Of a stretch of 64,000 bases of DNA, positions 1 through 64,000 are shown piece by piece. The translations under genes and the position numbers were made by a program. Location: NCBI RefSeq assembly GCF_000368865.1, contig NZ_KB849727.1:551194-615193 (forward strand). The letters run 5' to 3'. Within the stretch, counting starts at the first letter, position 1. Each line of letters starts with the position of its first letter. The notes beneath the pieces are model-generated. The model did no database searches, was not told where the DNA came from, and was given only the letters and a program-made list of their open reading frames with translations. The DNA comes from Acinetobacter bouvetii DSM 14964 = CIP 107468. GTDB taxonomy: Bacteria > Pseudomonadota > Gammaproteobacteria > Pseudomonadales > Moraxellaceae.

Positions 1-124
1 TTGCAGCAACGGCCTGACGCATCAAGCCCATTTTATAGGATGATTTCAAAAGGGATAATGTCAGCTCATGTGCACGCTCTGGTGCTAAAGAAAACAACAA
101 AGGGCGGGCAAGAGAATACAACAT
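1..124 (-). CDS. pyrD: Dihydroorotate dehydrogenase (quinone), 5' end only
   Basis: This is the first 41 codons of a gene running off the left edge of the window. It starts at the ATG at 124 and reads [20 protein letters not shown] and onward without a stop. This amphipathic, membrane-associating N-terminus is typical of class 2 dihydroorotate dehydrogenases, which oxidise dihydroorotate with ubiquinone at the inner membrane in pyrimidine synthesis. The match is from remembered Acinetobacter PyrD sequences. Only the N-terminus is visible, so the catalytic residues cannot be checked. Other pyrimidine genes (pyrB and its partner) lie about 26 kb away in this window. Confidence 0.8.
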
Positions 125-246
125 ATCGGCAAAAGTCTACTGCTTTTTAAGTCGCCATATTATAGGCATAGCCACACTAAAACACCATGCTTGATAAAAG
201 CTTATTTGATAAAGTTCTGATTTTATTGTTTCAATAATATACAACT

Positions 247-461
247 TCATTCGATATTCTTCGCGGCATAATGCCGGAAAGAATATCCATCCAATTTATC
301 ACTGAATCCCAGCCGAGCAGCAGAACTCACACGATAGCTGGCATTTGCTGAAAAACCGCCTTTAAATACGCATTATGATCAATAGTTATACCTGACACAT
401 CCGTCGCGATAGCCTGTTCGCCATTATAGATGAATGTGCCGATGGAGAACGACTCTTAGCG
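247..461 (-). pseudogene. Remnant of a YadA-type trimeric autotransporter membrane anchor
   Basis: Translated on the minus strand, this stretch reads SIGTFIYNGEQAIATDVSG, then after a one-base frameshift GGFSANASYRVSSAARLGFS, then a stop at 247-249. The pattern (G-x-Y/F-x-G-E-x-A-x-A-x-x-V-S-G, then hydrophobic beta strands with alternating G and S) is that of the C-terminal four-strand beta-barrel anchor of YadA/Hia/Ata-type adhesins. An in-frame stop upstream and the frameshift show that it is broken. A second short helical fragment at about 556-663 (GVKELGAAEAAVKSADALAA, then a stop) may be debris of the same gene or of a small lipoprotein. The family assignment is by eye. Confidence 0.45.
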
Positions 462-673
462 GCAAGCAGCTGGCTGCGTAAACTCCTATTGCTAAGGCCT
501 TTGCTGGCTGACTAACACTGGAAAAACGGCTTTCCAGATCAGTCCTGCTGTCAATTTACTTTTGTGATGCAGCCAATGCATCCGCACTTTTCACCGCGGC
601 TTCAGCCGCACCCAGCTCTTTAACCCCAAAAGCAGAAGAACCGTTCATGCACTTGATCAGGCATCAACACGCA

Positions 674-1153
674 TTAATGCACAACCGCAGTCAATTTAAT
701 CTGACCCGCTTCAGAATTTAACTCCATTTTTTCAATACTCAGGCCCATCTGCGCCATTTGGGTTAAAAAGTTAGCCAGTACAGCATAATTTTCATGCATG
801 GCCGCAATTTGAATTTGATCGCCAGACTGCTGCGATGCAACTGACAGCCCCTGCTGCTGCGCGGCCCGCTGCACCTTATCTGCGGCAGATAAAACAGTAT
901 CACCCGCTGGCTTCATCGTCACTGCATTACTTTGCATCCAGACCATCGTATCTTTCAAATCATTGAGGCGCTTTTGCTGATATTCCGCCGCTTTATGCAT
1001 ATAAAAAAGCGCAGAACCCGCCGCCGCAACAATGACAAAGGCCGCTGTAAATACCACCATCACCCGCTCGCGCACAGAAAGGCCATCCAGATAATCCGTA
1101 ACCTGTTCAACACGCTGATCAATACGGTGCTGTAAATTTTCTAATGCTTTCAT
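674..1153 (-). CDS. gspM: Type II secretion system inner-membrane protein GspM
   Basis: A 159-residue protein with a short cytoplasmic N-terminus, one membrane segment at about residues 31-51 and a periplasmic domain of about 105 residues, which is the size and topology of GspM. GspM binds GspL and helps place the cytoplasmic ATPase GspE on the inner-membrane platform of the type II secretion system. Its ATG overlaps the gspL stop codon by one base (TAATG), so the two are translationally coupled. The remaining gsp genes are not in this window; separation of gspL-gspM from the others is usual in Acinetobacter as I recall. No other convincing assignment exists. Confidence 0.85.
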   Translation of the reverse strand: MKALENLQHRIDQRVEQVTDYLDGLSVRERVMVVFTAAFVIVAAAGSALFYMHKAAEYQQKRLNDLKDTMVWMQSNAVTMKPAGDTVLSAADKVQRAAQQQGLSVASQQSGDQIQIAAMHENYAVLANFLTQMAQMGLSIEKMELNSEAGQIKLTAVVH

Positions 1154-2292
1154 TATTGTATTTTCACCAATCCCACCACACCGGAAGCGCTGGGCTGAAT
1201 ATTCCCCAATTCAGCTTTAAAGCCCTGCTGATTCAGCTGCTGGATTAAATTTTGCAGCAGTTCAGCTGAGCCTGCTTTCAGTTCCATATTTAAGGCCGAT
1301 GCGTCATAAGATACACGGTTTGCCGTAATCTGCTGCTGCATCAGCAAAGGCCCAACGCGGCTAAGCAAAGATAAAGCCTGCGTACTGCCTGTTTGGCTTT
1401 GACGCAATTGCGCCTCAAACTGGCTTTTCAAGGTTTGCTCTGTCACCGGATAGCTTTGGCCAAACCAATATTTAAACTGATCAACCGCTTGCACTGCCAT
1501 CGCATTCGCTACTTTTTTGTTTTGATGCCAGCGCACAGCATCATAACCAAACTGCACCACAAGCAGCCCAAGCAGTACAGCGGCGCAAGCTTTCCAATAA
1601 CCCGATACTCCCTGCTGGTTTTTCGCTTTCGGCAGCACATTAAATGGATGCTGCTTAGGCTTTTTAATAACCGGGACTTCATAGTGGAAACTTTCTATCT
1701 GCTCTGCCGTCACAACCGCCTGCAGGCTATTCATCTGCTCTGCCGTCAGATTCGCAACCTGATATAAAGGCTGGGCTTGCTGATAATCTAAAAACAAGGA
1801 TAAATCATCGACCGTTTTTCCCAAAAACTCATTTTCACGGACCAGCAAATGACCATTAATATTTGCTAAAACAGCTTGCCCCGCTTTCGGCTCAGGCAGC
1901 AGCAAAAAATCTGGCAGCAACGCGGTCACATTCATAGGAATTAAGGTCAAAGCATGCTGCAGGGTTTCTACTTTAGCATTCGCGATGCCAAAAACCGTTA
2001 ACTGCTCTGGGTTTTGAAAATGGTGCAGCACTTTCATCAAGTCCAAAGGCAAAATAACATACTCTTCCAGCAAGTATTTCACGCCATCTGCGCCGAGTTT
2101 TTTATACTGCGCCTTAGGAAAACTCTGCTGAATAATCTGCGCATCCCTGCTTGGAAAAAAAACGACTGCTTCTTTGCCATGATGCTCTTTCAGATCTTGA
2201 ATTAACTGCTCAAGATTAGAGGACTGTTTCCAGCATTCTCCATCTGACCACTGCCAAACCCCATTGGCTTCAGGTGTCCACAAATACAACAT
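1153..2292 (-). CDS. gspL: Type II secretion system protein GspL
   Basis: A 379-residue protein with a cytoplasmic actin-like domain at about residues 1-220. This is the part that in characterised systems binds the ATPase GspE, and it contains the LLEEYV segment near residue 75 that resembles the GspL family motif. A single membrane helix at about 233-252 is followed by a periplasmic ferredoxin-like C-terminal domain that pairs with GspM. It is translationally coupled to gspM at its 3' end. It lies 30 bases after sixA and is probably co-transcribed with sixA and gpsA, an order not shared with the classical gspC-M operons. Confidence 0.87.
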   Translation of the reverse strand: MLYLWTPEANGVWQWSDGECWKQSSNLEQLIQDLKEHHGKEAVVFFPSRDAQIIQQSFPKAQYKKLGADGVKYLLEEYVILPLDLMKVLHHFQNPEQLTVFGIANAKVETLQHALTLIPMNVTALLPDFLLLPEPKAGQAVLANINGHLLVRENEFLGKTVDDLSLFLDYQQAQPLYQVANLTAEQMNSLQAVVTAEQIESFHYEVPVIKKPKQHPFNVLPKAKNQQGVSGYWKACAAVLLGLLVVQFGYDAVRWHQNKKVANAMAVQAVDQFKYWFGQSYPVTEQTLKSQFEAQLRQSQTGSTQALSLLSRVGPLLMQQQITANRVSYDASALNMELKAGSAELLQNLIQQLNQQGFKAELGNIQPSASGVVGLVKIQ

Positions 2293-2322
2293 CGGTTTTG
2301 CTCTGCCGTTATAATTAATTTA

Positions 2323-2778
2323 TTATGCTGCTGGTATAAAGCTTTTAATTTGTGTCGATAGTCCTGGCGCAATCACCGCCTGCTCATAAATTCGGGCTTC
2401 TGCCAGTGCAAAAGGCTGAAATGGCTCTGCCTGCAATATAGATGCAATATGTGCAACTACATTCATGTGGCACACCACAGCAACAGATTCATAGGGCAGA
2501 TGCGAAAGCCACTCTACAGCCGTGCGCGCATCATCATCGGGTTTAATTGTATTGCAAATCACCACGGGTACATCTGGAAAATGCTGGCTCAAATGCGCAA
2601 GTGTTTCCTGCGCGCGAAGCAAAGGACTCACCACAAACACTTCAGGCTGAATCACACCTTTCAAAAAAGCCGCTGTTTGCTCAGCTTGCAGATGCCCTCT
2701 CGGCGTTAACGGACGCTTGGCATCATTCCCCATAACCGGCGGCGCTGCTTCCCCATGACGAACTAAAGTCAGTTGCAT
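2323..2778 (-). CDS. sixA: Phosphohistidine phosphatase SixA
   Basis: A 151-residue member of the histidine phosphatase superfamily. The RHG signature is at residues 7-9, with His8 as the expected phospho-acceptor. A second conserved Arg lies at 55 (SPLLRAQET) and a second His at 104 (VVCHMN). The short length without extra domains matches SixA, which in E. coli removes phosphate from phosphohistidines such as that of the nitrogen phosphotransferase protein NPr. It sits 88 bases downstream of gpsA and 30 bases upstream of gspL. The substrate in this organism is not shown by the sequence. Confidence 0.85.
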   Translation of the reverse strand: MQLTLVRHGEAAPPVMGNDAKRPLTPRGHLQAEQTAAFLKGVIQPEVFVVSPLLRAQETLAHLSQHFPDVPVVICNTIKPDDDARTAVEWLSHLPYESVAVVCHMNVVAHIASILQAEPFQPFALAEARIYEQAVIAPGLSTQIKSFIPAA

Positions 2779-2866
2779 AAAATTTCCTTTTTTCTATGCT
2801 GCATTATAGCTTCTGTGTATGACAATTCATGCTGTCATTCTCAACAAAAGGCATATCACCTTCAAA

Positions 2867-3940
2867 TTAAGCCTGCTGATGCGGCAAGACAAATTCTACA
2901 TCACTGCGGTGGCCATTTTTCATTAATGACAGCGCAATACTCAGCGGCGGCGCGCCTTCAAAAATCACATTATACAACGCGCTGGTGATTGGCATATATA
3001 CATTCAATTCTTCTGAACGCGCTTTCACTTGAACAATAGTGTTGATCCCTTCCGCCGTTTGGCCCAATTCCTGCGTTGCCTGCTCCAGGCTTTTGCCCGA
3101 ACCCAATGCATAACCCACTTGGTAATTGCGGCTCAGCGGGCTGCTGCAGGTCGCAAACAGATCACCCACACCCGATAAGCCCAAGAAGGTTAATGGATTT
3201 GCACCAAGCTCGACTGCAAAACGGCTCATTTCAGCCAAAGCGCGGGTTAAAATCATGCTTTTGGTGTTTTCACCGACACCGTAAGCAGCTGCCATCCCCA
3301 TTGCCACAGCGTAAATATTTTTCAATGCCCCGCCAAGTTCCACACCATTCACATCATCACTGGCAAATACACGGAACAATGCGCTATGCAAAGCTTGCTG
3401 CACAGCGTAGCGCACCATTTCCGACTGGCTGGCGATAACTGTTCCCGCTGGCTGCCCTGCAACAATTTCTTTTGCCAAATTTGGTCCAGACAGCACCCCA
3501 TAAGGCACTTCAGGCAATACTTCGCGGATAATATCACTCATAAAGCTGAAGGTTTTCGCCTCAATACCCTTGGTTAAAGACACCACCGCCTGAGAGGTGA
3601 TAAAAGGCTTAATCTGCTCCAGAACACTGCGGAAGGAATGGCTCGGAATTGCCACAAAAATTATGTCGCGGTTGCACACGGCTTCTTCTAAATCCGAAGT
3701 CGCGCGAAGTCCAGCTTCAAGCTGAAAATCTGGAAGATAGCGCTTATTGATATGTGACGTATTGATATCTGCCGCCGCAGCTTCATCACGAATCCAGATC
3801 ATGGTATTGCAGCCGTTGCGCACTGCTGTATTGGCCATTGCCGTACCAAAACTGCCGCCGCCCAATACTGTCACTCTCAACGCTGTTTTATCCGCTGGCG
3901 CAACTGACTCAACCAAATCTGAAAATTTAAGTTCTGACAT
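2867..3940 (-). CDS. gpsA: NAD(P)-dependent glycerol-3-phosphate dehydrogenase
   Basis: A 357-residue cytoplasmic enzyme that reduces dihydroxyacetone phosphate to sn-glycerol 3-phosphate for phospholipid synthesis. The dinucleotide-binding loop VLGGGSFGTAMA is at residues 25-36, the SLTKGIE segment near 121-127, the SGPNLAKEI segment near 151-159, and the catalytic-type Lys207 lies in GGALKNIY. An N-terminal extension of about 20 residues precedes the Rossmann fold. It follows the nitroreductase gene by 37 bases in the same direction, which suggests one transcript running into sixA and gspL-gspM. Confidence 0.95.
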   Translation of the reverse strand: MSELKFSDLVESVAPADKTALRVTVLGGGSFGTAMANTAVRNGCNTMIWIRDEAAAADINTSHINKRYLPDFQLEAGLRATSDLEEAVCNRDIIFVAIPSHSFRSVLEQIKPFITSQAVVSLTKGIEAKTFSFMSDIIREVLPEVPYGVLSGPNLAKEIVAGQPAGTVIASQSEMVRYAVQQALHSALFRVFASDDVNGVELGGALKNIYAVAMGMAAAYGVGENTKSMILTRALAEMSRFAVELGANPLTFLGLSGVGDLFATCSSPLSRNYQVGYALGSGKSLEQATQELGQTAEGINTIVQVKARSEELNVYMPITSALYNVIFEGAPPLSIALSLMKNGHRSDVEFVLPHQQA

Positions 3941-3977
3941 TGTTTTTATTTCCCAATACGTTCAATTTAAACGTTTA

Positions 3978-4550
3978 TTACTTCCAATCACTGACAAATT
4001 CTGAAACATTAATGGCTGAACGCGGCGGAATCGCCTTGAATGCCGTTCCAATATAAATAATCCCTGCAATTAAATCAGATTCGTTCAAGCCCAACGATTG
4101 CTTGAACAGTTTAGACTCAACCACTGCGCCGCTGCGCCACATGGTCGAAAAGCCTTGCGCCTGCAGTGACAGCAGAAAATTCTGTATTGCCGCGCCGGAA
4201 CTTAAAATTTGTTCAAAATGCGGCACCTTTGGATGATCCTGCAATTTTGTTAAAGCCAGAACCAGCAATGGCGCCCGAAAAGGATGATGCTTCACCCGCT
4301 CCAGCTGCGCTTCTTCGGTTTGTCCTGTATCTGCCAGCGCTTGGGAAAGCAGCTCGCCAAATGCCTCACGCTCTGATTCCGCCACCACAACAAAACGGGT
4401 CGGCTTTAACCGGTGATGATCTGGCGCTGTCAATGCCGCAGCAAAAGCCATTTCCAGTTGCGCAGCATTGGGTGCAGGCTCAACCAAATGCCCAATGGAT
4501 TGGCGCTGATGAATATTTTGATGAACTGTTTCAACCGCAATATCTGACAT
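3978..4550 (-). CDS. Nitroreductase family protein (YdjA-like)
   Basis: A 190-residue single-domain FMN-dependent nitroreductase. The order of motifs matches E. coli YdjA: VEPAPNAAQLEMAFAAAL followed by TAPDHHRLKPTRFVVV, then HPFRAPLLVLAL, KVPHFEQILSSGAAIQNFLL, and FSTMWRSGAVV for FMN and NAD(P)H contacts. Enzymes of this type reduce nitro groups or other electron-poor substrates with NAD(P)H; the physiological substrate is generally unknown. It is the first gene of the probable run ydjA-like, gpsA, sixA, gspL, gspM. Confidence 0.87.
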   Translation of the reverse strand: MSDIAVETVHQNIHQRQSIGHLVEPAPNAAQLEMAFAAALTAPDHHRLKPTRFVVVAESEREAFGELLSQALADTGQTEEAQLERVKHHPFRAPLLVLALTKLQDHPKVPHFEQILSSGAAIQNFLLSLQAQGFSTMWRSGAVVESKLFKQSLGLNESDLIAGIIYIGTAFKAIPPRSAINVSEFVSDWK

Positions 4551-4765
4551 TGATTTTATATATCACTTAAATAAGGCTAAGCTCAAGATTAGCATATTCT
4601 CAAGCACTTACTCCATATGGAATAAATCTGTCAGTTTCAAATTTGATAAGCATTTACACCATACAGTTCATCAATGAAAAGCAGCATAATTTATACAGGT
4701 TTTATGCATCGTTTTTTCAAAGCTATGTTCAAATAGATAAATTCTTAATCACAACGGGGAAAACA

Positions 4766-5149
4766 ATGAAAAAACAATTCGCCATCTGCTCTTCTATCGC
4801 TTCAGCGCTTTTACTCAGCGCCTGCGCATCTAATACGCCAACACAGTCTCTCGCTATTCAAAAAGCCAATAATCAATATGAAGTGACAGGTGTCGGAAAA
4901 TCCTCACTGATTTCTAAAAATAACGCCATCAGCGCAGCCAACAGCACTTGCGGCAAAAATGCAGTCCCTGTGATCTCTGATGAAAAAAGCGAATACAATG
5001 GCGCCTTAAAAGGCGTGCTGGATGAAAAAACGGGGCAAATGGTGCAAGCTGCAGCCAGTGTTTTAGGCACCATTACCGGCAACAGCGGCAATCTCAGCAA
5101 AGATGATGATTACCAAACGGTACTGACGTTTACCTGCAAAGCCAAATAA
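4766..5149 (+). CDS. Small secreted lipoprotein of unknown function
   Basis: A 127-residue protein starting MKKQFAICSSIASALLLSAC, a classical lipoprotein signal with lipobox LLSAC and the lipidated Cys at residue 20. The ATG at 4766 was chosen over an upstream in-frame start at 4643 because it follows a GGGGA ribosome site and begins the signal peptide. The mature part has two further cysteines, near the start and at the C-terminus (STCGKN and TFTCKAK), that could form a disulfide. It probably sits in the outer membrane facing the periplasm. No function recognised. It is transcribed convergently with rhlB, with a shared terminator between them. Confidence 0.8.
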   Translation: MKKQFAICSSIASALLLSACASNTPTQSLAIQKANNQYEVTGVGKSSLISKNNAISAANSTCGKNAVPVISDEKSEYNGALKGVLDEKTGQMVQAAASVLGTITGNSGNLSKDDDYQTVLTFTCKAK

Positions 5150-5180
5150 TTCAGATACTGCATGTTTCAATGCTTAAAAT

Positions 5181-5210
5181 AAAAAAACCGCTCAATGAGC
5201 GGTTTTTTTT
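5181..5210. terminator. Bidirectional rho-independent terminator
   Basis: The perfect stem CCGCTCA/TGAGCGG is flanked by A-tracts on the left and eight Ts on the right, so it can terminate both the lipoprotein gene and the convergent helicase gene. Confidence 0.85.
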
Positions 5211-5222
5211 ACCATTACAGAA

Positions 5223-6374
5223 TCAGCAGTAACCTTCCAAGCGGGTTAATGGCAATTTCTGTCCAATGGCTTTTTCAATTTCCGGCAGGTAAAAAGCATC
5301 GTCTTCCGACAAGAAGCTGATGCTGACACCGCGCGAACCAGCACGGCCAGTACGCCCGATACGGTGTACATAATCATCGGACTGTTCCGGCAACGTATAA
5401 TTAATCACGTGTGAAACACCATCCACATGAATACCGCGGCCTGCAACATCGGTTGCAATCATAATATTGTGCTTGCCATTTTTAAACTGATCCAGCATTT
5501 TCAAGCGCTTGTCCTGTGCAATTTCGCCGGACAGCATGACCACTTTATAGCCATCTTTTTTCAAATGATCGTATAGTTTGCGCACTTGATCTCTGCGGTT
5601 GGCAAAGATCATCACTTTTTCAATCGGCTCGTCACGCAAAATCTCTTCAAGCAGTTTGTATTTATCTGATTTTGCAACCATATAAACACGCTGCTCCACA
5701 TCTGCATTGGTTTTCTTTTCAGGTTCAATTTCAACAGTGACTGGCTCAAACAGCCACTGCTGCGCCAAATTCAGCACGTCATAGCTGAAAGTTGCAGAGA
5801 ACATGAGCGTCTGGCGCTGCTCTTTGCGCGGCGAAAAACGCACGATGCGCTTGACTGAAGGAATAAAGCCCATATCCAGCAGGCGGTCTGCTTCATCAAT
5901 CACTAAAAATTCAATTTGATCCAGCCAAACTTCTTTTTGCTCGACCAAATCAATCAGGCGGCCAGGTGTCGCCACAATAATATCGACAAAGTTTTTAGCC
6001 AGCTGGGCTTTTTGCTTATCAAAATCTACCCCGCCCAGCAAAGTTACTACATGCAGGTCCGTAAATTTTGTTAATTCTTTTGCATCGCTCTCAATTTGCA
6101 AAGCCAGCTCACGCGTAGGCGCCAAAATCAGCGCACGAGGTTCTCCGCGAAAGCGCTGCGTCTGAATCGGGTTATTCAGCAGATCATTAATCACACTGAC
6201 CAAAAATGCAGCTGTTTTCCCTGTTCCCGTTTGCGCACGGCCAATTGCATCATGCCCCGCTAAAGTATATTTCAAAACTTTTTGCTGGATTGGCGTCATT
6301 TCCTTGAAACCCAAGGCGTCAATTGCCTGTTTCAACTGCGGATGTAAATTTAAGGTTTCAAAACCAGATGACAT
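5223..6374 (-). CDS. rhlB: DEAD-box ATP-dependent RNA helicase, RhlB-like
   Basis: A 383-residue DEAD-box helicase with all core motifs: Q motif MTPIQQ, motif I AQTGTGKT at 47-54, motif Ia PTRELALQ, motif Ib TPGR, DEAD at 160-163, SAT at 193-195, motif V DVAGRGIH and motif VI HRIGRTGRAG. The protein stops shortly after the second RecA domain (PLTRLEGYC), so it lacks the basic tail of RhlE or SrmB. The spacing around SISFLSEDDAFYLPEIE is closest to RhlB, the helicase that partners RNase E in RNA decay. Which DEAD-box paralogue it is rests on similarity by eye; the helicase assignment itself is certain. Confidence 0.87.
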   Translation of the reverse strand: MSSGFETLNLHPQLKQAIDALGFKEMTPIQQKVLKYTLAGHDAIGRAQTGTGKTAAFLVSVINDLLNNPIQTQRFRGEPRALILAPTRELALQIESDAKELTKFTDLHVVTLLGGVDFDKQKAQLAKNFVDIIVATPGRLIDLVEQKEVWLDQIEFLVIDEADRLLDMGFIPSVKRIVRFSPRKEQRQTLMFSATFSYDVLNLAQQWLFEPVTVEIEPEKKTNADVEQRVYMVAKSDKYKLLEEILRDEPIEKVMIFANRRDQVRKLYDHLKKDGYKVVMLSGEIAQDKRLKMLDQFKNGKHNIMIATDVAGRGIHVDGVSHVINYTLPEQSDDYVHRIGRTGRAGSRGVSISFLSEDDAFYLPEIEKAIGQKLPLTRLEGYC

Positions 6375-6425
6375 ATAAATGCGCTCGAACGTTAGTAATC
6401 ACAAAAAACTTGGAACAGTATAAAC

Positions 6426-6460
6426 AAAAAACGCCCCAATTTACATTGGAGCGTTTTTAA
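6426..6460 (-). terminator. Terminator of the cold-shock gene
   Basis: An inverted repeat (ACGCCCCAAT paired with ATTGGAGCGT, one mismatch) followed on the minus strand by a T-run. It lies 15 bases after the csp stop codon. Confidence 0.75.
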
Positions 6461-6474
6461 GACCTTTTAGACGA

Positions 6475-6687
6475 TTAGTCTAAAGGCTGAACTTCTTCAG
6501 CCTGGAAGCCTTTTTGACCTTTTACTACGCTGAATTCAACGCGTTGGCCATCACGAAGTGAACGGTGGCCGTCACCTTGGATAGCGCGGAAGTGAACGAA
6601 TACATCGTCGCCGCCGTTACGTTGAATAAAGCCGAAACCTTTAGTGTCGTTGAACCATTTAACAACGCCTTGTTCACGTGCTGTCAT
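6475..6687 (-). CDS. Cold-shock domain protein (CspA family)
   Basis: A 70-residue single cold-shock domain with the two RNA-binding motifs: KGFGFI (RNP1) and DVFVHF (RNP2). Such proteins bind single-stranded RNA and act as RNA chaperones or antiterminators in the cytoplasm. A GAGG ribosome site precedes the ATG. Its own terminator separates it from rhlB downstream, so it is likely monocistronic. The sequence does not show which csp paralogue it is or whether it is cold-induced. Confidence 0.92.
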
Positions 6688-7071
6688 AAGTTAATCCTCA
6701 TTGTATAGCATAAAAAGGACAACCCGGTGTTGCAAACAGCAGAGCAAACAAGTTTAAAAATCTTTTTATTTCTAAGCTTGTAATCATTCTGTAAAACTAT
6801 TAACAAAATCCCGGTTACATCCATTTGAAATAGGGCGACAAACAACTTTTGCTTATCTGAAATCCTAAATTCGGATCGAGCTTAACATGGGTTACTGACA
6901 AATAATAGAATTTTTTTCATCAATCTTAATTTTATCTCATAATTTTTTTCATAAGCTTCGAGTTTATTTTACTAATGAGCCATTTATAAAAAAATTTCAG
7001 CCTTATTGGGATTTGGCATTCAATTTGCTAATATTCATGTCCTTTTTTAAAAATCATGAACGGATTTTAAA
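6688..7071. other. AT-rich divergent intergenic region between csp and the TusA-like gene
   Basis: These 384 bases hold no open reading frame that I can support. They must contain the csp promoter and leader (reading left) and the promoter of the TusA-like gene (reading right). The stretch from about 6900 to 7020 is very A/T-rich. Cold-shock leaders are often long and structured, but I could not assign a specific element. Confidence 0.5.
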
Positions 7072-7308
7072 ATGAGTGAAAATTCAGCTGCCTGTATTAT
7101 TATTGTGGATGCGATGGGCAGACCTTGCCCGATGCCCCTGCTGATGCTTAAAAAAGCATTAAAAAGCAATGCTGGGAAAAATTTCTTATTAATGTCGTCA
7201 GATCCGCATAGTCAGCAAGATGTTTCACGCTACTGCCAACTGCACGCATTAAAGTGTCAGCCTAGCAAAATTTCTGATTCTGAATATCACTACTTAATTG
7301 AATCTTAA
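7072..7308 (+). CDS. TusA-family sulfur carrier protein
   Basis: A 78-residue protein of the TusA/SirA/YeeD fold. The signature GRPCPMPLLMLKKAL near residues 16-30 contains the conserved CPxP with the cysteine that carries a persulfide in family members. TusA itself relays sulfur for tRNA 2-thiouridine; other members serve different sulfur pathways. The residues around the motif are less conserved than in canonical TusA, and no tus or sulfur-relay genes lie next to it, so I give only the family. It lies 143 bases upstream of rpoH in the same direction. Confidence 0.8.
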   Translation: MSENSAACIIIVDAMGRPCPMPLLMLKKALKSNAGKNFLLMSSDPHSQQDVSRYCQLHALKCQPSKISDSEYHYLIES

Positions 7309-7451
7309 ATATTTTCGTTTAGACTAAAAGCTTCCTCAATCGTATTAAAGTTTACATTTCTCTACCCAATTTCCCATAATTCAGGTAAATATTAGATTAA
7401 GATAAAACTTAATTATTGGGCGAGAACCCATTTGACTCTTAAGGAGAACAC

Positions 7452-8321
7452 ATGCGTGACAGCAGCAATCAATTGATGCCCCTGTCATTATCAGCACCTG
7501 GGGTGAATCTTGGTGCTTATATCAGTACTGTCAACCAGATTCCTATTCTTACAGCTGAACAAGAAAAAGAGCTGGCAGAACGCTATTATTATGATCAAGA
7601 TTTAGACGCAGCTAAAATGCTGGTCATGTCTCATTTGCGTTTTGTTGTTCATATTGCACGCAGTTATGCGGGTTATGGCCTGCCGCAAGGCGATTTAATC
7701 CAAGAAGGCAATTTAGGCTTAATGAAAGCTGTAAAGCGTTTTGACCCGAACATGGGTGTACGTTTAGTGTCTTTTGCTGTGCATTGGATTAAAGCTGAAA
7801 TTCATGAGTACGTGATCCGCAACTGGCGTATTGTCAAAATTGCGACAACGAAAGCGCAGCGTAAATTATTTTTCAACTTGCGCAGCCTAAAAAAGTCATC
7901 TAAAAAATTAACATTGGCAGAAGCGCAGTCTATTGCAAAAGATTTAAATGTAACTGCTGAGCAAGTGCTGGAAATGGAAGGCCGTTTAACGGCTTATGAT
8001 GCTGCATTTGAAGCGCAAGGCGATGATGATGATGAAGGCTCAACTCATGTGGCGCCTGCGCTGTATTTAGAAGACAACCGTTATGATCCAGCGCGTCTGG
8101 TCGAAAATGAAGACTATGAAGAACAGAGCACGTCAGCATTGCATGACGCAATGGACCAGCTAGATGACCGTTCCCGCAATATTCTGCAGCGCCGCTGGCT
8201 GGACGATGAAAAATCAACTTTGCATGAATTAGCGGCTGAATATAATGTTTCTGCAGAGCGCATCCGTCAGCTTGAAAAAAACGCGATGGAAAAAATTAAA
8301 GTCGCGATGTCATCCAACTAA
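7452..8321 (+). CDS. rpoH: RNA polymerase sigma-32 factor (heat shock)
   Basis: A 289-residue sigma-70 family factor. The RpoH box QRKLFFNLR, diagnostic for sigma-32, is at residues 136-144. Region 2 runs from about 55 to 125 ([15 protein letters not shown] and [15 protein letters not shown]), and region 4 ends in the helix-turn-helix [15 protein letters not shown] near 268-282. The start is supported by AAGGAG seven bases upstream. Sigma-32 directs core polymerase to heat-shock promoters; two such sites are visible in front of clpB in this window. The gene ends at a strong terminator. Confidence 0.97.
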
Positions 8322-8346
8322 AGAATTAGGCTAATTAAGCTTCTAT

Positions 8347-8370
8347 AAAAAAGCGCTTCGGCGCTTTTTT
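8347..8370 (+). terminator. rpoH terminator
   Basis: Stem AAGCGC/GCGCTT closed by a TTCG tetraloop and flanked by A- and T-tracts, 26 bases after the rpoH stop. Confidence 0.88.
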
Positions 8371-8443
8371 ATTGTCTAAATTTTTCTTATCCTGCGCAAA
8401 AAATAATGACACCTGTATGTATTCAATAAAATAAAGGCTGGCT

Positions 8444-8670
8444 ATGACCATTATATATCAACAAAACTCCGCGCTTTAAAAAAAGCATTCAATGCCCCTA
8501 TGCTATCCGGCGCCCATCTGCAACTTCGATTGGCGGCACTTTGGTGCGCGCAGTCAACAGTCTGACTTAGGCAATGGCTGGAAATCTACCGGCTTAGCGC
8601 AAGCGTTGATGCAAATGGCGCAATGTCCTACAGCAATTCCCCTGTGATGGTTTACATCTCTGACCGCTGA
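8444..8670 (+). pseudogene. Decayed small open reading frame
   Basis: An AAAGG-like site precedes ATG at 8444, but the frame stops after 11 codons. Protein-like text continues in shifting frames: GNGWKSTGLAQAL, then SVDANGAMSYSNSPVMVYIS with a stop at 8668-8670. This looks like a small gene broken by indels and stops. I do not recognise the ancestor. The remainder of the stretch to 8805 shows nothing else beyond the upstream region of the DUF423 gene. Confidence 0.35.
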
Positions 8671-8805
8671 ATTTCAGCTTTACTGACGATTCCACATTGA
8701 ATACATGTGCCCAAGCCTAATATTAAAAAATGGCAGTTTTCGGCTTACCCGCCTGCCCTAAATATGCTATGGTTGAGCGCAAATTTTACCAAGGGCATCT
8801 TGTGT

Positions 8806-9171
8806 ATGTGGATTGGAATTTCTGCAATTAACCTCGCTCTGGCCGTGATGCTTGGCGCATTCGGCGCACACGGTTTAAAAAAAATTGCATCGCCTGAACA
8901 GCTTGCCTGGTGGCAAACTGCAACAGATTATTTCTTTTATCATGCCTTGGGCCTTCTTGCCTTAGCCATCATCAGCAAAATCATTCCGCAGCTTCCCATA
9001 AAAGCCAGCTTTTGGCTGATTCAAATGGGCATCCTCTTTTTTTGCGGTTCACTCTATGTCATGGCTTTAGGCCTGCCCCGCATATTAGGCGCCATCACCC
9101 CGATTGGCGGTGCGCTGATGATTTTAGGCTGGCTGATTTTGGCTTGGAACGCATTTAAATTCGCAAAATAA
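8806..9171 (+). CDS. DUF423 family membrane protein
   Basis: A 121-residue inner-membrane protein with about four helices. The start MWIGISAINLALAVMLGAFGAHG matches the usual N-terminus of DUF423 proteins (E. coli YgdD), whose hallmark is the early AFGAHGL motif. An ATG 99 bases further upstream would add residues unlike the family, so 8806 was chosen. The function of the family is not established. It is followed after 18 bases by thiS, so it is probably the first gene of the thiS-thiG transcript. Confidence 0.85.
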   Translation: MWIGISAINLALAVMLGAFGAHGLKKIASPEQLAWWQTATDYFFYHALGLLALAIISKIIPQLPIKASFWLIQMGILFFCGSLYVMALGLPRILGAITPIGGALMILGWLILAWNAFKFAK

Positions 9172-9189
9172 CCCCGTAGAGATTTTTGC

Positions 9190-9387
9190 ATGCACATCTA
9201 CCTGAATGGCGAGCCGCAGCAAACTGCTTGCCGCAATTTATTGGAACTCATTCAAGAACTCGCACTGGAAGGCAAGCGCTTTGCCGTCGAGAAAAATGAA
9301 ATGATTATTCCGAAAAGCAGATTAGAACAGACCGCCATTTGCGATGAAGATCGCATCGAAATAATTCATGCCGTCGGCGGCGGCTAA
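9190..9387 (+). CDS. thiS: Sulfur carrier protein ThiS
   Basis: A 65-residue ubiquitin-fold protein ending in the diagnostic GGG (HAVGGG). Its terminal Gly is adenylated by ThiF and converted to a thiocarboxylate that supplies the thiazole sulfur of thiamine. It is followed 11 bases later by thiG, its direct partner, the standard thiS-thiG order. The activating enzyme and cysteine desulfurase are not in the window. Confidence 0.95.
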
Positions 9388-9398
9388 ATGGAGTCCCC

Positions 9399-10181
9399 AT
9401 GGAAGACACTTTTAAAATCGGTTCACGTACTTTCAATTCACGCCTATTGGTCGGTACGGGAAAATATAAAGATTTGCACGAAACAGATTTAGCCATTCAA
9501 GCCAGCGGCGCTGAAATCGTGACCGTGGCAATCCGCCGTGTCAATATTGGCCAGCATCCAGATCAGCCAAACTTACTGTCCGTTGTCCCGCCTGAGAAAT
9601 ATACAATCCTGCCAAATACAGCAGGCTGTTTTGATGCCGACAGTGCAATCCGCACCTGCATGCTGGCGCGTGAATTGCTGGATGGCCATAACCTTGTGAA
9701 ACTGGAAGTGCTGGGAGATGAAAAAACCCTTTATCCCAATATCACTGAAACCTTAAAAGCTGCCCGCACCTTAATTGATGATGGCTTTGAAATTATGGTC
9801 TACACCTCAGACGACCCTATTGTGGCTCAGGAACTTGAAAGCATGGGCTGCGTGGCCATTATGCCGTTGGGCAGCTTAATTGGCTCTGGCCTTGGAATTT
9901 TAAATCCGCACACCCTTTCAATTATTAAAGAAAATGCCAAAGTGCCGGTATTGGTGGATGCTGGCGTAGGGACAGCCAGTGATGCAGCCATTGCCATGGA
10001 ACTAGGCTGTGACGGTGTACTGATGAATACGGCGATTGCCGCCGCGCAAAATCCAGTGCTGATGGCTTCTGCAATGAAAAAAGCCGTCGAAGCTGGCCGT
10101 GAAGCATTTTTAGCAGGCCGCATGCCGCGCAAGCGCATGGCCAATGCCAGCTCGCCAGAAACTGGGTATTTCTTTAAATAA
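9399..10181 (+). CDS. thiG: Thiazole synthase ThiG
   Basis: A 260-residue TIM-barrel enzyme that builds the thiazole phosphate of thiamine from deoxyxylulose 5-phosphate, dehydroglycine and ThiS thiocarboxylate. Lys101 in [10 protein letters not shown] is the expected Schiff-base lysine. The phosphate-binding loops [12 protein letters not shown] and [12 protein letters not shown] are present in the C-terminal half. The length is normal for the family. It is coupled closely behind thiS and ends at a clear terminator. Confidence 0.96.
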
Positions 10182-10199
10182 TCAGCAAAAATACCAAAT

Positions 10200-10223
10200 A
10201 AAAGGATTCTTCGGAATCCTTTT
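10200..10223 (+). terminator. thiSG terminator
   Basis: Stem AAAGGATTC/GAATCCTTT with a TTCG loop, ending in a short T-rich tail, 20 bases after thiG. Confidence 0.8.
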
Positions 10224-10304
10224 ATCCTTGATTGCTTTCAAATTTTATTTCCAGCATTTGATATGCTGCTGCATGTTCTACAAAAAATTTAAAAGGGCCA
10301 AAAC

Positions 10305-11009
10305 ATGCTATTAAAACAACGACTCTTCTGTTTTATTGCCGCGTCTTTAATGATCAGCAGCATTTCAGCACAAAAGCCTGCTTCAACAAGCTATCAGTCC
10401 TTTATTCCTGAACATTGGAAAGTCCTCAAAACAACCCAAGGCGACTTGAATGCGGACGGACTGCCCGATCTTGCTGTCATTATCGAAGATACTGACCCGA
10501 AAAAGATTGTCTTAAATGAAAACTTGGGCAGTGACAAACTCAACCTGAATCCGCGGAAATTGATGGTGCTGCTGCAGTCACAGCAAGGCTATCAGCTGGC
10601 TGCCAGCAACCAAAGCTTGCCGACCGAAGGTGATGCCGATGCTCCTTGCCTCGCTGACCCATTGGGTGAAGGTGAAACCTTAGTCATTCAGAAAGGCCTG
10701 CTTAAAATCAGCTTCCATTATTGGCTCAGCTGCGGCTCATGGTACGTCACTAATCAGACCTATACCTTCAAATATCAAAACCATGCATTTAAATTGATTG
10801 GCCTGGACAGCAATGACTTTCATCGCGCATCAGGCGATATCAGCGCACGCAGTATCAATTTCTTAACAGGAAAAATAAAAAGCACATCTGGAGAAAATGA
10901 ATTTTCAGAAACTGCGCAGCCTGTTAAAGTAGAATGGTCAAAATTAAAAAATAAATATTCACTGAGCCTTGAGCAAATACAATTTAATGAACATGATGAG
11001 TTTGAGTAA
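10305..11009 (+). CDS. Secreted protein with a GDLNADGLPDL repeat-like motif
   Basis: A 234-residue protein with a cleavable-type signal peptide (MLLKQRLFCF through SISAQ, about 22 residues). Residues 45-60 contain GDLNADGLPDLAVII, the D-x-N-x-D-G-x-x-D pattern of calcium-binding FG-GAP/EF-hand-like loops found in periplasmic proteins of this type. Two cysteines (APCLADP and LSCGSWY) could pair. It is probably periplasmic. I do not recognise a specific function. An AAGGG-like site lies upstream of the ATG, and it is monocistronic with a terminator that overlaps its stop codon. Confidence 0.75.
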   Translation: MLLKQRLFCFIAASLMISSISAQKPASTSYQSFIPEHWKVLKTTQGDLNADGLPDLAVIIEDTDPKKIVLNENLGSDKLNLNPRKLMVLLQSQQGYQLAASNQSLPTEGDADAPCLADPLGEGETLVIQKGLLKISFHYWLSCGSWYVTNQTYTFKYQNHAFKLIGLDSNDFHRASGDISARSINFLTGKIKSTSGENEFSETAQPVKVEWSKLKNKYSLSLEQIQFNEHDEFE

Positions 11010-11033
11010 AATAGCCCTGCGACGGGCTATTTT
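11008..11033. terminator. Bidirectional terminator overlapping a stop codon
   Basis: Ten-base stem AAAATAGCCC/GGGCTATTTT with a six-base loop. The left arm overlaps the TAA of the secreted-protein gene; the element also serves the convergent ygiN gene. Confidence 0.85.
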
Positions 11034-11048
11034 ACAAATGCAATCAAC

Positions 11049-11366
11049 TCATACCACTTGTTCCAGTATGCGCACTTGAACCTGCAATACAGCGCCTTGT
11101 ATTGCCTCTTGATGCGCTTTCATATTAACGCTGTGCATATGCGTTTCCAGATCCTGCCGCGTTTCCCATTTTTCATACATAATAATGGAATATGGAACTT
11201 TCGCCTGCATAGCGCTTTCACCTGACAGATCATCAATATAAATGTCATAGCCATAGCAGCCCGCTTCCTGTAAAACCCGCGGACGGATCTTTTTAAATGA
11301 CTCAAGCACCCTGACAAAATTAGTTTCTTCAGCACATAGAATTTCTGCAACAACAGTGAGCATAAT
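11049..11366 (-). CDS. ygiN: Quinol monooxygenase, YgiN-like (ABM domain)
   Basis: A 105-residue antibiotic-biosynthesis-monooxygenase fold protein. It aligns by eye with E. coli YgiN throughout: MLTVVAEI, EAGCYGYDIYID, IIMYEKWETRQDLETHM and a C-terminal RILE. The ATG at 11366 is preferred over one six codons upstream because AAGGAA lies just before it. It lies 18 bases after mdaB, the same pair as the E. coli mdaB-ygiN operon, where the two are proposed to run a quinone redox cycle. Function is by homology. Confidence 0.85.
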   Translation of the reverse strand: MMLTVVAEILCAEETNFVRVLESFKKIRPRVLQEAGCYGYDIYIDDLSGESAMQAKVPYSIIMYEKWETRQDLETHMHSVNMKAHQEAIQGAVLQVQVRILEQVV

Positions 11367-11384
11367 AGTTTCCTTGATTGCCAA

Positions 11385-11966
11385 TTAAGCAAAAGCCTGT
11401 ATCAAATGTTCACGGTATTGCGCTTTGTAAGCTTCGACAGCTGGCGCCTTAATGACATCATTTGCAATAAATGTCGGCAGCGCCTGCAATCCTAAAAATT
11501 GATTGGCTTTATGAAACGGCAGATACACCCCATCCACACCCGCACCATGAAAGAACTGGTCAGGTTCATTAAATGCCGCCATCGGCGCATTCCAGGTTAA
11601 TGACAGCATATATTTTTTATGCTGAATTAAACCGCCGGAACCATATTTTTTAGAGGCATCAGAACGCGATCTGCCATCACTTGCATATAAGCTGCCGTGC
11701 CCTTCGGTAAAAACATCATCAATATATTTCTTGACGGTCCAAGGTGCGCCCATCCACCAGCCTGGCATTTGGTAAATGACAGCATCCGCCCAAAGAAAAT
11801 TCTGCACTTCATCCTTCGCATCATAATTGGAATCTGCACGGGAAATTTTAACCTGATGCCCCAAATCAGCCAGAACAGATGCCGCTAAATCAGTCAGGGT
11901 ATCGTTCAACTCACCATTTGAATGCGCAAATGTTTTGGCGCCATTTACAATTAAGATGTTACTCAT
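11385..11966 (-). CDS. mdaB: NADPH:quinone reductase MdaB
   Basis: A 193-residue flavodoxin-fold FAD enzyme reducing quinones by two electrons. The sequence is close to E. coli MdaB over its whole length, with NGAKTFAHSNGELNDTL, VIYQMPGWWMGAPWTVKKY, YASDGRSRSDASKKYGSGG and YLPFHKANQFLG. The open frame extends 25 codons further upstream, but the family start MSNILI at 11966 is used. It forms an operon with the ygiN homologue. Confidence 0.94.
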   Translation of the reverse strand: MSNILIVNGAKTFAHSNGELNDTLTDLAASVLADLGHQVKISRADSNYDAKDEVQNFLWADAVIYQMPGWWMGAPWTVKKYIDDVFTEGHGSLYASDGRSRSDASKKYGSGGLIQHKKYMLSLTWNAPMAAFNEPDQFFHGAGVDGVYLPFHKANQFLGLQALPTFIANDVIKAPAVEAYKAQYREHLIQAFA

Positions 11967-12081
11967 GTCTAAGCCTTGAATATTAAGTACTGCAGGCACT
12001 ATAGCGGCAATGAATGCTGTTAAAAATTCCTGAATGCGCAAAATATTATTGAGTAAAAATCAGCAATCAGAGTAAAGGCAT

Positions 12082-12107
12082 AAAAAAACGCCCAAGGGCG
12101 TTTTTTT
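12082..12107 (-). terminator. Terminator after the glutathione transferase gene
   Basis: Stem ACGCCC/GGGCGT flanked by seven As and seven Ts, between the transferase gene and mdaB. Confidence 0.85.
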
Positions 12108-12133
12108 ATCATCTGGCGTTTTAAAGCTATTTT

Positions 12134-12745
12134 TTAAGGAATTAAGCCTTCGTCCCGCATCGCAATTTGCACAGACTGGCGCGCGGCGACCTTATTGCGA
12201 AGTGCAATAATATTTTTATACGGCGTTAAATCATGATGAATCAAATTCGACCAGTTTGTTAATACAAATAGGTATGCATCCGCTGGCCCAAAGTTATCAT
12301 CCACCAAGTAATCATTGTCTGATTCGCTGATCGCTTTATCGATATAGCTCAACAAGCGGTCAATTTCTGCATAGCCTTTTGCCTTGGCCTCATCATTCAG
12401 CGGCGCGCCAAAAAACACCGCATAGGCATCATGCAATTCTGAGTTTAAATAGCCCAGCCACTCCAAAACCTTGGCGCGGCCCAAACCCGACGGCGGAATC
12501 AAATCTTGCTTCGGATCATGCTGTGCAAGAAACGGTAAAATTGCAACATTTTCAGTAAGGATCAAGCCTGGATTAATCTCTAAAGCCGGGACATAGCCCT
12601 TAGGATTAATTTCATAATAATCTGCGCCCTTTTCTGTTTTATGTGTTTTTAGATCGACGCGAACCAAATCAAAATCAACATTAATTTCATTTAGAATAAT
12701 ATGCGATGCCAATGAGCAAGCGCCTGGAGAATAGTAAAGCTTCAT
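12134..12745 (-). CDS. Glutathione S-transferase
   Basis: A 203-residue cytosolic glutathione transferase. The N-terminal thioredoxin-like domain begins MKLYYSPGACSLASHI, the bacterial beta-class start with the Cys10 region. It contains NPKGYVPALE, with the cis-proline, and LTENVAILPFLA, with the glutathione gamma-glutamyl-binding segment. The all-helical C-terminal domain follows. These enzymes conjugate glutathione to electrophiles or act as reductases. It is transcribed divergently from the SulP gene and has its own terminator. Confidence 0.9.
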   Translation of the reverse strand: MKLYYSPGACSLASHIILNEINVDFDLVRVDLKTHKTEKGADYYEINPKGYVPALEINPGLILTENVAILPFLAQHDPKQDLIPPSGLGRAKVLEWLGYLNSELHDAYAVFFGAPLNDEAKAKGYAEIDRLLSYIDKAISESDNDYLVDDNFGPADAYLFVLTNWSNLIHHDLTPYKNIIALRNKVAARQSVQIAMRDEGLIP

Positions 12746-12827
12746 ATCTGATCCTTGTTATTACACTATTAACTGTTTTAAATCGCTTCTAACAAACTTT
12801 CAAGTGATCACACCTATAAATTGCAAA

Positions 12828-12859
12828 AAAGCGTAAATGGATAAAAACCTTTACGCTTT
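12828..12859. repeat. Inverted repeat with terminator-like T-run in the gst upstream region
   Basis: Perfect ten-base arms AAAGCGTAAA and TTTACGCTTT with a 12-base spacer. On the minus strand the second arm runs into six Ts, so it resembles a terminator, yet it lies 83-114 bases upstream of the glutathione transferase start. It could be an attenuator, an operator, or a stop for antisense transcription. The rest of the intergenic stretch shows no gene. Confidence 0.5.
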
Positions 12860-12959
12860 GAATATTGTCTAAATTACAGCTTTTTTCAAGTGAATCTGCG
12901 ATGCAATTTTGCTTCATGATGATTTACCATACGCCTGATTTAATTTTGATGAAAAAATT

Positions 12960-14402
12960 GTGGTTTTTAAAAAAGAAGAGTGGTTTTCCAATATACGTAC
13001 AGATGTACTGGCAGGATTAGTCGTAGGGCTGGCGCTGATTCCTGAATCTATCGCTTTTTCCGCTATTGCCGGCGTAGACCCGCAAGTCGGTTTGTATGCA
13101 TCTTTCTGCATTGCCGTCACCATTGCCTTTTTAGGCGGACGTCCCGCCATGATTTCAGCAGCGACTGGCGCTATGGCCCTGCTGATGATTACACTGGTCA
13201 AAGCGCATGGTTTGCAGTATTTGCTGGCCGCTACCGTATTAACAGGTGTGATACAAGTCATTGCGGGGTATTTTAAAGTCGCCAAGCTGATGCGCTTTGT
13301 CTCGCAGTCTGTTGTGTATGGCTTTCTCAATGCGCTGGCCATCTTAATTTTTGCGGCGCAGATTCCTGAAATAAGCCAGATGGATAGCTTAGGCTATTTA
13401 TTTATGGCGCTGGGCCTCGCGATTATTTATCTGTTTCCATACATTCCTAAAATCGGCAAAACCATTCCTTCGCCACTCGTCTGTATTGTTGTTCTAAGCG
13501 GTTTGGCGCTTTTGCTGAGCGCTGATATGCGTACCGTCAGCGACTTAGGGCAATTCCCTGATACCTTGCCGATTTTCCTGATTCCAGAAATCCCGCTGAA
13601 TTTAGAAACCTTACAGATCATCTTGCCTTATTCTATGACCTTGGCCACTGTCGGTTTGCTCGAAACCATGATGACCACAACCGTCATCAATGAAGTGACT
13701 GGCACTGAAGGCGACCGCCATCAGGAATGCCGCGGGCAAGGCTTTGCCAATATCATCAGCGGATTTATGGGCGGCATGGCTGGCTGCGCCATGATCGGCC
13801 AATCAATTATTAATGTTTCTTCAGGGGCACGCACCCGTTTATCCACTTTAGTGGCAGGCGTTTTTTTACTGTGCCTGGTGGTATTTTTTAAAGACTGGCT
13901 GGCCTATGTGCCTATGGCGGCTTTAGTCGCGATTATGGTCATGGTGTCTTTTACCACCTTCCAGTGGGGCTCAATCAAGCAATTCCGCAAGCATCCGGCT
14001 TCGTTTAATGCGGTGATGCTTGCCGTGGTTATTGTAGTGCTGGCAACGCACAATTTGGCTTTGGGTGTGTTGGTTGGCGTCTTGCTTTCTGCCCTGTTCA
14101 TCATTAACAAACTGGAAAGTGAAGTCAAAGTGCAATCTGAGCGCAGCGGCAATATCCGCACATACAGCATTTACGGACAAATCTTTTTTAGCAGCTCAGA
14201 TAAGTTTTTTCAATTTTTCAATTTTAAAGAAGATCTGCACAAGGTCATCATTGACCTGACTCATGCCCATATCTGGGATATGACTTCAGTGAATATGCTG
14301 AATACCGTAATTCAGAAGTTTAAAGATCAGCATATTGACGTTGAAATTATAGGAGTAAATGAAGCCAGCAGCACCTTAATTGACCGCTGCAATCCGCTTT
14401 AG
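12960..14402 (+). CDS. SulP-family anion transporter with STAS domain
   Basis: A 480-residue inner-membrane transporter of the SLC26/SulP family. The membrane part begins at about residue 15 ([20 protein letters not shown]) and has the family segments [19 protein letters not shown] and [11 protein letters not shown]. About 12-14 helices run to residue 390, followed by a cytoplasmic STAS domain with [14 protein letters not shown] near 420-433. Substrates in the family include sulfate, bicarbonate and dicarboxylates; this one is not assigned. The only in-frame start is the GTG at 12960, without an obvious ribosome site. The C-terminus ends abruptly after TLIDRCNPL; see the repeated tail near 15,064. 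Confidence 0.88.
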
Positions 14403-14495
14403 TTTTTTACTAAAATAAAAATGAAGCCATTACTGCTATCATAAATAAAACCACCTATGCGATAGCAGTTCAAAACTAAAAATATAGGCAACAAT

Positions 14496-14924
14496 ATGAA
14501 TATGAATCATTGGCTGGTGTGGGCCGCATTTTCTGCCTGCTTCGCTGCCTTAACTGCTATTTTTGCCAAAGTAGGCTTGCGGCAGATTGATTCTGACTTA
14601 GCAACACTAATTCGCACCATAATTATTGCATTTGTATTAAGTTTATTGGTTTGGGGCTTTGGTAAGTGGCAGAATCCCTTGCTACTCTCAGGCAAAACGT
14701 GGCTGTTTTTAACATTATCTGCTTTCGCCACTGGCGCATCATGGCTTTGTTATTTTCGCGCCCTACAGCTGGGTCAGGTATCGCAAGTGGCACCGATTGA
14801 TAAGCTCAGTGTCGTGTTGGCAACCCTATTTGCTGTACTTTTTTTAGGTGAACGGCCCAGCGTTCAAGAATATCTGGGGATCATCCTCATTGCCCTTGGC
14901 GTACTCACTATTGCATTAAAATAA
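14496..14924 (+). CDS. Half-size EamA (DMT superfamily) transporter
   Basis: A 142-residue membrane protein with about five helices forming one EamA repeat, half the size of the usual ten-helix member. It contains ASWLCYFRALQLGQVSQVAPIDKLS, then VVLATLFAVLFLGERPS, the conserved end of an EamA unit. Such proteins probably work as dimers and move small metabolites or drugs; the substrate is unknown. It lies 93 bases downstream of the SulP gene in the same direction, between two copies of the SulP tail sequence. Confidence 0.85.
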   Translation: MNMNHWLVWAAFSACFAALTAIFAKVGLRQIDSDLATLIRTIIIAFVLSLLVWGFGKWQNPLLLSGKTWLFLTLSAFATGASWLCYFRALQLGQVSQVAPIDKLSVVLATLFAVLFLGERPSVQEYLGIILIALGVLTIALK

Positions 14925-15063
14925 ACGCTCGATATTTTTTAATGCCTCCTATCATCCAAGTTTCCTATAAACTTATGATTACGCCTTACTCATACACGTT
15001 ATTGTTAATCGGTCAGATGTCTAATCGCAAATTTGGCCAAGCAGCGTTGGTTGCCCTTATGGC

Positions 15064-15141
15064 AATAAAGCCAGCAGCGCCTTAATTGACCGCCTCCATA
15101 CTGAGCAAATCCAACTTCACCTTTTTGAAATTGCAAAATAG
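15064..15141 (+). pseudogene. Displaced fragment of a SulP C-terminus
   Basis: The 30 bases at 15064-15093 match 14358-14387, the end of the SulP gene, at 28 of 30 positions. Both encode N-(E/K)-A-S-S-(T/A)-L-I-D-R. The downstream copy then continues LHTEQIQLHLFEIAK to a stop at 15139-15141, a plausible natural STAS end that the intact gene lacks. It has no start of its own. The surrounding stretch 14925-15341 holds no other gene I can support. Confidence 0.55.
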
Positions 15142-15341
15142 ATGCGCAGAATCCGTTTCCATCCAAGCGGCATCAACAGCCCTGTCTAAGCGCCTTATTG
15201 AACGCTCAGGGTAATTATCTATATATTTTTCCTAAAAAAAATTATAAATTAAGCATTTACAGTATTTCATTTGCCGGCTTTCTGATTTCAGCTAAGTGTC
15301 ATATTTTGTCTAGTTTTAACATAAGGTTTGGGGAAACACCT

Positions 15342-17285
15342 GTGATTGAGCTGAAAGACTCTGAATATCGTTCCAATCTGATCAAGCATGCCATCATTGC
15401 GTGCTTCATTTGGTTTGCGAGTTTCATTGGGGTATCCAGCAGCGTTTTTGCATCCTCGCAGCAGCACAGCGGCGCTGCAGAATGTCAGGCAAAAATACAG
15501 CGCATAGAAACCGCGCAAAGCAATCCAAATCAGGAAATACAGCGCCCTGCTCAAGGCTGGGTTACGCTGGAAAAACTGCCTGATCAGTGGGAAAAGCGCT
15601 GGCCTGACTATCACAGCAAGGCATGGTACAAAATTATTTTCAGCTATAGCTGTCAAAATCCTGCGCAAAACTCGCCTTTGGCACTGGCCATTGAAAGCAT
15701 TACACAGACGGGGCAAGTATTTATTAATAATGACCTGCTTTGGCAAGATATTTCAACTGAAGAACCTATTGCACGCAATGCCGTTACACCGCATTTATGG
15801 AATATTCCAGCCTCAAGCCTGCATCAAGGTGAAAATATTCTGTGGGTACAAGTACAAGGCAGCTTGACCCAAAAGTCGGGCCTAGGCCAAGTGCTGATTG
15901 GCGATTATGCAAGTATTTATCAAGCCTATAGTAAATGGGTCCTTGAGAAGAAAACCTTGCCTTATTTAAACGCAATGCTGAATTTAGTGATTGCCATTAT
16001 TTGCTTCTTGGTTTGGGTCATAGCGCGCAATGATTCCGCATTTTTATGGTTTGCACTGGTATCGATTGCCTGGGTGCTGTACAGCACACTGGTCGTGTAT
16101 TCAGAGCCTCTGCCCTATTTGAACAGCACTGATGCAGACCGCCTGCAGAATATTATTTTCTGCTTTTATGTGGTTGCTGGCTGTTTGGGCGCATGGCGCT
16201 TTGCACGCAAGTCATTTCCTAAAATTGAAAAAGTACTGTATGCCTTTGCCTTTTGCGGAGCCGCTGTAATTGCCTTTGCGCCTGATGCCTATATCAATCA
16301 AACCATGCAGGTTTTTTTCGGCCTTGCCGTGCTGATCTTTTTAGCAAAATGCCTGACTTATCCTTATATCGCCTATAAGTCTAAAATCACTGAAACCTAT
16401 TTTATGTCTGTGACATATCTCGTGTTTATTCCTATTGCGATTAATGACGCAATATTTATGACCACTTTGCAAGGTCAGCCGCTGTCGCCCTATACTGCGC
16501 CCTTTTCATCAATGTCCATCGGCATAATTTTGGCATTCCGCTTAGCCCGTGACTCACGTGAAATTGCGGCTTTTAATAAAACTCTAAATGAAAATATCAT
16601 TCGCGCCAAAAGTGAACTCACTGAGTCTTTAGGCCTACAGCACAAACTGGCGCTGGAAAATGCCCGCCTGCAGGAACGCATACACCTTTCGCATGACCTG
16701 CATGATGGCTTAGGCGGCTCTATTGTCCGTTCCATCATCACACTGGAGCGCAATGAACAAATCAATAAGCCTCAAGTGATGTCTATTCTAAAAATGCTGC
16801 GCAGTGATCTGCGCCAAGTGATTGATACAGGATCTAGCCTTTCCGCTAAAGTTCCTGATACGCCTATTGAATGGGCTGCGCCGATTCGCCACAGATTTGT
16901 CCAGCTGTTTGAAGAAATAGAGATCCTTTCACAATGGTCTTTTGAGCCAACCTGGAAAAAACTGCCTACAGCGCTGCAGTGCCTAACCTTAACCCGCGTT
17001 GCAGAAGAGGCCCTGACCAACATTCTCAAACACAGCCAAGCTTCAAAAGTGTCGGTTTCTTTAACCCAAACAGGCAATCATGAATTGCTCATGCGCATTC
17101 ACGACAATGGCGCTGGCTTTGACCCGCAAACTGTAGATGCTGGATTGCATGTCGGACTGCAAAGCATGCGCGCCCGCATTAGCCGTTTAGGCGGCACATT
17201 CGATATAGCTTCGCAATTCGGCAGCACCAGTATTCAGGTCAGCTTGCCTTTAGCCCCGAAACATAAAGCTTCTGCTGAAGCATGA
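15342..17285 (+). CDS. Orphan sensor histidine kinase with 7TM (DISM-type) input and NarL-family kinase core
   Basis: A 647-residue membrane kinase from the GTG at 15342, chosen because GGGGAAA precedes it; in-frame codons extend upstream to 15198. A signal-anchor helix lies at about 14-38. A periplasmic beta-rich domain follows at about 45-205 (7TMR-DISMED2-like jelly roll, with GENILWVQVQGSL). Seven membrane helices run from about 209 to 402. After a coiled coil comes a HisKA_3 domain with the phospho-acceptor His451 in LSHDLHDGLGG, and then an HATPase domain (ALTNILKHSQ, DNGAGFDP, GLQSMRAR). Such kinases normally phosphorylate a LuxR-type regulator, but none is adjacent. The ligand is unknown. 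Confidence 0.88.
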   Translation: MIELKDSEYRSNLIKHAIIACFIWFASFIGVSSSVFASSQQHSGAAECQAKIQRIETAQSNPNQEIQRPAQGWVTLEKLPDQWEKRWPDYHSKAWYKIIFSYSCQNPAQNSPLALAIESITQTGQVFINNDLLWQDISTEEPIARNAVTPHLWNIPASSLHQGENILWVQVQGSLTQKSGLGQVLIGDYASIYQAYSKWVLEKKTLPYLNAMLNLVIAIICFLVWVIARNDSAFLWFALVSIAWVLYSTLVVYSEPLPYLNSTDADRLQNIIFCFYVVAGCLGAWRFARKSFPKIEKVLYAFAFCGAAVIAFAPDAYINQTMQVFFGLAVLIFLAKCLTYPYIAYKSKITETYFMSVTYLVFIPIAINDAIFMTTLQGQPLSPYTAPFSSMSIGIILAFRLARDSREIAAFNKTLNENIIRAKSELTESLGLQHKLALENARLQERIHLSHDLHDGLGGSIVRSIITLERNEQINKPQVMSILKMLRSDLRQVIDTGSSLSAKVPDTPIEWAAPIRHRFVQLFEEIEILSQWSFEPTWKKLPTALQCLTLTRVAEEALTNILKHSQASKVSVSLTQTGNHELLMRIHDNGAGFDPQTVDAGLHVGLQSMRARISRLGGTFDIASQFGSTSIQVSLPLAPKHKASAEA

Positions 17286-17434
17286 TGAAATAGGCACGCC
17301 TGATATTTTGCCAATCCTATCCATCTGCCGCTCAGACAAGAAGGTTTTAAAGATAAAATCAAGGCAAAAAGTTTGACTTGTTCAGCTCAGGACTTAAAAT
17401 ACCGCATTCTGAATTTTTTAGATTTGCCAAAGTT

Positions 17435-18151
17435 ATGTCGAACGATCAATTAGACCAGCAAGTCGTAGAGCTGGACAATTTAAGCGAACAGCGTGAAATC
17501 GTGACGTTTATGCGCCGCTCAACTCCGCTGAACACCTCTCAACGTACTGCGCTTGAACAATATGGTCACTTAATTTTGGAATATCCTGTCGGCGATTTAC
17601 GTCAGCATTTCGAACACCCTGAGCGTCCGCTGACGGTTGAAATTGGTTTCGGTATGGGCCGTTCATTAGTCCTGATGGCTAAAGCAAACCCGGAACGCAA
17701 CTTTGTCGGCATTGAAGTGCATGTGCCGGGTATTGCACAATGTGTTTTTGAAGCCGGGATGTCTGAGCTGAAAAACTTGCGCGTCTTAGATGCCGATGCC
17801 ATTCAAGTGCTGCGCGAAATGCCTGACAACAGCATCAATACCGTACAGCTATATTTCCCTGATCCATGGCAGAAGAAACGCCACTTCAAACGCCGCTTCG
17901 TATCGCATGACCGTATGCCACTGGTAGAGCAAAAGCTGGAACTCGGCGGCACTTTCCATGCCGCAACTGACTGGGAACCCTACGCTGAATGGATGCTGGA
18001 TGTGCTGGACAACCGTCCAAATTTAGAAAATGTGGCAGGCAAAGGCAACAGCTACCCGCGCCCGGACTGGCGTCCGCAAACTAAATTTGAACGCCGCGGC
18101 TTAGAAGCTGGGCATAAGATTAATGACTTCCTTTTTAAGAAAATCGGTTAA
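17435..18151 (+). CDS. trmB: tRNA (guanine-46-N7)-methyltransferase
   Basis: A 238-residue S-adenosylmethionine-dependent enzyme forming m7G46 in the tRNA variable loop. The sequence shows VEIGFGMGRSLVLMAK (SAM loop), NFVGIEVHVPGI, and VQLYFPDPWQKKRHFKRR, the TrmB signature, followed by TDWEPYAEWML and PRPDWRPQTKFERRG near the end. The ATG at 17435 gives the usual length; the frame is open 19 codons further upstream. It is monocistronic with a strong terminator. Confidence 0.96.
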   Translation: MSNDQLDQQVVELDNLSEQREIVTFMRRSTPLNTSQRTALEQYGHLILEYPVGDLRQHFEHPERPLTVEIGFGMGRSLVLMAKANPERNFVGIEVHVPGIAQCVFEAGMSELKNLRVLDADAIQVLREMPDNSINTVQLYFPDPWQKKRHFKRRFVSHDRMPLVEQKLELGGTFHAATDWEPYAEWMLDVLDNRPNLENVAGKGNSYPRPDWRPQTKFERRGLEAGHKINDFLFKKIG

Positions 18152-18156
18152 TTGCC

Positions 18157-18202
18157 AAAGCATAAAAAAAAGCGCTCCATTGAGCGCTTTTTTTTATGCT
18201 TT
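18157..18202. terminator. Long bidirectional terminator between trmB and the aldehyde dehydrogenase gene
   Basis: A 46-base near-perfect palindrome. The inner stem GCGCTC/GAGCGC has a four-base loop, flanked by eight As and eight Ts, and outer arms AAAGCAT/ATGCTTT. It serves both convergent genes. Confidence 0.9.
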
Positions 18203-18217
18203 AAATGGGAAGTTCAT

Positions 18218-19645
18218 TTAACGGATAAACAAACGGTAAATCAGCTTCTGAATAAATGTTCCATAAGGCGGATAAATCAGCTTCATCAAACTGAATTTGG
18301 GCCGTACAAAAACTGACTTGGCATGGCTGAAGGTTTTAAAACCCTCATGTCCGTGATAATGCCCCATGCCTGAAGCGCCAATACCGCCAAACGGCATATC
18401 TTCCATCCCTGCAGTCATCAGTGTTTCATTCAGGCAAACGCCGCCGCTGTGCGTTTCATGCAGTACCTTCTGCTGTTCTGCTTTGTCATAGCCAAAATAA
18501 TACAAAGCCAAAGGGCGTTCACGCGCATTGACATATTCAATCGCCTCATCAATCTGTTGATAGCAGACAATCGGCAAAATCGGCCCAAAGATTTCATTTT
18601 GCATCAGCGCCATATCATCATTGACATTCGTCACTACAACATGCGGCATACGGCGCCCATCCGGCGCAGCATGCTCCTGAACAAGCTGCGCGCCTTTGGC
18701 ATGCGCATCAGTGAGATAATGCTGCAGCCGCTCAAACTGACGCACATTCACAATAGCTGTATAGTCAGGATTGCCTTCAATGCTGTTTGGGTAAAACTGC
18801 TTAAGCGCATCCATATAAGCCTGAATAAAGGCATCTTGCTGACTGCTGTGCACCAGCACATAATCTGGCGCCACACAGGTCTGGCCTGCATTCATGGTTT
18901 TACCGAAAGCAATGCGGCGGGCGCTCTCTTTTAAATCTGCATTCTGCGCAACAATAGAAGGCGACTTGCCTCCAAGCTCTAAGGTGACTGGCGTTAAATT
19001 GTCTGCCGCAGCATGCAATACATGCGAAGCAATTGAAGTCGCCCCTGTAAATAGCAAGTGATCAAAAGGCAAATGGGTAAACTGCTGCGCAATTTGTGCA
19101 TTGCCTGTAATTACAGTGACATGACTTTCCCTAAAATTGTCCGCAATCAGCCTTTTAAACAGTACAGAAAAGTCCGGGGTAAATTCACTCATTTTCAGCA
19201 TGACATTATTGCCAGCAGCCAGTGCCTGAGCCAGCGGACCTACAGCTAAAAATAATGGATAATTCCAAGGCACAATCACGCCAACCACGCCCAAAGGCTG
19301 ATACAGCACATAGCCTTTAGCAGGCTGGAACAAGATACCGACATCGCGCTTGCTGGGCTTCATCCATTTTTTCAAGTATTTCAAGCTGTGCTTAATGCCG
19401 TTTAAGCTGGTCATTACTTCAAATAATCGGGTTTCATCGGCACTGCGGTTGGAAAAGTCGCGGCTGATTGCGGCAGCGATCTCGTCTTGGTGATCAACCA
19501 GCATTTGGTAAAGGGTCTGTAAATTCTGTTTGCGCTGTTCATAGCTGGGGTAGCTTTGCGCTTTAAATGCCAATTTCTGCTGTGTAAAAATCTGCTCTAA
19601 AGCAGCGCTATTCCCTGCTTGCGCCTGCTGCTGTTCCATTGCCAT
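18218..19645 (-). CDS. Class 3 aldehyde dehydrogenase (coniferyl aldehyde dehydrogenase type)
   Basis: A 475-residue NAD(P)-dependent aldehyde dehydrogenase. It shows VIVPWNYPLFLAVGPLAQAL, the general-base Glu in VTLELGGKSP and the catalytic Cys in NAGQTCVAPDY, with FGPILPI and MPFGGIGASGMG near the C-terminus. The short, C-terminally hydrophobic form (FSLMKLIYPPYG) is the class 3 / coniferyl aldehyde dehydrogenase (CalB) type, with a possible membrane-associating tail. AAGGAA precedes the ATG. It lies 71 bases after the GMC oxidoreductase gene in the same direction, so an alcohol-to-aldehyde-to-acid sequence is likely. The real substrate is not evident. Confidence 0.88.
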   Translation of the reverse strand: MAMEQQQAQAGNSAALEQIFTQQKLAFKAQSYPSYEQRKQNLQTLYQMLVDHQDEIAAAISRDFSNRSADETRLFEVMTSLNGIKHSLKYLKKWMKPSKRDVGILFQPAKGYVLYQPLGVVGVIVPWNYPLFLAVGPLAQALAAGNNVMLKMSEFTPDFSVLFKRLIADNFRESHVTVITGNAQIAQQFTHLPFDHLLFTGATSIASHVLHAAADNLTPVTLELGGKSPSIVAQNADLKESARRIAFGKTMNAGQTCVAPDYVLVHSSQQDAFIQAYMDALKQFYPNSIEGNPDYTAIVNVRQFERLQHYLTDAHAKGAQLVQEHAAPDGRRMPHVVVTNVNDDMALMQNEIFGPILPIVCYQQIDEAIEYVNARERPLALYYFGYDKAEQQKVLHETHSGGVCLNETLMTAGMEDMPFGGIGASGMGHYHGHEGFKTFSHAKSVFVRPKFSLMKLIYPPYGTFIQKLIYRLFIR

Positions 19646-19716
19646 GCATTTTTCCTTTATTTAATCTTTGCAAAATAGGTGTATTTCAATCTTCGTCAGT
19701 ACCGTGCTTTGCCTGA

Positions 19717-21330
19717 TCAAGCCACATCTTTATAAATCTGGCTCTGACGAATCAAATCCACTGCTTTTTCAGCAATCATCACCACAGGCGCATTCGTGTT
19801 GCCATTCACAACTGTGGGCATAATAGAGGCATCAATGACCCTTAACTGGCCAATGCCGTACACGCGCAGCTCCGGATCAACGACCGCCATTTCATCGATG
19901 CCCATTTTACAGCTGCCTACAGGATGGTACACCGTATCCACCCGCGCCCTTAAAATATTGCGGATATCATCATCTGTATGCACATCCGCAGTAAATAAAT
20001 CCTGCTTATACAGTTCAGATAAAGATGGAGACTGCATTAGCTGCTGTGTCAGCTTATAGCCTTGAACCAAGTCCTCCACATCACCGGCATCGCCTAGAAA
20101 GTTCGGATCGATTTTTAGCGGATCGGTAATTTTATTGCCGCTCAGCTGCACACTGCCCCGGCTCCGCGGATTCAATAAGCACACATGGCAGGATAAGCCA
20201 TGGCTGGCGTGGAATTTACGCGCATGATCATCAACAAGCGCCATCACAAAATGCAGCTGCAAATTTGGAATGTCCAATGCAGGATCGCTTTTTAAGAAGC
20301 CGCCGCACTCCGCAAAGTTGGATGCAATCATGCCGCGGCGTTCGCTGCGGTAACGCTTAATCTGCTTGATCATCCCCAAGGAGCCAGACATGGACACACC
20401 AAATGTATTGGCGGTATCTTTCACGGTATAGCCGAAAATAAAATCAGGGTGATCATGAAAGTTTTTACCGACGCCTGGCAAATGGTGCTTCACTTCAATT
20501 TGATGCTCATTCAATTCCGCCTGATCGCCAATTCCTGACAGCATCAGAATTTGCGGAGACTGAATTGCTCCTGCGCACAGCAGCACTTCTTTACGCGCAT
20601 GCAGCTGTTTGATTTGCCCTGCATGCTGCACTTCCACACCCGCCGCTATTTTGTTCTCGATCAGAATTTTATGTGTTATGGCCTGTGTCAGCACGATTAA
20701 ATTCGGGCGGCTTAAGTGCGGAAAAAGATAGCCCCGGGCCACACTGCAGCGCTCACCGTTCACATGGGTCACTTGATATACGCCCAAACCTTCCTGTTCT
20801 GCGCCATTAAAATCATCCAGAACTTTATAGCCTTGCGCTTCCGCTGCAGCCATATAGCGCTGATGGATCGGATTGTCGGTACGCACATCACTGACTGAAA
20901 GCGGCCCTGCATTGCCATGAAATTCATTTTCAATGCGTTCATTATTTTCAGATTTGATAAAGTACGGCAGCACCTCGTCATACGACCAGCCTGCATTTCC
21001 CAATGCTGCCCAATGATCATAATCGGCGCGGTTTCCGCGGATGTAAATCATGGCATTAATGCCGGATGATCCGCCGAGGCATTTGCCGCGCGGCTGATAG
21101 CTTTTTCGGCCATTCAGGCCTGCCTGAGGCACCGTTTCAAAGGCCCAGTTATTGATTTTTGTTGGCAGGCTTACAACACAGGCCGCAGGAATATTCACCG
21201 TCCAGCTGTCGCCTTGCCCCCCAGCTTCCAGCAGGCAAACAGAAATATTCGGGTCTTCCGTTAAACGGCTGGCCAATACACTGCCGGCACTGCCTCCGCC
21301 GATAATAATGTAGTCAAATTCCTTTTGCAT
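19717..21330 (-). CDS. GMC-family alcohol/choline dehydrogenase-like flavoprotein
   Basis: A 537-residue FAD enzyme of the glucose-methanol-choline family. The ADP-binding loop GGGSAGS is at residues 11-17, PS00623-like GKCLGGSSGINAMIYIRG at about 83-100, and the second signature GAIQSPQILMLSGIG near 250-265. The C-terminal active-site pair is YHPVGSCKMG with VVNGNTNAPVVMIAEK. It resembles AlkJ-type alcohol dehydrogenases and BetA; no betaine genes are nearby and the partner is an aldehyde dehydrogenase of the aromatic/aliphatic type, which favours an alcohol substrate over choline. It is probably peripheral on the inner membrane. Confidence 0.87.
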   Translation of the reverse strand: MQKEFDYIIIGGGSAGSVLASRLTEDPNISVCLLEAGGQGDSWTVNIPAACVVSLPTKINNWAFETVPQAGLNGRKSYQPRGKCLGGSSGINAMIYIRGNRADYDHWAALGNAGWSYDEVLPYFIKSENNERIENEFHGNAGPLSVSDVRTDNPIHQRYMAAAEAQGYKVLDDFNGAEQEGLGVYQVTHVNGERCSVARGYLFPHLSRPNLIVLTQAITHKILIENKIAAGVEVQHAGQIKQLHARKEVLLCAGAIQSPQILMLSGIGDQAELNEHQIEVKHHLPGVGKNFHDHPDFIFGYTVKDTANTFGVSMSGSLGMIKQIKRYRSERRGMIASNFAECGGFLKSDPALDIPNLQLHFVMALVDDHARKFHASHGLSCHVCLLNPRSRGSVQLSGNKITDPLKIDPNFLGDAGDVEDLVQGYKLTQQLMQSPSLSELYKQDLFTADVHTDDDIRNILRARVDTVYHPVGSCKMGIDEMAVVDPELRVYGIGQLRVIDASIMPTVVNGNTNAPVVMIAEKAVDLIRQSQIYKDVA

Positions 21331-21463
21331 TTTGTTTTCCTTTGATTTTTATTTTTCATGTCTGTCTTTTATTTTAATAGCATATATCTGTAAAAAACGT
21401 CATCACGTATTTCACTTAAAGGTCATTTTTTTATATAAACAGCTGCTGAACCTAAAGATGATT

Positions 21464-22156
21464 TTACTTACCCGCAATAAAACCCTGATAGCATAAAATT
21501 TGCGTAAATGAAGACATCTGCTTAAAGCCGGCTTCTTGCAACAGCGCCAAAGTGTCCAATTCCGTTAAAGCATAAAAATCGTCATTCATCCGATGCAGCA
21601 TAGCTTGTGTTTGCTTTTCCGCCAAACCGTTCATTTCACACAGCCGCTTTAAGGCCATCGCTTCCTGCTGGTCATGAAACTGCATTAAATCAAATGTCAA
21701 AAAAATCCCGCTGGATTTCAAACATTGCTGTGCGCCCTGCAAGAAACCCAGTTTTTCGCAAAAAGGAACGAAGTGCGTTACCAGTACCGAAAGCACGGCA
21801 TCAAAACCTCCCTGCTCAGTCAATGCCGTATGCGGGCCCAAAACAAAATTTACCCGCTGATCGGCATTCCACGGCGCCGCATAGTGCCGCGCTTTTTCCA
21901 GCATCGGCTGGGACAATTCTGTCACGGTAAATCTGCACTTCGGAAAAGCCTGCAGCAGATAACCCAATTCATAGCCAGTCCCTGCACCAATAATCAGCAC
22001 ATTGGATTTCTCTGGCAGATATCCCTGTAAAATTGCCAAGATCTGCTGATGCGCCAGCTCATAGCCCGGAATCAATTTTCGAATATGCTGGTCATAACCA
22101 TCAACCACCTGCTGACTGCTAAAATCCTTTGCCAAAATCCGCTCCTTCTCAAGCAC
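21464..22156 (-). CDS. Class I SAM-dependent methyltransferase
   Basis: A 230-residue cytoplasmic protein. Motif I is VLIIGAGTGYELGYLL at about residues 53-68, followed by TVTELSQPMLEKAR with the acidic residue for the ribose, and VNFVLGPHTAL then FDAVLSVLVTHF for motifs II-III. The fold is that of small-molecule methyltransferases (UbiE/SmtA group). The substrate is unknown. It ends 133 bases upstream of the GMC gene start and follows the DUF2520 gene by 24 bases, suggesting a shared transcript with the latter. Confidence 0.83.
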   Translation of the reverse strand: MLEKERILAKDFSSQQVVDGYDQHIRKLIPGYELAHQQILAILQGYLPEKSNVLIIGAGTGYELGYLLQAFPKCRFTVTELSQPMLEKARHYAAPWNADQRVNFVLGPHTALTEQGGFDAVLSVLVTHFVPFCEKLGFLQGAQQCLKSSGIFLTFDLMQFHDQQEAMALKRLCEMNGLAEKQTQAMLHRMNDDFYALTELDTLALLQEAGFKQMSSFTQILCYQGFIAGK

Positions 22157-22180
22157 CTGCCATTAATTGTTTCAATAAAA

Positions 22181-22957
22181 TCATGAGTGATGCCGTTTTA
22201 AAATTTGTTCGCTCAGAAGTGCATAAACCGCTTTCAAATCTTGACGCTGTGATTGTTCCAGCATTTCTGCATGCATGGCGATAATATTTTTGTCTCCCCG
22301 CATGGCTGGGCCTGTCTGCATTGCCTTAGGATCAGCTGCAGTGGCTTTTTGCGCGGTTTCCAATATCAGCGGATACAGCAGGCTGAAATCGACCTGCTGC
22401 GCATCGACAACCTGTTTCGCCATGTCGTAGCAGTAATTGGCAAAATTGCAGGCATAAACCGCCGCCAAGTGCAGGCTCAGGCGCTGCGCTGAAGTGTATT
22501 CATATACCCGCTGGCTGAGCTCATTTGCCAATGCATTCAATATGGCTGAATCCTGCAGCTCTGCAGCTTCTATAAATACCGGGGTTTGCGCCCAATCAAT
22601 TTCACGTTCAAAACTGAAGGTTTGCAAAGGATACAGCACGCCAGCTCTAGGATGAACTGCGGTTAATTTGGCAATGTCTGTGCTGCCGGATGTATGCGCA
22701 ATCAAGACTTCTGGCGCATAGCGGTGAACAGATTGAATCACGTCTGCAATTGCGCTGTCACTCACGGCAATAATCAATAAATCAATCTCGGCCTTCAAGG
22801 CACTGAATGACGTTGCCGCTTCAGCGCCCACCGCCTGCGCCAGCGCGGCTGCATGTTCATATTTCCGGCTGCAGATTTGAACAATTTGGTGCCGCTCCTT
22901 TAAAGCCCGCGCCAAATGATGCGCCACCCGCCCTGCGCCAATAAAACTGATCCGCAT
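22181..22957 (-). CDS. Rossmann-like / DUF2520 domain protein
   Basis: A 258-residue protein with an N-terminal NAD(P)-binding Rossmann fold (ISFIGAGRVAHHLARAL at 3-19) similar to pyrroline carboxylate and 6-phosphogluconate dehydrogenases. A C-terminal helical DUF2520 domain follows, with SLHLAAVYACNFANY near 165-180. Ahead of it lie HTSGS and HPRAGVLYPLQTF, the usual family landmarks. The reaction catalysed by the family is unproven. It is the upstream gene of a pair with the methyltransferase. Confidence 0.85.
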   Translation of the reverse strand: MRISFIGAGRVAHHLARALKERHQIVQICSRKYEHAAALAQAVGAEAATSFSALKAEIDLLIIAVSDSAIADVIQSVHRYAPEVLIAHTSGSTDIAKLTAVHPRAGVLYPLQTFSFEREIDWAQTPVFIEAAELQDSAILNALANELSQRVYEYTSAQRLSLHLAAVYACNFANYCYDMAKQVVDAQQVDFSLLYPLILETAQKATAADPKAMQTGPAMRGDKNIIAMHAEMLEQSQRQDLKAVYALLSEQILKRHHS

Positions 22958-22999
22958 AATTCCGCTGCATTATTAAAATGATGCCTAAGCATGCCTACA

Positions 23000-23025
23000 A
23001 AAAAAGGACGAATCAATTCGTCCTT
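23000..23025 (-). terminator. Terminator of the 347-residue lipoprotein gene
   Basis: Stem AAGGACGAA/TTCGTCCTT with a four-base loop, followed on the minus strand by a seven-T run. It isolates the downstream DUF2520 gene. Confidence 0.85.
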
Positions 23026-23121
23026 CAGATTAATTTACCGCAGCTGCATTCATCCCCGCACTTTTCAATTCAATAAGGCGCTATTGCTTGCCGCGGCAAA
23101 CAATGCTGCAGCGGCTATAAA

Positions 23122-24165
23122 TTAATTAAACAGATTGTTCAAATAGACCGTGCGCTCTTTGGTTTTTTGGATAAAGCATTTGCTGTATTGAATCGCCTGA
23201 TTCTGTGCAGACATCGCATCATTCCAATAGTCAGATTTCTTTTGGTAAGTCTCTAACTCTTTGTCATCCACCTGATGTACGCTTTTTTGCGACAGCACTT
23301 TACAGTCCACATCACGCTTTTCGAACCAATCTGACTGATCCTGCTGCTGGGAAGTTTTCTGCTCTGCCGTCAAACGGTCCCAAGCAGCGTTCAGCTTCTC
23401 TACCGAAGCATTCTGTTCACCATCAATTTCTTTTTGACGCACATCTAAGGCCTTTTGCGCCAGTTCACGCTGCGCAGTATCCTCTTCCACATATTTTTTA
23501 GACTCTTCTTTATTTTGTTCATTGGCCTTCATATATGATGCATACTGCACCGCCAATTCAGTCAAATATGCGGACTGGCTGATGACTGAATGATTTTCCA
23601 TGGTCATGCTGATCTCATCTTTATCAGACTTATCAATATGATAAATAAAATCGATGCCATTCAGACGGTCATTTTTCAAAGTCAGGCCGGCAAACGAACT
23701 GCCCAGATAATCTTGCAGCGTCGTCGTGTTATCCGCTGCTTCACCTTCACACTCCTCACACGGCGCATCCATAAACGCATTTTCAGCCCGCTTTTGCAGG
23801 CCATTTGGCAAGATTGCTGTCACTAAACTGCTGCAGTCCAAGGTTTTAGCCTGCTCAGGATTTTCCGTCTTTGTGCTGATATGGGTAATTTCAAACTTTA
23901 TATTTTTGCGGATTTTATCCAATAAGGCCTGATCTGCTTCAAAAGATGACTGGCGCAGGCGCTGATCTAAATCCTTAAGATATTCTTCCTTCAAATAATC
24001 CTGCAGCTGCTCTACATTTGCTGGCGCTGTACAGCTGAAATCTGTCACTTGCTGTGTTTTCGGTTCTTCTGAAGCGGCTTTATCTTTTTTATTTTTAAAA
24101 TAATCACAGCCTGAAAACATTGCAGTACTGCACATGAGGCCGATCATTAAGTTTTTATTTATCAT
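23122..24165 (-). CDS. Uncharacterised lipoprotein
   Basis: A 347-residue protein with a lipoprotein signal: MINKNLMIGLMCSTAMFSGC, lipidated Cys at residue 20. The mature protein is highly charged and largely helical (KEESKKYVEEDTAQRELAQK, then a predicted coiled coil to about residue 280), with cysteine pairs at about 138-141 (PCEEC) and elsewhere. I do not recognise a family. It lies 149 bases downstream of the OmpA-domain gene in the same direction. An association with the envelope is likely from the lipid anchor. Confidence 0.75.
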   Translation of the reverse strand: MINKNLMIGLMCSTAMFSGCDYFKNKKDKAASEEPKTQQVTDFSCTAPANVEQLQDYLKEEYLKDLDQRLRQSSFEADQALLDKIRKNIKFEITHISTKTENPEQAKTLDCSSLVTAILPNGLQKRAENAFMDAPCEECEGEAADNTTTLQDYLGSSFAGLTLKNDRLNGIDFIYHIDKSDKDEISMTMENHSVISQSAYLTELAVQYASYMKANEQNKEESKKYVEEDTAQRELAQKALDVRQKEIDGEQNASVEKLNAAWDRLTAEQKTSQQQDQSDWFEKRDVDCKVLSQKSVHQVDDKELETYQKKSDYWNDAMSAQNQAIQYSKCFIQKTKERTVYLNNLFN

Positions 24166-24314
24166 CTTTTAACCATACTGTTTTATAATTTTCGCGTATT
24201 AAATCAAAAACTCAGCATCTTGACCATAGCTTCTTGAAAAAACCCTGCAGCCAGTGCAAGGATTTTTCAGAATTAAAGAGCTGCTTAAAACATTACTGCA
24301 CGGCATGCATGGCG

Positions 24315-25781
24315 TTAATAAGAATATTCTTTCACACCCTGTTCATCTACTGTACGCGCCACGCCTGTATCTTTATTCAACACTTCAAACTCAATGCGGC
24401 GGTTTTTAAACCGGCCTTCCTCTGTGGCATTTTCTGCTGCCGGTTTTTCCTGCCCCATGCCGACAGCCCTCAATTGCGCCGGATCTACACCCTTGCCAAT
24501 AAGGTAATCCACAACAGCCTGGGCTCTGGCCTGAGACAATTTTTTATTGGCCGCCGCACTGCCTGTCGCATCAGTATGCCCCATTACAGTAAGTTCGACC
24601 TGCTTCGCGCGCTGCATTAAAGCGGCAGCCTGATCCAGGATTGATTTGTTGGCTTCAGGAATCTCTGCAGAGCCCGCAGCAAAATTAATAATTTGCATAT
24701 TCAATGCAGTCGCAACATCCAGTGCGCGAATATGCTCAGGATTAATTGCAGCTAGCGCCTTTTGCGCCTCAGAAATACTATTATTCACGGCTGTATTGAT
24801 ATCAACAGGTTTCTGAACCGAAATATTCATGTTTTTTGCAATTTTCTTAATGTCACCGGCTAACCGTTCAGCATCCTGCGGGTTGGCTGCTTGAATCGAC
24901 AATTGTTCACCGACCCAATTCAAGGAGACATTGGGTATGCCTTCAATAAGCTTCAATACCGATGGAATGGCATCCTGATCCGTATATACGGTATGGTAGC
25001 CAGCGTCCGCCGATGCGCCACAGCCTGCAGGACTGCTAAAAATCTGTTTCACTTGCTGCTGTAAAATATCGATATAGCTGCTGTTGTTGACATATATTTG
25101 GCAGCTGGCCAGCGCCCCCTGTTCATTCGTGCTGAGATGCAAAGATGCCGGCTGGGCCGCTGCGCTTTGCACATGAGGCCCTGCATCTTCCACGCTGTTT
25201 TTGCTCGAACAGGATTTATACCAAAACGCAGCCAGCAGCCCTAAAATGATAAGGGCTAACACAGGCAGCCATGCGCCGGATTTTTTCTCCTTAACCGCCA
25301 CTGGCGCTGCAATTTCAGGCGCTTTGTTGGCTGTTTTCCCGATTGCTGTATTAATGCCTAATGCTTCCAGTATTCCAGCAGCCCACACGGGCAAAGCGCG
25401 GTGCACTGAATCTTGCTGTGTATTGATTAAATGCACCATTGCATCCGGGTCAGCAGAACCTGCCTGATTCTCCAGTACGCCTAAGACGGGCAGAATAGAT
25501 TTGGATAATGTGCTTTCAATTTCGGGCGCAGGCGCTGCGCCGCGCAGAGAATCTAAAAACTGGGGCTTTAAGGCTGGATGGCTTTCAAATAAATCATTCA
25601 GCCGCGGATTCAGCTGATCCCTCAAACGCTCAATTAAATGGGGCTTTCCTCTTAAAATGCTCAGCAGGATGGGATAGAAAAGACTTAATGCCGTATTTTT
25701 TTCCGTAAGAAATGTGCTTTCTCCTTCCAGCACCCTTGCAGAGACTTGCTGTTTCAATATCTCAATTAAATTATTGCTCAT
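24315..25781 (-). CDS. Inner-membrane protein with periplasmic OmpA (peptidoglycan-binding) domain
   Basis: A 488-residue protein from the ATG at 25781, chosen because AAAGGAA lies just upstream; the frame is open 22 codons further. The N-terminal half (about 1-165) is a helical cytoplasmic-type domain with no Sec signal. A single membrane helix lies at about 170-188 (LPVLALIILGLLAAFWY). A BON/ArfA-like region follows, with two cysteines (ASCQIYV and AGCGA). An OmpA C-terminal domain at about 363-473 carries MGHTDATGSAAANKKLSQAR and RFKNRRIEFEV. It probably tethers an inner-membrane or cytoplasmic part to the cell wall. I recognise the OmpA domain but not the N-terminal one. Confidence 0.83.
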   Translation of the reverse strand: MSNNLIEILKQQVSARVLEGESTFLTEKNTALSLFYPILLSILRGKPHLIERLRDQLNPRLNDLFESHPALKPQFLDSLRGAAPAPEIESTLSKSILPVLGVLENQAGSADPDAMVHLINTQQDSVHRALPVWAAGILEALGINTAIGKTANKAPEIAAPVAVKEKKSGAWLPVLALIILGLLAAFWYKSCSSKNSVEDAGPHVQSAAAQPASLHLSTNEQGALASCQIYVNNSSYIDILQQQVKQIFSSPAGCGASADAGYHTVYTDQDAIPSVLKLIEGIPNVSLNWVGEQLSIQAANPQDAERLAGDIKKIAKNMNISVQKPVDINTAVNNSISEAQKALAAINPEHIRALDVATALNMQIINFAAGSAEIPEANKSILDQAAALMQRAKQVELTVMGHTDATGSAAANKKLSQARAQAVVDYLIGKGVDPAQLRAVGMGQEKPAAENATEEGRFKNRRIEFEVLNKDTGVARTVDEQGVKEYSY

Positions 25782-25901
25782 CGGCCTGTTCCTTTGCTGT
25801 TTATCGTCATTTTTATTTTGCTTATTAATTAAACAGTTTATGCCCAACGAATTCTGCTTCTGTAATTAATTGTATTGCTTCAATAATCGAATTTCACATA
25901 C

Positions 25902-25928
25902 AAAAAAAGCCAGCTGATGCTGGCTTTT
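25902..25928 (-). terminator. Terminator of the pyrB-pyrX operon
   Basis: Stem AAAAGCCAGC/GCTGGCTTTT with a short loop and a T-run on the minus strand, about 23 bases after the dihydroorotase-like gene. Confidence 0.85.
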
Positions 25929-25950
25929 CATTCAAGGACTTACTGAAGAT

Positions 25951-27186
25951 TTATGCAGTAAATGTCCGTACGGCTTTCCCTGTTGCAGCTTGATTGATCA
26001 GCGGTGTATTTTTACCATTGGAAACAATGCTGTCTTTAGTAATGATCCATTCCAACGCAGGATTGACAAGAACCCAGCCCGCTTCCGCCAGCCAGCGATC
26101 ATACATATTGGCAACTTTTGCAGGAGCAACAGTGACCTTTTCAACCCATTGCAGCGGCTCAAACAAGCCTTCATGAATCAACTGCAGGCCAAAAGGCACA
26201 AAGGTATCAAAAGCGGTAAAGCCTGGCAGCGTTTCAGCAAATGGCGCCATTTTTGCAGAACTGCTCAGTGGCTCATGATGCGTGGTAATGGCATCAATCA
26301 CGCCATCCTTCAACCCCTGACGCAGCAATTCTTTGTCCTGCTCTGAACGCAGCGGCGGGCGCACATGCGCAAGCGAGTTAAAGCCATCAATCAGCTGATC
26401 TGTCAAATGCAATTGATGCATGGCAACATCACACGTCACGGGCAAGCCTTTGGCTTTCGCCTGTTTAATCAATTCAACCGAAGCGCCGCATGACAGCAAA
26501 CCAAAATGAGCGCGTACCTTCGTTGCTTCAATCATCAACAGATACTTGGCGATAGCCACTGTTTCTGCCAAAGCCGGAATCATCGGCAGGCCCTGACGCG
26601 AAGCGACAAAACCTTCGTGCACACAGCCATCTTTGGCAATCTGAGGCTCTTCTGCATAGAACACGACTGTCATCTCTAAACCCGCCGCGTATTCCAGTGT
26701 GCGGATGACCACATCATCATCGGCAAACGGCGCATTGGCATTCGATACCGCTGTACAGCCGCCTTTTTTCAGACCCGCCATATTGGCCGGCTGATTGCCT
26801 TTTAAGCCTTGCGTCTGCGCACCAATCACCTGCAAATAAATGCCGCCATCCAGCATGGCTTTTTCAACCAAGCCATGAATCAGCGCGCCATTGTCCTGAA
26901 CAATCGGCTTAGAATCCGGCGGCGTGAAGACATGCAGAATCCCATTTTCACGGGCTGCTTTACCTTCTGACTTTAATGTGCCGTGCTGCTGCTGGCCAGG
27001 TTCACGCATACGCGCGCACAGGTCAACCATCGTTGGCATCAGCCAAAGGCCTTGGCCATCAATTGTTTCACTGATTTGCGCTGATTCCGCCACCAGTTTG
27101 CCATTTTCGATATAAACCGTTTGCACGCCATCTGTTTGACGGATTGGGTCTAAGACACGCACATTTTCAATTTTTACAATAGTCAT
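25951..27186 (-). CDS. pyrX: Inactive dihydroorotase-like subunit of aspartate transcarbamoylase
   Basis: A 411-residue amidohydrolase-fold protein. Where active dihydroorotases read VDLHVHLREPG, this one reads VDLCARMREPG: both metal-binding histidines are replaced (Cys and Arg). Later the usual TDHAPH is THHEPL. It is therefore expected to be catalytically dead, like the PyrC' protein of Pseudomonas, which is needed for assembly of the dodecameric class A transcarbamoylase. It follows pyrB after 9 bases, the same arrangement. An active dihydroorotase must be encoded elsewhere. Confidence 0.9.
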   Translation of the reverse strand: MTIVKIENVRVLDPIRQTDGVQTVYIENGKLVAESAQISETIDGQGLWLMPTMVDLCARMREPGQQQHGTLKSEGKAARENGILHVFTPPDSKPIVQDNGALIHGLVEKAMLDGGIYLQVIGAQTQGLKGNQPANMAGLKKGGCTAVSNANAPFADDDVVIRTLEYAAGLEMTVVFYAEEPQIAKDGCVHEGFVASRQGLPMIPALAETVAIAKYLLMIEATKVRAHFGLLSCGASVELIKQAKAKGLPVTCDVAMHQLHLTDQLIDGFNSLAHVRPPLRSEQDKELLRQGLKDGVIDAITTHHEPLSSSAKMAPFAETLPGFTAFDTFVPFGLQLIHEGLFEPLQWVEKVTVAPAKVANMYDRWLAEAGWVLVNPALEWIITKDSIVSNGKNTPLINQAATGKAVRTFTA

Positions 27187-27195
27187 GACTTTCCC

Positions 27196-28212
27196 TTAAC
27201 CCGCAATCGCTTCTAACAAACCTTTTTCCTGCAGCTGGCCTTGCATCGCCAACGCCAGCACCGCCATACGCACCGCAATGCCATTAGTCACCTGATGCAA
27301 AATAACCGATTGCGGACCATCTGCAATGCTGGAATCAATTTCAACCCCGCGGTTCATCGGGCCGGGATGCATCACGATGCAGTCCGGTTTTGCCAAAGCC
27401 AAACGCTCTTTATTCAAGCCGTACATTTTATAAAATTCAGCTTGCGACGACAGCGCCGGTGAATCAATGCGTTCATTCTGAATACGCAAAGTAATGATCA
27501 CATCGCAATCTTTAATGCCGTCTTCCATTTTGTTAAACAAACGGACATCACTGCCATATTCTTCAAAACCGAAAGGCAGCAATGTATTCGGCGCAATCAC
27601 ACGGATATCTTTACAGCCCAAAGTTTGCAGCGCAGCCACATCGGAGCGTGCCACACGTGAATGCTTAATGTCGCCAATGATGGCGATGCTGATTTCTTCA
27701 AATTTCTTTTTCGTTTCACGGCGGATGGTCAGCATATCCAGCATCGCCTGCGTTGGATGAGCATGGCGGCCATCGCCTGCATTAATAATCGCGACATGCG
27801 GACATACATCTTTGGCAATAAAATGCGGTGCGCCTGAAGATGAATGGCGTACCACAAAAATATCAGTGGCCATCGCTTCAAGGTTCCACAGCGTATCTCG
27901 CAGTGTTTCACCTTTAGAAGTGCTTGAACGGGCAATATCAATATTCAGCACATTCGCAGAAAGGCGTTTTGCCGCCGCTTCAAAGGTGGTGCGGGTGCGG
28001 GTAGAATTCTCAAAAAAAAGATTCATCACCGTCCGGCCTTCTAGCAGATTATTGGTAATGAGCTGATTTTGGTCATTAAAAAAGGACTGCGCTGTGTCCA
28101 ATATTTTTGTAAGGGTTTCTTTAGATAAACCATCGATGGTAAGAAAATGCTTTAAGTGGCCATCTTGGTTGAGTTGAATCTGGCTCGGTGTATGCAATGC
28201 CGCCAAGTGCAT
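27196..28212 (-). CDS. pyrB: Aspartate carbamoyltransferase catalytic subunit
   Basis: A 338-residue enzyme joining carbamoyl phosphate to aspartate in pyrimidine synthesis. It has the carbamoyl-phosphate loop [13 protein letters not shown], the HPTQAMLD active-site segment near residue 170, and LRIQNERID and [11 protein letters not shown] toward the end. It is about 30 residues longer than E. coli PyrB at the N-terminus, as in Pseudomonas class A enzymes, where the extension binds nucleotide effectors. No pyrI is present; its partner is the inactive dihydroorotase encoded 9 bases downstream. Confidence 0.96.
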
Positions 28213-28654
28213 GAGAGATTCCTTATCGTTAAGTTAACGCATTATACAGAGAATCCTACGGTTTAGCAGTTGAAGTTTTCAGCGTTTACACAAAACTTAT
28301 TCAGAAATAAAAAATAGATTCCCAAATTCCTATGCATAAATTCAATTAGATAATTTAAACAGAATCTATATACTCGATACTTTATTCCTATAATTTCATT
28401 GCTTTAATTGTCATTACGTTCCTGCCAGGCATCAGCAATGCATGAAAATGAAAATCCGCAGTCAATTCAGCCATCGCTTCAAAATAATTAATTATTTTCA
28501 ACTCCCCCATTTGTCTACTTCTAAACTGAAAGCTGAACTTCTATTAAAATTTAAATTTTACATTTATTGCTTTAAGCAAATAGACAATACAGGCTTTAAA
28601 AAGTGATAGATTTTAAAGCCTGCCCAAAATCGAAAATATGATTTTGGTTAAAAC
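28213..28654. repeat. Gene-free region with two tandem inverted repeats
   Basis: These 442 bases hold the pyrB promoter region and no credible gene. At 28590-28622 the arms CAGGCTTTAAAA and TTTTAAAGCCTG enclose nine bases. At 28624-28647 CCAAAATC and GATTTTGG enclose eight. Both lie immediately downstream of the 131-residue gene on the minus strand, but neither ends in a clean T-run. An A/T palindrome AAAATAATTAATTATTTT lies near 28480. Confidence 0.5.
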
Positions 28655-29050
28655 TTAACGCAGCGCGCCAATATAATGATGTGAAACCTGCGCCTTATAA
28701 ATTTCCTCGTCAGTCACCTCACGCGGCAGGCTCAAATCTTCAGGAGCTTCCGCTTGCTGAACTGCGGCATAGTTAGGCCGATCGATATTTTCCAGCAATG
28801 GATTCATGCTGTTTTCACGCTCGATTAGCGTATCTAAACGCATTGCATGACGCAACAAATCTGCGTCATTGGCAGCCAGAGCCAAATCTACTACATATTG
28901 TGCATAAACTCGGCTTTCTACCACATACATAACATCAATCAAACGGCCAGTAATGCGCCGTAAACGTGCATAAATTAATGTGGCGATAGAAAATGCTTCA
29001 CCATGCTCCGAAAAACCGCTATTCATTAAATTATTCATATAAATATTCAC
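28655..29050 (-). CDS. Conserved-looking hypothetical protein
   Basis: A 131-residue cytoplasmic protein without signal or membrane segment. The N-terminal two-thirds is predicted helical (FSIATLIYARLRRITGRLID, then VVDLALAANDADLLRHAMRL). The C-terminus is acidic (PEDLSLPREVTDEEIYK). Two starts four codons apart (29050 and 29038) are possible. Codon use fits its neighbours, so it is probably a real gene; I do not recognise a family. It is transcribed alone, followed by the paired inverted repeats described downstream. Confidence 0.6.
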   Translation of the reverse strand: MNIYMNNLMNSGFSEHGEAFSIATLIYARLRRITGRLIDVMYVVESRVYAQYVVDLALAANDADLLRHAMRLDTLIERENSMNPLLENIDRPNYAAVQQAEAPEDLSLPREVTDEEIYKAQVSHHYIGALR

Positions 29051-29156
29051 CCCTTTAAAACAGTGTCAGCACAAGCTGTGCCCACAATTGCGCAATATGC
29101 TGCGTACCCAAGGCACGAACAGATGGTGCAAAACATGTGCCAAAGGCTTATTCAGC

Positions 29157-29771
29157 TTAAAAGATACCAAAGTGGCGAAGGCACATTTCTACAGAAATAA
29201 TGATTAATGCCAGGCCCATCATCATATTAAAAATTCGCGCTCGATTTCCAATATTGAGAAAAACAGCCAGCTTTTCACCAGCAAAGCCCCAAATCAAAAG
29301 CGATAAATAACACACTGAAAAATAGATCAAAATGAATAAAGCCAATGCAAAAGAATAAGCTGAAGCTGAAAACAAAGCTGTTCCTGCAACGGCTGCGATC
29401 CACGCTTTAGGATTCAGCCACTGCATCAAAGCGCCTTGCATAAACGTTGGAATTTTAGATTCATCATTGAAATCAGTTTGGATGGTTTTCCCTTTTGCCC
29501 TCAGGATATTAACGCCAATCCACACCAGTAATGCTGTGCCTAAAAGGCTAATGATGTCTAATAGCGCAGGATAAAGCTCAATCACCTGATACAAGCCAAA
29601 ACAGACTGCAGCCAAAAGCGCCGTGAATCCTAACGTCGCGCCAGAAATAAACGCAAAAGTGGGCTTAGCTCCAAAATTCATACTGCTGCTGAGAATCGTT
29701 AAATTTACAGGCCCGGGTGAAATGGACATCGACAATGAAAAAGTGAACATGGAAACAATCAAACTAAGCAT
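29157..29771 (-). CDS. LysE/RhtB-family amino acid exporter
   Basis: A 204-residue inner-membrane protein with about six helices. The N-terminus SISPGPVNLTILSSSMNFGA is the LysE/RhtB signature (PGP-x-N), and MQWLNPKAWIAAVAG in the middle is the conserved NPKAW motif. Members export amino acids or homoserine lactone-like compounds; the substrate here is unassigned. A second, partial family member lies at the right edge of the window. Confidence 0.88.
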   Translation of the reverse strand: MLSLIVSMFTFSLSMSISPGPVNLTILSSSMNFGAKPTFAFISGATLGFTALLAAVCFGLYQVIELYPALLDIISLLGTALLVWIGVNILRAKGKTIQTDFNDESKIPTFMQGALMQWLNPKAWIAAVAGTALFSASAYSFALALFILIYFSVCYLSLLIWGFAGEKLAVFLNIGNRARIFNMMMGLALIIISVEMCLRHFGIF

Positions 29772-29963
29772 ATTTAAATATTTTTTTATTCACTCCTGCT
29801 TTTAATACGGATATATTGAATATATTTCAAGCAACTTTATACAACACCTCTGCTTTTTTTTAGCATTTTTCAAAATTTTCAGCGCATAAAATTTCAATCC
29901 GCAAGTTTTCGTAAGCAAAATACGCTAAAATGCGCGATTGCTTTAATGTCTTTGGAAATATTC

Positions 29964-32168
29964 ATGAATTCGAAACCCCGTCTTTCTTCATATTGGGTCA
30001 CCTGTGCAGATGGACTTGAAACCTTACTCCGCGAGGAAATTGAGGGTTTAGGAGTTCAAAATATTGAACAATTGCCGGGTCGTTTGATTTTCCAAGGCAC
30101 ACTCGAAGATGCTTACCGCATTTGCATGTGGTCACGCCTAGCATCCCGCGTGTTAATGCCAATACATACCCATGAGCTTGAATTTACGCATGATGCGCGT
30201 GATGTTGCGGAAGAACTCTATGAAGGCGCCATCAGTTTTGACTGGTCATTGATCTTTGCGCCGCAAAGCACTTTTGCAGTGCGCTTGCATATTGAACGCG
30301 ACATTAAGGTGAATAGCCAGTTTGCAACGTTGCGTGTTAAAGACGGCGTGGTAGACTCATTCATGGAAGCTGTCGGCAAGCGTCCGAGCATCGATATTAA
30401 GCAGCCTGAAATCACCCTGTATGTGCTTGCAGGTAAAACTGAGCATACTTATTGCTTAGATTTATCAGGTGATTCACTGCATAAACGCGGTTACCGCCGC
30501 TTTATGACAGATGCGCCAATTAAAGAAAACTTGGCAGCAGCCATTCTGCAAAAAGCAAAACTGAAAGAACGCAATCCTGAAATTATTTTGGATCCAATGT
30601 GCGGTTCAGGCACATTCATTATTGAATCCCTGATGATTCTGACCGACCGTGCGCCGGGCTTAGTCCGCCGTTTTGGCTTTAATGGCTGGAATGGGCATAA
30701 TCATGAATTGTGGATGGATATTAAAGCAGACGCTGCCGAGCGCCATGCCAAAGCATTAGAACAAGAATTGCCAAAATTCTATGCATTTGATGCAGACTGG
30801 GAAGCGGTAAAAGCGACCAAACAAAATATTATTGCAGCAGGTTTTGAATCTGTACTCGATCAAATCAAAATTGAAGAGCGTACTTTAGCCGACTGGCCAG
30901 ACTTCCACGCTGAAGGAAAACGCGCTTTTGTGGTCACGAACCCGCCATATGGCGAACGGTTGGGCGATAAAGCGTCTAACCGCGCACTGTACTTAGGCTT
31001 GTCTGCGCTACTGCAAAAAAATTTTCCAAATCAATACGCAGCGGTCATTGCTGCTGCCGTTGAACAGGCCGATGTGCTTGCCTTTAATGAACCGCAAATT
31101 CTGCGCTTAATGAACGGTAAATTGCCAATTTATGTGCGTTTTGGCGTGATTAAGCCTGCGGCCGCAGCGCAGCCGTTCTTAGCCACTTGGCAGCCGCAGC
31201 AGTTTGAGGCCATTGAAGGCGCGGAAGACTTTACCAACCGCCTGCAAAAGAATATGCAGAACTTGAAAAAATGGGCCGTCAAAGAAAACATCTTCTGTTT
31301 GCGCCTATACGATGCGGATCTTCCAGACTTCAATGTTGCGGTAGATTTATACGGTGACCGCTTGCATGTGCAAGAATATGCGCCGCCAAAAACAATTGAT
31401 CCAGAAAAAGCCAAAAAACGCTTCAACTTGGCTTTGGCCTCTATCCGCGCAGTAACAGGCTTGCCGCGTGATGCGATCTTTATTAAAACCCGCGCGCGCC
31501 AAGAAGGTAAAACCCAGTATTCAAAACAAAGTACAGCGTCAAAACGCTTTATTGTGCAGGAAGGCAAAGCCAAAATCCTGGTTAACTTGACGGACTACTT
31601 AGACACAGGCTTATTCCTTGACCACCGTCAAATGCGTTTGCGCATTGCTGCAGAAGCCAAGGGCAAACACTTCCTGAACTTATACAGCTATACGTCTACA
31701 GCCAGCTTACATGCAGCTTTAGGCGGCGCAGCCAGCACCACCAGCGTTGACCTTTCAAATACCTATTTAAACTGGTCTAAAGAAAACTTCGTCTTAAATG
31801 GCTTAACGGTCGACCATGCAGATGAACAGCACCAATTCTTTGCCAGCGACTGTTTTGAATGGTTAAAAGAAGGCCATGAACAATATGACCTGATCTTTAT
31901 TGATCCGCCAACCTTCTCTAACTCTAAAAAATTCTACGGTACATTTGATGTACAGCGTGACCATATTTCACTGCTGAAACGGGCAATGAACCGCCTGACG
32001 ACAGATGGCACGCTGTATTTCTCAAACAATTACCGCGGTTTTGAGATGGATGAAGAAATTGAAGCCATGTTTGATGTCAAAGAAATCAGCAATGAAACCA
32101 TTGGTTTGGATTTCAAACGCAATACCAAAATCCACCGCGCATGGAAAATTCAGCATTTCCCTGTTTAA
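29964..32168 (+). CDS. rlmKL: Bifunctional 23S rRNA m2G2445 / m7G2069 methyltransferase RlmKL
   Basis: A 734-residue fusion protein. A THUMP RNA-binding domain lies at about 40-155. The RlmL methyltransferase domain follows with DPMCGSGTF near 220 and the N-P-P-Y motif in VVTNPPYGERLGD near 330. The C-terminal RlmK domain carries NLYSYTSTASLHAALGGA and DPPTFSNSKKFYG. This is the gammaproteobacterial fused form. The ATG at 29964 was chosen because TGGAAA precedes it; the frame is open six codons further upstream. It is convergent with a small secreted-protein gene. Confidence 0.94.
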   Translation: MNSKPRLSSYWVTCADGLETLLREEIEGLGVQNIEQLPGRLIFQGTLEDAYRICMWSRLASRVLMPIHTHELEFTHDARDVAEELYEGAISFDWSLIFAPQSTFAVRLHIERDIKVNSQFATLRVKDGVVDSFMEAVGKRPSIDIKQPEITLYVLAGKTEHTYCLDLSGDSLHKRGYRRFMTDAPIKENLAAAILQKAKLKERNPEIILDPMCGSGTFIIESLMILTDRAPGLVRRFGFNGWNGHNHELWMDIKADAAERHAKALEQELPKFYAFDADWEAVKATKQNIIAAGFESVLDQIKIEERTLADWPDFHAEGKRAFVVTNPPYGERLGDKASNRALYLGLSALLQKNFPNQYAAVIAAAVEQADVLAFNEPQILRLMNGKLPIYVRFGVIKPAAAAQPFLATWQPQQFEAIEGAEDFTNRLQKNMQNLKKWAVKENIFCLRLYDADLPDFNVAVDLYGDRLHVQEYAPPKTIDPEKAKKRFNLALASIRAVTGLPRDAIFIKTRARQEGKTQYSKQSTASKRFIVQEGKAKILVNLTDYLDTGLFLDHRQMRLRIAAEAKGKHFLNLYSYTSTASLHAALGGAASTTSVDLSNTYLNWSKENFVLNGLTVDHADEQHQFFASDCFEWLKEGHEQYDLIFIDPPTFSNSKKFYGTFDVQRDHISLLKRAMNRLTTDGTLYFSNNYRGFEMDEEIEAMFDVKEISNETIGLDFKRNTKIHRAWKIQHFPV

Positions 32169-32210
32169 GCAAATGAATTGGGCAAGATGATATTTTATTT
32201 CCCGGCTTAA

Positions 32211-32241
32211 AAAAGATGAAGCACATTAATTGTGCTTCATC
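32211..32241 (-). terminator. Terminator overlapping the 3' end of the small secreted-protein gene
   Basis: Arms GATGAAGCACA and TGTGCTTCATC with a five-base loop; the stop codon of the minus-strand gene lies in the loop. A T-run follows on the minus strand. Confidence 0.75.
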
Positions 32242-32663
32242 TCTACCACTAAACCATCAGGATATGAAATTGTGATATTTTCATGCTTCTCTTGATGCAC
32301 AATTCTTCTCACATCAGGGATATCTGCCGATTTCCCGGCAGGCATAGACTCTCCCACTCTTTTTTTCTGCAGCAGATAGTCACTCATCGCTGAGCCGTCC
32401 AAGCTATTTTCCTGTAATTGCTTATTGATGCTGCTGGCTTTTTCTTTAGAAGCCTCGAGTTGCTTGGTCTGGCTTTGTTCAGCGTCTACAGATGCCTGCT
32501 GCAATGCATCTTGATTTAAAGTGCCGTTCATCCTCACGGCAGTTTCCAGCTTGTGATCTGGCAAATGCATTTTTGCATCCGCATGTGACACTAGCGGCAT
32601 CAGCAGAATGCTGCCGATTATGCCTGCTTTGAATTGACCTAATATTTGGCTATAGATCCTCAT
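32226..32663 (-). CDS. Small secreted protein of unknown function
   Basis: A 145-residue protein with a signal-peptide-like start (basic residues, then AGIIGSILLMPLVSHADA, cleavage likely near residue 29). The mature part is a charged helix rich in Gln, Lys and Ser to about residue 105, ending in a short beta-prone tail (NITISYPDGLVVEMKH). It is probably periplasmic. No family is recognised and no operon partner is evident. Its stop codon sits inside its terminator hairpin. Confidence 0.65.
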   Translation of the reverse strand: MRIYSQILGQFKAGIIGSILLMPLVSHADAKMHLPDHKLETAVRMNGTLNQDALQQASVDAEQSQTKQLEASKEKASSINKQLQENSLDGSAMSDYLLQKKRVGESMPAGKSADIPDVRRIVHQEKHENITISYPDGLVVEMKHN

Positions 32664-32829
32664 AATGCTTATTCCTTTTATTTTTATAGCATTACCACGC
32701 TAACTATTTTCCAATCCTAAAACAATATCTGCAGTTTAACTCTCCGATAGATAACTGGTTCTCATCAAACATCAAATCATAAATTAATGATTTAAAAATA
32801 TTTACAGATGCAAGAAATTTCAGCCCAAG

Positions 32830-32856
32830 AAAAAGCCGCTGAATTTAGCGGCTTTT
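32830..32856 (-). terminator. Terminator of the DUF945 gene
   Basis: Stem AAAAGCCGCT/AGCGGCTTTT with a six-base loop and T-run on the minus strand. Confidence 0.83.
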
Positions 32857-32876
32857 TCCTGCATGTCATTTCAATA

Positions 32877-34169
32877 TTAATTTTTCTTCGGATCTAAAAA
32901 TTGCTTTTGACCGAATTGGTAATCCATCAGCAATTGAATGCTGTCGCCAGACCGCACAGCATGCCCGGACGTTTCCATACTGCTGAACATTGCTTCAATA
33001 TCCTGTTCTGACATCATTTTATCTTCAGTCGCTTTCGCATAACTGTTGGTAAGAACCCTGAAAAGATTCTTATCAAATTCCAGCTCAGCTTTGAAGGTCA
33101 GTAGGCTCGGCAGCATTTTTGCAAAGGCCTGAACAGAGCCATGATGCCCCGGCATCATTTTGCCTGCAATATTGGCCGTTGCTAAGCCGTCCCCCATGCG
33201 CATCTGATTCTTTGATTCGAAATCAAGCCCATCATTTACAATATTCAGGAAAGCATTCGATGCATCCTCTTGCAGAAATTCATTGCTGGCACAGCTGTTT
33301 TGAGCCTTTTGCAAAATAGCCGATAATTCCTGCATGCGCTGCAAACTGATATTCTGCACGTCCAAATTCATCACAATATCTTTCGTCAGCGGTGAATTTG
33401 GCACATTCAGCTCGCCGATTTTAAAACTGCCATCAAATGAAACTTTGCCTTCTTTGACTTTGGTATCCAGCTGCAAATCTATATTTTTAATGCCGCCCGA
33501 CAAATTAGAGTCTAAACGCTGAAAAGCGCCTATTGTAAACCGGGTATAGCCCGACTCAATTTCTGCCTGATTCAGGCCTTGCGTGGTTTCCAGCTGAATT
33601 TTTTGCGCTAGGATTTGACTTGGCCCTTTAACGACCGTAAACGCGGGAACATCCATAATCAGTTTGGAAACCTGAGACTCACCGTTGGCAGGTGAAGCCG
33701 CATAAATATGAACTTGGCTGGGATCAATACGGATTTTGAGTCCTTCCGCCTGCGTATCAATCCTTGGCAAATGCACTGTTGTTAAGGATTTCCCCAGCCA
33801 ATTAATATGAGTTTCCGCATGCTGTTCGCCGCGCAGTGCCGCTTTGACTTTTTCATTGCCTGATTTCAGTGTATAGATGGAATCGATAGCATAGCCATTC
33901 CATTTCTTGTGTATTTTATCCTGCCCATGCAGCACAATAACGTCATTTGATTTGCATGGATCTGGCGTAATTGTCATCACCCAGTCTGCGGTGCCGCTGA
34001 ATGGCCCTAATTGAATATTGCTGTATTTTATATTCGCCTCATCAACGGATTTTGCCAGTTGCGCCTGCTCATAATACGATGTTAACTTTTGATCTGCATA
34101 CCAATTCGCCGCAGTGCCTGAAGCCGCCGCAGCTAAAAGAAAACCTGCACCCCAAATAATTTTAGACAT
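32877..34169 (-). CDS. DUF945 family (YdgA-like) periplasmic protein
   Basis: A 430-residue protein with an N-terminal membrane anchor (MSKIIWGAGFLLAAAASGTA) followed by a long beta-rich region, typical of the DUF945/YdgA group. Landmarks are NWYADQKLTSYYEQ right after the anchor, and repeated amphipathic strands such as LSGGIKNIDLQLDTKVKEG and NLDVQNISLQRMQEL. The family is associated with the inner-membrane periplasmic face; its function is not established. Its terminator lies directly downstream; the next genes upstream belong to the GH3 operon, 115 bases away. Confidence 0.78.
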   Translation of the reverse strand: MSKIIWGAGFLLAAAASGTAANWYADQKLTSYYEQAQLAKSVDEANIKYSNIQLGPFSGTADWVMTITPDPCKSNDVIVLHGQDKIHKKWNGYAIDSIYTLKSGNEKVKAALRGEQHAETHINWLGKSLTTVHLPRIDTQAEGLKIRIDPSQVHIYAASPANGESQVSKLIMDVPAFTVVKGPSQILAQKIQLETTQGLNQAEIESGYTRFTIGAFQRLDSNLSGGIKNIDLQLDTKVKEGKVSFDGSFKIGELNVPNSPLTKDIVMNLDVQNISLQRMQELSAILQKAQNSCASNEFLQEDASNAFLNIVNDGLDFESKNQMRMGDGLATANIAGKMMPGHHGSVQAFAKMLPSLLTFKAELEFDKNLFRVLTNSYAKATEDKMMSEQDIEAMFSSMETSGHAVRSGDSIQLLMDYQFGQKQFLDPKKN

Positions 34170-34284
34170 TATTTGACTCTTTTTGATTATTCTATCAGTG
34201 CAGTATATTTAATTTATGTTTACAAAAAAATACATTTTTAAATAAAAAGTATAGTTTTTTCATATTTTCAGGGGATTTTGTGAA

Positions 34285-35454
34285 CTAAATTCGACCGCTT
34301 TCAAAATAGCTGATTTTCGAACGGTCAAAATATCCGCAAGGATCTCCCTGAAAACTATGAAATGCATGTATTGCATGAATGACATGCGAACGGGTATTGT
34401 GCATGAGCTTAATTCTAGGATCATTCTTCGCTAAAGTGATGCAAAATGCGTATTTTCTATAATATTTTATTTGACTTTTGGCATGATACAGAAGGCTGCC
34501 AAACACTTGGGTGTACTGTGGATGGCATAAGGCGCTATGCAGCACTAGATAATCAATCGCGTGATCTTTTTTCGGTAGCAGCAGCGCGCCTTGAAATTGT
34601 GCATATACATTATAAAACGGCTTGGCCAGCGTCAAAGGCCACGAATAATGTACAACCCGTGTTTGCTTAAATGGCTTCTGATCCCATAACCCATATATGC
34701 CGACAATTTGATTTTCCAAATTATAAATAAGATGAAAATCATCCAGCTTTAATCCGCGCCAAAATGGATGATGCCCAGTGATCAGGTTAGAAAAGTCATA
34801 ATTCGGCAAAAAATTATAATGCGCTTTCATCGCATCCGCAAAAGCGTTCGCTGCGGCAATCTTCTCGGGGCTTAAGCACTCAAAACGATACTGCTCATAG
34901 GTTTGTGGCTTTTTCATCTGAGACACCATAAAAGTCTGAATATCATCATAATGATATGGCACAGGAAAGCCCTTCCGCTTTTCGTGCAAAATTTGGCGCG
35001 CAGGCGCATTTCCTTCAAGCACAATACTTTCCAGCAGGCTGTCTGCCGGCAATTTATCCTGCAGATAATCCATCAATAACCGCAGAATTTTCTGTCCGCG
35101 ATAGTCCCGATCTAAACGCAAATCTGAAACATAGCGAAGGACATCCGGTTTGCCATTGATAAAACAATATTTCCAGCCTAAATTCATCATGCCAACCACT
35201 TTGTCCGGCTGATTCTCTGGAACAACCACCCTGATATCTGGACGGTTGTACTGGGTATGCGTTGCATGTAAATAACTTGGATTACGCTCGAATGATAAGA
35301 CCATGCCGTTGCTGGGCATATTTTCGGAAATTAATGTTCTCAGCTGCACATCATCTTCCCCCGTTGCAGCCCTTACATAAAAATGCGGCACTCTTTCGGA
35401 ACGGTATATTTTTTCAACATTGTCTTCTAAGGCATTAGATATTTCTGCATTCAT
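34285..35454 (-). CDS. Tandem GNAT-fold protein, third gene of the GH3 operon
   Basis: A 389-residue cytoplasmic protein. Residues about 25-195 form a GNAT N-acyltransferase domain: VVGMMNLGWKYCFING (beta strands), then LRLDRDYRGQKILRLLMDYL with the acetyl-CoA pyrophosphate-binding R-G-x-x-x-x motif, and ESIVLEGNAPARQILHEK. The second half (IVGIYGLWDQKPFKQ to YAFCITLAKNDPRIKLMH) has the strand order of a second GNAT-like domain but no evident CoA loop. It begins 10 bases after the GH3 gene stop, so it is in the same transcript. The acyl donor and acceptor are unknown. Confidence 0.8.
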   Translation of the reverse strand: MNAEISNALEDNVEKIYRSERVPHFYVRAATGEDDVQLRTLISENMPSNGMVLSFERNPSYLHATHTQYNRPDIRVVVPENQPDKVVGMMNLGWKYCFINGKPDVLRYVSDLRLDRDYRGQKILRLLMDYLQDKLPADSLLESIVLEGNAPARQILHEKRKGFPVPYHYDDIQTFMVSQMKKPQTYEQYRFECLSPEKIAAANAFADAMKAHYNFLPNYDFSNLITGHHPFWRGLKLDDFHLIYNLENQIVGIYGLWDQKPFKQTRVVHYSWPLTLAKPFYNVYAQFQGALLLPKKDHAIDYLVLHSALCHPQYTQVFGSLLYHAKSQIKYYRKYAFCITLAKNDPRIKLMHNTRSHVIHAIHAFHSFQGDPCGYFDRSKISYFESGRI

Positions 35455-35464
35455 GACAACCTAC

Positions 35465-37009
35465 TCAATCTATTTTTATTTTCATTTTCTTTAAAGGTTC
35501 TGGCTTGATATTGCCCTCTATCATGCCGTTATGCATCGCCAGAGTTTTATAATAATGCCATGCATCATCTACATGCTTAATTTCAGGCTCATCCAGTTGG
35601 CCTAAATTTCTTGCAAGTTCATAATGAAAGTTTTGTTTCAAATGTTCATCTAACTGCGCGGCTGAAGGCTGATGCTGCCCATTGCCTTCACTCAAGAGCA
35701 CATAGTGCGGCTTTTTATCTGAGCATTGCTCTATGCCTAATAAACTGATAGGCACATAATCTTCTATTTGAAATTGGCTGAGCACATTGACTGCAACACT
35801 ATGATCCAGTTTTTCACCCACCAAATCCACTGTCAGTTTGCGGCCCAAGAATTTAAAGCAAGGGACTTGCTGATAAAAGCCTGTAACCTCTAATTCATCA
35901 TCAATAACATAGCGCATTAACCCTGAACCGGTTGTAATAACCGGGCTGACAATATCGCCTTGCTTGAGCTGCCAGCTTGGAATGGGCAGTTCTGCATCTT
36001 GAAGCAAAAATTCATAAAAATGAGATTGATAGCTCAAGGGGTATTGGCCATCGAAAGGCAGCGTCACTATACCTTCAGTCGCCCATAAGCCTTTGCCTTC
36101 AAAGCTGACTCCCGCAGCCCGCTTTTGCAGCTGAATTGCCCATTGTTCAGCGCTGGCAGTATCCCAGCTGGAAATTAACGTCAGTTTCGGCCACAGCTGC
36201 TTCCACACGTCTGAACTTTGAAAATCCAGCCCTCTTAGCTTGTAACTTTGCTCACAGGATTTAGGCGCTTCAAGAAAGTCCAGGCTCTTGCGCTGCCATT
36301 TTCCAGTCCTTAAGATCATCGAAATTTCTGCTTGATTTTGCTCAATCATGTCAAACAGCTGCAAAGCGAAAGTTGGGCTCCACACCGAAATCATGCCCAG
36401 ATGCTTATCTGCGGCCAAATAAGTAACCGTCGCGAACATGGCGTCTTCTGCCGATTCTGCCAATGCAATCTCAGCTGGCACAGACTGCGTAATTTTGCTC
36501 AATATGCGCTTTGACACATTCAGCAATGCGCTGTCATCATTGAGGTTGTCATTTTCCAGCAGCTTCCGCTGACTTTCAGGCAGCCATGATACAGACCAGT
36601 AATGTGTTGAATTTCTCAGCTTAGGGTATTGGCGGTATAGGCTTCTTAGCCAGAGTCCTATCGCCTGATCCAATTCATTTAAAAATGTTTGGGTATAAGG
36701 AATAAATTTCAGCGCTTCACTTGAGCCGCTGGTCGGCTGAAACCGGATAATTTTTTCTGCGCTTAAATAGTTTTTCCCGCTGCGGCGGGACTGTTCAATG
36801 TTGGATTTCCAATCCGCATACCGAGTCAGCGGGTACTTTTTAGCGAATTGCTCATAGCTTAACTGCTGGCCAGTATGCAGCAGCACCAAATGCTTCAGTT
36901 TTTTACGCTGCACCCATTCCAGCTGAGACGCTTGCTGCCGAAAACGCTGAAAAGCGCTTCGGCATGCGGCCTCTAGGACGCGGTGGGAAGCGGCCAGCAA
37001 TATCCCCAT
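35465..37009 (-). CDS. GH3-family acyl-adenylating amido synthetase
   Basis: A 514-residue protein of the GH3 (auxin-responsive, JAR1-like) branch of the ANL adenylating enzymes. The ATP loop is QPTSGSSEALKFIPYT near 91-106. The second motif LWATEGIVTLPFDG near 325 corresponds to the conserved Y/W-x-x-(T/S)-E-G. The third is SGLMRYVIDDELEVTGFY with FKFLGRKLTVDLVGEKL, the AMP-binding region and hinge. Plant GH3 enzymes activate a carboxylic acid and join it to an amino acid; the bacterial substrates are largely unknown. The ATG at 37009 follows AAAGGTGG; a TTG at 37015 would overlap the upstream stop. Confidence 0.85.
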   Translation of the reverse strand: MGILLAASHRVLEAACRSAFQRFRQQASQLEWVQRKKLKHLVLLHTGQQLSYEQFAKKYPLTRYADWKSNIEQSRRSGKNYLSAEKIIRFQPTSGSSEALKFIPYTQTFLNELDQAIGLWLRSLYRQYPKLRNSTHYWSVSWLPESQRKLLENDNLNDDSALLNVSKRILSKITQSVPAEIALAESAEDAMFATVTYLAADKHLGMISVWSPTFALQLFDMIEQNQAEISMILRTGKWQRKSLDFLEAPKSCEQSYKLRGLDFQSSDVWKQLWPKLTLISSWDTASAEQWAIQLQKRAAGVSFEGKGLWATEGIVTLPFDGQYPLSYQSHFYEFLLQDAELPIPSWQLKQGDIVSPVITTGSGLMRYVIDDELEVTGFYQQVPCFKFLGRKLTVDLVGEKLDHSVAVNVLSQFQIEDYVPISLLGIEQCSDKKPHYVLLSEGNGQHQPSAAQLDEHLKQNFHYELARNLGQLDEPEIKHVDDAWHYYKTLAMHNGMIEGNIKPEPLKKMKIKID

Positions 37010-37011
37010 TC

Positions 37012-37842
37012 TCAAGCCACCTTTGAATTAGTAGTTGCAGATTCAATATGCAGTGCCGGCTTTATTTTCTTTAAGCTGTCCCGTTTTCCTTTACTGTCCG
37101 ATTTGGATAAGAATCGCTGAACATAACGGTACAAATCCAACCATGTCAGTTCGCCAATACAAGGCAATTCCGTTCCATCAACCCATGTCGGGTTCATGTC
37201 TTCAAAAAATGCAATCTTGACATTTTTTTCGCGCATTTCATGTGTAATCGGCGCAACATCTGCCTTCAATGGCTGATATTCTTCGCCAAAATTCAACAGC
37301 CCTGAGTTTTGGTCAAAATATTCACTGAAATACTGTTCACAATAGGAATTAATGTATTTTTCCAACCGCTGATGCTTCTCTCCATAATGCGGAAAATAGC
37401 TGTAATAATTATTGGCCAGCAGCAGGTAGGTTTTGAACCCTTTAGAAATGAGAATCCAATAGCATGGCGCAAAAGGATGGCGAATTTTATAAGTGATAAT
37501 GTAGCGGTACATAGCCCGCTGCAGCGCCCTGCTGCCCCAGTACTGCTGCTCAATGATCGTGTCGCCGCTGAAAAAAGCATGATGCGCTTTGCCATCGACA
37601 ATAAAATCACGTTCTAGAACTGTTGAAAATCCGACAATCTCTTTGGACTTAGGATCTCTGATTAAAAATACACCCGTCTTTTGCATGAAATCTTTTTCAA
37701 AAATTTCATATTCAGTATTGGCATAATATTTTTTATAAATGCTGTACATCCGTTTGAGTTCGTGAACTGAAATATCTGCAGCCAGCTTATACTCACTGTA
37801 TGGCTCATTATTTAAACGGCGTAAAAGCTTAAATTCGATCAT
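37012..37842 (-). CDS. GNAT-like protein, first gene of the GH3 operon
   Basis: A 276-residue cytoplasmic protein with a GNAT-like arrangement: DPKSKEIVGFSTVLERDF (beta 2-3), then HHAFFSGDTIIEQQYWGSRA leading into a helix, where the CoA-binding R/Q-x-x-G-x-G/A loop would be QYWGSRAL. It continues with YWILISKGFKTYLLLANNYY. The C-terminal third (about 190-276) is unlike standard GNATs and ends in a basic tail. It lies upstream of GH3 with only two bases between stop and the next ATG, so translation is coupled. I am sure of the neighbourhood but less of the enzymatic class. Confidence 0.7.
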   Translation of the reverse strand: MIEFKLLRRLNNEPYSEYKLAADISVHELKRMYSIYKKYYANTEYEIFEKDFMQKTGVFLIRDPKSKEIVGFSTVLERDFIVDGKAHHAFFSGDTIIEQQYWGSRALQRAMYRYIITYKIRHPFAPCYWILISKGFKTYLLLANNYYSYFPHYGEKHQRLEKYINSYCEQYFSEYFDQNSGLLNFGEEYQPLKADVAPITHEMREKNVKIAFFEDMNPTWVDGTELPCIGELTWLDLYRYVQRFLSKSDSKGKRDSLKKIKPALHIESATTNSKVA

Positions 37843-38014
37843 TGTATTTATTCCCTGTTGCCCTTTAGGCAGTATTTTTTTTGTTTTAACAGCCAGATCA
37901 AAGACCCTGTTCTCTTTGGAACGGTGGTCATATTAATTGCATCATTCAAAAAAATGCAATCTGGTTTACGTATTGAAACGAAAAATACGACAAGCGTTAA
38001 ATAAATACACCTAT

Positions 38015-38045
38015 AAAAAAACCTAGCCGAAGCTAGGTTTTTTTA
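38015..38045 (-). terminator. clpB terminator
   Basis: Stem AAACCTAGC/GCTAGGTTT with a CGAA loop and long flanking A/T tracts, about 31 bases after the clpB stop. Confidence 0.87.
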
Positions 38046-38075
38046 TGAAACATCAATGAATATACAAGGTCAAAA

Positions 38076-40655
38076 TTAACTTAATTTCAGCTTTTCAAAA
38101 TTAAGATGTCCATCTCCGCCTTTAATCACAATAGTATCTCCAGCTTCAAATTCTCCCGATAAGATCTTCTGAGCTAAAGGATTTTCAACTTGCTGCTGTA
38201 TTGCGCGCTTCAATGGGCGGGCGCCGTATACTGGATCAAATCCTGCATCAATCAATTGATCAAAGGCACTGTCATCTACAGTTAAACTCATATCTTTTTC
38301 ACTTAAACGTGAACGTAAGCGTGCCAATTGAATATCAGCAATACCGCGAATTTGATCTTTTTTAAGTGAATGGAAAATCACCAACTCATCGATACGGTTA
38401 ATAAATTCTGGACGGAAGTGCTGTGTGACTGCGCTCATGACAACTGCCCGCATTTCAAACTCTGTTGCATCTTCACCCAATTCACGCACATCATTTGAGC
38501 CCAAGTTTGATGTCATGACAATGACCGTATTTTTAAAGTCAATGACACGGCCTTGCGAGTCCGTTAAGCGTCCATCATCCAAAACTTGAAGCAAGATATT
38601 GAATACATCCGGATGAGCTTTCTCAACTTCATCAAACAGCACAACGCTATAAGGTTTACGGCGCACCGCTTCGGTCAACACACCGCCTTCTTCATAGCCC
38701 ACATAGCCTGGAGGCGCGCCCACCAAACGGCTGACCGAATGCTTCTCCATAAATTCTGACATGTCGATGCGGATCATGGCGTCATCACTGTCAAACAGGA
38801 AGTTTGCCAAAGCTTTGGTTAATTCAGTTTTACCTACACCTGTTGGGCCTAAGAATAAGAACGATCCGCTTGGACGGTTCGGGTCTGACAGGCCTGCACG
38901 TGAACGGCGCACCGCATTGGATACAGCCACAACAGCTTCATCCTGGCCCACAACACGGTTGTGCAGAAAGTCTTCCATATGCAGCAGCTTCTCACGCTCA
39001 CCCTGCAGCATTTTCGCAACAGGGATGCCTGTAGCGGCACTGACCACTTCAGCAATTTCGTTTTCAGTCACTTTGGTCCGAATCAGTTTTGGCTCTTCAT
39101 TGATTTCCGCAACTTCTTCTTCATTCAAGCGTTTTTGCAATTCTGGAATAACGCCATATTGCAAACGGCTCGCTTCTGCCAAGTCGCCTTCACGCTGGGC
39201 TTTTTCAAACGCAGTCCGCGCTTTATCCAGTTCTATCTGCGCTTGGTTTGTACCATCAACCAAACGCTTTTCCGCAATCCAGACTTCTTCCAAGTCACTG
39301 TATTCTTTCTGAACTTCAGCAATTTGCTTTTCAAGATGCTCAACTTCCGCCTTGCTTACAGAATCAGCATCTTTTTTCACCGCTTCAAGCTGCATTTTTA
39401 ATTGAATCAGGCGGCGGTCAAGACGGTCTAACGGCTCTGGCTTTGAATCAATTTCCATCTTAATGCGTGAAGCGGCTTCATCAATCAAGTCAATGGCTTT
39501 ATCAGGCAACTGGCGGTCAGTGATATAGCGGTGCGACATTTTTGCCGCCGCGATAATCGCAGAGTCTAAAATTTGCACACCATGATGGGTGGCATATTTA
39601 TCTTTGAGTCCGCGCAAGATTGCAATGGTATCTTCTACACTCGGTTCATCAACCATCACTTTTTGGAAACGGCGTTCAAGCGCAGCATCTTTTTCAATAT
39701 ACTGGCGGTATTCATCCAAGGTGGTGGCACCGACACAGCGCAATTCACCGCGGGCTAATGCAGGTTTCAGCATATTGCCGGCGTCCATTGCGCCGTCGCC
39801 TTTACCGGCACCCACCAAGGTATGCAGCTCATCAATAAAGAGGATGATCTCCCCATCATATTTAGCCAAATCTTTCAGCACGGCTTTCAGGCGTTCTTCA
39901 AATTCACCGCGGTATTTAGCGCCAGCAAGCAATGAACCCAAATCAAGCGACAGCACCCGTTTTCCTTTTAAGCTTTCAGGAACCTCACCATTCACAATGC
40001 GCTGCGCCAAGCCTTCAACAATGGCTGTTTTCCCGACACCCGGCTCACCAATCAGCACAGGGTTATTTTTACTGCGCCGAGACAATACTTGAATCGTGCG
40101 GCGAATTTCTTCATCACGGCCAATCACAGGGTCAAGTCTCCCCTCTAAAGCGCGCGCATTCAGATCCAGTGTATATTTATTGAGTGAATCACGCTGATCT
40201 TCATGGTTATTACTCATTACTTGTTCACCGCCTCGTATATTTTCAATGGCTTTACGCAGCTTATCTGAAGTTACGCCTGCACTATTTAATAAAGACTTTG
40301 TTTTGCCTGTTTCAGCCAAACCTAAAATGACCCAATCGGTAGACAAGAACTCATCTCCAGCTTTTTGCGCAAAACTGTCTGCCAGGTTAAGCGCCTTTAC
40401 GGCTTCTGGATTTAAATTAATATCTCCTGTTGGATTGGCGATGGTTGCTGTATCTGTTAATGCTTGCTGAAGCTTAGTTTTCAGCTCCGGCAGATTTGCG
40501 CCCGCCTGCTGCAGCAAACTTAGATTAGATGGCTCTTCCAGCAAAGCCGCCAGGATATGAATCCCCTCAATCGCAGTATGGTCTTTTCCCATTGCTAAAG
40601 ATTGGGCGTCTGAGAGAGCTTGTTGCAGCCGGTTTGTAAATTTTTCAAAACGCAT
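38076..40655 (-). CDS. clpB: ATP-dependent disaggregase ClpB
   Basis: An 859-residue Hsp100 chaperone that, with DnaK, pulls polypeptides out of aggregates. The N domain spans about 1-145. AAA-1 has Walker A GEPGVGKT near 203-210 and Walker [11 protein letters not shown]. The coiled-coil middle domain is at about 405-530 (heptads such as [19 protein letters not shown]). AAA-2 has [15 protein letters not shown] near 605-612 and the pore loop GYVGYEEGG. Full-length form; the internal ClpB-short start was not examined. Two sigma-32-type promoters lie upstream. Confidence 0.97.
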
Positions 40656-40694
40656 TCTTGTTATTCCTCACAACAAATTGTGTACTTAATGGAT

Positions 40695-40723
40695 ATATGG
40701 GAACGGTTTATCATTTTTCAAAG
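40695..40723 (-). promoter_or_regulatory. Proximal sigma-32-type promoter of clpB
   Basis: On the minus strand a -35 element TTTGAAA is followed after 13-14 bases by TCCCATAT. The heat-shock consensus is CTTGAAA, 11-15 bases, CCCCATnT; the match is 6 of 7 and 7 of 8. It lies 40-68 bases upstream of the clpB ATG. Confidence 0.65.
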
Positions 40724-40782
40724 CAATATTTTGATATATTTTTCAAAAACTTAAATCAGCTTAATATTAAACCTTATATATA

Positions 40783-40811
40783 ATATGGGTATAAAGAAAA
40801 ATTATTTCAAG
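40783..40811 (-). promoter_or_regulatory. Distal sigma-32-type promoter of clpB
   Basis: On the minus strand CTTGAAA is followed after 14 bases by ACCCATAT, a near-perfect heat-shock promoter, 128-156 bases upstream of the clpB ATG. Confidence 0.75.
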
Positions 40812-40891
40812 TGACGAATAGTTTTTTTTTCAACAAGTTTTGTATTAAGCCCTTGCACCATTAAAAACGATAATAATCATGTTTTTTATAC

Positions 40892-40923
40892 AAAAAAAAG
40901 CGCTCATCAAAAAGCGCTTTTTT
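40892..40923 (-). terminator. Terminator of the Tas-like reductase gene
   Basis: Stem AAAAAAGCGCT/AGCGCTTTTTT with an eight-base loop. Its long T-run on both strands separates this gene from clpB. Confidence 0.85.
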
Positions 40924-40942
40924 CTCATTTCAGTAAGATAAA

Positions 40943-41992
40943 TTAAGGTGCAGGATTGGGCTGTTTTTGGTGAATCGCCTGAATGCCCTGTAAAACATCT
41001 TGAGACAAGTTAATTTCAAAAGCATCAATGTTTTCTTTCAGCTGATTCAAACTGGTTGCACCGATAATGGTGCTGGTGACAAAGAACTGCTGCTTAATAA
41101 ACGCCAGCGCCAGCTGGGTTAATGTCAAATTATGCTTTTCTGCCAGCTGTGCATACTGTTCTACCGCCCACTCGCTTTCAGGATTGCTGTAGCGGCTGAA
41201 ACGGCTATATAAAGTTACCCGGGCATTTTCTGGACGCGCGCCATTGCGGAATTTCCCTGTTAAATAGCCAAAAGCTAACGGCGAATAAGCCAGCAGGCCC
41301 ACACCTTCATATTTCGCAATTTCAGACATGCCAATCTCATAAGTGCGGTTCAGCAGGCTGTAGGGATTCTGCACACTGACGACTTTTTCTAAACCCAGCT
41401 GTTCGGCCAAATGCAAAAATTTCAGTGTTCCCCATGGAGTTTCATTAGATAAGCCTATATGGCGGATCCGGCCTTTTTTCACTTCATTGCTGAGTGCAGT
41501 TAAAGTTTCGGCTAAATCAGTCACTTCACGCTCATTGAAAGCTTCTGCATTGTCATAGCCCAGCTTGCCGAAAAAGTTTACTGGACGCTGCGGCCAGTGC
41601 AATTGGTATACATCAATATAGTCCGTCTGCAGGCGTTTTAAATTGCCATCTAAAGCAGACTCAATGTCTGACGCAATAAAGCGGGTTTGCCCATTTCGGA
41701 TTTGACTGCCGCCTTGAGATGGCCCTGCAATTTTAGAAGCCAAAATGATTTTGTCCCGCCCGCCGCGCGATGCCAGCCAATTGCCAATTACGGCTTCTGT
41801 TGATCCTTGGGTTTCAGGCTTGGGTGGTACAGGGTACATTTCGGCAGTATCCCAGAAATTCAGTCCGCGGTCTAAAGCATAGTCTAGCTGTGAAAAGCCT
41901 TCATCTTGGGTATTCTGCTCCCCAAATGTCATGGTGCCTAGACAAATTTCCGGCACTTGAATTCCTGAATGTCCCAGCGTTTTAAATTGCAT
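40943..41992 (-). CDS. tas: Aldo/keto reductase, Tas-like
   Basis: A 349-residue NADPH-dependent oxidoreductase of TIM-barrel fold. It follows E. coli Tas closely: LGTMTFGEQNTQDE, AEMYPVPPKPETQGSTE, LQTDYIDVYQLHWPQRPVN, IGLSNETPWGTLKFLHLAE, and the C-terminal STIIGATSLNQLKENI. The ATG at 41992 with GGAAG upstream matches the family start; the frame is open 13 codons further. Tas was found in E. coli as a suppressor of a tyrosine auxotroph; the natural substrate is not known. Confidence 0.9.
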   Translation of the reverse strand: MQFKTLGHSGIQVPEICLGTMTFGEQNTQDEGFSQLDYALDRGLNFWDTAEMYPVPPKPETQGSTEAVIGNWLASRGGRDKIILASKIAGPSQGGSQIRNGQTRFIASDIESALDGNLKRLQTDYIDVYQLHWPQRPVNFFGKLGYDNAEAFNEREVTDLAETLTALSNEVKKGRIRHIGLSNETPWGTLKFLHLAEQLGLEKVVSVQNPYSLLNRTYEIGMSEIAKYEGVGLLAYSPLAFGYLTGKFRNGARPENARVTLYSRFSRYSNPESEWAVEQYAQLAEKHNLTLTQLALAFIKQQFFVTSTIIGATSLNQLKENIDAFEINLSQDVLQGIQAIHQKQPNPAP

Positions 41993-42117
41993 ATTTCTTC
42001 CATTCCTTTTTACTTTATTCAGATATATCAAAATGCATTTAGACTAACCAAATCTTATCATCAGGTTAAATCATTATTTCATGATAGTTTGTTCCTAAAT
42101 ATGAGAAAGGCCGCCAT

Positions 42118-42148
42118 AAAAAAAGCAAATCCTAAGATTTGCTTTTTT
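42118..42148 (-). terminator. vfr terminator
   Basis: Stem AAGCAAATC/GATTTGCTT, CTAA loop, flanked by A and T tracts, about 62 bases after the vfr stop. Confidence 0.85.
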
Positions 42149-42210
42149 GTCAAAACGCTATCTGGCTAAATCGCGTTTTGGCTTAACTATTCATCATTAA
42201 AATCGAAAAC

Positions 42211-42918
42211 CTATTCTTCTTCAAATTCCTCAGAAGAGAATTCACTGTTTGCCTCTAAAGATGCATCAAAGATCAAGATTGCTTTACCGTCAGTCTCAAT
42301 CATGCCCTGTTCTTCTAAAGTTTTCAGAACACGGCCAACCATCTCGCGCGAACAGCCTACAATACGGCCAATTTCTTGACGGGTAATGCGGATTTGACGG
42401 CCATTTGGCAGAATCATTGCTTCTGGCTGCGATGACAAATCGATTAAGCAGCGGGCAATACGGCCTGAAACATCTATAAACGCCAAGTCAGTCACTTTGC
42501 GTGTTGTATTTTTCAAGCGGCGCACCAGCTGAGCAAATACCGCATAGCTCAGGTCTGGATATTGCTTGCTTAATTCATGGAAGTTTTCGTAGGTAATTTC
42601 AGCAATTTCACAGACATCACGTGTGCGGACTTCCGCTGTGCGCTGTGCATTGGTTTCAAATAAACCCATTTCCCCAAAAAAATCACCCGCGTTTAAGTAC
42701 GCTACTACGATTTCTCGCTCATCATCTTCACTTAAGATGATTGATACAGACCCCTTCAGAATCAAATATAAAGATTTTGACTCTGACCCTGCATCCACGA
42801 TAGTCGTGCGTTTAGGATAACGATTAATATATGCACGTTTTAATAATGCTTTAACTGACTCAGGGAGTTGACCAGGAGACAGCGCATCAGTGCTTAGTTG
42901 TGAAAAGCTTGAAGTCAT
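42211..42918 (-). CDS. vfr: Cyclic-nucleotide-responsive regulator, Vfr/CRP family
   Basis: A 235-residue CRP-type transcription factor. The cyclic-nucleotide pocket is GDFFGEMGLFETNAQRTAEV near 80-100, with the R/T residues that contact the phosphate and base in CRP. The long dimer helix precedes a helix-turn-helix TRQEIGRIVGCSREMVGRVL near 185-205. A 25-residue acidic tail extends the C-terminus (EANSEFSSEEFEEE), unlike E. coli CRP. It is divergent from the OsmC-family gene, the same order as E. coli crp-yhfA. Ligand specificity for cAMP cannot be proved from sequence. Confidence 0.9.
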   Translation of the reverse strand: MTSSFSQLSTDALSPGQLPESVKALLKRAYINRYPKRTTIVDAGSESKSLYLILKGSVSIILSEDDEREIVVAYLNAGDFFGEMGLFETNAQRTAEVRTRDVCEIAEITYENFHELSKQYPDLSYAVFAQLVRRLKNTTRKVTDLAFIDVSGRIARCLIDLSSQPEAMILPNGRQIRITRQEIGRIVGCSREMVGRVLKTLEEQGMIETDGKAILIFDASLEANSEFSSEEFEEE

Positions 42919-43065
42919 GCTAACAATTCCGATTATGGATAATTTATAGATCGCACAAGACCTAAAATGAACTTGTCACACGAAAGAGGTGAAATTCCTT
43001 ATCATCTCAATTTATGTTAGTGTACAGGTACTGCGTAAATTTATAGCTTTTTTTAAGGACTTGCA

Positions 43066-43494
43066 ATGCAATCGAGTGTTCATTGGCTAGAGAATGTCGC
43101 TTTTGAAGCAAAAACTCAAAGCGGCCACACTATAATCATGGATGGATCGCCTGAATACGGCGGTGAAAACCGCGGTGCACGCCCAATGGAGCTTATCCTG
43201 ACAGGGCTTGGCGGCTGCGCTTCTTTTGACATTGTGACCATTCTGAAAAAAGCACGCCAAGATATTACCGATGTGCGCTGTGAACTTAAAGCTGACCGGG
43301 CAGACACAATTCCTGCTGTATTTACCAAAATTCATCTGCATTTTGTGATTACAGGCAATGGTGTTAAAGAAAAGCAAGTGTCAAAAGCCATCGAACTGTC
43401 TGCAGAAAAATACTGCTCTGCCAGCAAAATGCTGATGGATGGCGGTGTGGAAATTACCCACGATTTTGAAATTTTAGAAGCTGAAGCGGTTTAA
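43066..43494 (+). CDS. OsmC-family protein, YhfA-like
   Basis: A 142-residue protein of the OsmC/Ohr fold. GGENRGARPMELILTGLGGCASFDIVTIL contains the first reactive-type cysteine, and AEKYCSASKML contains the second. The pair and the spacing are those of the YhfA subgroup, which shares a neighbour with crp in E. coli as here. OsmC and Ohr members reduce organic peroxides; activity of YhfA is not established. AAGGAC-like site upstream of the ATG. Strong terminator after the stop. Confidence 0.87.
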   Translation: MQSSVHWLENVAFEAKTQSGHTIIMDGSPEYGGENRGARPMELILTGLGGCASFDIVTILKKARQDITDVRCELKADRADTIPAVFTKIHLHFVITGNGVKEKQVSKAIELSAEKYCSASKMLMDGGVEITHDFEILEAEAV

Positions 43495-43510
43495 AATTTT
43501 AATTTTAGCC

Positions 43511-43550
43511 GCTATAAAAAAAGTCGCATTTTATGCGACTTTTTTATAGC
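43511..43550 (+). terminator. Terminator after the OsmC-family gene
   Basis: A 40-base palindrome with inner stem AAGTCGCAT/ATGCGACTT and outer arms GCTATAA/TTATAGC, flanked by A and T tracts. Confidence 0.87.
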
Positions 43551-43716
43551 TTATCCTTCACATTAGATCTGCATGAGCACCGGCTTAAACGTCCACGTGT
43601 AGTCAATATTTACCCGCTGTTCTTTCGCAGATTTAAACGCGGCCAACGGTCCAAATTAAAGTTTAAAAATTAGACTTTAAAATTCTGCCGACAAGCATTT
43701 GCCAGTTCTGCCGTCT

Positions 43717-44724
43717 CTAGGCATCAGCCATTTTACGCTGGCGTTTGTTGTCATACATTTTTAAATCAGCAGTTTCCATTAATTGATCAATCGATTGCGC
43801 ATCTTCGGGAAATACCGCCAGACCTATACTTGCGCCTATTTTCAAACTGACATTCTCAAAAGCAAAAGGCAAGCCGCAAGTTTCCGCAATCCGGTTCATC
43901 GCTTTAGTCGCCAAATCCAAATCGGCAATATTCGTCAGAATCACGGCAAATTCATCGCCACCCAAACGCGCCACTAAATCGTCATTACGGGTATGGCTGG
44001 CAATCCGCTGACCGATTTCTTTTAAAGCTGCATCCCCTGCGCGATGTCCATACCGATCATTAATCGGCTTCAGGCCGTCCATATCAATCATTAAAATGCC
44101 GATGACTTTTTTATTTTTCTTGGCGCTTTCCAAACCTTGACGCAAACAGTCTAAAAATAACGCGCGGTTGGCCAAGCCCGTTAAATTATCCTGAGTCGCC
44201 AGCTTATACAGCTCCTGCGCGCCATATTTGGTGGCATGGTACATGGCTGCTGCAATCAGTTCTGACATTAGGCCTAACAGCTGCAAATCACCTTCTTTAA
44301 AAGCATCAGCGCGTTCTGAGTATATTTTCAGTACACCAATCGCCTCATCACAATGCACAAGCGGCACCACTGCCATTGAACGCAGCCCAACCTTTCTGCA
44401 AGCCTCACGGTCAACCCGCACATCTGATTCTGAATCTTGGCAATAAAGTGTTTTGTTTTCTTCAATGCACAAGCCAGACAAACTGTTTTTCTGGCTCAGG
44501 CGCAAACCCAGCAAATGGCTTGCACCGCCCGAAACCGCTCGGTATACCATTTCGCCATCTTCCGCCAGTTCAACAACCGAACCTTCCGCATGGGTTAAAG
44601 ACTGCGCCTGCTCAGCCACCAAAGTCATCACGGCATTCAAATCCAGACCCAATTTCGCAATAGCTGTTTGCGTTTGAATGACAGACATTAATTGCTTCGG
44701 CGTCGGCTGCTTAGACTTAGGCAT
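43717..44724 (-). CDS. Diguanylate cyclase with GAF sensor domain
   Basis: A 335-residue cytoplasmic protein. A GAF domain spans about 15-165 (EGSVVELAEDGEMVYRAVSG and KVGLRSMAVVPLVHCDEAIG). A GGDEF domain follows at about 175-330, with DNLTGLANRALF and the intact active site RLGGDEFAV. The allosteric I-site R-x-x-D is present five residues before GGDEF (RNDDLVARL), so product inhibition by cyclic di-GMP is expected. No EAL domain. The stimulus of the GAF domain is unknown. It is not in an operon with vfr, from which it is separated by a divergent gene. Confidence 0.9.
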   Translation of the reverse strand: MPKSKQPTPKQLMSVIQTQTAIAKLGLDLNAVMTLVAEQAQSLTHAEGSVVELAEDGEMVYRAVSGGASHLLGLRLSQKNSLSGLCIEENKTLYCQDSESDVRVDREACRKVGLRSMAVVPLVHCDEAIGVLKIYSERADAFKEGDLQLLGLMSELIAAAMYHATKYGAQELYKLATQDNLTGLANRALFLDCLRQGLESAKKNKKVIGILMIDMDGLKPINDRYGHRAGDAALKEIGQRIASHTRNDDLVARLGGDEFAVILTNIADLDLATKAMNRIAETCGLPFAFENVSLKIGASIGLAVFPEDAQSIDQLMETADLKMYDNKRQRKMADA

Positions 44725-44875
44725 GAAAGGCTCTTGAAAACTCAGATTGATTTAATTTTAAAAATTATTTGCAACCCTGTATAGGCTCAAAATCAATAAT
44801 TTGATAACCCTGTCAAAAAATACAGACCGCATATGTGATGCAGTCTGCATAATTATCCATCCAGACCAAGGTACA

Positions 44876-45796
44876 TTATGAAGAATAATATGTAGCGCGC
44901 TTTTGAGAAAATTTTTCCAGCTGCTTCAAGAAACCTTCAAAATAGCTTTTGTCTTTCTCTTCTGTTCTAAAACCGGCATATAAGGTACGGCGCAGGCCAT
45001 TAGGCGACACGCAGGACAAGCGGCGAGACGTTACCCAACCCTTCTGCTCATATTCATTGACCACCCAGTCCGGCAGAGCAGCAATGCCCCGGCCGCTGGC
45101 CACTAGCTGAATCAGCATTTGCGTCAAATCTGTCGTGCGGATATGTTTAGGCTGAATATTCGCAGGAATAAACAGCTTCGCCATAATATCCAATCGGTGC
45201 TTATCGACAGGATAAGTAATTAGCGTTTCATTCGCCAGATCCTGCACAGTAATATTGTCCGCGCGCACCAGCGGATGTGTATGTGAAAGCACCAGTCTGG
45301 ATTCATATTCAAAAATCGGAAAATATTCGATGCCTTTTAAGGTAATCGGATCTGCCGTAATCAGTAAATCAAATTCTGCATTTTGCAGCAGCTCGTGCGG
45401 ATTGGCTTCAAAACCAGAGGCGAAATCTAAATCAACATCAGGATATTGCTGGCGGTAAGCATTCAGCAGCGGCATCAGCCAGTCAAAACAGCTGTGGCAT
45501 TCTGAAGAAAAAGTGATCCGACCAGTTTGACCATGCACAATGCGGGTGATGTCCGATTGCGCAATCTGCACTTGCGGCAAAACATCATCAGCTAATTTCA
45601 GCAAACGCTGTCCAACATTAGAAAAAGTCACAGGCCGGGTACGCCGATTAACCACTTCCACCCCATACCAATGATCCAATTCTTTCAATTGATGTGAGAT
45701 CGCAGATGGCGTTAAGCATAAATCATTGGCAGCAGAAACCAGTGAACCATGCTCTCTCAGTGCAGTTAATGTTTTTAAATGACGAATTTCCAGCAT
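44876..45796 (-). CDS. metR: LysR-type regulator MetR
   Basis: A 306-residue LysR-family activator. The winged helix-turn-helix is in the first 60 residues (LVSAANDLCLTPSAISHQLKEL). The effector domain has SECHSCFDWLMPLL and SRLVLSHTHPL, then ETLITYPVDKHRLDI, matching E. coli MetR residue by residue in many places. In E. coli the coactivator is homocysteine and targets are metE and metH. The start at 45796 (MLEIRHLKTL) matches MetR; the frame is open 19 codons further. No met gene is adjacent. Confidence 0.87.
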   Translation of the reverse strand: MLEIRHLKTLTALREHGSLVSAANDLCLTPSAISHQLKELDHWYGVEVVNRRTRPVTFSNVGQRLLKLADDVLPQVQIAQSDITRIVHGQTGRITFSSECHSCFDWLMPLLNAYRQQYPDVDLDFASGFEANPHELLQNAEFDLLITADPITLKGIEYFPIFEYESRLVLSHTHPLVRADNITVQDLANETLITYPVDKHRLDIMAKLFIPANIQPKHIRTTDLTQMLIQLVASGRGIAALPDWVVNEYEQKGWVTSRRLSCVSPNGLRRTLYAGFRTEEKDKSYFEGFLKQLEKFSQKRATYYSS

Positions 45797-45987
45797 ATCT
45801 GCTCTTTCCCGCGCAACGAATAGACTCTTAATGAAAAGTATACAGCTTTTCACTTAATTATTGAATATAATTCATTTTAACATGATTTAGGATCGTTTTT
45901 ATTCATCTTCGGGTTTAATTGCTGGTAAATAGGCCATTCTTTCGGCGTTTAATACATCTGATAGCACAGTTCTAAATAAAACCCAAT

Positions 45988-46974
45988 TTACAATTCTGGC
46001 AATTTTTTCCCGCAATGCGGACAATATTCATATAGATCCCGTTCTTGCTTCAAGGCCTCTTCACGCTGTTCGCGCATCAACTGCAAAAGAATATCCTGTG
46101 TCTGCTCTTTGGTGAGGCCTACATCTTTACGTATTTCTTCTATTTTTTCCTGATCAGCAACTAAATCAATTTCCGAATGCTGTAAAAGTTCCCTAAATTT
46201 AAGCTCCAGAAATTGTTTGCGCTGTTCCAATTCATTGGCCAGGCCATTAGCCAAAATACCCGCAGGCAAGGCTGCCAGCCCGACGCCCAGTATCGTAATC
46301 AGGGCGCCTAAAAACCGGCCCAAAGGCGTGATCGGGGTAACATCGCCATAGCCGACTGTCGTCAACGTTACCACCGCCCACCACATCGAGGCAGGAATAG
46401 AGGTAAACACATCTGGCTGCGCTTTATTTTCTACCACATAAATACAGGCAGCAGCCATCACAATCATAATGCTGAGAATAAAGATAACCGCTTGAAAGGA
46501 ACCTTTTTCACGCTCTATGACCCGAAGCAAAATTTGCAGCGAGATAAAGTAACGCGTCAGCTTCAGCAGGCGCAATAAACGTAAAATTCGGAGGAATCTT
46601 AAATCAATAGGCACAAAGAAGTTAATATAAGCCGGTAAGATCGCCAGCAAATCAATAATGGCTCCGCCGCTTTTAATCCACTTCAGCCGGTTTTTCCAGC
46701 CTGATTCAAAGGGTTCCTGTTCTGCAATAGACCAGAGCCGGAGTAAATACTCCATGCTGAAAATGAAAATTGAAAGATGTTCAAAGCTGTCAAACAGCAG
46801 CTGGTAAGATTGATAGATATCATCAACGGATTCAAGCAGCACGGCTGTGGCATTGCCTAGGATCAACAGAATAAGAAAATAATTGACTGCACGGCTAAAG
46901 GCCGTTTCGTATTCATCATTATGCAAATTATTATAGACAAACTTTCGAAGCGTATACCAAGCCGTAAATGCCAT
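45988..46974 (-). CDS. Voltage-gated-type potassium channel with C-terminal CPHC motif
   Basis: A 328-residue six-helix ion channel. S1 is near residues 29-50 and S2 near 60-85. S4 is in RFLRILRLLRLLKLTRYF, with arginines every third residue. The pore helix and selectivity filter are TLTTVGYGDVTP, so potassium is expected. S6 is followed by a helical region to about 300 (LELKFRELLQHSEIDLVADQ) and a tail that ends YCPHCGKKLPEL, a half zinc knuckle. The channel likely forms a tetramer in the inner membrane. Transcribed alone. Confidence 0.88.
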   Translation of the reverse strand: MAFTAWYTLRKFVYNNLHNDEYETAFSRAVNYFLILLILGNATAVLLESVDDIYQSYQLLFDSFEHLSIFIFSMEYLLRLWSIAEQEPFESGWKNRLKWIKSGGAIIDLLAILPAYINFFVPIDLRFLRILRLLRLLKLTRYFISLQILLRVIEREKGSFQAVIFILSIMIVMAAACIYVVENKAQPDVFTSIPASMWWAVVTLTTVGYGDVTPITPLGRFLGALITILGVGLAALPAGILANGLANELEQRKQFLELKFRELLQHSEIDLVADQEKIEEIRKDVGLTKEQTQDILLQLMREQREEALKQERDLYEYCPHCGKKLPEL

Positions 46975-47067
46975 AGCGATTGGATTTAATCTAAAAATTA
47001 TGCATCAGTTTAACTGATATTATTAAAAAAAAACCAGCAGCTGCGGCATTCTATGCCCAAATCCTCG

Positions 47068-48783
47068 TCACTCTACAAACAGCAGCGCTAAGCGGACTTG
47101 ATCATAGCCCATGCGCGGGCTGGTCAGCTCCACAATCGGACGCAGCTTAATGCTGCCGTCATCATTAAAATGCTCCGCATCATTGCGTTTAGTTAAGCGC
47201 TTATAAATCTTGCGGACTTGCTCGACGGATTCTTCGCCTGGGCTCGCAACAGAAATATCCAGCCCCTGCTCTTTGCGCAACCGGCCTAAATGATTAATGA
47301 TGGTTGCTGGCGTTAAACCACGCTCTACAGCTATATCCTGAATTTCATAGCCTTCTTCAAACAAAGCGCGGGTTTCATCTAAGGTTGCAGATGCAAAGCT
47401 TTGCTTGCCGCCTGATTTTGCCAGTTTTTTCTCATTGCGCTCAATTTCATATTCATTCAAAGTGCCGCCGCAATGGCGGATAAACGCTTTATGCTGCACG
47501 GTAAAATCTGCATTTTCAAAATGCACATCTGCTTCTTCAGAAAGCTCTTGAAAACGGCGGTCTGCTTTAATGGCTAAACTGTCCAGCTGCAGCGCTTGCT
47601 CATTCATACCCAGCAATCTTAAACCGCCCAAACTTTTTAAGCGTGATAAAGCCACATAGCCCTGACCTTTTTCAAAGGTATGCGCCAAATTAATTTCCGC
47701 CGCTTCCAGCGTCATGCCCTGAGATTTATGAATGGTGATGGCCCAAGCCAAGCGCAGCGGAATCTGCTGAAAGCTGGCAATGGTCTTGCCTTCATCATTA
47801 TCTACCGACCATGTTTCCGGCTCCACAATTAAGGTGGTTCCATCCGTCAGTTTCACCTTCGGCAGTACGCCATATTCATCATCTTCTTCAAAGGCAATCA
47901 CCTCACCTAAGCTGCCGTTGATATACCCTAAGTCAAAGTTGTTTTTCACAAACATCACTTTGGCATGTTTCTTTAAGGTCAGATTTTCCGGCGCGCGCAC
48001 AGACGACTTTAAAGTTTCGATCAGTTTTTCATTGCCGTCGCACTGCGCATCAAATTGACGGGATTCCTGATCAATTTCATTCAAGTGCTTAAAGTTGATG
48101 CTGTCCACATCCATATTATGGGTATACAGGCGGGTAAAGGTATCTCCGACATCTTGATTGCGGGTTTGTTCTAAGGCCTGCAAATGCGCCTCTGCAATGC
48201 TCTGCCCGCGAATCGCATTCAGGATATCATTTAAATAATCATTCCCCTGACGGTGCTGCTCAGTCAAATAGCACACGCGGAATTTTGCTTCCACCCAAGC
48301 CTCAGACATAAAGCAGAATTTGTCGCGGTTGCTTTCCTCTTTTTTGCCCACAGGCGGTAACTGGAAAAAATCTCCAGCCGCAATCACTTGAATGCCGCCA
48401 AAAGCCTCATCGCTCTCTTTAAAATATTTCAGCACTTTATTGACTAAATTCAGTTGCTTGGCATGTAGCATTGAAATCTCATCAATAATCAGCACTTGCG
48501 CGTTTTCCAAATGTTCCTTGAGGTACTTGCGCTCTTTCATGCGTTTCAGTTCATCTTCTGAAATTGCATCTTTAATGCCAATGCCTGCCCATGTATGTAT
48601 GGTCATGCCATTCATATGGGTCGCCGCAATCCCAGTGGATGCAGTAATGGCGACCGTCACTTTGCGCGCTTTTAGATAATTGATGTATTGATTCAGCGTA
48701 TAGGTTTTCCCTGCACCGGCTGAACCTGTCAAAAAGACATTTTCGCCCGCTTTTAATAACTTGAGTGCAGTTTCCTGTTTCAT
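47068..48783 (-). CDS. Pif1-like helicase with C-terminal helix-turn-helix
   Basis: A 571-residue superfamily 1B helicase. Walker A is GSAGAGKTYTL at 20-30, with TASTGIAATHMNGMTIHTW (motif Ia), LIIDEISMLHA (Walker B), QVIAAGDFFQLPPV (motif III) and ITIHKSQGMTLEAAEINL (motifs V-VI). The C-terminal 110 residues carry a helix-turn-helix unit ALFEEGYEIQDIAVERGLTPA of the type found at the end of RecQ and Pif1-like bacterial helicases. It probably unwinds DNA with 5'-to-3' polarity, as in the family. It lies 139 bases downstream of the PcfJ-domain gene in the same direction. Confidence 0.87.
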   Translation of the reverse strand: MKQETALKLLKAGENVFLTGSAGAGKTYTLNQYINYLKARKVTVAITASTGIAATHMNGMTIHTWAGIGIKDAISEDELKRMKERKYLKEHLENAQVLIIDEISMLHAKQLNLVNKVLKYFKESDEAFGGIQVIAAGDFFQLPPVGKKEESNRDKFCFMSEAWVEAKFRVCYLTEQHRQGNDYLNDILNAIRGQSIAEAHLQALEQTRNQDVGDTFTRLYTHNMDVDSINFKHLNEIDQESRQFDAQCDGNEKLIETLKSSVRAPENLTLKKHAKVMFVKNNFDLGYINGSLGEVIAFEEDDEYGVLPKVKLTDGTTLIVEPETWSVDNDEGKTIASFQQIPLRLAWAITIHKSQGMTLEAAEINLAHTFEKGQGYVALSRLKSLGGLRLLGMNEQALQLDSLAIKADRRFQELSEEADVHFENADFTVQHKAFIRHCGGTLNEYEIERNEKKLAKSGGKQSFASATLDETRALFEEGYEIQDIAVERGLTPATIINHLGRLRKEQGLDISVASPGEESVEQVRKIYKRLTKRNDAEHFNDDGSIKLRPIVELTSPRMGYDQVRLALLFVE

Positions 48784-48922
48784 ATGACCTAGACCGTGAA
48801 AGAACGGCTATAGCCTACCGAGTTTTGGCTAAAAAGTTAAGCGCGCAAAGAAATTTCCAATACGGCAAAGCAACCATCCGCAATTCAACGCTATAAATTT
48901 TAAAAAGTTTTACCCTGAATTT

Positions 48923-50938
48923 TTATTTATCGATTTCAGCATTCAGCCATTGAATAAACTGCTGGGCTGCCTGTACCAAATGTTCAGCCGCTTTTTCATT
49001 ATTCGGCAATTCCAGCTGATCAAAACTCAGCTGCCCATTTTGACGGATACAGCCTAAAGTCATCCGCAGCGGATGCAGCAAATGTGACATGTGAAAAGCC
49101 GCATATTCCCCCTCTATAATGCGCTGCGCATAACTGGCAGCAAGGCAGTGCTGAAATTTTTTTGACTCTTCGATAATACGTTCCACACTTTGCAGCTCCT
49201 GAAAATGCCACTGCTCAAAATACACATCAGCCGCTGCACAAAACGGTTTCCAATCGGCTAAAGAAAACTCTTTTTTTAATTTTGCCAGTATTTCCTCTTT
49301 CTGATTATTTTCGTGCCAAGCCACTGATTGCTGAAACAGCCCTGACCATGTCACAGTTTTTGGCACCGCTTTGGTTTCTGCAAAATACGCGCTTAAATAG
49401 TCCCGCACATAAGCGTCGAAAATACTTTTGCGTATTGTGCCGCTGTTCTGCACATAAAATTGCTGACGGAATACATCCTGCGGCATTTTATGGCGCTGCA
49501 GTACTGTATAGAAGTCTCTGTCCCGCTGCGTTTCGGGCAAAATAAAAGCCATCAGATCTTCTGGAAAATTCAGGGTGACTTTCTGCAAATGCAGCATGAA
49601 AGCCTGCATGACACGGCTCAAGCGCAGATAAACTTTTTTCATGGCTAAATCATCATGCTTGGCAATATTGCTGGCCAAAGCCATCCATTCATCTAAATAC
49701 AGAATAGAGGGGCGGATGGCCACGCGGTGATCATCCATGGCTTGCTTAGTCCCCTGCAGCACAACCGTTTTATTTTGCGGGTGTTCAAACCAGTTCTGCT
49801 CTATCGCGATGGCATGGCAGCTTTGTATAAATAAGCGTGCGCACACATGCTGAAAATATTGCAAGACGGCGAGAATAATCTGCGGGTGCATCTGACTGCA
49901 ATCCACAAAGCTTAGCGCAGTCACCGCAGTGCGGATGTTGCTATGCTGAATATTTAGGCTGATCCAATCCAAGACCTCAGCGGATTGCTTAAACAGCCAA
50001 TTTACAGCGCGCTTGCAGTCAAATAACGGCAGCAGCGCTGCCTTCTTTTGCCAAATCCGGTGGTTTGCCGTTAAGAAATACTGCTTAGACAGCAGGTCAG
50101 AACGGTGCCACACTTCACGATTCATCAAGCGCACAAAACCTAAAAGATGCGGCTGTTCCTTGGCATGCAGATAGAGCAAACGGATATCATCTTCCAGCTC
50201 TATCAGTTCATTCAGATTAAATTGCTCGCGATAGAACAGCGATACAATTCGATAAACTGAAGGATCTAAAAATTGCGCAGCGCTGAAGCAAAACTCATCA
50301 AAACTTTCCATTAATGGCTGCAAAGGCAGAAAATCATGCGCCAAGACCGTATCTAAGCGGCACAGCTGTTGAAAACACTGCAAAATATTTTTATCTATGG
50401 GCGTTTGATCAACCAAAGAATTCTGAACCGCCGGCACATGATAAAATTGTAAATCCATCATCAGCTGATCGGTAAACTGCGCTTGAGACGGATTCATGCG
50501 CTGCAGCGCCGCGGTCAGCTTTTGTTCCCCCAATACCCGATTGAAAATATCATCAGCCAAGATCTCTCTTAACTGCTGCGCTTTCCCGCGTAAAAAAAGC
50601 GGATGCTGCGCTTTTAAATCACCAGTTTGAAAATGAATATCTTGCAGAAAAAAATCTTCCAGCTGTTCCGACTTGTGATGCTGATAATCAAAATTGCTGC
50701 GGACCAAACTGTCAGCTGCATATTCTGCAGCGGGCTGAGGTGTGAAAAACTGAATATCAAAAAATGGATATGCAATGTGAATTCGGCGCTGTTCTTGATT
50801 GATTTTAAACAGCTGATGCGCAGTGATTTGAGACGCTAAATCCTGCTGATCCTGAATCAAATAACTCAGCTCAGGAGAAATGCGCAAAAGCTGCTGCGCA
50901 GCATTCGCCAATTCGGAAACTGACCGCTCCTTGTGCAT
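48923..50938 (-). CDS. PcfJ-domain protein of unknown function
   Basis: A 671-residue cytoplasmic protein. The last 80 residues resemble a PcfJ domain: RIIEESKKFQHCLAASYAQR, then a short IIEGEYAAFHM and CIRQNGQLSFDQLELPNN, following the H-C-x-x-x-Y-x-x-x-(I/V)-x-x-G pattern seen in that family. The N-terminal 570 residues are helical with no recognised domain and several Gln/His-rich stretches. PcfJ was named from conjugative plasmid pCF10 and its function is uncertain. The gene is chromosomal here, next to a Pif1-like helicase, with no plasmid genes around it. Confidence 0.7.
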   Translation of the reverse strand: MHKERSVSELANAAQQLLRISPELSYLIQDQQDLASQITAHQLFKINQEQRRIHIAYPFFDIQFFTPQPAAEYAADSLVRSNFDYQHHKSEQLEDFFLQDIHFQTGDLKAQHPLFLRGKAQQLREILADDIFNRVLGEQKLTAALQRMNPSQAQFTDQLMMDLQFYHVPAVQNSLVDQTPIDKNILQCFQQLCRLDTVLAHDFLPLQPLMESFDEFCFSAAQFLDPSVYRIVSLFYREQFNLNELIELEDDIRLLYLHAKEQPHLLGFVRLMNREVWHRSDLLSKQYFLTANHRIWQKKAALLPLFDCKRAVNWLFKQSAEVLDWISLNIQHSNIRTAVTALSFVDCSQMHPQIILAVLQYFQHVCARLFIQSCHAIAIEQNWFEHPQNKTVVLQGTKQAMDDHRVAIRPSILYLDEWMALASNIAKHDDLAMKKVYLRLSRVMQAFMLHLQKVTLNFPEDLMAFILPETQRDRDFYTVLQRHKMPQDVFRQQFYVQNSGTIRKSIFDAYVRDYLSAYFAETKAVPKTVTWSGLFQQSVAWHENNQKEEILAKLKKEFSLADWKPFCAAADVYFEQWHFQELQSVERIIEESKKFQHCLAASYAQRIIEGEYAAFHMSHLLHPLRMTLGCIRQNGQLSFDQLELPNNEKAAEHLVQAAQQFIQWLNAEIDK

Positions 50939-51116
50939 AACGCCTCCTGCATCTTCAATGCACTTTCAATTTACCCAATATAATCAAACTAAATCAATGC
51001 CTCTATACTTTTTATCTAATTTTGGTCTCAAGCGCCGCCGCTGGCGCACGTCTTCAAGAAAAGTCTTTATGCGCTACCCATGATGAACAGCCAGGAAAAA
51101 TGACTTTGCTAATTTT

Positions 51117-51881
51117 TTACAGCTTATCAGCCCTGCCGTTTCTTAATTCTTTTAAGTCGTCTAATGAATAGTAAATTGCTTGCTGAATTTGCAATCTGAA
51201 AGCGCTCAACTGTTCCATGTTTTCAATCTGCTTGAGGCTTTGCCGTGGCATAAACTGAAAATAAAACGGTATCCGCTTCGGAATCAGGTGGCTCGGCAAT
51301 GACGGAATGACATCGCCATGACGCAGCAGTTTGCCTAGCTTAGGAATTTTCAGCAATTTCTGAAAGTATTTATTTTGAACAATATGGTTAGCATCAAAAC
51401 CCAAATCAAAAACTTCATCACCGCCTAAGGCCGCAAAAGGCACAATGTCATAGCCAAACTCTTGCGCGAGTTTTAAAAAACCATAACGCTCTTTCCATAT
51501 CAACTGATAGGCTTCGCCTTTACGTTTCAGCACTTCACGGCCCCCGCCCGGAAAAACCAGGATGGAATACCCCTGTGCCATTAAAGTTCTCGCATACTCC
51601 CGCACGCCATCCACAGCGCCAAACTTTTTGACAATACTGCGCCAAACCGGCAAATAAAAATGGCTATGGTCAGCCAAGCTCACCACAGCCACTTTATGTT
51701 CATTGAACAAGTAATCAATAATCATCGGCGCATCCAGCACACCGTAAATCGTATGATTGCCGACATACATTGCAGGCTTAGATGCGTCTAAATGCTCCGC
51801 GCCTAAAAATGTTGGCCTGAAATACAGTTTGGATAAAGCACTAACGCGCTTTATCCATTTTGCATCATGCTCAACCTGCAA
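51117..51881 (-). CDS. LPLAT-type acyltransferase
   Basis: A 254-residue protein of the 1-acylglycerol-phosphate/DAGAT acyltransferase superfamily. Motif I is MYVGNHTIYGVLDAPMII near 40-57, with H-x6-D spacing rather than H-x4-D. Motif III is YSILVFPGGGREVLKRKGEAY near 118-138. The chosen TTG start at 51881 follows AAGGAAAA; the longer ATG at 51956 lies inside the preceding gene. It begins 11 bases after the FabH-like gene in the same transcript. It likely transfers an acyl chain to a lipid acceptor; specificity unknown. Confidence 0.8.
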   Translation of the reverse strand: MQVEHDAKWIKRVSALSKLYFRPTFLGAEHLDASKPAMYVGNHTIYGVLDAPMIIDYLFNEHKVAVVSLADHSHFYLPVWRSIVKKFGAVDGVREYARTLMAQGYSILVFPGGGREVLKRKGEAYQLIWKERYGFLKLAQEFGYDIVPFAALGGDEVFDLGFDANHIVQNKYFQKLLKIPKLGKLLRHGDVIPSLPSHLIPKRIPFYFQFMPRQSLKQIENMEQLSAFRLQIQQAIYYSLDDLKELRNGRADKL

Positions 51882-51892
51882 TGCTGTTTTCC

Positions 51893-53008
51893 TTAAGCTG
51901 CAACGTGTTTTTGCACAAGGATTGAACCCACAGAATAGCCCGCGCCAAAGGAACACAATACGCCAAATTCACCGTCATCCACTTGGTCTGCGGTACGGTG
52001 CAATGCAATAATGACACCTGCTGAAGAAGTATTGGCAAATTCATCTAAAATAATCGGCACAAGGTCCGGCTGTGCATTTTCTTTACCCACCACCAGTTTT
52101 AAAATGAGTTCATTCATGCTGGCATTGGCTTGATGCAGCCAGAAACGCTTCACGCTTTGCGGCGCAATTTCGTTTTTCTCAAGCTGCTTGGTAATCATTT
52201 TGGCAACCAGCGGGCAGACTTCTTTAAACACTTTGCGCCCGTCTTGACGGAAGCGGTTGTTGTCAATATCCGCATCCACTTCACTCAGATTCAAGTAACC
52301 GAAGTTGTTGCGGATATTGTTAGAAAACTGCGTAAACAGGCTGAAATCCAGCACCTCAAAGCCCGTCTTAGTTTCTGTGTCTTCAATAATCGAAGCTGTA
52401 GCAACATCACCGAAGATGAAGTGGCAGTCTCGCGAACGGAAGTCTGTATGGCCAGAAGTAATTTCCACATTTACCAATAATACGCGGCGGGCGCCAGCCT
52501 TAATGGCGTCATACGCCTGCTTAATGCCGAAAGTTGCTGCAGAGCATGCAACATTCATATCGTAAGCATAGCCTTCAATGCCAAGCGCTGTTTGAATCTC
52601 AATGGCTACAGCTGGATATGCGCGCTGAATATTTGAGCAAGACAGAATCACGACATCAATATCAGCCGCAGTGACGCCTGCATTTTCCATCGCTTGCTTC
52701 GCTGCGGCAACGCCCCATTCGGCTTGAATAGACAACTCGTCATTGGAACGCACATGCAACAGCGGACGCAGGCGTTTTGGATCTAAAATACCGGTCTTTT
52801 CCGCCACGTAGCGCCGCTTTACGCCAGACGCTTTTTCAATGAACTCTGCGCTAGATCCGCGGCGCGCTTCTAATTCGCCTGAGGCGATTTTTTCAGCATT
52901 CTCTGAGTTGTACTGTTCCACATAGGCATTTAAACCTTCAACTAACTCTTCGTTGGTAATAACATCTTCTGGATGATATAAGCCAGTACCTGTAATGCGG
53001 ATGCCCAT
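51893..53008 (-). CDS. 3-oxoacyl-ACP synthase III-like enzyme (large FabH)
   Basis: A 371-residue thiolase-fold condensing enzyme. The catalytic triad is visible: Cys in [11 protein letters not shown], His in [11 protein letters not shown], Asn in [10 protein letters not shown]. An insertion near residues 30-70 makes it about 50 residues longer than classical FabH, like the FabH2/PA3286 type that takes medium-chain acyl-CoA. The ATG at 53008 follows CAGGAG and is preferred over one six codons earlier. It lies 30 bases after hrpA and just before the acyltransferase, a probable pair for channelling fatty acyl groups. Confidence 0.85.
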
Positions 53009-53038
53009 GTAAAACTCCTGTTTCAAATTACCTGTATT

Positions 53039-56000
53039 TTAATTGATTCCAAGTTTTTCCCATGCTTTCTGCAAGCGGGAAGGAGAAATCGGCATCTTGG
53101 TTTTCATCGGCTGGGAGAATAAAGAGATACGCAACTCCTCGACCATGAAATACAATTCTTTAAGGCGAGTGTCATTTTTAAACTTAAATAATTTTTCCAT
53201 CCACGGATCTACTTGATCAATGGCAGAATTGTCCCTTTGAAGGTTATTTGGTAAGCGCTCCAAACGCAAGACCAAGGCTTTTAAATAACGCGGAAATTCT
53301 TGCCAAATATCGGAAGATTTGACATAGACAAAATCCGAAAGGCTCATTAAGTCAAGCTGATCTTCGACATCATCAATATTTTTTCCAAACACAGAATCGT
53401 CTAAAACCAGCAGTTTGCGCCGTATATCCTGCCATTGAATGAAGATATCGCTGAGCATTGCCAAAGCGTTTTGCCCATGCGTTAAGAAAGATTTTTTTAC
53501 ATTTAAAACCAAGTTTTGGTATTCATTAATATTGACAGGAAGCTCATTTATTGCCATCTGCAGTGTGGCATAAACTAACATTTGCTCTAATTTAGCTCGG
53601 TCGCCCAGCGAAGAATAAGCCAATGCCAGCGGTTTTGAAATCTGTTTTTTCAGCTGGCGCACGAGGTCGCCCAGCTGCAAATGCACTAAACGGATGACCC
53701 CTTCACGGTGCTGCTTCACCGCTTCAAATTGATCATTAAAGGTTTGAATCACGACGCCCGATTCATCTTTTTGCTCCAGTGAAGCAAAATCTTTCACAGG
53801 TACAAGCGCCTGATACTGCTTCACCACCACACCCGTGACTTTTTGCGATGCTTCAAAAACAAAGTTTTCAGGGAAAGTCTGGAACTCCCCTTTCAATTGC
53901 TTGACTGGACTGTGAGTCTCTGTGCGGCAGCGCGCTTTTAACTCCGATAAATCACGGCCTTGTTCAATCACACGGCCCTTTTCATCGATTACTTTAATCA
54001 GCGGCAATAAATATTGTTCAACCCGCTCAAAGCTGAAATCTTTTTCAGTAATTTGTTCGCCACGCAGCTGGAAGGCTAAAAAACTAAAAATATGCTGCTG
54101 CAGATGCACCGCATCTATTCGCTCAGACAGCTTCCGTGCAGTATCTGGGATAGGCACCAAGTGACGCCGCTTATCTTTAGGCAGCGCTTTGAGTAAGGCT
54201 TCAATTAAATCCTGACGCCAGCCGGGAATGCCCCACGACCAGATATTTTCATCTACCTGCGGCAGCGCCTGAACTGGAATTTTCATAGTTGCGCCATCTT
54301 CATCATGGCTTGGATCAAAACGGTAACTGGCAGCTAAACGCAACTCGCCATTGCGCAAATAATCAGGAAACTGCTGCGTGGCTGGGCGGTCATTCAGCCA
54401 CAGCGCATCATCATCGACAAATAAATAGCGCGGCTCTTTAGACTCAACCGTAGCGCGCCAATCCTCAAACGAACGGCGGCTGGCCACCTCTTCCGGCACT
54501 TTAGACGCGTAGAATTGGTAAATGGTTTCTTCATCCACCACCAAGTCACGCCGGCGCAGCTTATCTTCTACCCGCTCAACTTCTTCCAGTTTCAGCAAAT
54601 TGTGCTGCAAAAATGGCGGTGAAATTCCAAGATTCCCAGTCGTCAGCGCATCACGAAGGAAAATTTCATGCGCCGCAGGCTGATCCACTTTTTCGTAATT
54701 GATCTGACGTTTCGGCTCAATAATTAAGCCAAACAATGAGATTTGATCATAGGCATTCACCACCCCGGCTTTTTTCGACCAATGCGGTTCAAAATAGTGA
54801 TGCTTCAGCAAATCGCCTGCGGCAAGCAAAATCCACTCAGGTTCAATTTTAGCCAAAGTCCGCAAATACACTTGAGACGTCTCAACCATTTCAAAAGCCA
54901 TCACCCAGGGGGTATTACTCTTGTGCAGAGTCGAGGCCGGAAATACCCGGGCCTTTTGCTGGCGCACCGCCATAAAGACATTGCGCTCATCGGTCTTATT
55001 GGCAATAAACGACAATAAGCCTGTAAGCAAAGCGCGATGCAGATTTTCATAGTTGGCTTTCTTTTCATTAAATGAAAGCTTTAAGCCTTTTGCCAAATCG
55101 ACCAGCTGTTCATGGGTTTTTTTCCATTCCCGCAACCGCAGCCAGCTTAAAAAGTGATTGCGTGCAAATGTGCGGCGTTTGTTTTCACTCATGTCACGGT
55201 TGGCAACCAAGGCTTCCCAAAGCTTAAGATAGAACAGAAAATCTGAATCTTCTTCGCGGAATAAAGCATGCTTTTGATCGGCCTGCATTTGCTTATCCGC
55301 AGGGCGTTCACGCGGGTCTTGCACCGCCAAAGCCGCGACAATCACCAAAACTTCATTCAGCACGCCAAAATGCGCGCCGCCTAAAATCATCCGTGACAAA
55401 CGCGGGTCAATCGGCATTTTCGCCATTTGCTGACCGATTTTGGTTAAAGCGCCATCATTATTATTGGAGTGCCGCTGACTATTTTTTGATGAACTTTGTG
55501 CACTCGCTTGATCTGCTTTTGCTGATTTTTCTTTTAAAGCGCCCAGTTCAATTAAAAGCTTACGGCCATCATTGACTAAGCGATGATCAGGCGGCTCAAT
55601 AAAGTCAAAGTCTTCTAAAGTTCCCAAACCCAAACTTTGCATTTGCAAAATAACCGAAGCCAAGTTGGTCCGCTTAATTTCAGGTTCGGTGAATTCAGGG
55701 CGGCTTTGGAAATCGTCTTCGCTATACAGGCGGATACAGACACCTGGGGCAATACGGCCGCATCGCCCTTTACGCTGATTGGCTGCCGCTTGCGAGATGG
55801 CTTCAATCGGCAGGCGCTGCACCCGGGAACGGTAGTTGTAGCGGGAAATACGGGCGAAACCGCTGTCAATCACGTAACGGATATTGGGTACGGTTAAAGC
55901 CGTTTCCGCAACGTTAGTCGCAATAATAATACGCCGCCCGCCGCCGGTGGGATTAAAGATTTTTTGCTGTTCTGCAAGGGCTAAACGCGCATACAGCGGC

Positions 56001-56959
56001 AAGACTTCAGTATGGCGCGGGCCATGCTTAATTAAAGTCTCTTGCAGTTCACGGATTTCCTGTTCCGTACTGGCGAAAATGAGGGTATCCGCATATTCAG
56101 GATGGCCTTTTTCCTGTGCGTCCCGGAAGCATTCTTCGACAGCCTGTACAACAGCGCGCGGCAGATTTTCCTCAAAATCATCAAACTCATCGTCATCACT
56201 GCCGCCGATATTCAGTTCTGAAATCGGACGGTAACGCAGTTCTACAGGAAAGCTGCGGCCTTCTACTTCAAAAATCGGCGCGCCATGAAAGTAATTGCTG
56301 AAACGGTTTACATCGAGTGTTGCAGACGTGATGATGACTTTTAAATCTTTGCGGCGCGGCAAGAGCTGCTTCAAATAGCCCATAATGAAATCGATATTCA
56401 GCGAACGTTCATGCGCCTCATCAATAATAATGGTGTCGTATTTGGTTAAAAAGTAGTCATTTGAAAGCTCTGCCAATAAAATACCATCCGTCATTAAGCG
56501 GAGTATTGAATCCTGTGAACCCTGTTCATTAAAGCGGACTTTAAACGAAATGGATTCGCCAAGCTTTTCACCCACTTCTTCTGCAATACGCTGTGACACG
56601 CTGCGCGCAGCCAGACGGCGCGGCTGCGTATGGCCAATCAATCCGGTTAAACCGCGGCCTGCCAGCATGGCAATTTGCGGCAGCTGCGTGGTTTTACCCG
56701 AACCGGTTTCACCTGCCACAATAATCACTTGATGCTTTTGAATCGCTTCAATCAGCTTGTCTGCATATTGAGTAACGGGCAAATCTTGATTGAGCTTGAT
56801 GTTTGGAATGCGCTGAATCCGCTCACGGACTTTGGCATTGGATTTTTCGAATAATTCCTGATGCTGTTTTTGATCTGCATCTTTGCCCTTTTTCAGTCGG
56901 TTTAAACGGTGAAGGTCACGCGCCATCACAAGCTGATCTACATTTAAACGACTCTGCAC
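53039..56959 (-). CDS. hrpA: ATP-dependent RNA helicase HrpA
   Basis: A 1306-residue DEAH-box helicase. Walker A is AGETGSGKTTQLPQ near 81-93, the DEAH box is IIIDEAHERSLN near 180, and motif VI is ERKGRCGRIAPG-like (QRKGRCGRIAPGVC). The ratchet and OB-fold domains follow, and a long C-terminal region is characteristic of bacterial HrpA. HrpA acts on RNA in the cytoplasm; reported roles include ribosome rescue and mRNA processing. It is the first gene of the probable operon hrpA, FabH-like, acyltransferase. Confidence 0.94.
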   Translation of the reverse strand: MQSRLNVDQLVMARDLHRLNRLKKGKDADQKQHQELFEKSNAKVRERIQRIPNIKLNQDLPVTQYADKLIEAIQKHQVIIVAGETGSGKTTQLPQIAMLAGRGLTGLIGHTQPRRLAARSVSQRIAEEVGEKLGESISFKVRFNEQGSQDSILRLMTDGILLAELSNDYFLTKYDTIIIDEAHERSLNIDFIMGYLKQLLPRRKDLKVIITSATLDVNRFSNYFHGAPIFEVEGRSFPVELRYRPISELNIGGSDDDEFDDFEENLPRAVVQAVEECFRDAQEKGHPEYADTLIFASTEQEIRELQETLIKHGPRHTEVLPLYARLALAEQQKIFNPTGGGRRIIIATNVAETALTVPNIRYVIDSGFARISRYNYRSRVQRLPIEAISQAAANQRKGRCGRIAPGVCIRLYSEDDFQSRPEFTEPEIKRTNLASVILQMQSLGLGTLEDFDFIEPPDHRLVNDGRKLLIELGALKEKSAKADQASAQSSSKNSQRHSNNNDGALTKIGQQMAKMPIDPRLSRMILGGAHFGVLNEVLVIVAALAVQDPRERPADKQMQADQKHALFREEDSDFLFYLKLWEALVANRDMSENKRRTFARNHFLSWLRLREWKKTHEQLVDLAKGLKLSFNEKKANYENLHRALLTGLLSFIANKTDERNVFMAVRQQKARVFPASTLHKSNTPWVMAFEMVETSQVYLRTLAKIEPEWILLAAGDLLKHHYFEPHWSKKAGVVNAYDQISLFGLIIEPKRQINYEKVDQPAAHEIFLRDALTTGNLGISPPFLQHNLLKLEEVERVEDKLRRRDLVVDEETIYQFYASKVPEEVASRRSFEDWRATVESKEPRYLFVDDDALWLNDRPATQQFPDYLRNGELRLAASYRFDPSHDEDGATMKIPVQALPQVDENIWSWGIPGWRQDLIEALLKALPKDKRRHLVPIPDTARKLSERIDAVHLQQHIFSFLAFQLRGEQITEKDFSFERVEQYLLPLIKVIDEKGRVIEQGRDLSELKARCRTETHSPVKQLKGEFQTFPENFVFEASQKVTGVVVKQYQALVPVKDFASLEQKDESGVVIQTFNDQFEAVKQHREGVIRLVHLQLGDLVRQLKKQISKPLALAYSSLGDRAKLEQMLVYATLQMAINELPVNINEYQNLVLNVKKSFLTHGQNALAMLSDIFIQWQDIRRKLLVLDDSVFGKNIDDVEDQLDLMSLSDFVYVKSSDIWQEFPRYLKALVLRLERLPNNLQRDNSAIDQVDPWMEKLFKFKNDTRLKELYFMVEELRISLFSQPMKTKMPISPSRLQKAWEKLGIN

Positions 56960-57370
56960 AGAACAAGATTCCTAATAAAAACAACAAAGCGCTATTTTAC
57001 GCTGTAATGACATGAAGCGGAAGAACATCTCAGCCCCGATCAAGTAGATAAATTTTGTTTAATTTTAACTTTTTTTTAATTTAGCCTTGAATTTTAACAG
57101 CAATGGCATCATGTTCTAAGCGAAGTTGAGGAACAGATGTTTTTTTACTGGTTTTTTCATTTCAGCATCATATGGCTATGTTAAAACAGCTTTGCTGGAA
57201 CGGCGTCATAAAAATGGCTGAAACGTTTAAAATCATGATTTTGATGAGATGGCATTTTGGCTTAGTTCGGTTTTTCCGATCTATTTAATGTAAAAATACC
57301 ATTTCAGCAATAACAAGAAGTCCTATACTCTATTGGAAATTAAATACAAACCTCAATCATGGAGACAATG
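56960..57370. other. Intergenic region between hrpA and ahpC
   Basis: These 411 bases hold no gene I can support. A TATACT -10 candidate lies at 57324-57329 with a weak TTTCA-type -35 near 57301, giving a 17-base spacer, a plausible ahpC promoter. Upstream the sequence is AT-rich. An OxyR site could be expected in front of ahpC but I cannot identify one with confidence. Confidence 0.4.
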
Positions 57371-57934
57371 ATGAGCTTAATTAATACTGAAGTTAAACCA
57401 TTCAAAGCACAAGCATTCCAAAACGGTAAATTCATTGAAGTTACCGAAGCCGATCTTAAAGGCAAATGGTCAGTTGTATTCTTCTATCCAGCAGACTTCA
57501 CTTTCGTTTGCCCAACTGAGCTTGGCGACCTTGCAGACAACTACGCTGAATTCCAAAAATTAGGCGTTGAAATCTACTCAGTTTCTACTGACACGCACTT
57601 CACTCACAAAGCTTGGCATGATTCTTCAGAAGAAATCAAAAAAATCCAATATGTAATGGTGGGTGATGCGAACTGGACTCTTGCTAAAAACTTCGACGTA
57701 TTAATTGAATCTGCTGGTCTTGCTGACCGCGGTACTTTCGTTATCGATCCAGAAGGCAAAATTCAAATCGTTGAAATCAATGCTGGCGGTATCGGCCGTG
57801 ACGCTCAAGAACTTCTTCGCAAAGTTAAAGCAGCGCAATACGTTCACGCTCACCCAGGCGAAGTTTGCCCAGCTAAATGGAAAGAAGGCGACGCAACTCT
57901 TGCTCCTTCAATCGACCTAGTTGGTAAAATCTAA
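57371..57934 (+). CDS. ahpC: Alkyl hydroperoxide reductase subunit C
   Basis: A 187-residue two-cysteine peroxiredoxin of the AhpC type. The peroxidatic Cys is in [16 protein letters not shown] near residue 47, and the resolving Cys is in [10 protein letters not shown] near 166. [11 protein letters not shown] and [13 protein letters not shown] complete the family pattern. The enzyme reduces hydrogen peroxide and organic peroxides and is itself reduced by AhpF. The ATG at 57371 with GGAGA upstream matches the family start MSLINT. Codon use is that of a highly expressed gene (TTC, GAA, AAA bias). Confidence 0.97.
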
Positions 57935-57956
57935 TCTGCATTAGATTGAAGTGATC

Positions 57957-57988
57957 AAAAAACCGCGCAAATTGCGCGGTTTTTTTTG
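57957..57988 (+). terminator. ahpC terminator
   Basis: Stem AACCGCGCAA/TTGCGCGGTT flanked by A and T runs, 23 bases after the ahpC stop. Confidence 0.88.
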
Positions 57989-58049
57989 CTTCACGTTAAA
58001 GTCGAGAATCCGCCCGTAAAGCTGGCTGATTCAGCTCTTCCGCTTTACA

Positions 58050-59096
58050 TTAACTAATGCCTAAAAAGACAAAAGGCTTCGTTTCTACAAAAGATGCTGT
58101 TGCATCCCCTGCATAAGTATTGCTTTGGTCTTTGCCTAAATTCAGCATTTTTGTTTTGCCGTCTTTAAAATTGATTTTGTTTAAATCAACCCAAAACACA
58201 TTTGGTGAAACAGCAGACTCAAAGAAATAAAGATTGCGCTTATGATCCACCACCGTTCGCCAGCGGGTAGATGAAATATTCGGCTCTTCTTCCGTGTTCA
58301 GGCCGAATGGAACGGAAACATTGCGGATTACACTGAATACGCTGGCTAGACTGCTGTTGGAATCAGCTTTATTTGGAATGGCTTGAATATAAAAAGAAGC
58401 GCGCGCAAAACGGTCAGCCGCACGATTCGTTCCCGGAAGGAAGGTTGTGCCGCCAATTTGTTTCCAATACTGATTTAATGCCAGCTGCTGATCGAAGGTC
58501 GGAGAATTGGTCATGACCTGATAAGCTTTGCTGTGATGAATCACCTGCTTGCCACCAATATATTCAACAATTGCACTATCGCCGCTTTTATCCGAAATAG
58601 ACAAATGCAGTGTAGCAAGGCGCTTTTCGCCTGGAACTTGATCTGTAATCACATCAAATGGTTCTTTTTGCAGAAATTTTATGGCTTCATCCACAGTTGA
58701 AAAATTATCTAAAACATATTGAGCCCATAAGGAAATACTCAATTTCGGTTTTTTTGATTTTCCAGTTTGCGGATATTCAGATTCTACCAGCCACAGCAGA
58801 TTCGCATTCAGGCCGGCTTCATTTACACCATCCGTAGTAGAAATATCATAGCCCGTTGCAACAACACTGCCGTATTTCGCAGTCCAGCTTGCAGATTGAG
58901 GCCCTGCCTGTCCAGTGCGCTTTACACCGCTGGGCAAAATCCAAAGATTAGTCCCTACATCAGATTTCCAATCCATAGAGCGGGCTGTCATGACATTATT
59001 ATTTTCACCATGAAAAACCACGCGCGTACATGCCTCAGCCAACGATGACAGCATAATTCCAGAAGCCGCCAATACGCAGCAAATCGTCTTTTTCAT
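58050..59096 (-). CDS. Choloylglycine-hydrolase-type linear amide hydrolase
   Basis: A 348-residue secreted N-terminal-nucleophile hydrolase. The signal MKKTICCVLAASGIMLSSLA ends at Ala22, and the new N-terminus begins CTRVVFHGENN, so Cys23 would be the nucleophile, as in penicillin V acylase and bile salt hydrolase. Other landmarks are ARSMDWKSD, GVNEAGLNANLLWLVES and YQVMTNSPTFDQQL. The ATG at 59096 follows AGAGG. Members cleave bile salts, penicillin V or N-acyl homoserine lactones; the substrate here is unknown. It is transcribed toward ahpC. Confidence 0.85.
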   Translation of the reverse strand: MKKTICCVLAASGIMLSSLAEACTRVVFHGENNNVMTARSMDWKSDVGTNLWILPSGVKRTGQAGPQSASWTAKYGSVVATGYDISTTDGVNEAGLNANLLWLVESEYPQTGKSKKPKLSISLWAQYVLDNFSTVDEAIKFLQKEPFDVITDQVPGEKRLATLHLSISDKSGDSAIVEYIGGKQVIHHSKAYQVMTNSPTFDQQLALNQYWKQIGGTTFLPGTNRAADRFARASFYIQAIPNKADSNSSLASVFSVIRNVSVPFGLNTEEEPNISSTRWRTVVDHKRNLYFFESAVSPNVFWVDLNKINFKDGKTKMLNLGKDQSNTYAGDATASFVETKPFVFLGIS

Positions 59097-59594
59097 ACCT
59101 GAAACCTCTCTAAAACCTAAAAAATACAAATTTGTTATAAAGTCTATTGATGTAAAATATGTAAAACTGCGCAGCTATATTATCGGACTCAAGCGGTCCG
59201 AAAATTCACTCAATCTCCTATCCAGCGGTAACCTAAAACCAGCTAAAAGCACGGCTGTTCGAGTTAAACCCTTATCCAAAGCGTAAAATGATTGTTTTTC
59301 CATTCAGATTGGCCTTTATTTTTATAACATGCCCTCTGCAAAATTAATAATTGTTAAACTTTTAGATTTCTTAACATATACGGCATTTACGCCGGCTCAT
59401 ATATTGCCGTTTTATTGGGCCATCCGCACTTCAGCGCCAAATCATAAAAGCGGTTTTAACAGCTGAAAAACATTTAAATATTCGATTTATTTTTACAATT
59501 CTGCTACATCGCCCCACCCAGATTTATCATAAGTTCAAATGAAGCCTGCGATAGTTTCAGCAGCTGAAACATAATAATTTTAAGGGGGTTGCTT
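59097..59594. other. Intergenic region between the amidase gene and the KTSC-like gene
   Basis: About 500 bases without a supported gene, AT-rich in the middle. A perfect inverted repeat GTTTCAG-CAG-CTGAAAC lies at 59554-59570, 24 bases before the next start codon, and could be an operator. The divergent promoters of the flanking genes must lie here. Confidence 0.4.
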
Positions 59595-59801
59595 ATGGGA
59601 ACGCCGCTTGCTGTAAAAACTTGGAAATACAGCGCTTCTTCACGCTATCTAAAAATTTTTTACACCAATGGAACAGGTGATTTATTCCACCCTGTGCCTG
59701 AATTTATTTATAACAACATGATGCGATGTAATGACAAAATGGCCTTTGTGCATAAATATTTAGAATATGATCTTCACTTTACCCGGGTCAGCATTCAGTA
59801 A
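59595..59801 (+). CDS. KTSC-domain-like small protein
   Basis: A 68-residue protein. The pattern WKYSASSRYLKIFYTNGTGD, then LFHPVPEFIYNNMMRC resembles the KTSC domain (S-x-x-L-x-x-x-x-Y-x-x-G-x-L-x-x-x-x-V-P-x-x-x-Y). It probably is a small cytoplasmic protein; KTSC proteins are widespread and little characterised, with some lysyl-tRNA synthetase links. The ATG at 59595 follows a very strong AAGGGGG site. Confidence 0.62.
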   Translation: MGTPLAVKTWKYSASSRYLKIFYTNGTGDLFHPVPEFIYNNMMRCNDKMAFVHKYLEYDLHFTRVSIQ

Positions 59802-59851
59802 TTAAATTCTTTCGCTGATCAAAATACATGCTTTGAAATTGTGCTGAATTC

Positions 59852-59885
59852 TAAAAGCCATCAACCATTCAAATTGATGGCTTTT
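59852..59885. terminator. Bidirectional terminator between the KTSC-like gene and the methyltransferase gene
   Basis: Arms AAAAGCCATCAA and TTGATGGCTTTT enclose a ten-base loop; the A/T tails support use from both sides. Confidence 0.78.
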
Positions 59886-59907
59886 ACATGAATAATACAG
59901 AATTATT

Positions 59908-60498
59908 TTAATTGGCTGTGACCAAGAGCAATCCAGCGCCTACAGGCAGTGTGACACACATGAATTGCTTACTCTCCTGCACCAAAGCAATAAATTCCGC
60001 CACTTCGGATGCATGCGACAGCACATTATCTACCACGAGCAATCCGCCTTTCTTTTTCAATAGATTCGGCAGATACTGCCAATACTCAACATAGGCATCG
60101 CGCTCTGCATCCAGCAGAATAAAATCATATATTTCATTGCATTGCTTTAGAAAATACAAAGCATCTGCAACTTGAAAATCAACCAGATTGCGCAGCTGAA
60201 GCTGTTCTGCATATGACTGGGCTTGCTTTGTGCGCTCGGAATCAATTTCAATAGTCGTAACATGGCCCTGTGTACTTTGCGCAGCATTGGCCAGCCACAA
60301 TGTTGAATAGCCGGTCGATGTGCCAATTTCCAAAATGTTCTGCGCCTGCTGGGCACGGATCAGCACAGCCAGTAGATGCGCTGACTCCGGTTCTATATTG
60401 CGGTAACGGTTTAAACGGTCTGACTGCTGTGCGTCATGCGCTTGAAATTGCTGATACAGCGCATTAACTTGCTTTAAAAATTCTTCCGGAATGCTCAT
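59908..60498 (-). CDS. O-methyltransferase-family protein
   Basis: A 196-residue cytoplasmic class I methyltransferase of the caffeoyl-CoA/TrmR O-methyltransferase type. The SAM loop is ILEIGTSTGYSTLWLANA near 55-72, the ribose-contacting acidic residue lies in TTIEIDSERTKQAQ, and the metal/catalytic region is FILLDAERDAYVEYW near 126-140, ending GGLLVVDNVLSHASEV. Substrates range from catechols to tRNA hydroxyuridine; no assignment is justified. Possibly co-transcribed with the DUF1653 gene 49 bases upstream. Confidence 0.83.
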   Translation of the reverse strand: MSIPEEFLKQVNALYQQFQAHDAQQSDRLNRYRNIEPESAHLLAVLIRAQQAQNILEIGTSTGYSTLWLANAAQSTQGHVTTIEIDSERTKQAQSYAEQLQLRNLVDFQVADALYFLKQCNEIYDFILLDAERDAYVEYWQYLPNLLKKKGGLLVVDNVLSHASEVAEFIALVQESKQFMCVTLPVGAGLLLVTAN

Positions 60499-60547
60499 CA
60501 GCCCTCCTGCCTTAGTGAATACATTTGCAACAGTAGAACAGCAATGA

Positions 60548-60763
60548 CTATTCCACTTCCTGAATCAGCTTAAAACGCTCAACTGTTTTGCCTTCATGCT
60601 CTACCGTCTCGCTAAACATCGTTAAAGGCCGCACCCACAATGAATAATCACCATATAAACATTGATATACCACTAGCTTTTCTTCTGTTTCACTATGCGT
60701 CGCCACATTAAACACTTGATACAGCTGACCCTTATAATGCTGATAAATACCTTTTTTAAGCAT
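60548..60763 (-). CDS. DUF1653 domain protein
   Basis: A 71-residue protein almost entirely made of one DUF1653 domain: KKGIYQHYKGQLYQVFNVA, TEEKLVVYQCLYGDYSLWVRP, LTMFSETVEHEGK. The ATG at 60763 starts the domain; a longer frame goes 23 codons upstream without resemblance to the family. The function of DUF1653 is not known. Confidence 0.83.
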   Translation of the reverse strand: MLKKGIYQHYKGQLYQVFNVATHSETEEKLVVYQCLYGDYSLWVRPLTMFSETVEHEGKTVERFKLIQEVE

Positions 60764-60985
60764 AAACTTACCCAGAGATGGTGATGAATTTCTGCATAAA
60801 GCATAGCACGGAGCATTCCAGTGAACAGACAAATTCCTTTAACTTTCAAAGCAGGCTTTGCAGTAAGCAATAAATAAATTCAATAAAACGATTAATAATA
60901 TAAAAACAAACTGTTTTACCTATTTATTAAAATCTCCTATTATTCACTTATCAAGTAAATATTTACTCCTTTGGAGGCGTTAGCA

Positions 60986-62551
60986 ATGTTGGATCAAAAT
61001 ACTTCTGCTCAATTAAAAACTCTGCTTGAACGTTTAGAAAGCCCAATCGAAATTGTGGCTACCTTAAACGCTTCTGACAAATCAGACAAAATCAAAGAAT
61101 TGGTGACTGAAATTGCCGCACTTTCTGATTTGGTGACTGCACGCTTTGACGGCACAAATTCACGTGCGCCAAGCTTCGGCATTGCAAAAAAAGGCGAGCA
61201 GCCGCGTGTCAACTTTGCTGGCTTGCCGATGGGCCACGAGTTCACCTCTTTGATTCTGGCCTTGCTTCAAGTTTCCGGCTATGCGCCGAAAGTGTCTGAT
61301 GAGGTGCTGGCGCAAATCAAGGGCCTGAACTTAACGGCGGACTTTGATGTCTTTGTGTCTTTAAGCTGCCATAACTGCCCTGACGTGGTTCAGGCGCTGA
61401 ACCTGATTGCGATTTACAACCCGGGCGCCACAGCAACCATGATCGACGGCGCATTCTTCCAGGACGAAGTGGAAGAACGCAAAATCATGGCGGTGCCGAT
61501 GGTCTTCCAAAACGGCGAGCATATCGGCCAAGGGCGCATGACCTTGGAAGAAATCATTGCCAAGCTGGACAGCGGCGCAGCAGCCAAAGATGCTGAGAAG
61601 CTGAATGCCAAAGGCGCGTTTGATGTGCTGGTGATCGGCGGCGGCCCTGCAGGCAACACCTCTGCGATCTATGCCGCGCGTAAAGGCATTAAAACCGGGA
61701 TTGTGGCTGAGCGCATGGGCGGTCAGGTCATGGATACCATGGACATTGAAAACTATACCTCTATTCAAAAAACCCAAGGCCCTAAATTCGCAGCGGCGAT
61801 GGAAGAGCATGTGCGTGAATACGGTGTAGACATCATGAACCTGCAGCGCGTATCAGACATTAAAGGCGCAGACCAAACGGCGAACGGCCTGGTGGAAGTG
61901 ACTTTAGAGAACGGCGCGAAACTGCAGTCCAAAACTGTGATTCTGTCGACTGGCGCGCGCTGGAGAGAGATGAATGTTCCGGGCGAAAAAGAGTACAAAA
62001 CCCGCGGCGTGGCTTACTGCCCGCACTGTGACGGCCCGCTGTTCAAAGGCAAGCGTGTTGCGGTGATAGGCGGTGGCAACTCCGGTGTGGAAGCGGCAAT
62101 TGACCTTGCGGGCATTGTAGAGCATGTGACTTTGGTTGAATTTGATACCAAGCTGCGTGCAGACCAAGTGCTGCAGGACAAGCTGAACAGCCTGCCAAAC
62201 ACCACGGTGATTCTGAATGCTTTGTCTACTGAAGTGGTGGGTGACGGTTCACAAGTGACAGCGCTGAAATACAAAGACCGCGCAACAGATGAAATCAAAA
62301 CCATCGAGCTGGCAGGGATCTTCGTTCAAATCGGCTTGCTGCCGAATACCGACTTCCTGAAAGGAACGGGCGTGGAACTTTCCAGCCGCGGCGAGATCGT
62401 GATTAACGAGCGCAACGAAACCAATGTAAAAGGCGTATTTGCAGCCGGTGACTGCACCACAGTGCCGTACAAGCAAATCATCATTGCAACGGGTGAAGGC
62501 GCGAAAGCTTCATTGTCCGCTTTTGATTACATCATCCGTTCTGGTCAATAG
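60986..62551 (+). CDS. ahpF: Alkyl hydroperoxide reductase subunit F
   Basis: A 521-residue NADH:peroxiredoxin reductase that recharges AhpC. The N-terminal thioredoxin-like module carries [12 protein letters not shown] near 127-138. The thioredoxin-reductase part has the FAD loop [17 protein letters not shown] near 219-235, the redox pair [12 protein letters not shown] near 342-353 and the NADH loop [17 protein letters not shown] near 356-372. GGAGG eight bases before the ATG sets the start at 60986. It lies about 3 kb from ahpC. The first 200 bases are AT-rich while most of the rest is noticeably GC-rich in third positions. Confidence 0.96.
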
Positions 62552-62569
62552 CTTTAAATCAATATTGGC

Positions 62570-62599
62570 AAAAGCCAGTCTCTATGACTGGCTTTTTTT
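62570..62599 (+). terminator. ahpF terminator
   Basis: Stem AAAGCCAGTC/GACTGGCTTT with a five-base loop and a T-run, 18 bases after the stop. Confidence 0.87.
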
Positions 62600-62629
62600 A
62601 TGCTGCCGATTTTATTTTATGTCAAATCA

Positions 62630-62660
62630 GGGGCAGAAAAAAGTACCTGTCCGCTGCCCC
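62630..62660. repeat. REP-like inverted repeat
   Basis: Arms GGGGCAG and CTGCCCC around a 17-base centre containing AAAAAAGTACCTGTCC. The arrangement resembles the short GGGGCAG/CTGCCCC repeats that accompany REP-associated tyrosine transposases in many gammaproteobacteria. Only one copy is in this window and no transposase gene is present. The rest of 62600-63028 holds no gene. Confidence 0.5.
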
Positions 62661-63028
62661 CCCTTGTTTTAGACATGCTGATCAAGAGCAATTTATAAAC
62701 CTTGATCTTGTTTCAGCTCCTTTTAAACTCCTGTTTCAGCGCGGCATTCTCCTGACACCTGAATCAGGTTGACTTGACTCCCAAAGATGAATGCAAATCA
62801 TTTCAGCACAGCCGATATTTGTAAGAATTTTTTAAATCATGTCTGTATTTAAATATGAAAAAACATGATTTTAGAAACAATAAGGTCATTCCAAATTCAC
62901 TGTGACTGATCAAGGTGACGTTCAAACCTTGTCTATCTGCATGTCATCAAATATGATAAATAATCGGTCATTAAAAGATGACTGAAAATAAAAACAACAG
63001 ACGTTGTCAGGAAAACAAGGAGAAGAAA

Positions 63029-63277
63029 ATGCACTATCAGTATCACTGTGCCTGCTGCAATAAAGTTGTTGCTTCTACTGACAAAGAATGTGCCAATTGC
63101 GGCTCTCACACGATAAAAAGCCCATACGGATTCTGGATTTTTTGTATTTTGACCTGCCTTATTGCAGCAGCCGTATTTAAAACAGTCCATGTGTACCTGC
63201 AAGATCATCAGGAAGTACCGGTACAGCAATCACTGTTTGAGGTTCTGCAGCAAGACAATAAAACGGCCGATAAATAG
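63029..63277 (+). CDS. Small zinc-ribbon membrane protein
   Basis: An 82-residue protein from the ATG at 63029, which follows AAGGAG; a longer frame begins 17 codons upstream. The N-terminus has a four-cysteine knuckle, HCACCNKVV and CANCGSHT, of the zinc-ribbon type. One membrane helix follows (FWIFCILTCLIAAAVF, about 44-59), and a short hydrophilic tail ends the protein. It is probably an inner-membrane protein with the zinc ribbon in the cytoplasm. No family function is known. Confidence 0.7.
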   Translation: MHYQYHCACCNKVVASTDKECANCGSHTIKSPYGFWIFCILTCLIAAAVFKTVHVYLQDHQEVPVQQSLFEVLQQDNKTADK

Positions 63278-63308
63278 CAGGTATTTAATTTCGCGGTTCA
63301 GGACCAAC

Positions 63309-63331
63309 GCCTGAAACTATTTTCAGGCTTT
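63309..63331 (+). terminator. Probable terminator after the zinc-ribbon gene
   Basis: Stem GCCTGAAA/TTTCAGGC with a CTAT loop, followed by a short weak T-run. Confidence 0.55.
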
Positions 63332-63485
63332 GGTTCATAGCATGCGCTGCATCTGCAGCGGCTTTGACTCAACACAGCGTCTTTAAGACGAAAATCATTG
63401 CATGCCATCAGTATTCTTTTTGATTTACCTGCACCCAAGTACTCAAAGTCGTTTAAAATAGCCTGCTAAACCACAGGGTGTAAAT

Positions 63486-63680
63486 ATGGTTCAATTGATT
63501 AAAAAAGGCGGCTTGCGTGAACGCGCTAACCGCAGCCGAAGCTACAAAGGCTCGGAAAATACTGAAACAACCTTAAAACCAAACCGTTACCGTACTGATG
63601 AAAAAAAAGAGGAACCCGCAGCTTCCTCTCCTCACCTTGATCCATCTGAATCTAGAGCATCTGACACCAATCAAGCGTAA
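63486..63680 (+). CDS. Small basic hypothetical protein
   Basis: A 64-residue highly charged protein (RERANRSRSYKGSENTETTL, then DEKKEEPAAS), likely disordered. An AGGGTG-type ribosome site precedes the ATG. Codon use is unremarkable. It overlaps the convergent LysE-family gene by 10 bases at the 3' ends. I do not recognise a family. Confidence 0.5.
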   Translation: MVQLIKKGGLRERANRSRSYKGSENTETTLKPNRYRTDEKKEEPAASSPHLDPSESRASDTNQA

Positions 63681-64000
63681 AACATTTTGATGGCGTCATA
63701 CCAAAGCCAAACCGCAAAGGCTAAAAACAGTCCGCCCGAGATAATATCGATATAACTGCCTGCACGCTGATACAGCACCTTAATTTTTGGCATTGAGACA
63801 ATCATCATCAGCAGGCTGAAGACCAGAAACGTCTGTATCGGAATAATAAAAGCCAATTGAGTTTTTAAATCCGAACCCGCGGATGAACTCAAAGCCAAAG
63901 AAAACACACTGCTGAAATAAATCAGTGTTTTAGGATTGGATAAATTGGTCAATAAGCCCTGTATAAAATAATTCTGAGGCTTTTCAATTTCCTCTGAGCT
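63671..64000 (-). CDS. LysE/RhtB-family exporter, 3' part only
   Basis: The last 109 residues of an inner-membrane exporter whose start lies beyond the right edge. NYFIQGLLTNLSNPKTLIYF at the beginning of the visible part is the conserved middle motif of the RhtB family, followed by three membrane helices and a short C-terminus (MFYA). It is a different gene from the one at 29157. The substrate is not assignable. Confidence 0.8.
   Translation of the reverse strand, partial: SSEEIEKPQNYFIQGLLTNLSNPKTLIYFSSVFSLALSSSAGSDLKTQLAFIIPIQTFLVFSLLMMIVSMPKIKVLYQRAGSYIDIISGGLFLAFAVWLWYDAIKMFYA

Follow-up and report, generated by a model that had tools for sequence, protein, structure and literature searches.

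A conserved GH3-GNAT operon of Acinetobacter bouvetii and its predicted role in the formation of an acylated amino compound

A short minus-strand operon of Acinetobacter bouvetii DSM 14964, here called A-B-C, raises the question of what a bacterial GH3-type amide synthetase might do between two acyltransferase-like proteins. The operon lies between clpB and a DUF945 gene in the window, which here means the whole analyzed stretch of 64,000 nucleotides. Its features are as follows:

Gene A, 37012..37842, minus strand: predicted single GNAT-fold protein of 276 aa, belonging to no Pfam family
Gene B, 35465..37009, minus strand: GH3-family acyl-adenylating amide synthetase by sequence, 514 aa from the ATG at 37009
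Gene C, 34285..35454, minus strand: predicted double-GNAT protein of 389 aa, NMT-like (N-myristoyltransferase-like) by fold, with the C-terminal letters ESGRI
Hairpin, 38013..38046, minus strand: terminator-like, 3' of clpB, with a 15-pair stem and a T run
clpB, 38076..40655, minus strand: neighbor upstream of A, marking the pump-less lineage and lying outside the pathway

The original prediction had described three tightly packed minus-strand genes, and both the coordinates and the spacings (2 bases between A and B, 10 bases between B and C) were confirmed; the mechanical list of open reading frames places the start of B at a TTG (37015). The strong hairpin at 38046-38013 stands between clpB and the operon; across the whole region terminator-like sites are not commoner than in shuffled sequence (5 versus 4.0 +/- 2.2). 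In comparison with two near relatives the three genes gave dN/dS values of 0.04-0.10, which are rough because dS (1.4-3.4) is near saturation. Judged by this divergence the genes are under purifying selection, and decay of A-B-C in the window was rejected on the same values.

The product of B can be assigned from its sequence to the GH3 proteins, with all three GH3 domains (PF03321 GH3, 1.9e-30; PF23571 GH3_M, 1.2e-15; PF23572 GH3_C, 1.5e-8), each match exceeding the curated cut-off. No NCBIfam match above cut-off was obtained for A, B or C. Motif I (T93-SGSSEALK), motif II (G307-LWATE) and motif III (G363-LMRYVIDD) were matched by eye to the motif letters of plant GH3 enzymes and OlsH (PMC12493201), and most positions of TSGSS...K, GLWATE and GL.RY...D were invariant or near-invariant in an alignment of 34 rows. 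The presence of the three GH3 motifs in the middle gene, claimed from the beginning, was thus borne out by domains and alignment. The solved sequence relatives of B found by profile search are plant GH3 amido synthetases, with GH3.15 as the best match (E 2.1e-19).

Both flanking proteins had been proposed to be GNAT-like, one of them with a degenerate second GNAT half, and structure prediction gave GNAT folds for both (pLDDT 86.7 for A, 92.1 for C). Window A had no Pfam match above cut-off, and its assignment to the GNAT fold comes from the model: 37 PDB matches at E <= 0.001 were led by GNAT enzymes, with a Foldseek probability of 1.0 and Z scores of 11.1-12.8 over 138-176 residues among the best 50 entries. 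The match to LasI (Z 11.2) falls inside this general GNAT range; the PDB fold matches are generic and indicate no single GNAT subfamily, and the A profile gave no convincing PDB sequence match. Only one of 41 A members matched a GNAT Pfam family, and weakly (PF13527, 0.0042), the window A having no such match. The FeeM family PF21926 was absent from the 20 families matched by these members at E <= 0.5.

The C protein matches PF00583 (GNAT, 3.9e-6) with its N-terminal half only. Its Pfam GNAT matches are confined to residues 66-163, in agreement with the proposed degenerate second half, and the model is a double GNAT. Along its length this model resembles eukaryotic N-myristoyltransferases (Z 18.9-20.6 over 292-320 residues), most of which align up to its last residue; the top match is 4cax (Z 20.6, 306 residues, 4.0 A, model 15-389 to chain 114-492). 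Other double GNATs come nearly equal (7q3a and 4zm6, both Z 19.4). No NMT Pfam family was among the 21 families matched by 42 C members, in a search whose HMMER filters drop most weak matches; the PDB sequence search with the C profile returned no NMT and no convincing match, and the search with C alone likewise gave no convincing match. All 99 aligned C rows end at a single alignment column, where E-x-[GA]-R-[IL] is favored, versus ragged ends in B (22 end columns among 99 rows) and A (19 among 95); in this count hits stopping more than 60 residues before the query end were left out for all three genes, and it may therefore have overlooked C proteins whose ends differ strongly. NMT is described as using its own C-terminal carboxylate as the base, and for its DeltaC2 variant a neighboring side chain is described as able to take over once the end has been shortened (excerpt of PMC7048800). 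C would probably work in an NMT-like manner, with its terminal carboxylate as putative catalytic base. Altering the protein end would test such a mechanism directly. NMT-type folds have been reported previously in bacteria, and glycine N-acyltransferases likewise have double-GNAT structures (both in an excerpt of PMC12219266). The NMT likeness and the fixed C-terminus had not been foreseen in the original prediction.

All three genes were present in 54 of 149 genomes of the genus and in 18 of 234 genomes of the order, the window's genome included in each case. This co-inheritance bears out the earlier view of a conserved, dedicated trio, which is more than a chance arrangement since it is conserved over large distances and at low dN/dS (0.04-0.10). 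An occurrence of the flanking genes mostly without GH3 was seen neither in the genus nor in the order. At ten Burkholderiales loci A was found without B or C nearby (some of these loci having short flanks); the idea that A and C are found mainly in the absence of GH3 was rejected here too, as all ten genomes hold B elsewhere (one partial, one in two pieces). Six of these ten Burkholderiales genomes were inspected further, and in all six that B sits in an A-B-C cluster, which makes the lone A an additional copy in them.

Exceptions within the genus comprise B alone (G118), C with a broken B (G140), C remnants only (G018, G063 and G158, that of G063 not being recovered in a later look), fragments only (G058), genes in two pieces (G090, G121, G139) and a stop within B (G075). 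Among the named loci, the broken or split genes are B in L046, C in L068, both A and C in L082, and A in L086. Exceptions at the order level are A and B without C (G248), a decayed operon (G342), C across two contigs (G047), a weak C alone (G233), a weak A alone (G243), and GH3 matches alone (G170, G219, G224, G253, G301, G305, G357).

The gene neighborhoods add a further component. EmrAB-TolC, RND or MMPL pump genes adjoin A-B-C in 49 of 69 named loci and in all 13 fetched order-level loci, and in 37 of the named loci a TolC gene is located between B and C. The EmrAB-TolC form of the cluster is also present in Acinetobacter baylyi DSM 14961 (L057). The presence of A-B-C together with RND genes in L079 and L082 was established by tblastn and a recount. 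A pump gene is absent from the remaining 20 named loci, namely L042, L080 (whose contig ends within C), L081 and all 17 compact loci; each of the 17 compact loci carries clpB directly upstream of A. The window belongs to this pump-less lineage beside clpB, and no emrA, emrB or tolC gene lies around its operon. No close EmrB was found in the window's genome (best match 28% identity) or in 10 further compact-type genomes (27-29% identity at best over this set), and export is therefore not universal. These EmrB identities are little better than those in genomes without A-B-C. Linkage of a pump to neighboring genes can also have different causes. The initial statement that no transporter gene is adjacent thus holds for the window's lineage but fails for most relatives. 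It was incomplete in further respects: a divergent AraC-type regulator is present in 5 of the 13 order-level loci, and the clusters of some relatives contain a further, condensation-like protein.

In distant relatives the neighbors include Rieske oxygenases, a fatty acid hydroxylase or desaturase, and radical SAM/B12-binding proteins. At one locus (L211) a C homolog and a condensation-like protein are accompanied by a FeeM-type N-acyl amino acid synthase (PF21926, 8.2e-9) and an MMPL exporter; A and B are absent there, and the genome concerned (G299) holds A-B-C elsewhere. Through this single locus the adjacent FeeM-type synthase ties C to N-acyl amino acids.

Taken together, these observations lead us to favor, with reasonable though not high confidence, A-B-C as the core of a dedicated pathway to an acylated amino-acid or amine compound which is exported in many species. 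We infer the reactions, substrates and product as follows. B most likely activates a carboxylic acid with ATP to an acyl-adenylate and would then join the activated acid to an amine or amino acid; the bacterial GH3 protein OlsH forms N-acyl ornithine from a free fatty acid, ATP and ornithine (PMC12493201). A and C would each be acyltransferases that use a CoA or carrier-protein thioester as donor and an amine, either in the precursor or in the product, as acceptor. In C the N-terminal GNAT half may bind a long acyl donor and the degenerate second half may shape the acceptor site, with the C-terminal carboxylate probably acting as the base as in NMT. In most relatives examined, an EmrAB-TolC, RND or MMPL pump whose genes lie within the cluster would serve as a dedicated exporter of the product. 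The window's lineage may have lost this pump or never gained it, in which case the product would stay in the cell or take another exit.

A more specific proposal, which we put forward only tentatively and hold to be rather doubtful, is that C represents a bacterial NMT-type acyltransferase with a C-terminal carboxylate base that acylates the GH3-made amide and not proteins, and that A, B and C together make amino compounds bearing several acyl groups, a class so far unrecognized, which many Acinetobacter and other proteobacteria would export. If true, this would to our knowledge be the first pathway for bacterial NMT-type proteins, and the eukaryotic protein-lipidating enzyme may have small-molecule cousins in bacteria. 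More generally, an A-B-C pathway would be a further GH3-dependent route to amides in bacteria, distinct from the one already described, and would connect three gene families without an assigned role, as well as a set of "multidrug" pumps, with a single probable native product, in a genus that includes clinical and hydrocarbon-degrading species.

The operon might instead serve detoxification by conjugation, in which unwanted organic acids would be coupled to amino acids and the conjugates expelled by the pump. Plant GH3 enzymes and mitochondrial glycine N-acyltransferases do conjugate acids to amino acids, glycine N-acyltransferases share the double-GNAT type of structure (excerpt of PMC12219266), and EmrAB-, RND- and MMPL-type pumps together with the AraC-type regulator of five order-level loci would suit an inducible response. 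However, the three to four different acyl-transfer enzymes would seem to exceed the needs of a conjugation route, and the biosynthetic neighbors in distant relatives, as well as the FeeM synthase adjoining C in L211, argue against this function, which we regard as unlikely. Acylation of a protein or peptide by C (perhaps also by A), like that by true N-myristoyltransferases and with B supplying or recycling acyl groups, would be consistent with the NMT-like fold over the whole length of C and with its fixed C-terminus. We consider it very improbable, as characterized GH3 enzymes make small-molecule amides and no conserved small substrate gene was recognized in the clusters examined, for which open reading frames of at least 90 aa were listed.

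The product could also be a structural membrane lipid similar to ornithine lipids and kept in the envelope, the pump moving it across or serving a separate function. In favor of such an aminolipid, GH3-dependent synthesis of ornithine lipids is known (PMC12493201), the genus makes aminolipids (excerpt of PMC11828411) and the window's lineage retains A-B-C without a pump. On the other hand, the ornithine and lysine lipids of A. baumannii need olsB and olsA according to the same excerpt of PMC11828411, a TolC gene is located between B and C in more than half of the named loci, and a Pfam search found no OlsI-type alpha/beta hydrolase adjoining the window operon, where the neighbors of the GH3 gene are GNAT proteins; we judge this explanation improbable.

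Among described systems, the OlsH/OlsI operon of Singulisphaera acidiphila resembles A-B-C in being a small operon with a bacterial GH3 protein for which ATP-dependent N-acyl amide formation is expected, and OlsH shares the three nucleotide-binding motif regions with B (PMC12493201). The partners differ: OlsH is accompanied by an alpha/beta hydrolase O-acyltransferase and an N-methyltransferase (PMC12493201), whereas the partners of B are the single-GNAT protein A, the double-GNAT protein C and, in many relatives, a pump. C shares the whole-length double-GNAT fold with NMT and bacterial NMT-type double GNATs (excerpts of PMC7048800 and PMC12219266); unlike NMT, it lacks a sequence-level match to that family, is encoded in a GH3 operon and likely has a small-molecule substrate. 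The FeeM N-acyl amino acid synthases are GNAT-type as well, one of them standing beside a C homolog in L211, but PF21926 is not among the families matched by A and its relatives. The plant GH3 enzymes JAR1, GH3.12 and GH3.15 belong to the same family as B and share its motifs at low sequence similarity; they conjugate hormones, unlike the role predicted here. We know of no GNAT partners of plant GH3 enzymes.

No study of the A-B-C operon was found among the literature matches listed, which cover open-licence papers. Two papers retrieved with "GH3" and Acinetobacter or GNAT were set aside, as their excerpts concern glycoside hydrolase GH3 (PMC13055320) and plant GH3 (PMC8305402). In Acinetobacter baumannii, F911_01941-01946 are listed, by name only, as genes whose products are predicted to interact with an outer-membrane channel protein; they include an efflux pump membrane protein, a "GH3 auxin-responsive promoter" protein and uncharacterized neighbors, and the excerpt of the paper describes no operon or function for them (PMC5997985). 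From their names and numbering, these genes probably represent the pump-type version of the A-B-C operon.

The operon in the window consists of three genes, with intergenic gaps of 2 bases (A/B) and 10 bases (B/C):

37012-37842, minus strand: gene A, GNAT fold in the model
35465-37009, minus strand: gene B, GH3 protein
34285-35454, minus strand: gene C, double GNAT in the model

It is flanked by clpB on one side, with a terminator-like hairpin between clpB and the operon, and by a DUF945 gene on the other. The dN/dS values for A, B and C against two near relatives are 0.04-0.10, which are rough values since dS is near saturation. We consider it fairly likely that A-B-C encodes a pathway in which B would adenylate an acid and form an amide, as its family suggests, while A and C, judged by their folds, would pass additional acyl groups from thioesters on to amines. 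C would employ its own C-terminal carboxylate as the base, and linkage to exporter genes suggests that the product may be exported by a pump in many lineages.

Among 149 Acinetobacter genomes (the window's included), C was found in 58, A in 57 and B in 56. Three of the 57 A genomes have weak matches only (E 7e-5 to 3e-6), and in two other genomes such weak matches represent a separate protein of ~245 aa. All three genes are present in 54 of the 149, of which one (G058) has fragments only and a few have one gene in two pieces. Partial sets comprise B only in G118, C with a broken B in G140 and C remnants in G018, G063 and G158. Of 234 genomes of the order (the window's included), 19 have C, 20 have A, 26 have B and 18 have the full set; genome G248 has A and B, G233 a weak C alone, G243 a weak A alone, and seven have GH3 matches alone. 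At phylum level C was found in 5 of 349 genomes, three of them from this order. Among the best 80 of 126 A relatives in named genomes, A, B and C occur together at 69 loci, in a few of which one gene is broken; one further locus (L092) has A and B, and ten Burkholderiales loci have A alone. All ten of these Burkholderiales genomes carry B elsewhere, in the six inspected always inside an A-B-C cluster. The second, stand-alone A (L094, L095, L097-L099, L100 9890-10756, L101, L102, L104, L105) has neighbours matching tRNA synthetase families in L100. The weakly A-like family of ~245 aa (L166 4364-5104; L168 4086-4817) occurs in several Acinetobacter genomes. Remnants of the operon genes at L169, L179 and L180, in Acinetobacter genomes otherwise devoid of A-B-C, suggest repeated loss of the operon.

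The solved structures found in a profile search with B include plant GH3 amido synthetases. All three GH3 motifs, compared by eye with those printed for plant GH3 and for OlsH in PMC12493201, are present in B, and their positions are mostly invariant or nearly so in a 34-row alignment. OlsH is a bacterial GH3 whose product is N-acyl ornithine (PMC12493201).

The model of A, built from 41 sequences (pLDDT 86.7, pTM 0.79), has a GNAT fold, with 37 PDB matches at E <= 0.001 led by aminoglycoside acetyltransferases and Z up to 12.8 against known structures. The model of C, built from 42 sequences (pLDDT 92.1, pTM 0.88), is a double GNAT; the Pfam GNAT match in the window's C covers the N-terminal half alone. 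Eukaryotic N-myristoyltransferases (NMTs) are its top structural matches (Foldseek E 1.9e-11; Z 18.9-20.6 across 292-320 residues). Two non-NMT double GNATs also reach Z 19.4, but with an aligned range ending at model residues 366-368. Most NMT alignments, by contrast, extend to model residue 389, and the human NMT alignments reach chain residue 496 or nearly, human NMT1 having its C-terminus at residue 496 (PMC7048800). Since neither a PDB profile search nor the Pfam families of C members gave an NMT sequence match, C is not assigned as an NMT. Nor is its fold class new, because NMT-type folds, whose defining feature is an active site that contains the C-terminus, have been reported in bacteria and archaea (PMC12219266). 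The working mode of C is nevertheless probably NMT-like.

In a 42-row alignment every C protein has a common end column. Across a larger set of loci, each of the 91 C proteins that differ within their final 120 residues stops exactly one residue past the last well-conserved column, which holds R in 90 of them and K in the other. For 95 A and 99 B proteins the length past the matching column has a standard deviation of 7.0 and 8.35, respectively. Matches ending far short of the query end had been removed beforehand. After addition of six Burkholderiales and two very distant rows (the latter with 25% identity and M replacing R), all 99 rows (98 distinct) finish in one last column, compared with 19 end columns among 95 A and 22 among 99 B proteins; close relatives make up many of the rows, and the two distant rows share the column by the aligner's placement. 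Human NMT1 uses its C-terminal carboxylate as catalytic base, and its DeltaC3 truncation has hardly any activity (PMC7048800); mycobacterial Eis likewise uses its C-terminal carboxylate (PMC8556138). The length-invariant end and the NMT-like fold of C lead us to infer that its terminal carboxylate is probably catalytic.

Exporter genes adjoin A-B-C at 49 of the 69 named loci, where pump families were assigned by similarity to Pfam-checked members. A TolC-family gene lies between B and C at 37, with emrA and emrB upstream in 36 and a contig beginning inside A in the other (L077); at L088 it is EmrA and EmrB genes that follow C, and at 11 loci an RND gene. The order emrA-emrB-A-B-tolC-C was found in 11 other Acinetobacter genomes (families Pfam-checked in one; one contig begins inside A). 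Seventeen named loci are compact, with ClpB directly upstream of A in each and no pump gene detected by tblastn at any; three further loci have no pump gene, one being cut off inside C. In a quick tree of B, with long branches elsewhere that make deep joins unsure, the compact Acinetobacter loci fall into a single group with the window (17 rows, SH-aLRT 100). The best EmrB match is no closer than 27-29% in the 11 compact-type genomes examined, that of the window among them, little above the 22-27% of six genomes without A-B-C, and 79-100% in three pump-type genomes, one being the source of the query.

At order level 13 A-B-C loci were fetched, the window's genome, G047 (genes split over contigs), G280, G326 and G347 standing outside this count. 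HlyD-type and RND genes are present at ten (those of L214 and L215 lie on the opposite strand), EmrA and EmrB at one, an MMPL gene at two (one beside a decayed operon) and a divergent AraC-type regulator, its type assigned from L084, at five. Seven also encode a relative of the ~346-aa protein of L091, a family with an HxxxDG motif in all four members examined and weak, below-cut-off PapA_C matches in three of five scanned. In the RND proteins beside A-B-C in L091 (16403-19711) and L202 (3364-6762), the C-terminal part includes a match to ribosome modulation factor (PF04957; 2.3e-8 and 1.5e-7, respectively); the Marinobacter RND protein (L089) gave no such match.

Conjugative detoxification by A-B-C appears unlikely to us, since the neighbours at three loci fit biosynthesis better than simple detoxification, although these are associations only. 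At L211 a C homologue, without A or B (the A-B-C of that genome is at L210), adjoins an HxxxDG protein, a FeeM-type N-acyl amino acid synthase and, on the other strand, an MMPL exporter gene. In distantly related genomes, L220 (6135-18053) encodes a paralogue of A together with a more distant GH3, Rieske oxygenases, short-chain dehydrogenases, a fatty acid hydroxylase and a GMC oxidoreductase. Also in a distant genome, at L234 (3499-12825), A-B is followed by two radical SAM/B12-binding proteins, C, a fatty acid desaturase and a Rieske protein, an arrangement also seen in a second related small genome (L235; Pfam was run for L234 only). Synthesis of a membrane aminolipid has a similarly low probability in our estimate, and protein acylation seems very improbable. 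The larger cluster of L220 resembles a natural-product pathway.

Amide synthesis by GH3 enzymes is already known, and so, separately, are NMT-type folds in bacteria; among the matches listed in the open-licence literature we found no study of the A-B-C core and its exporter. PMC5997985 names an A. baumannii gene set, without function, among the partners predicted to interact with an outer-membrane channel, and this set is probably the pump-type version of A-B-C.
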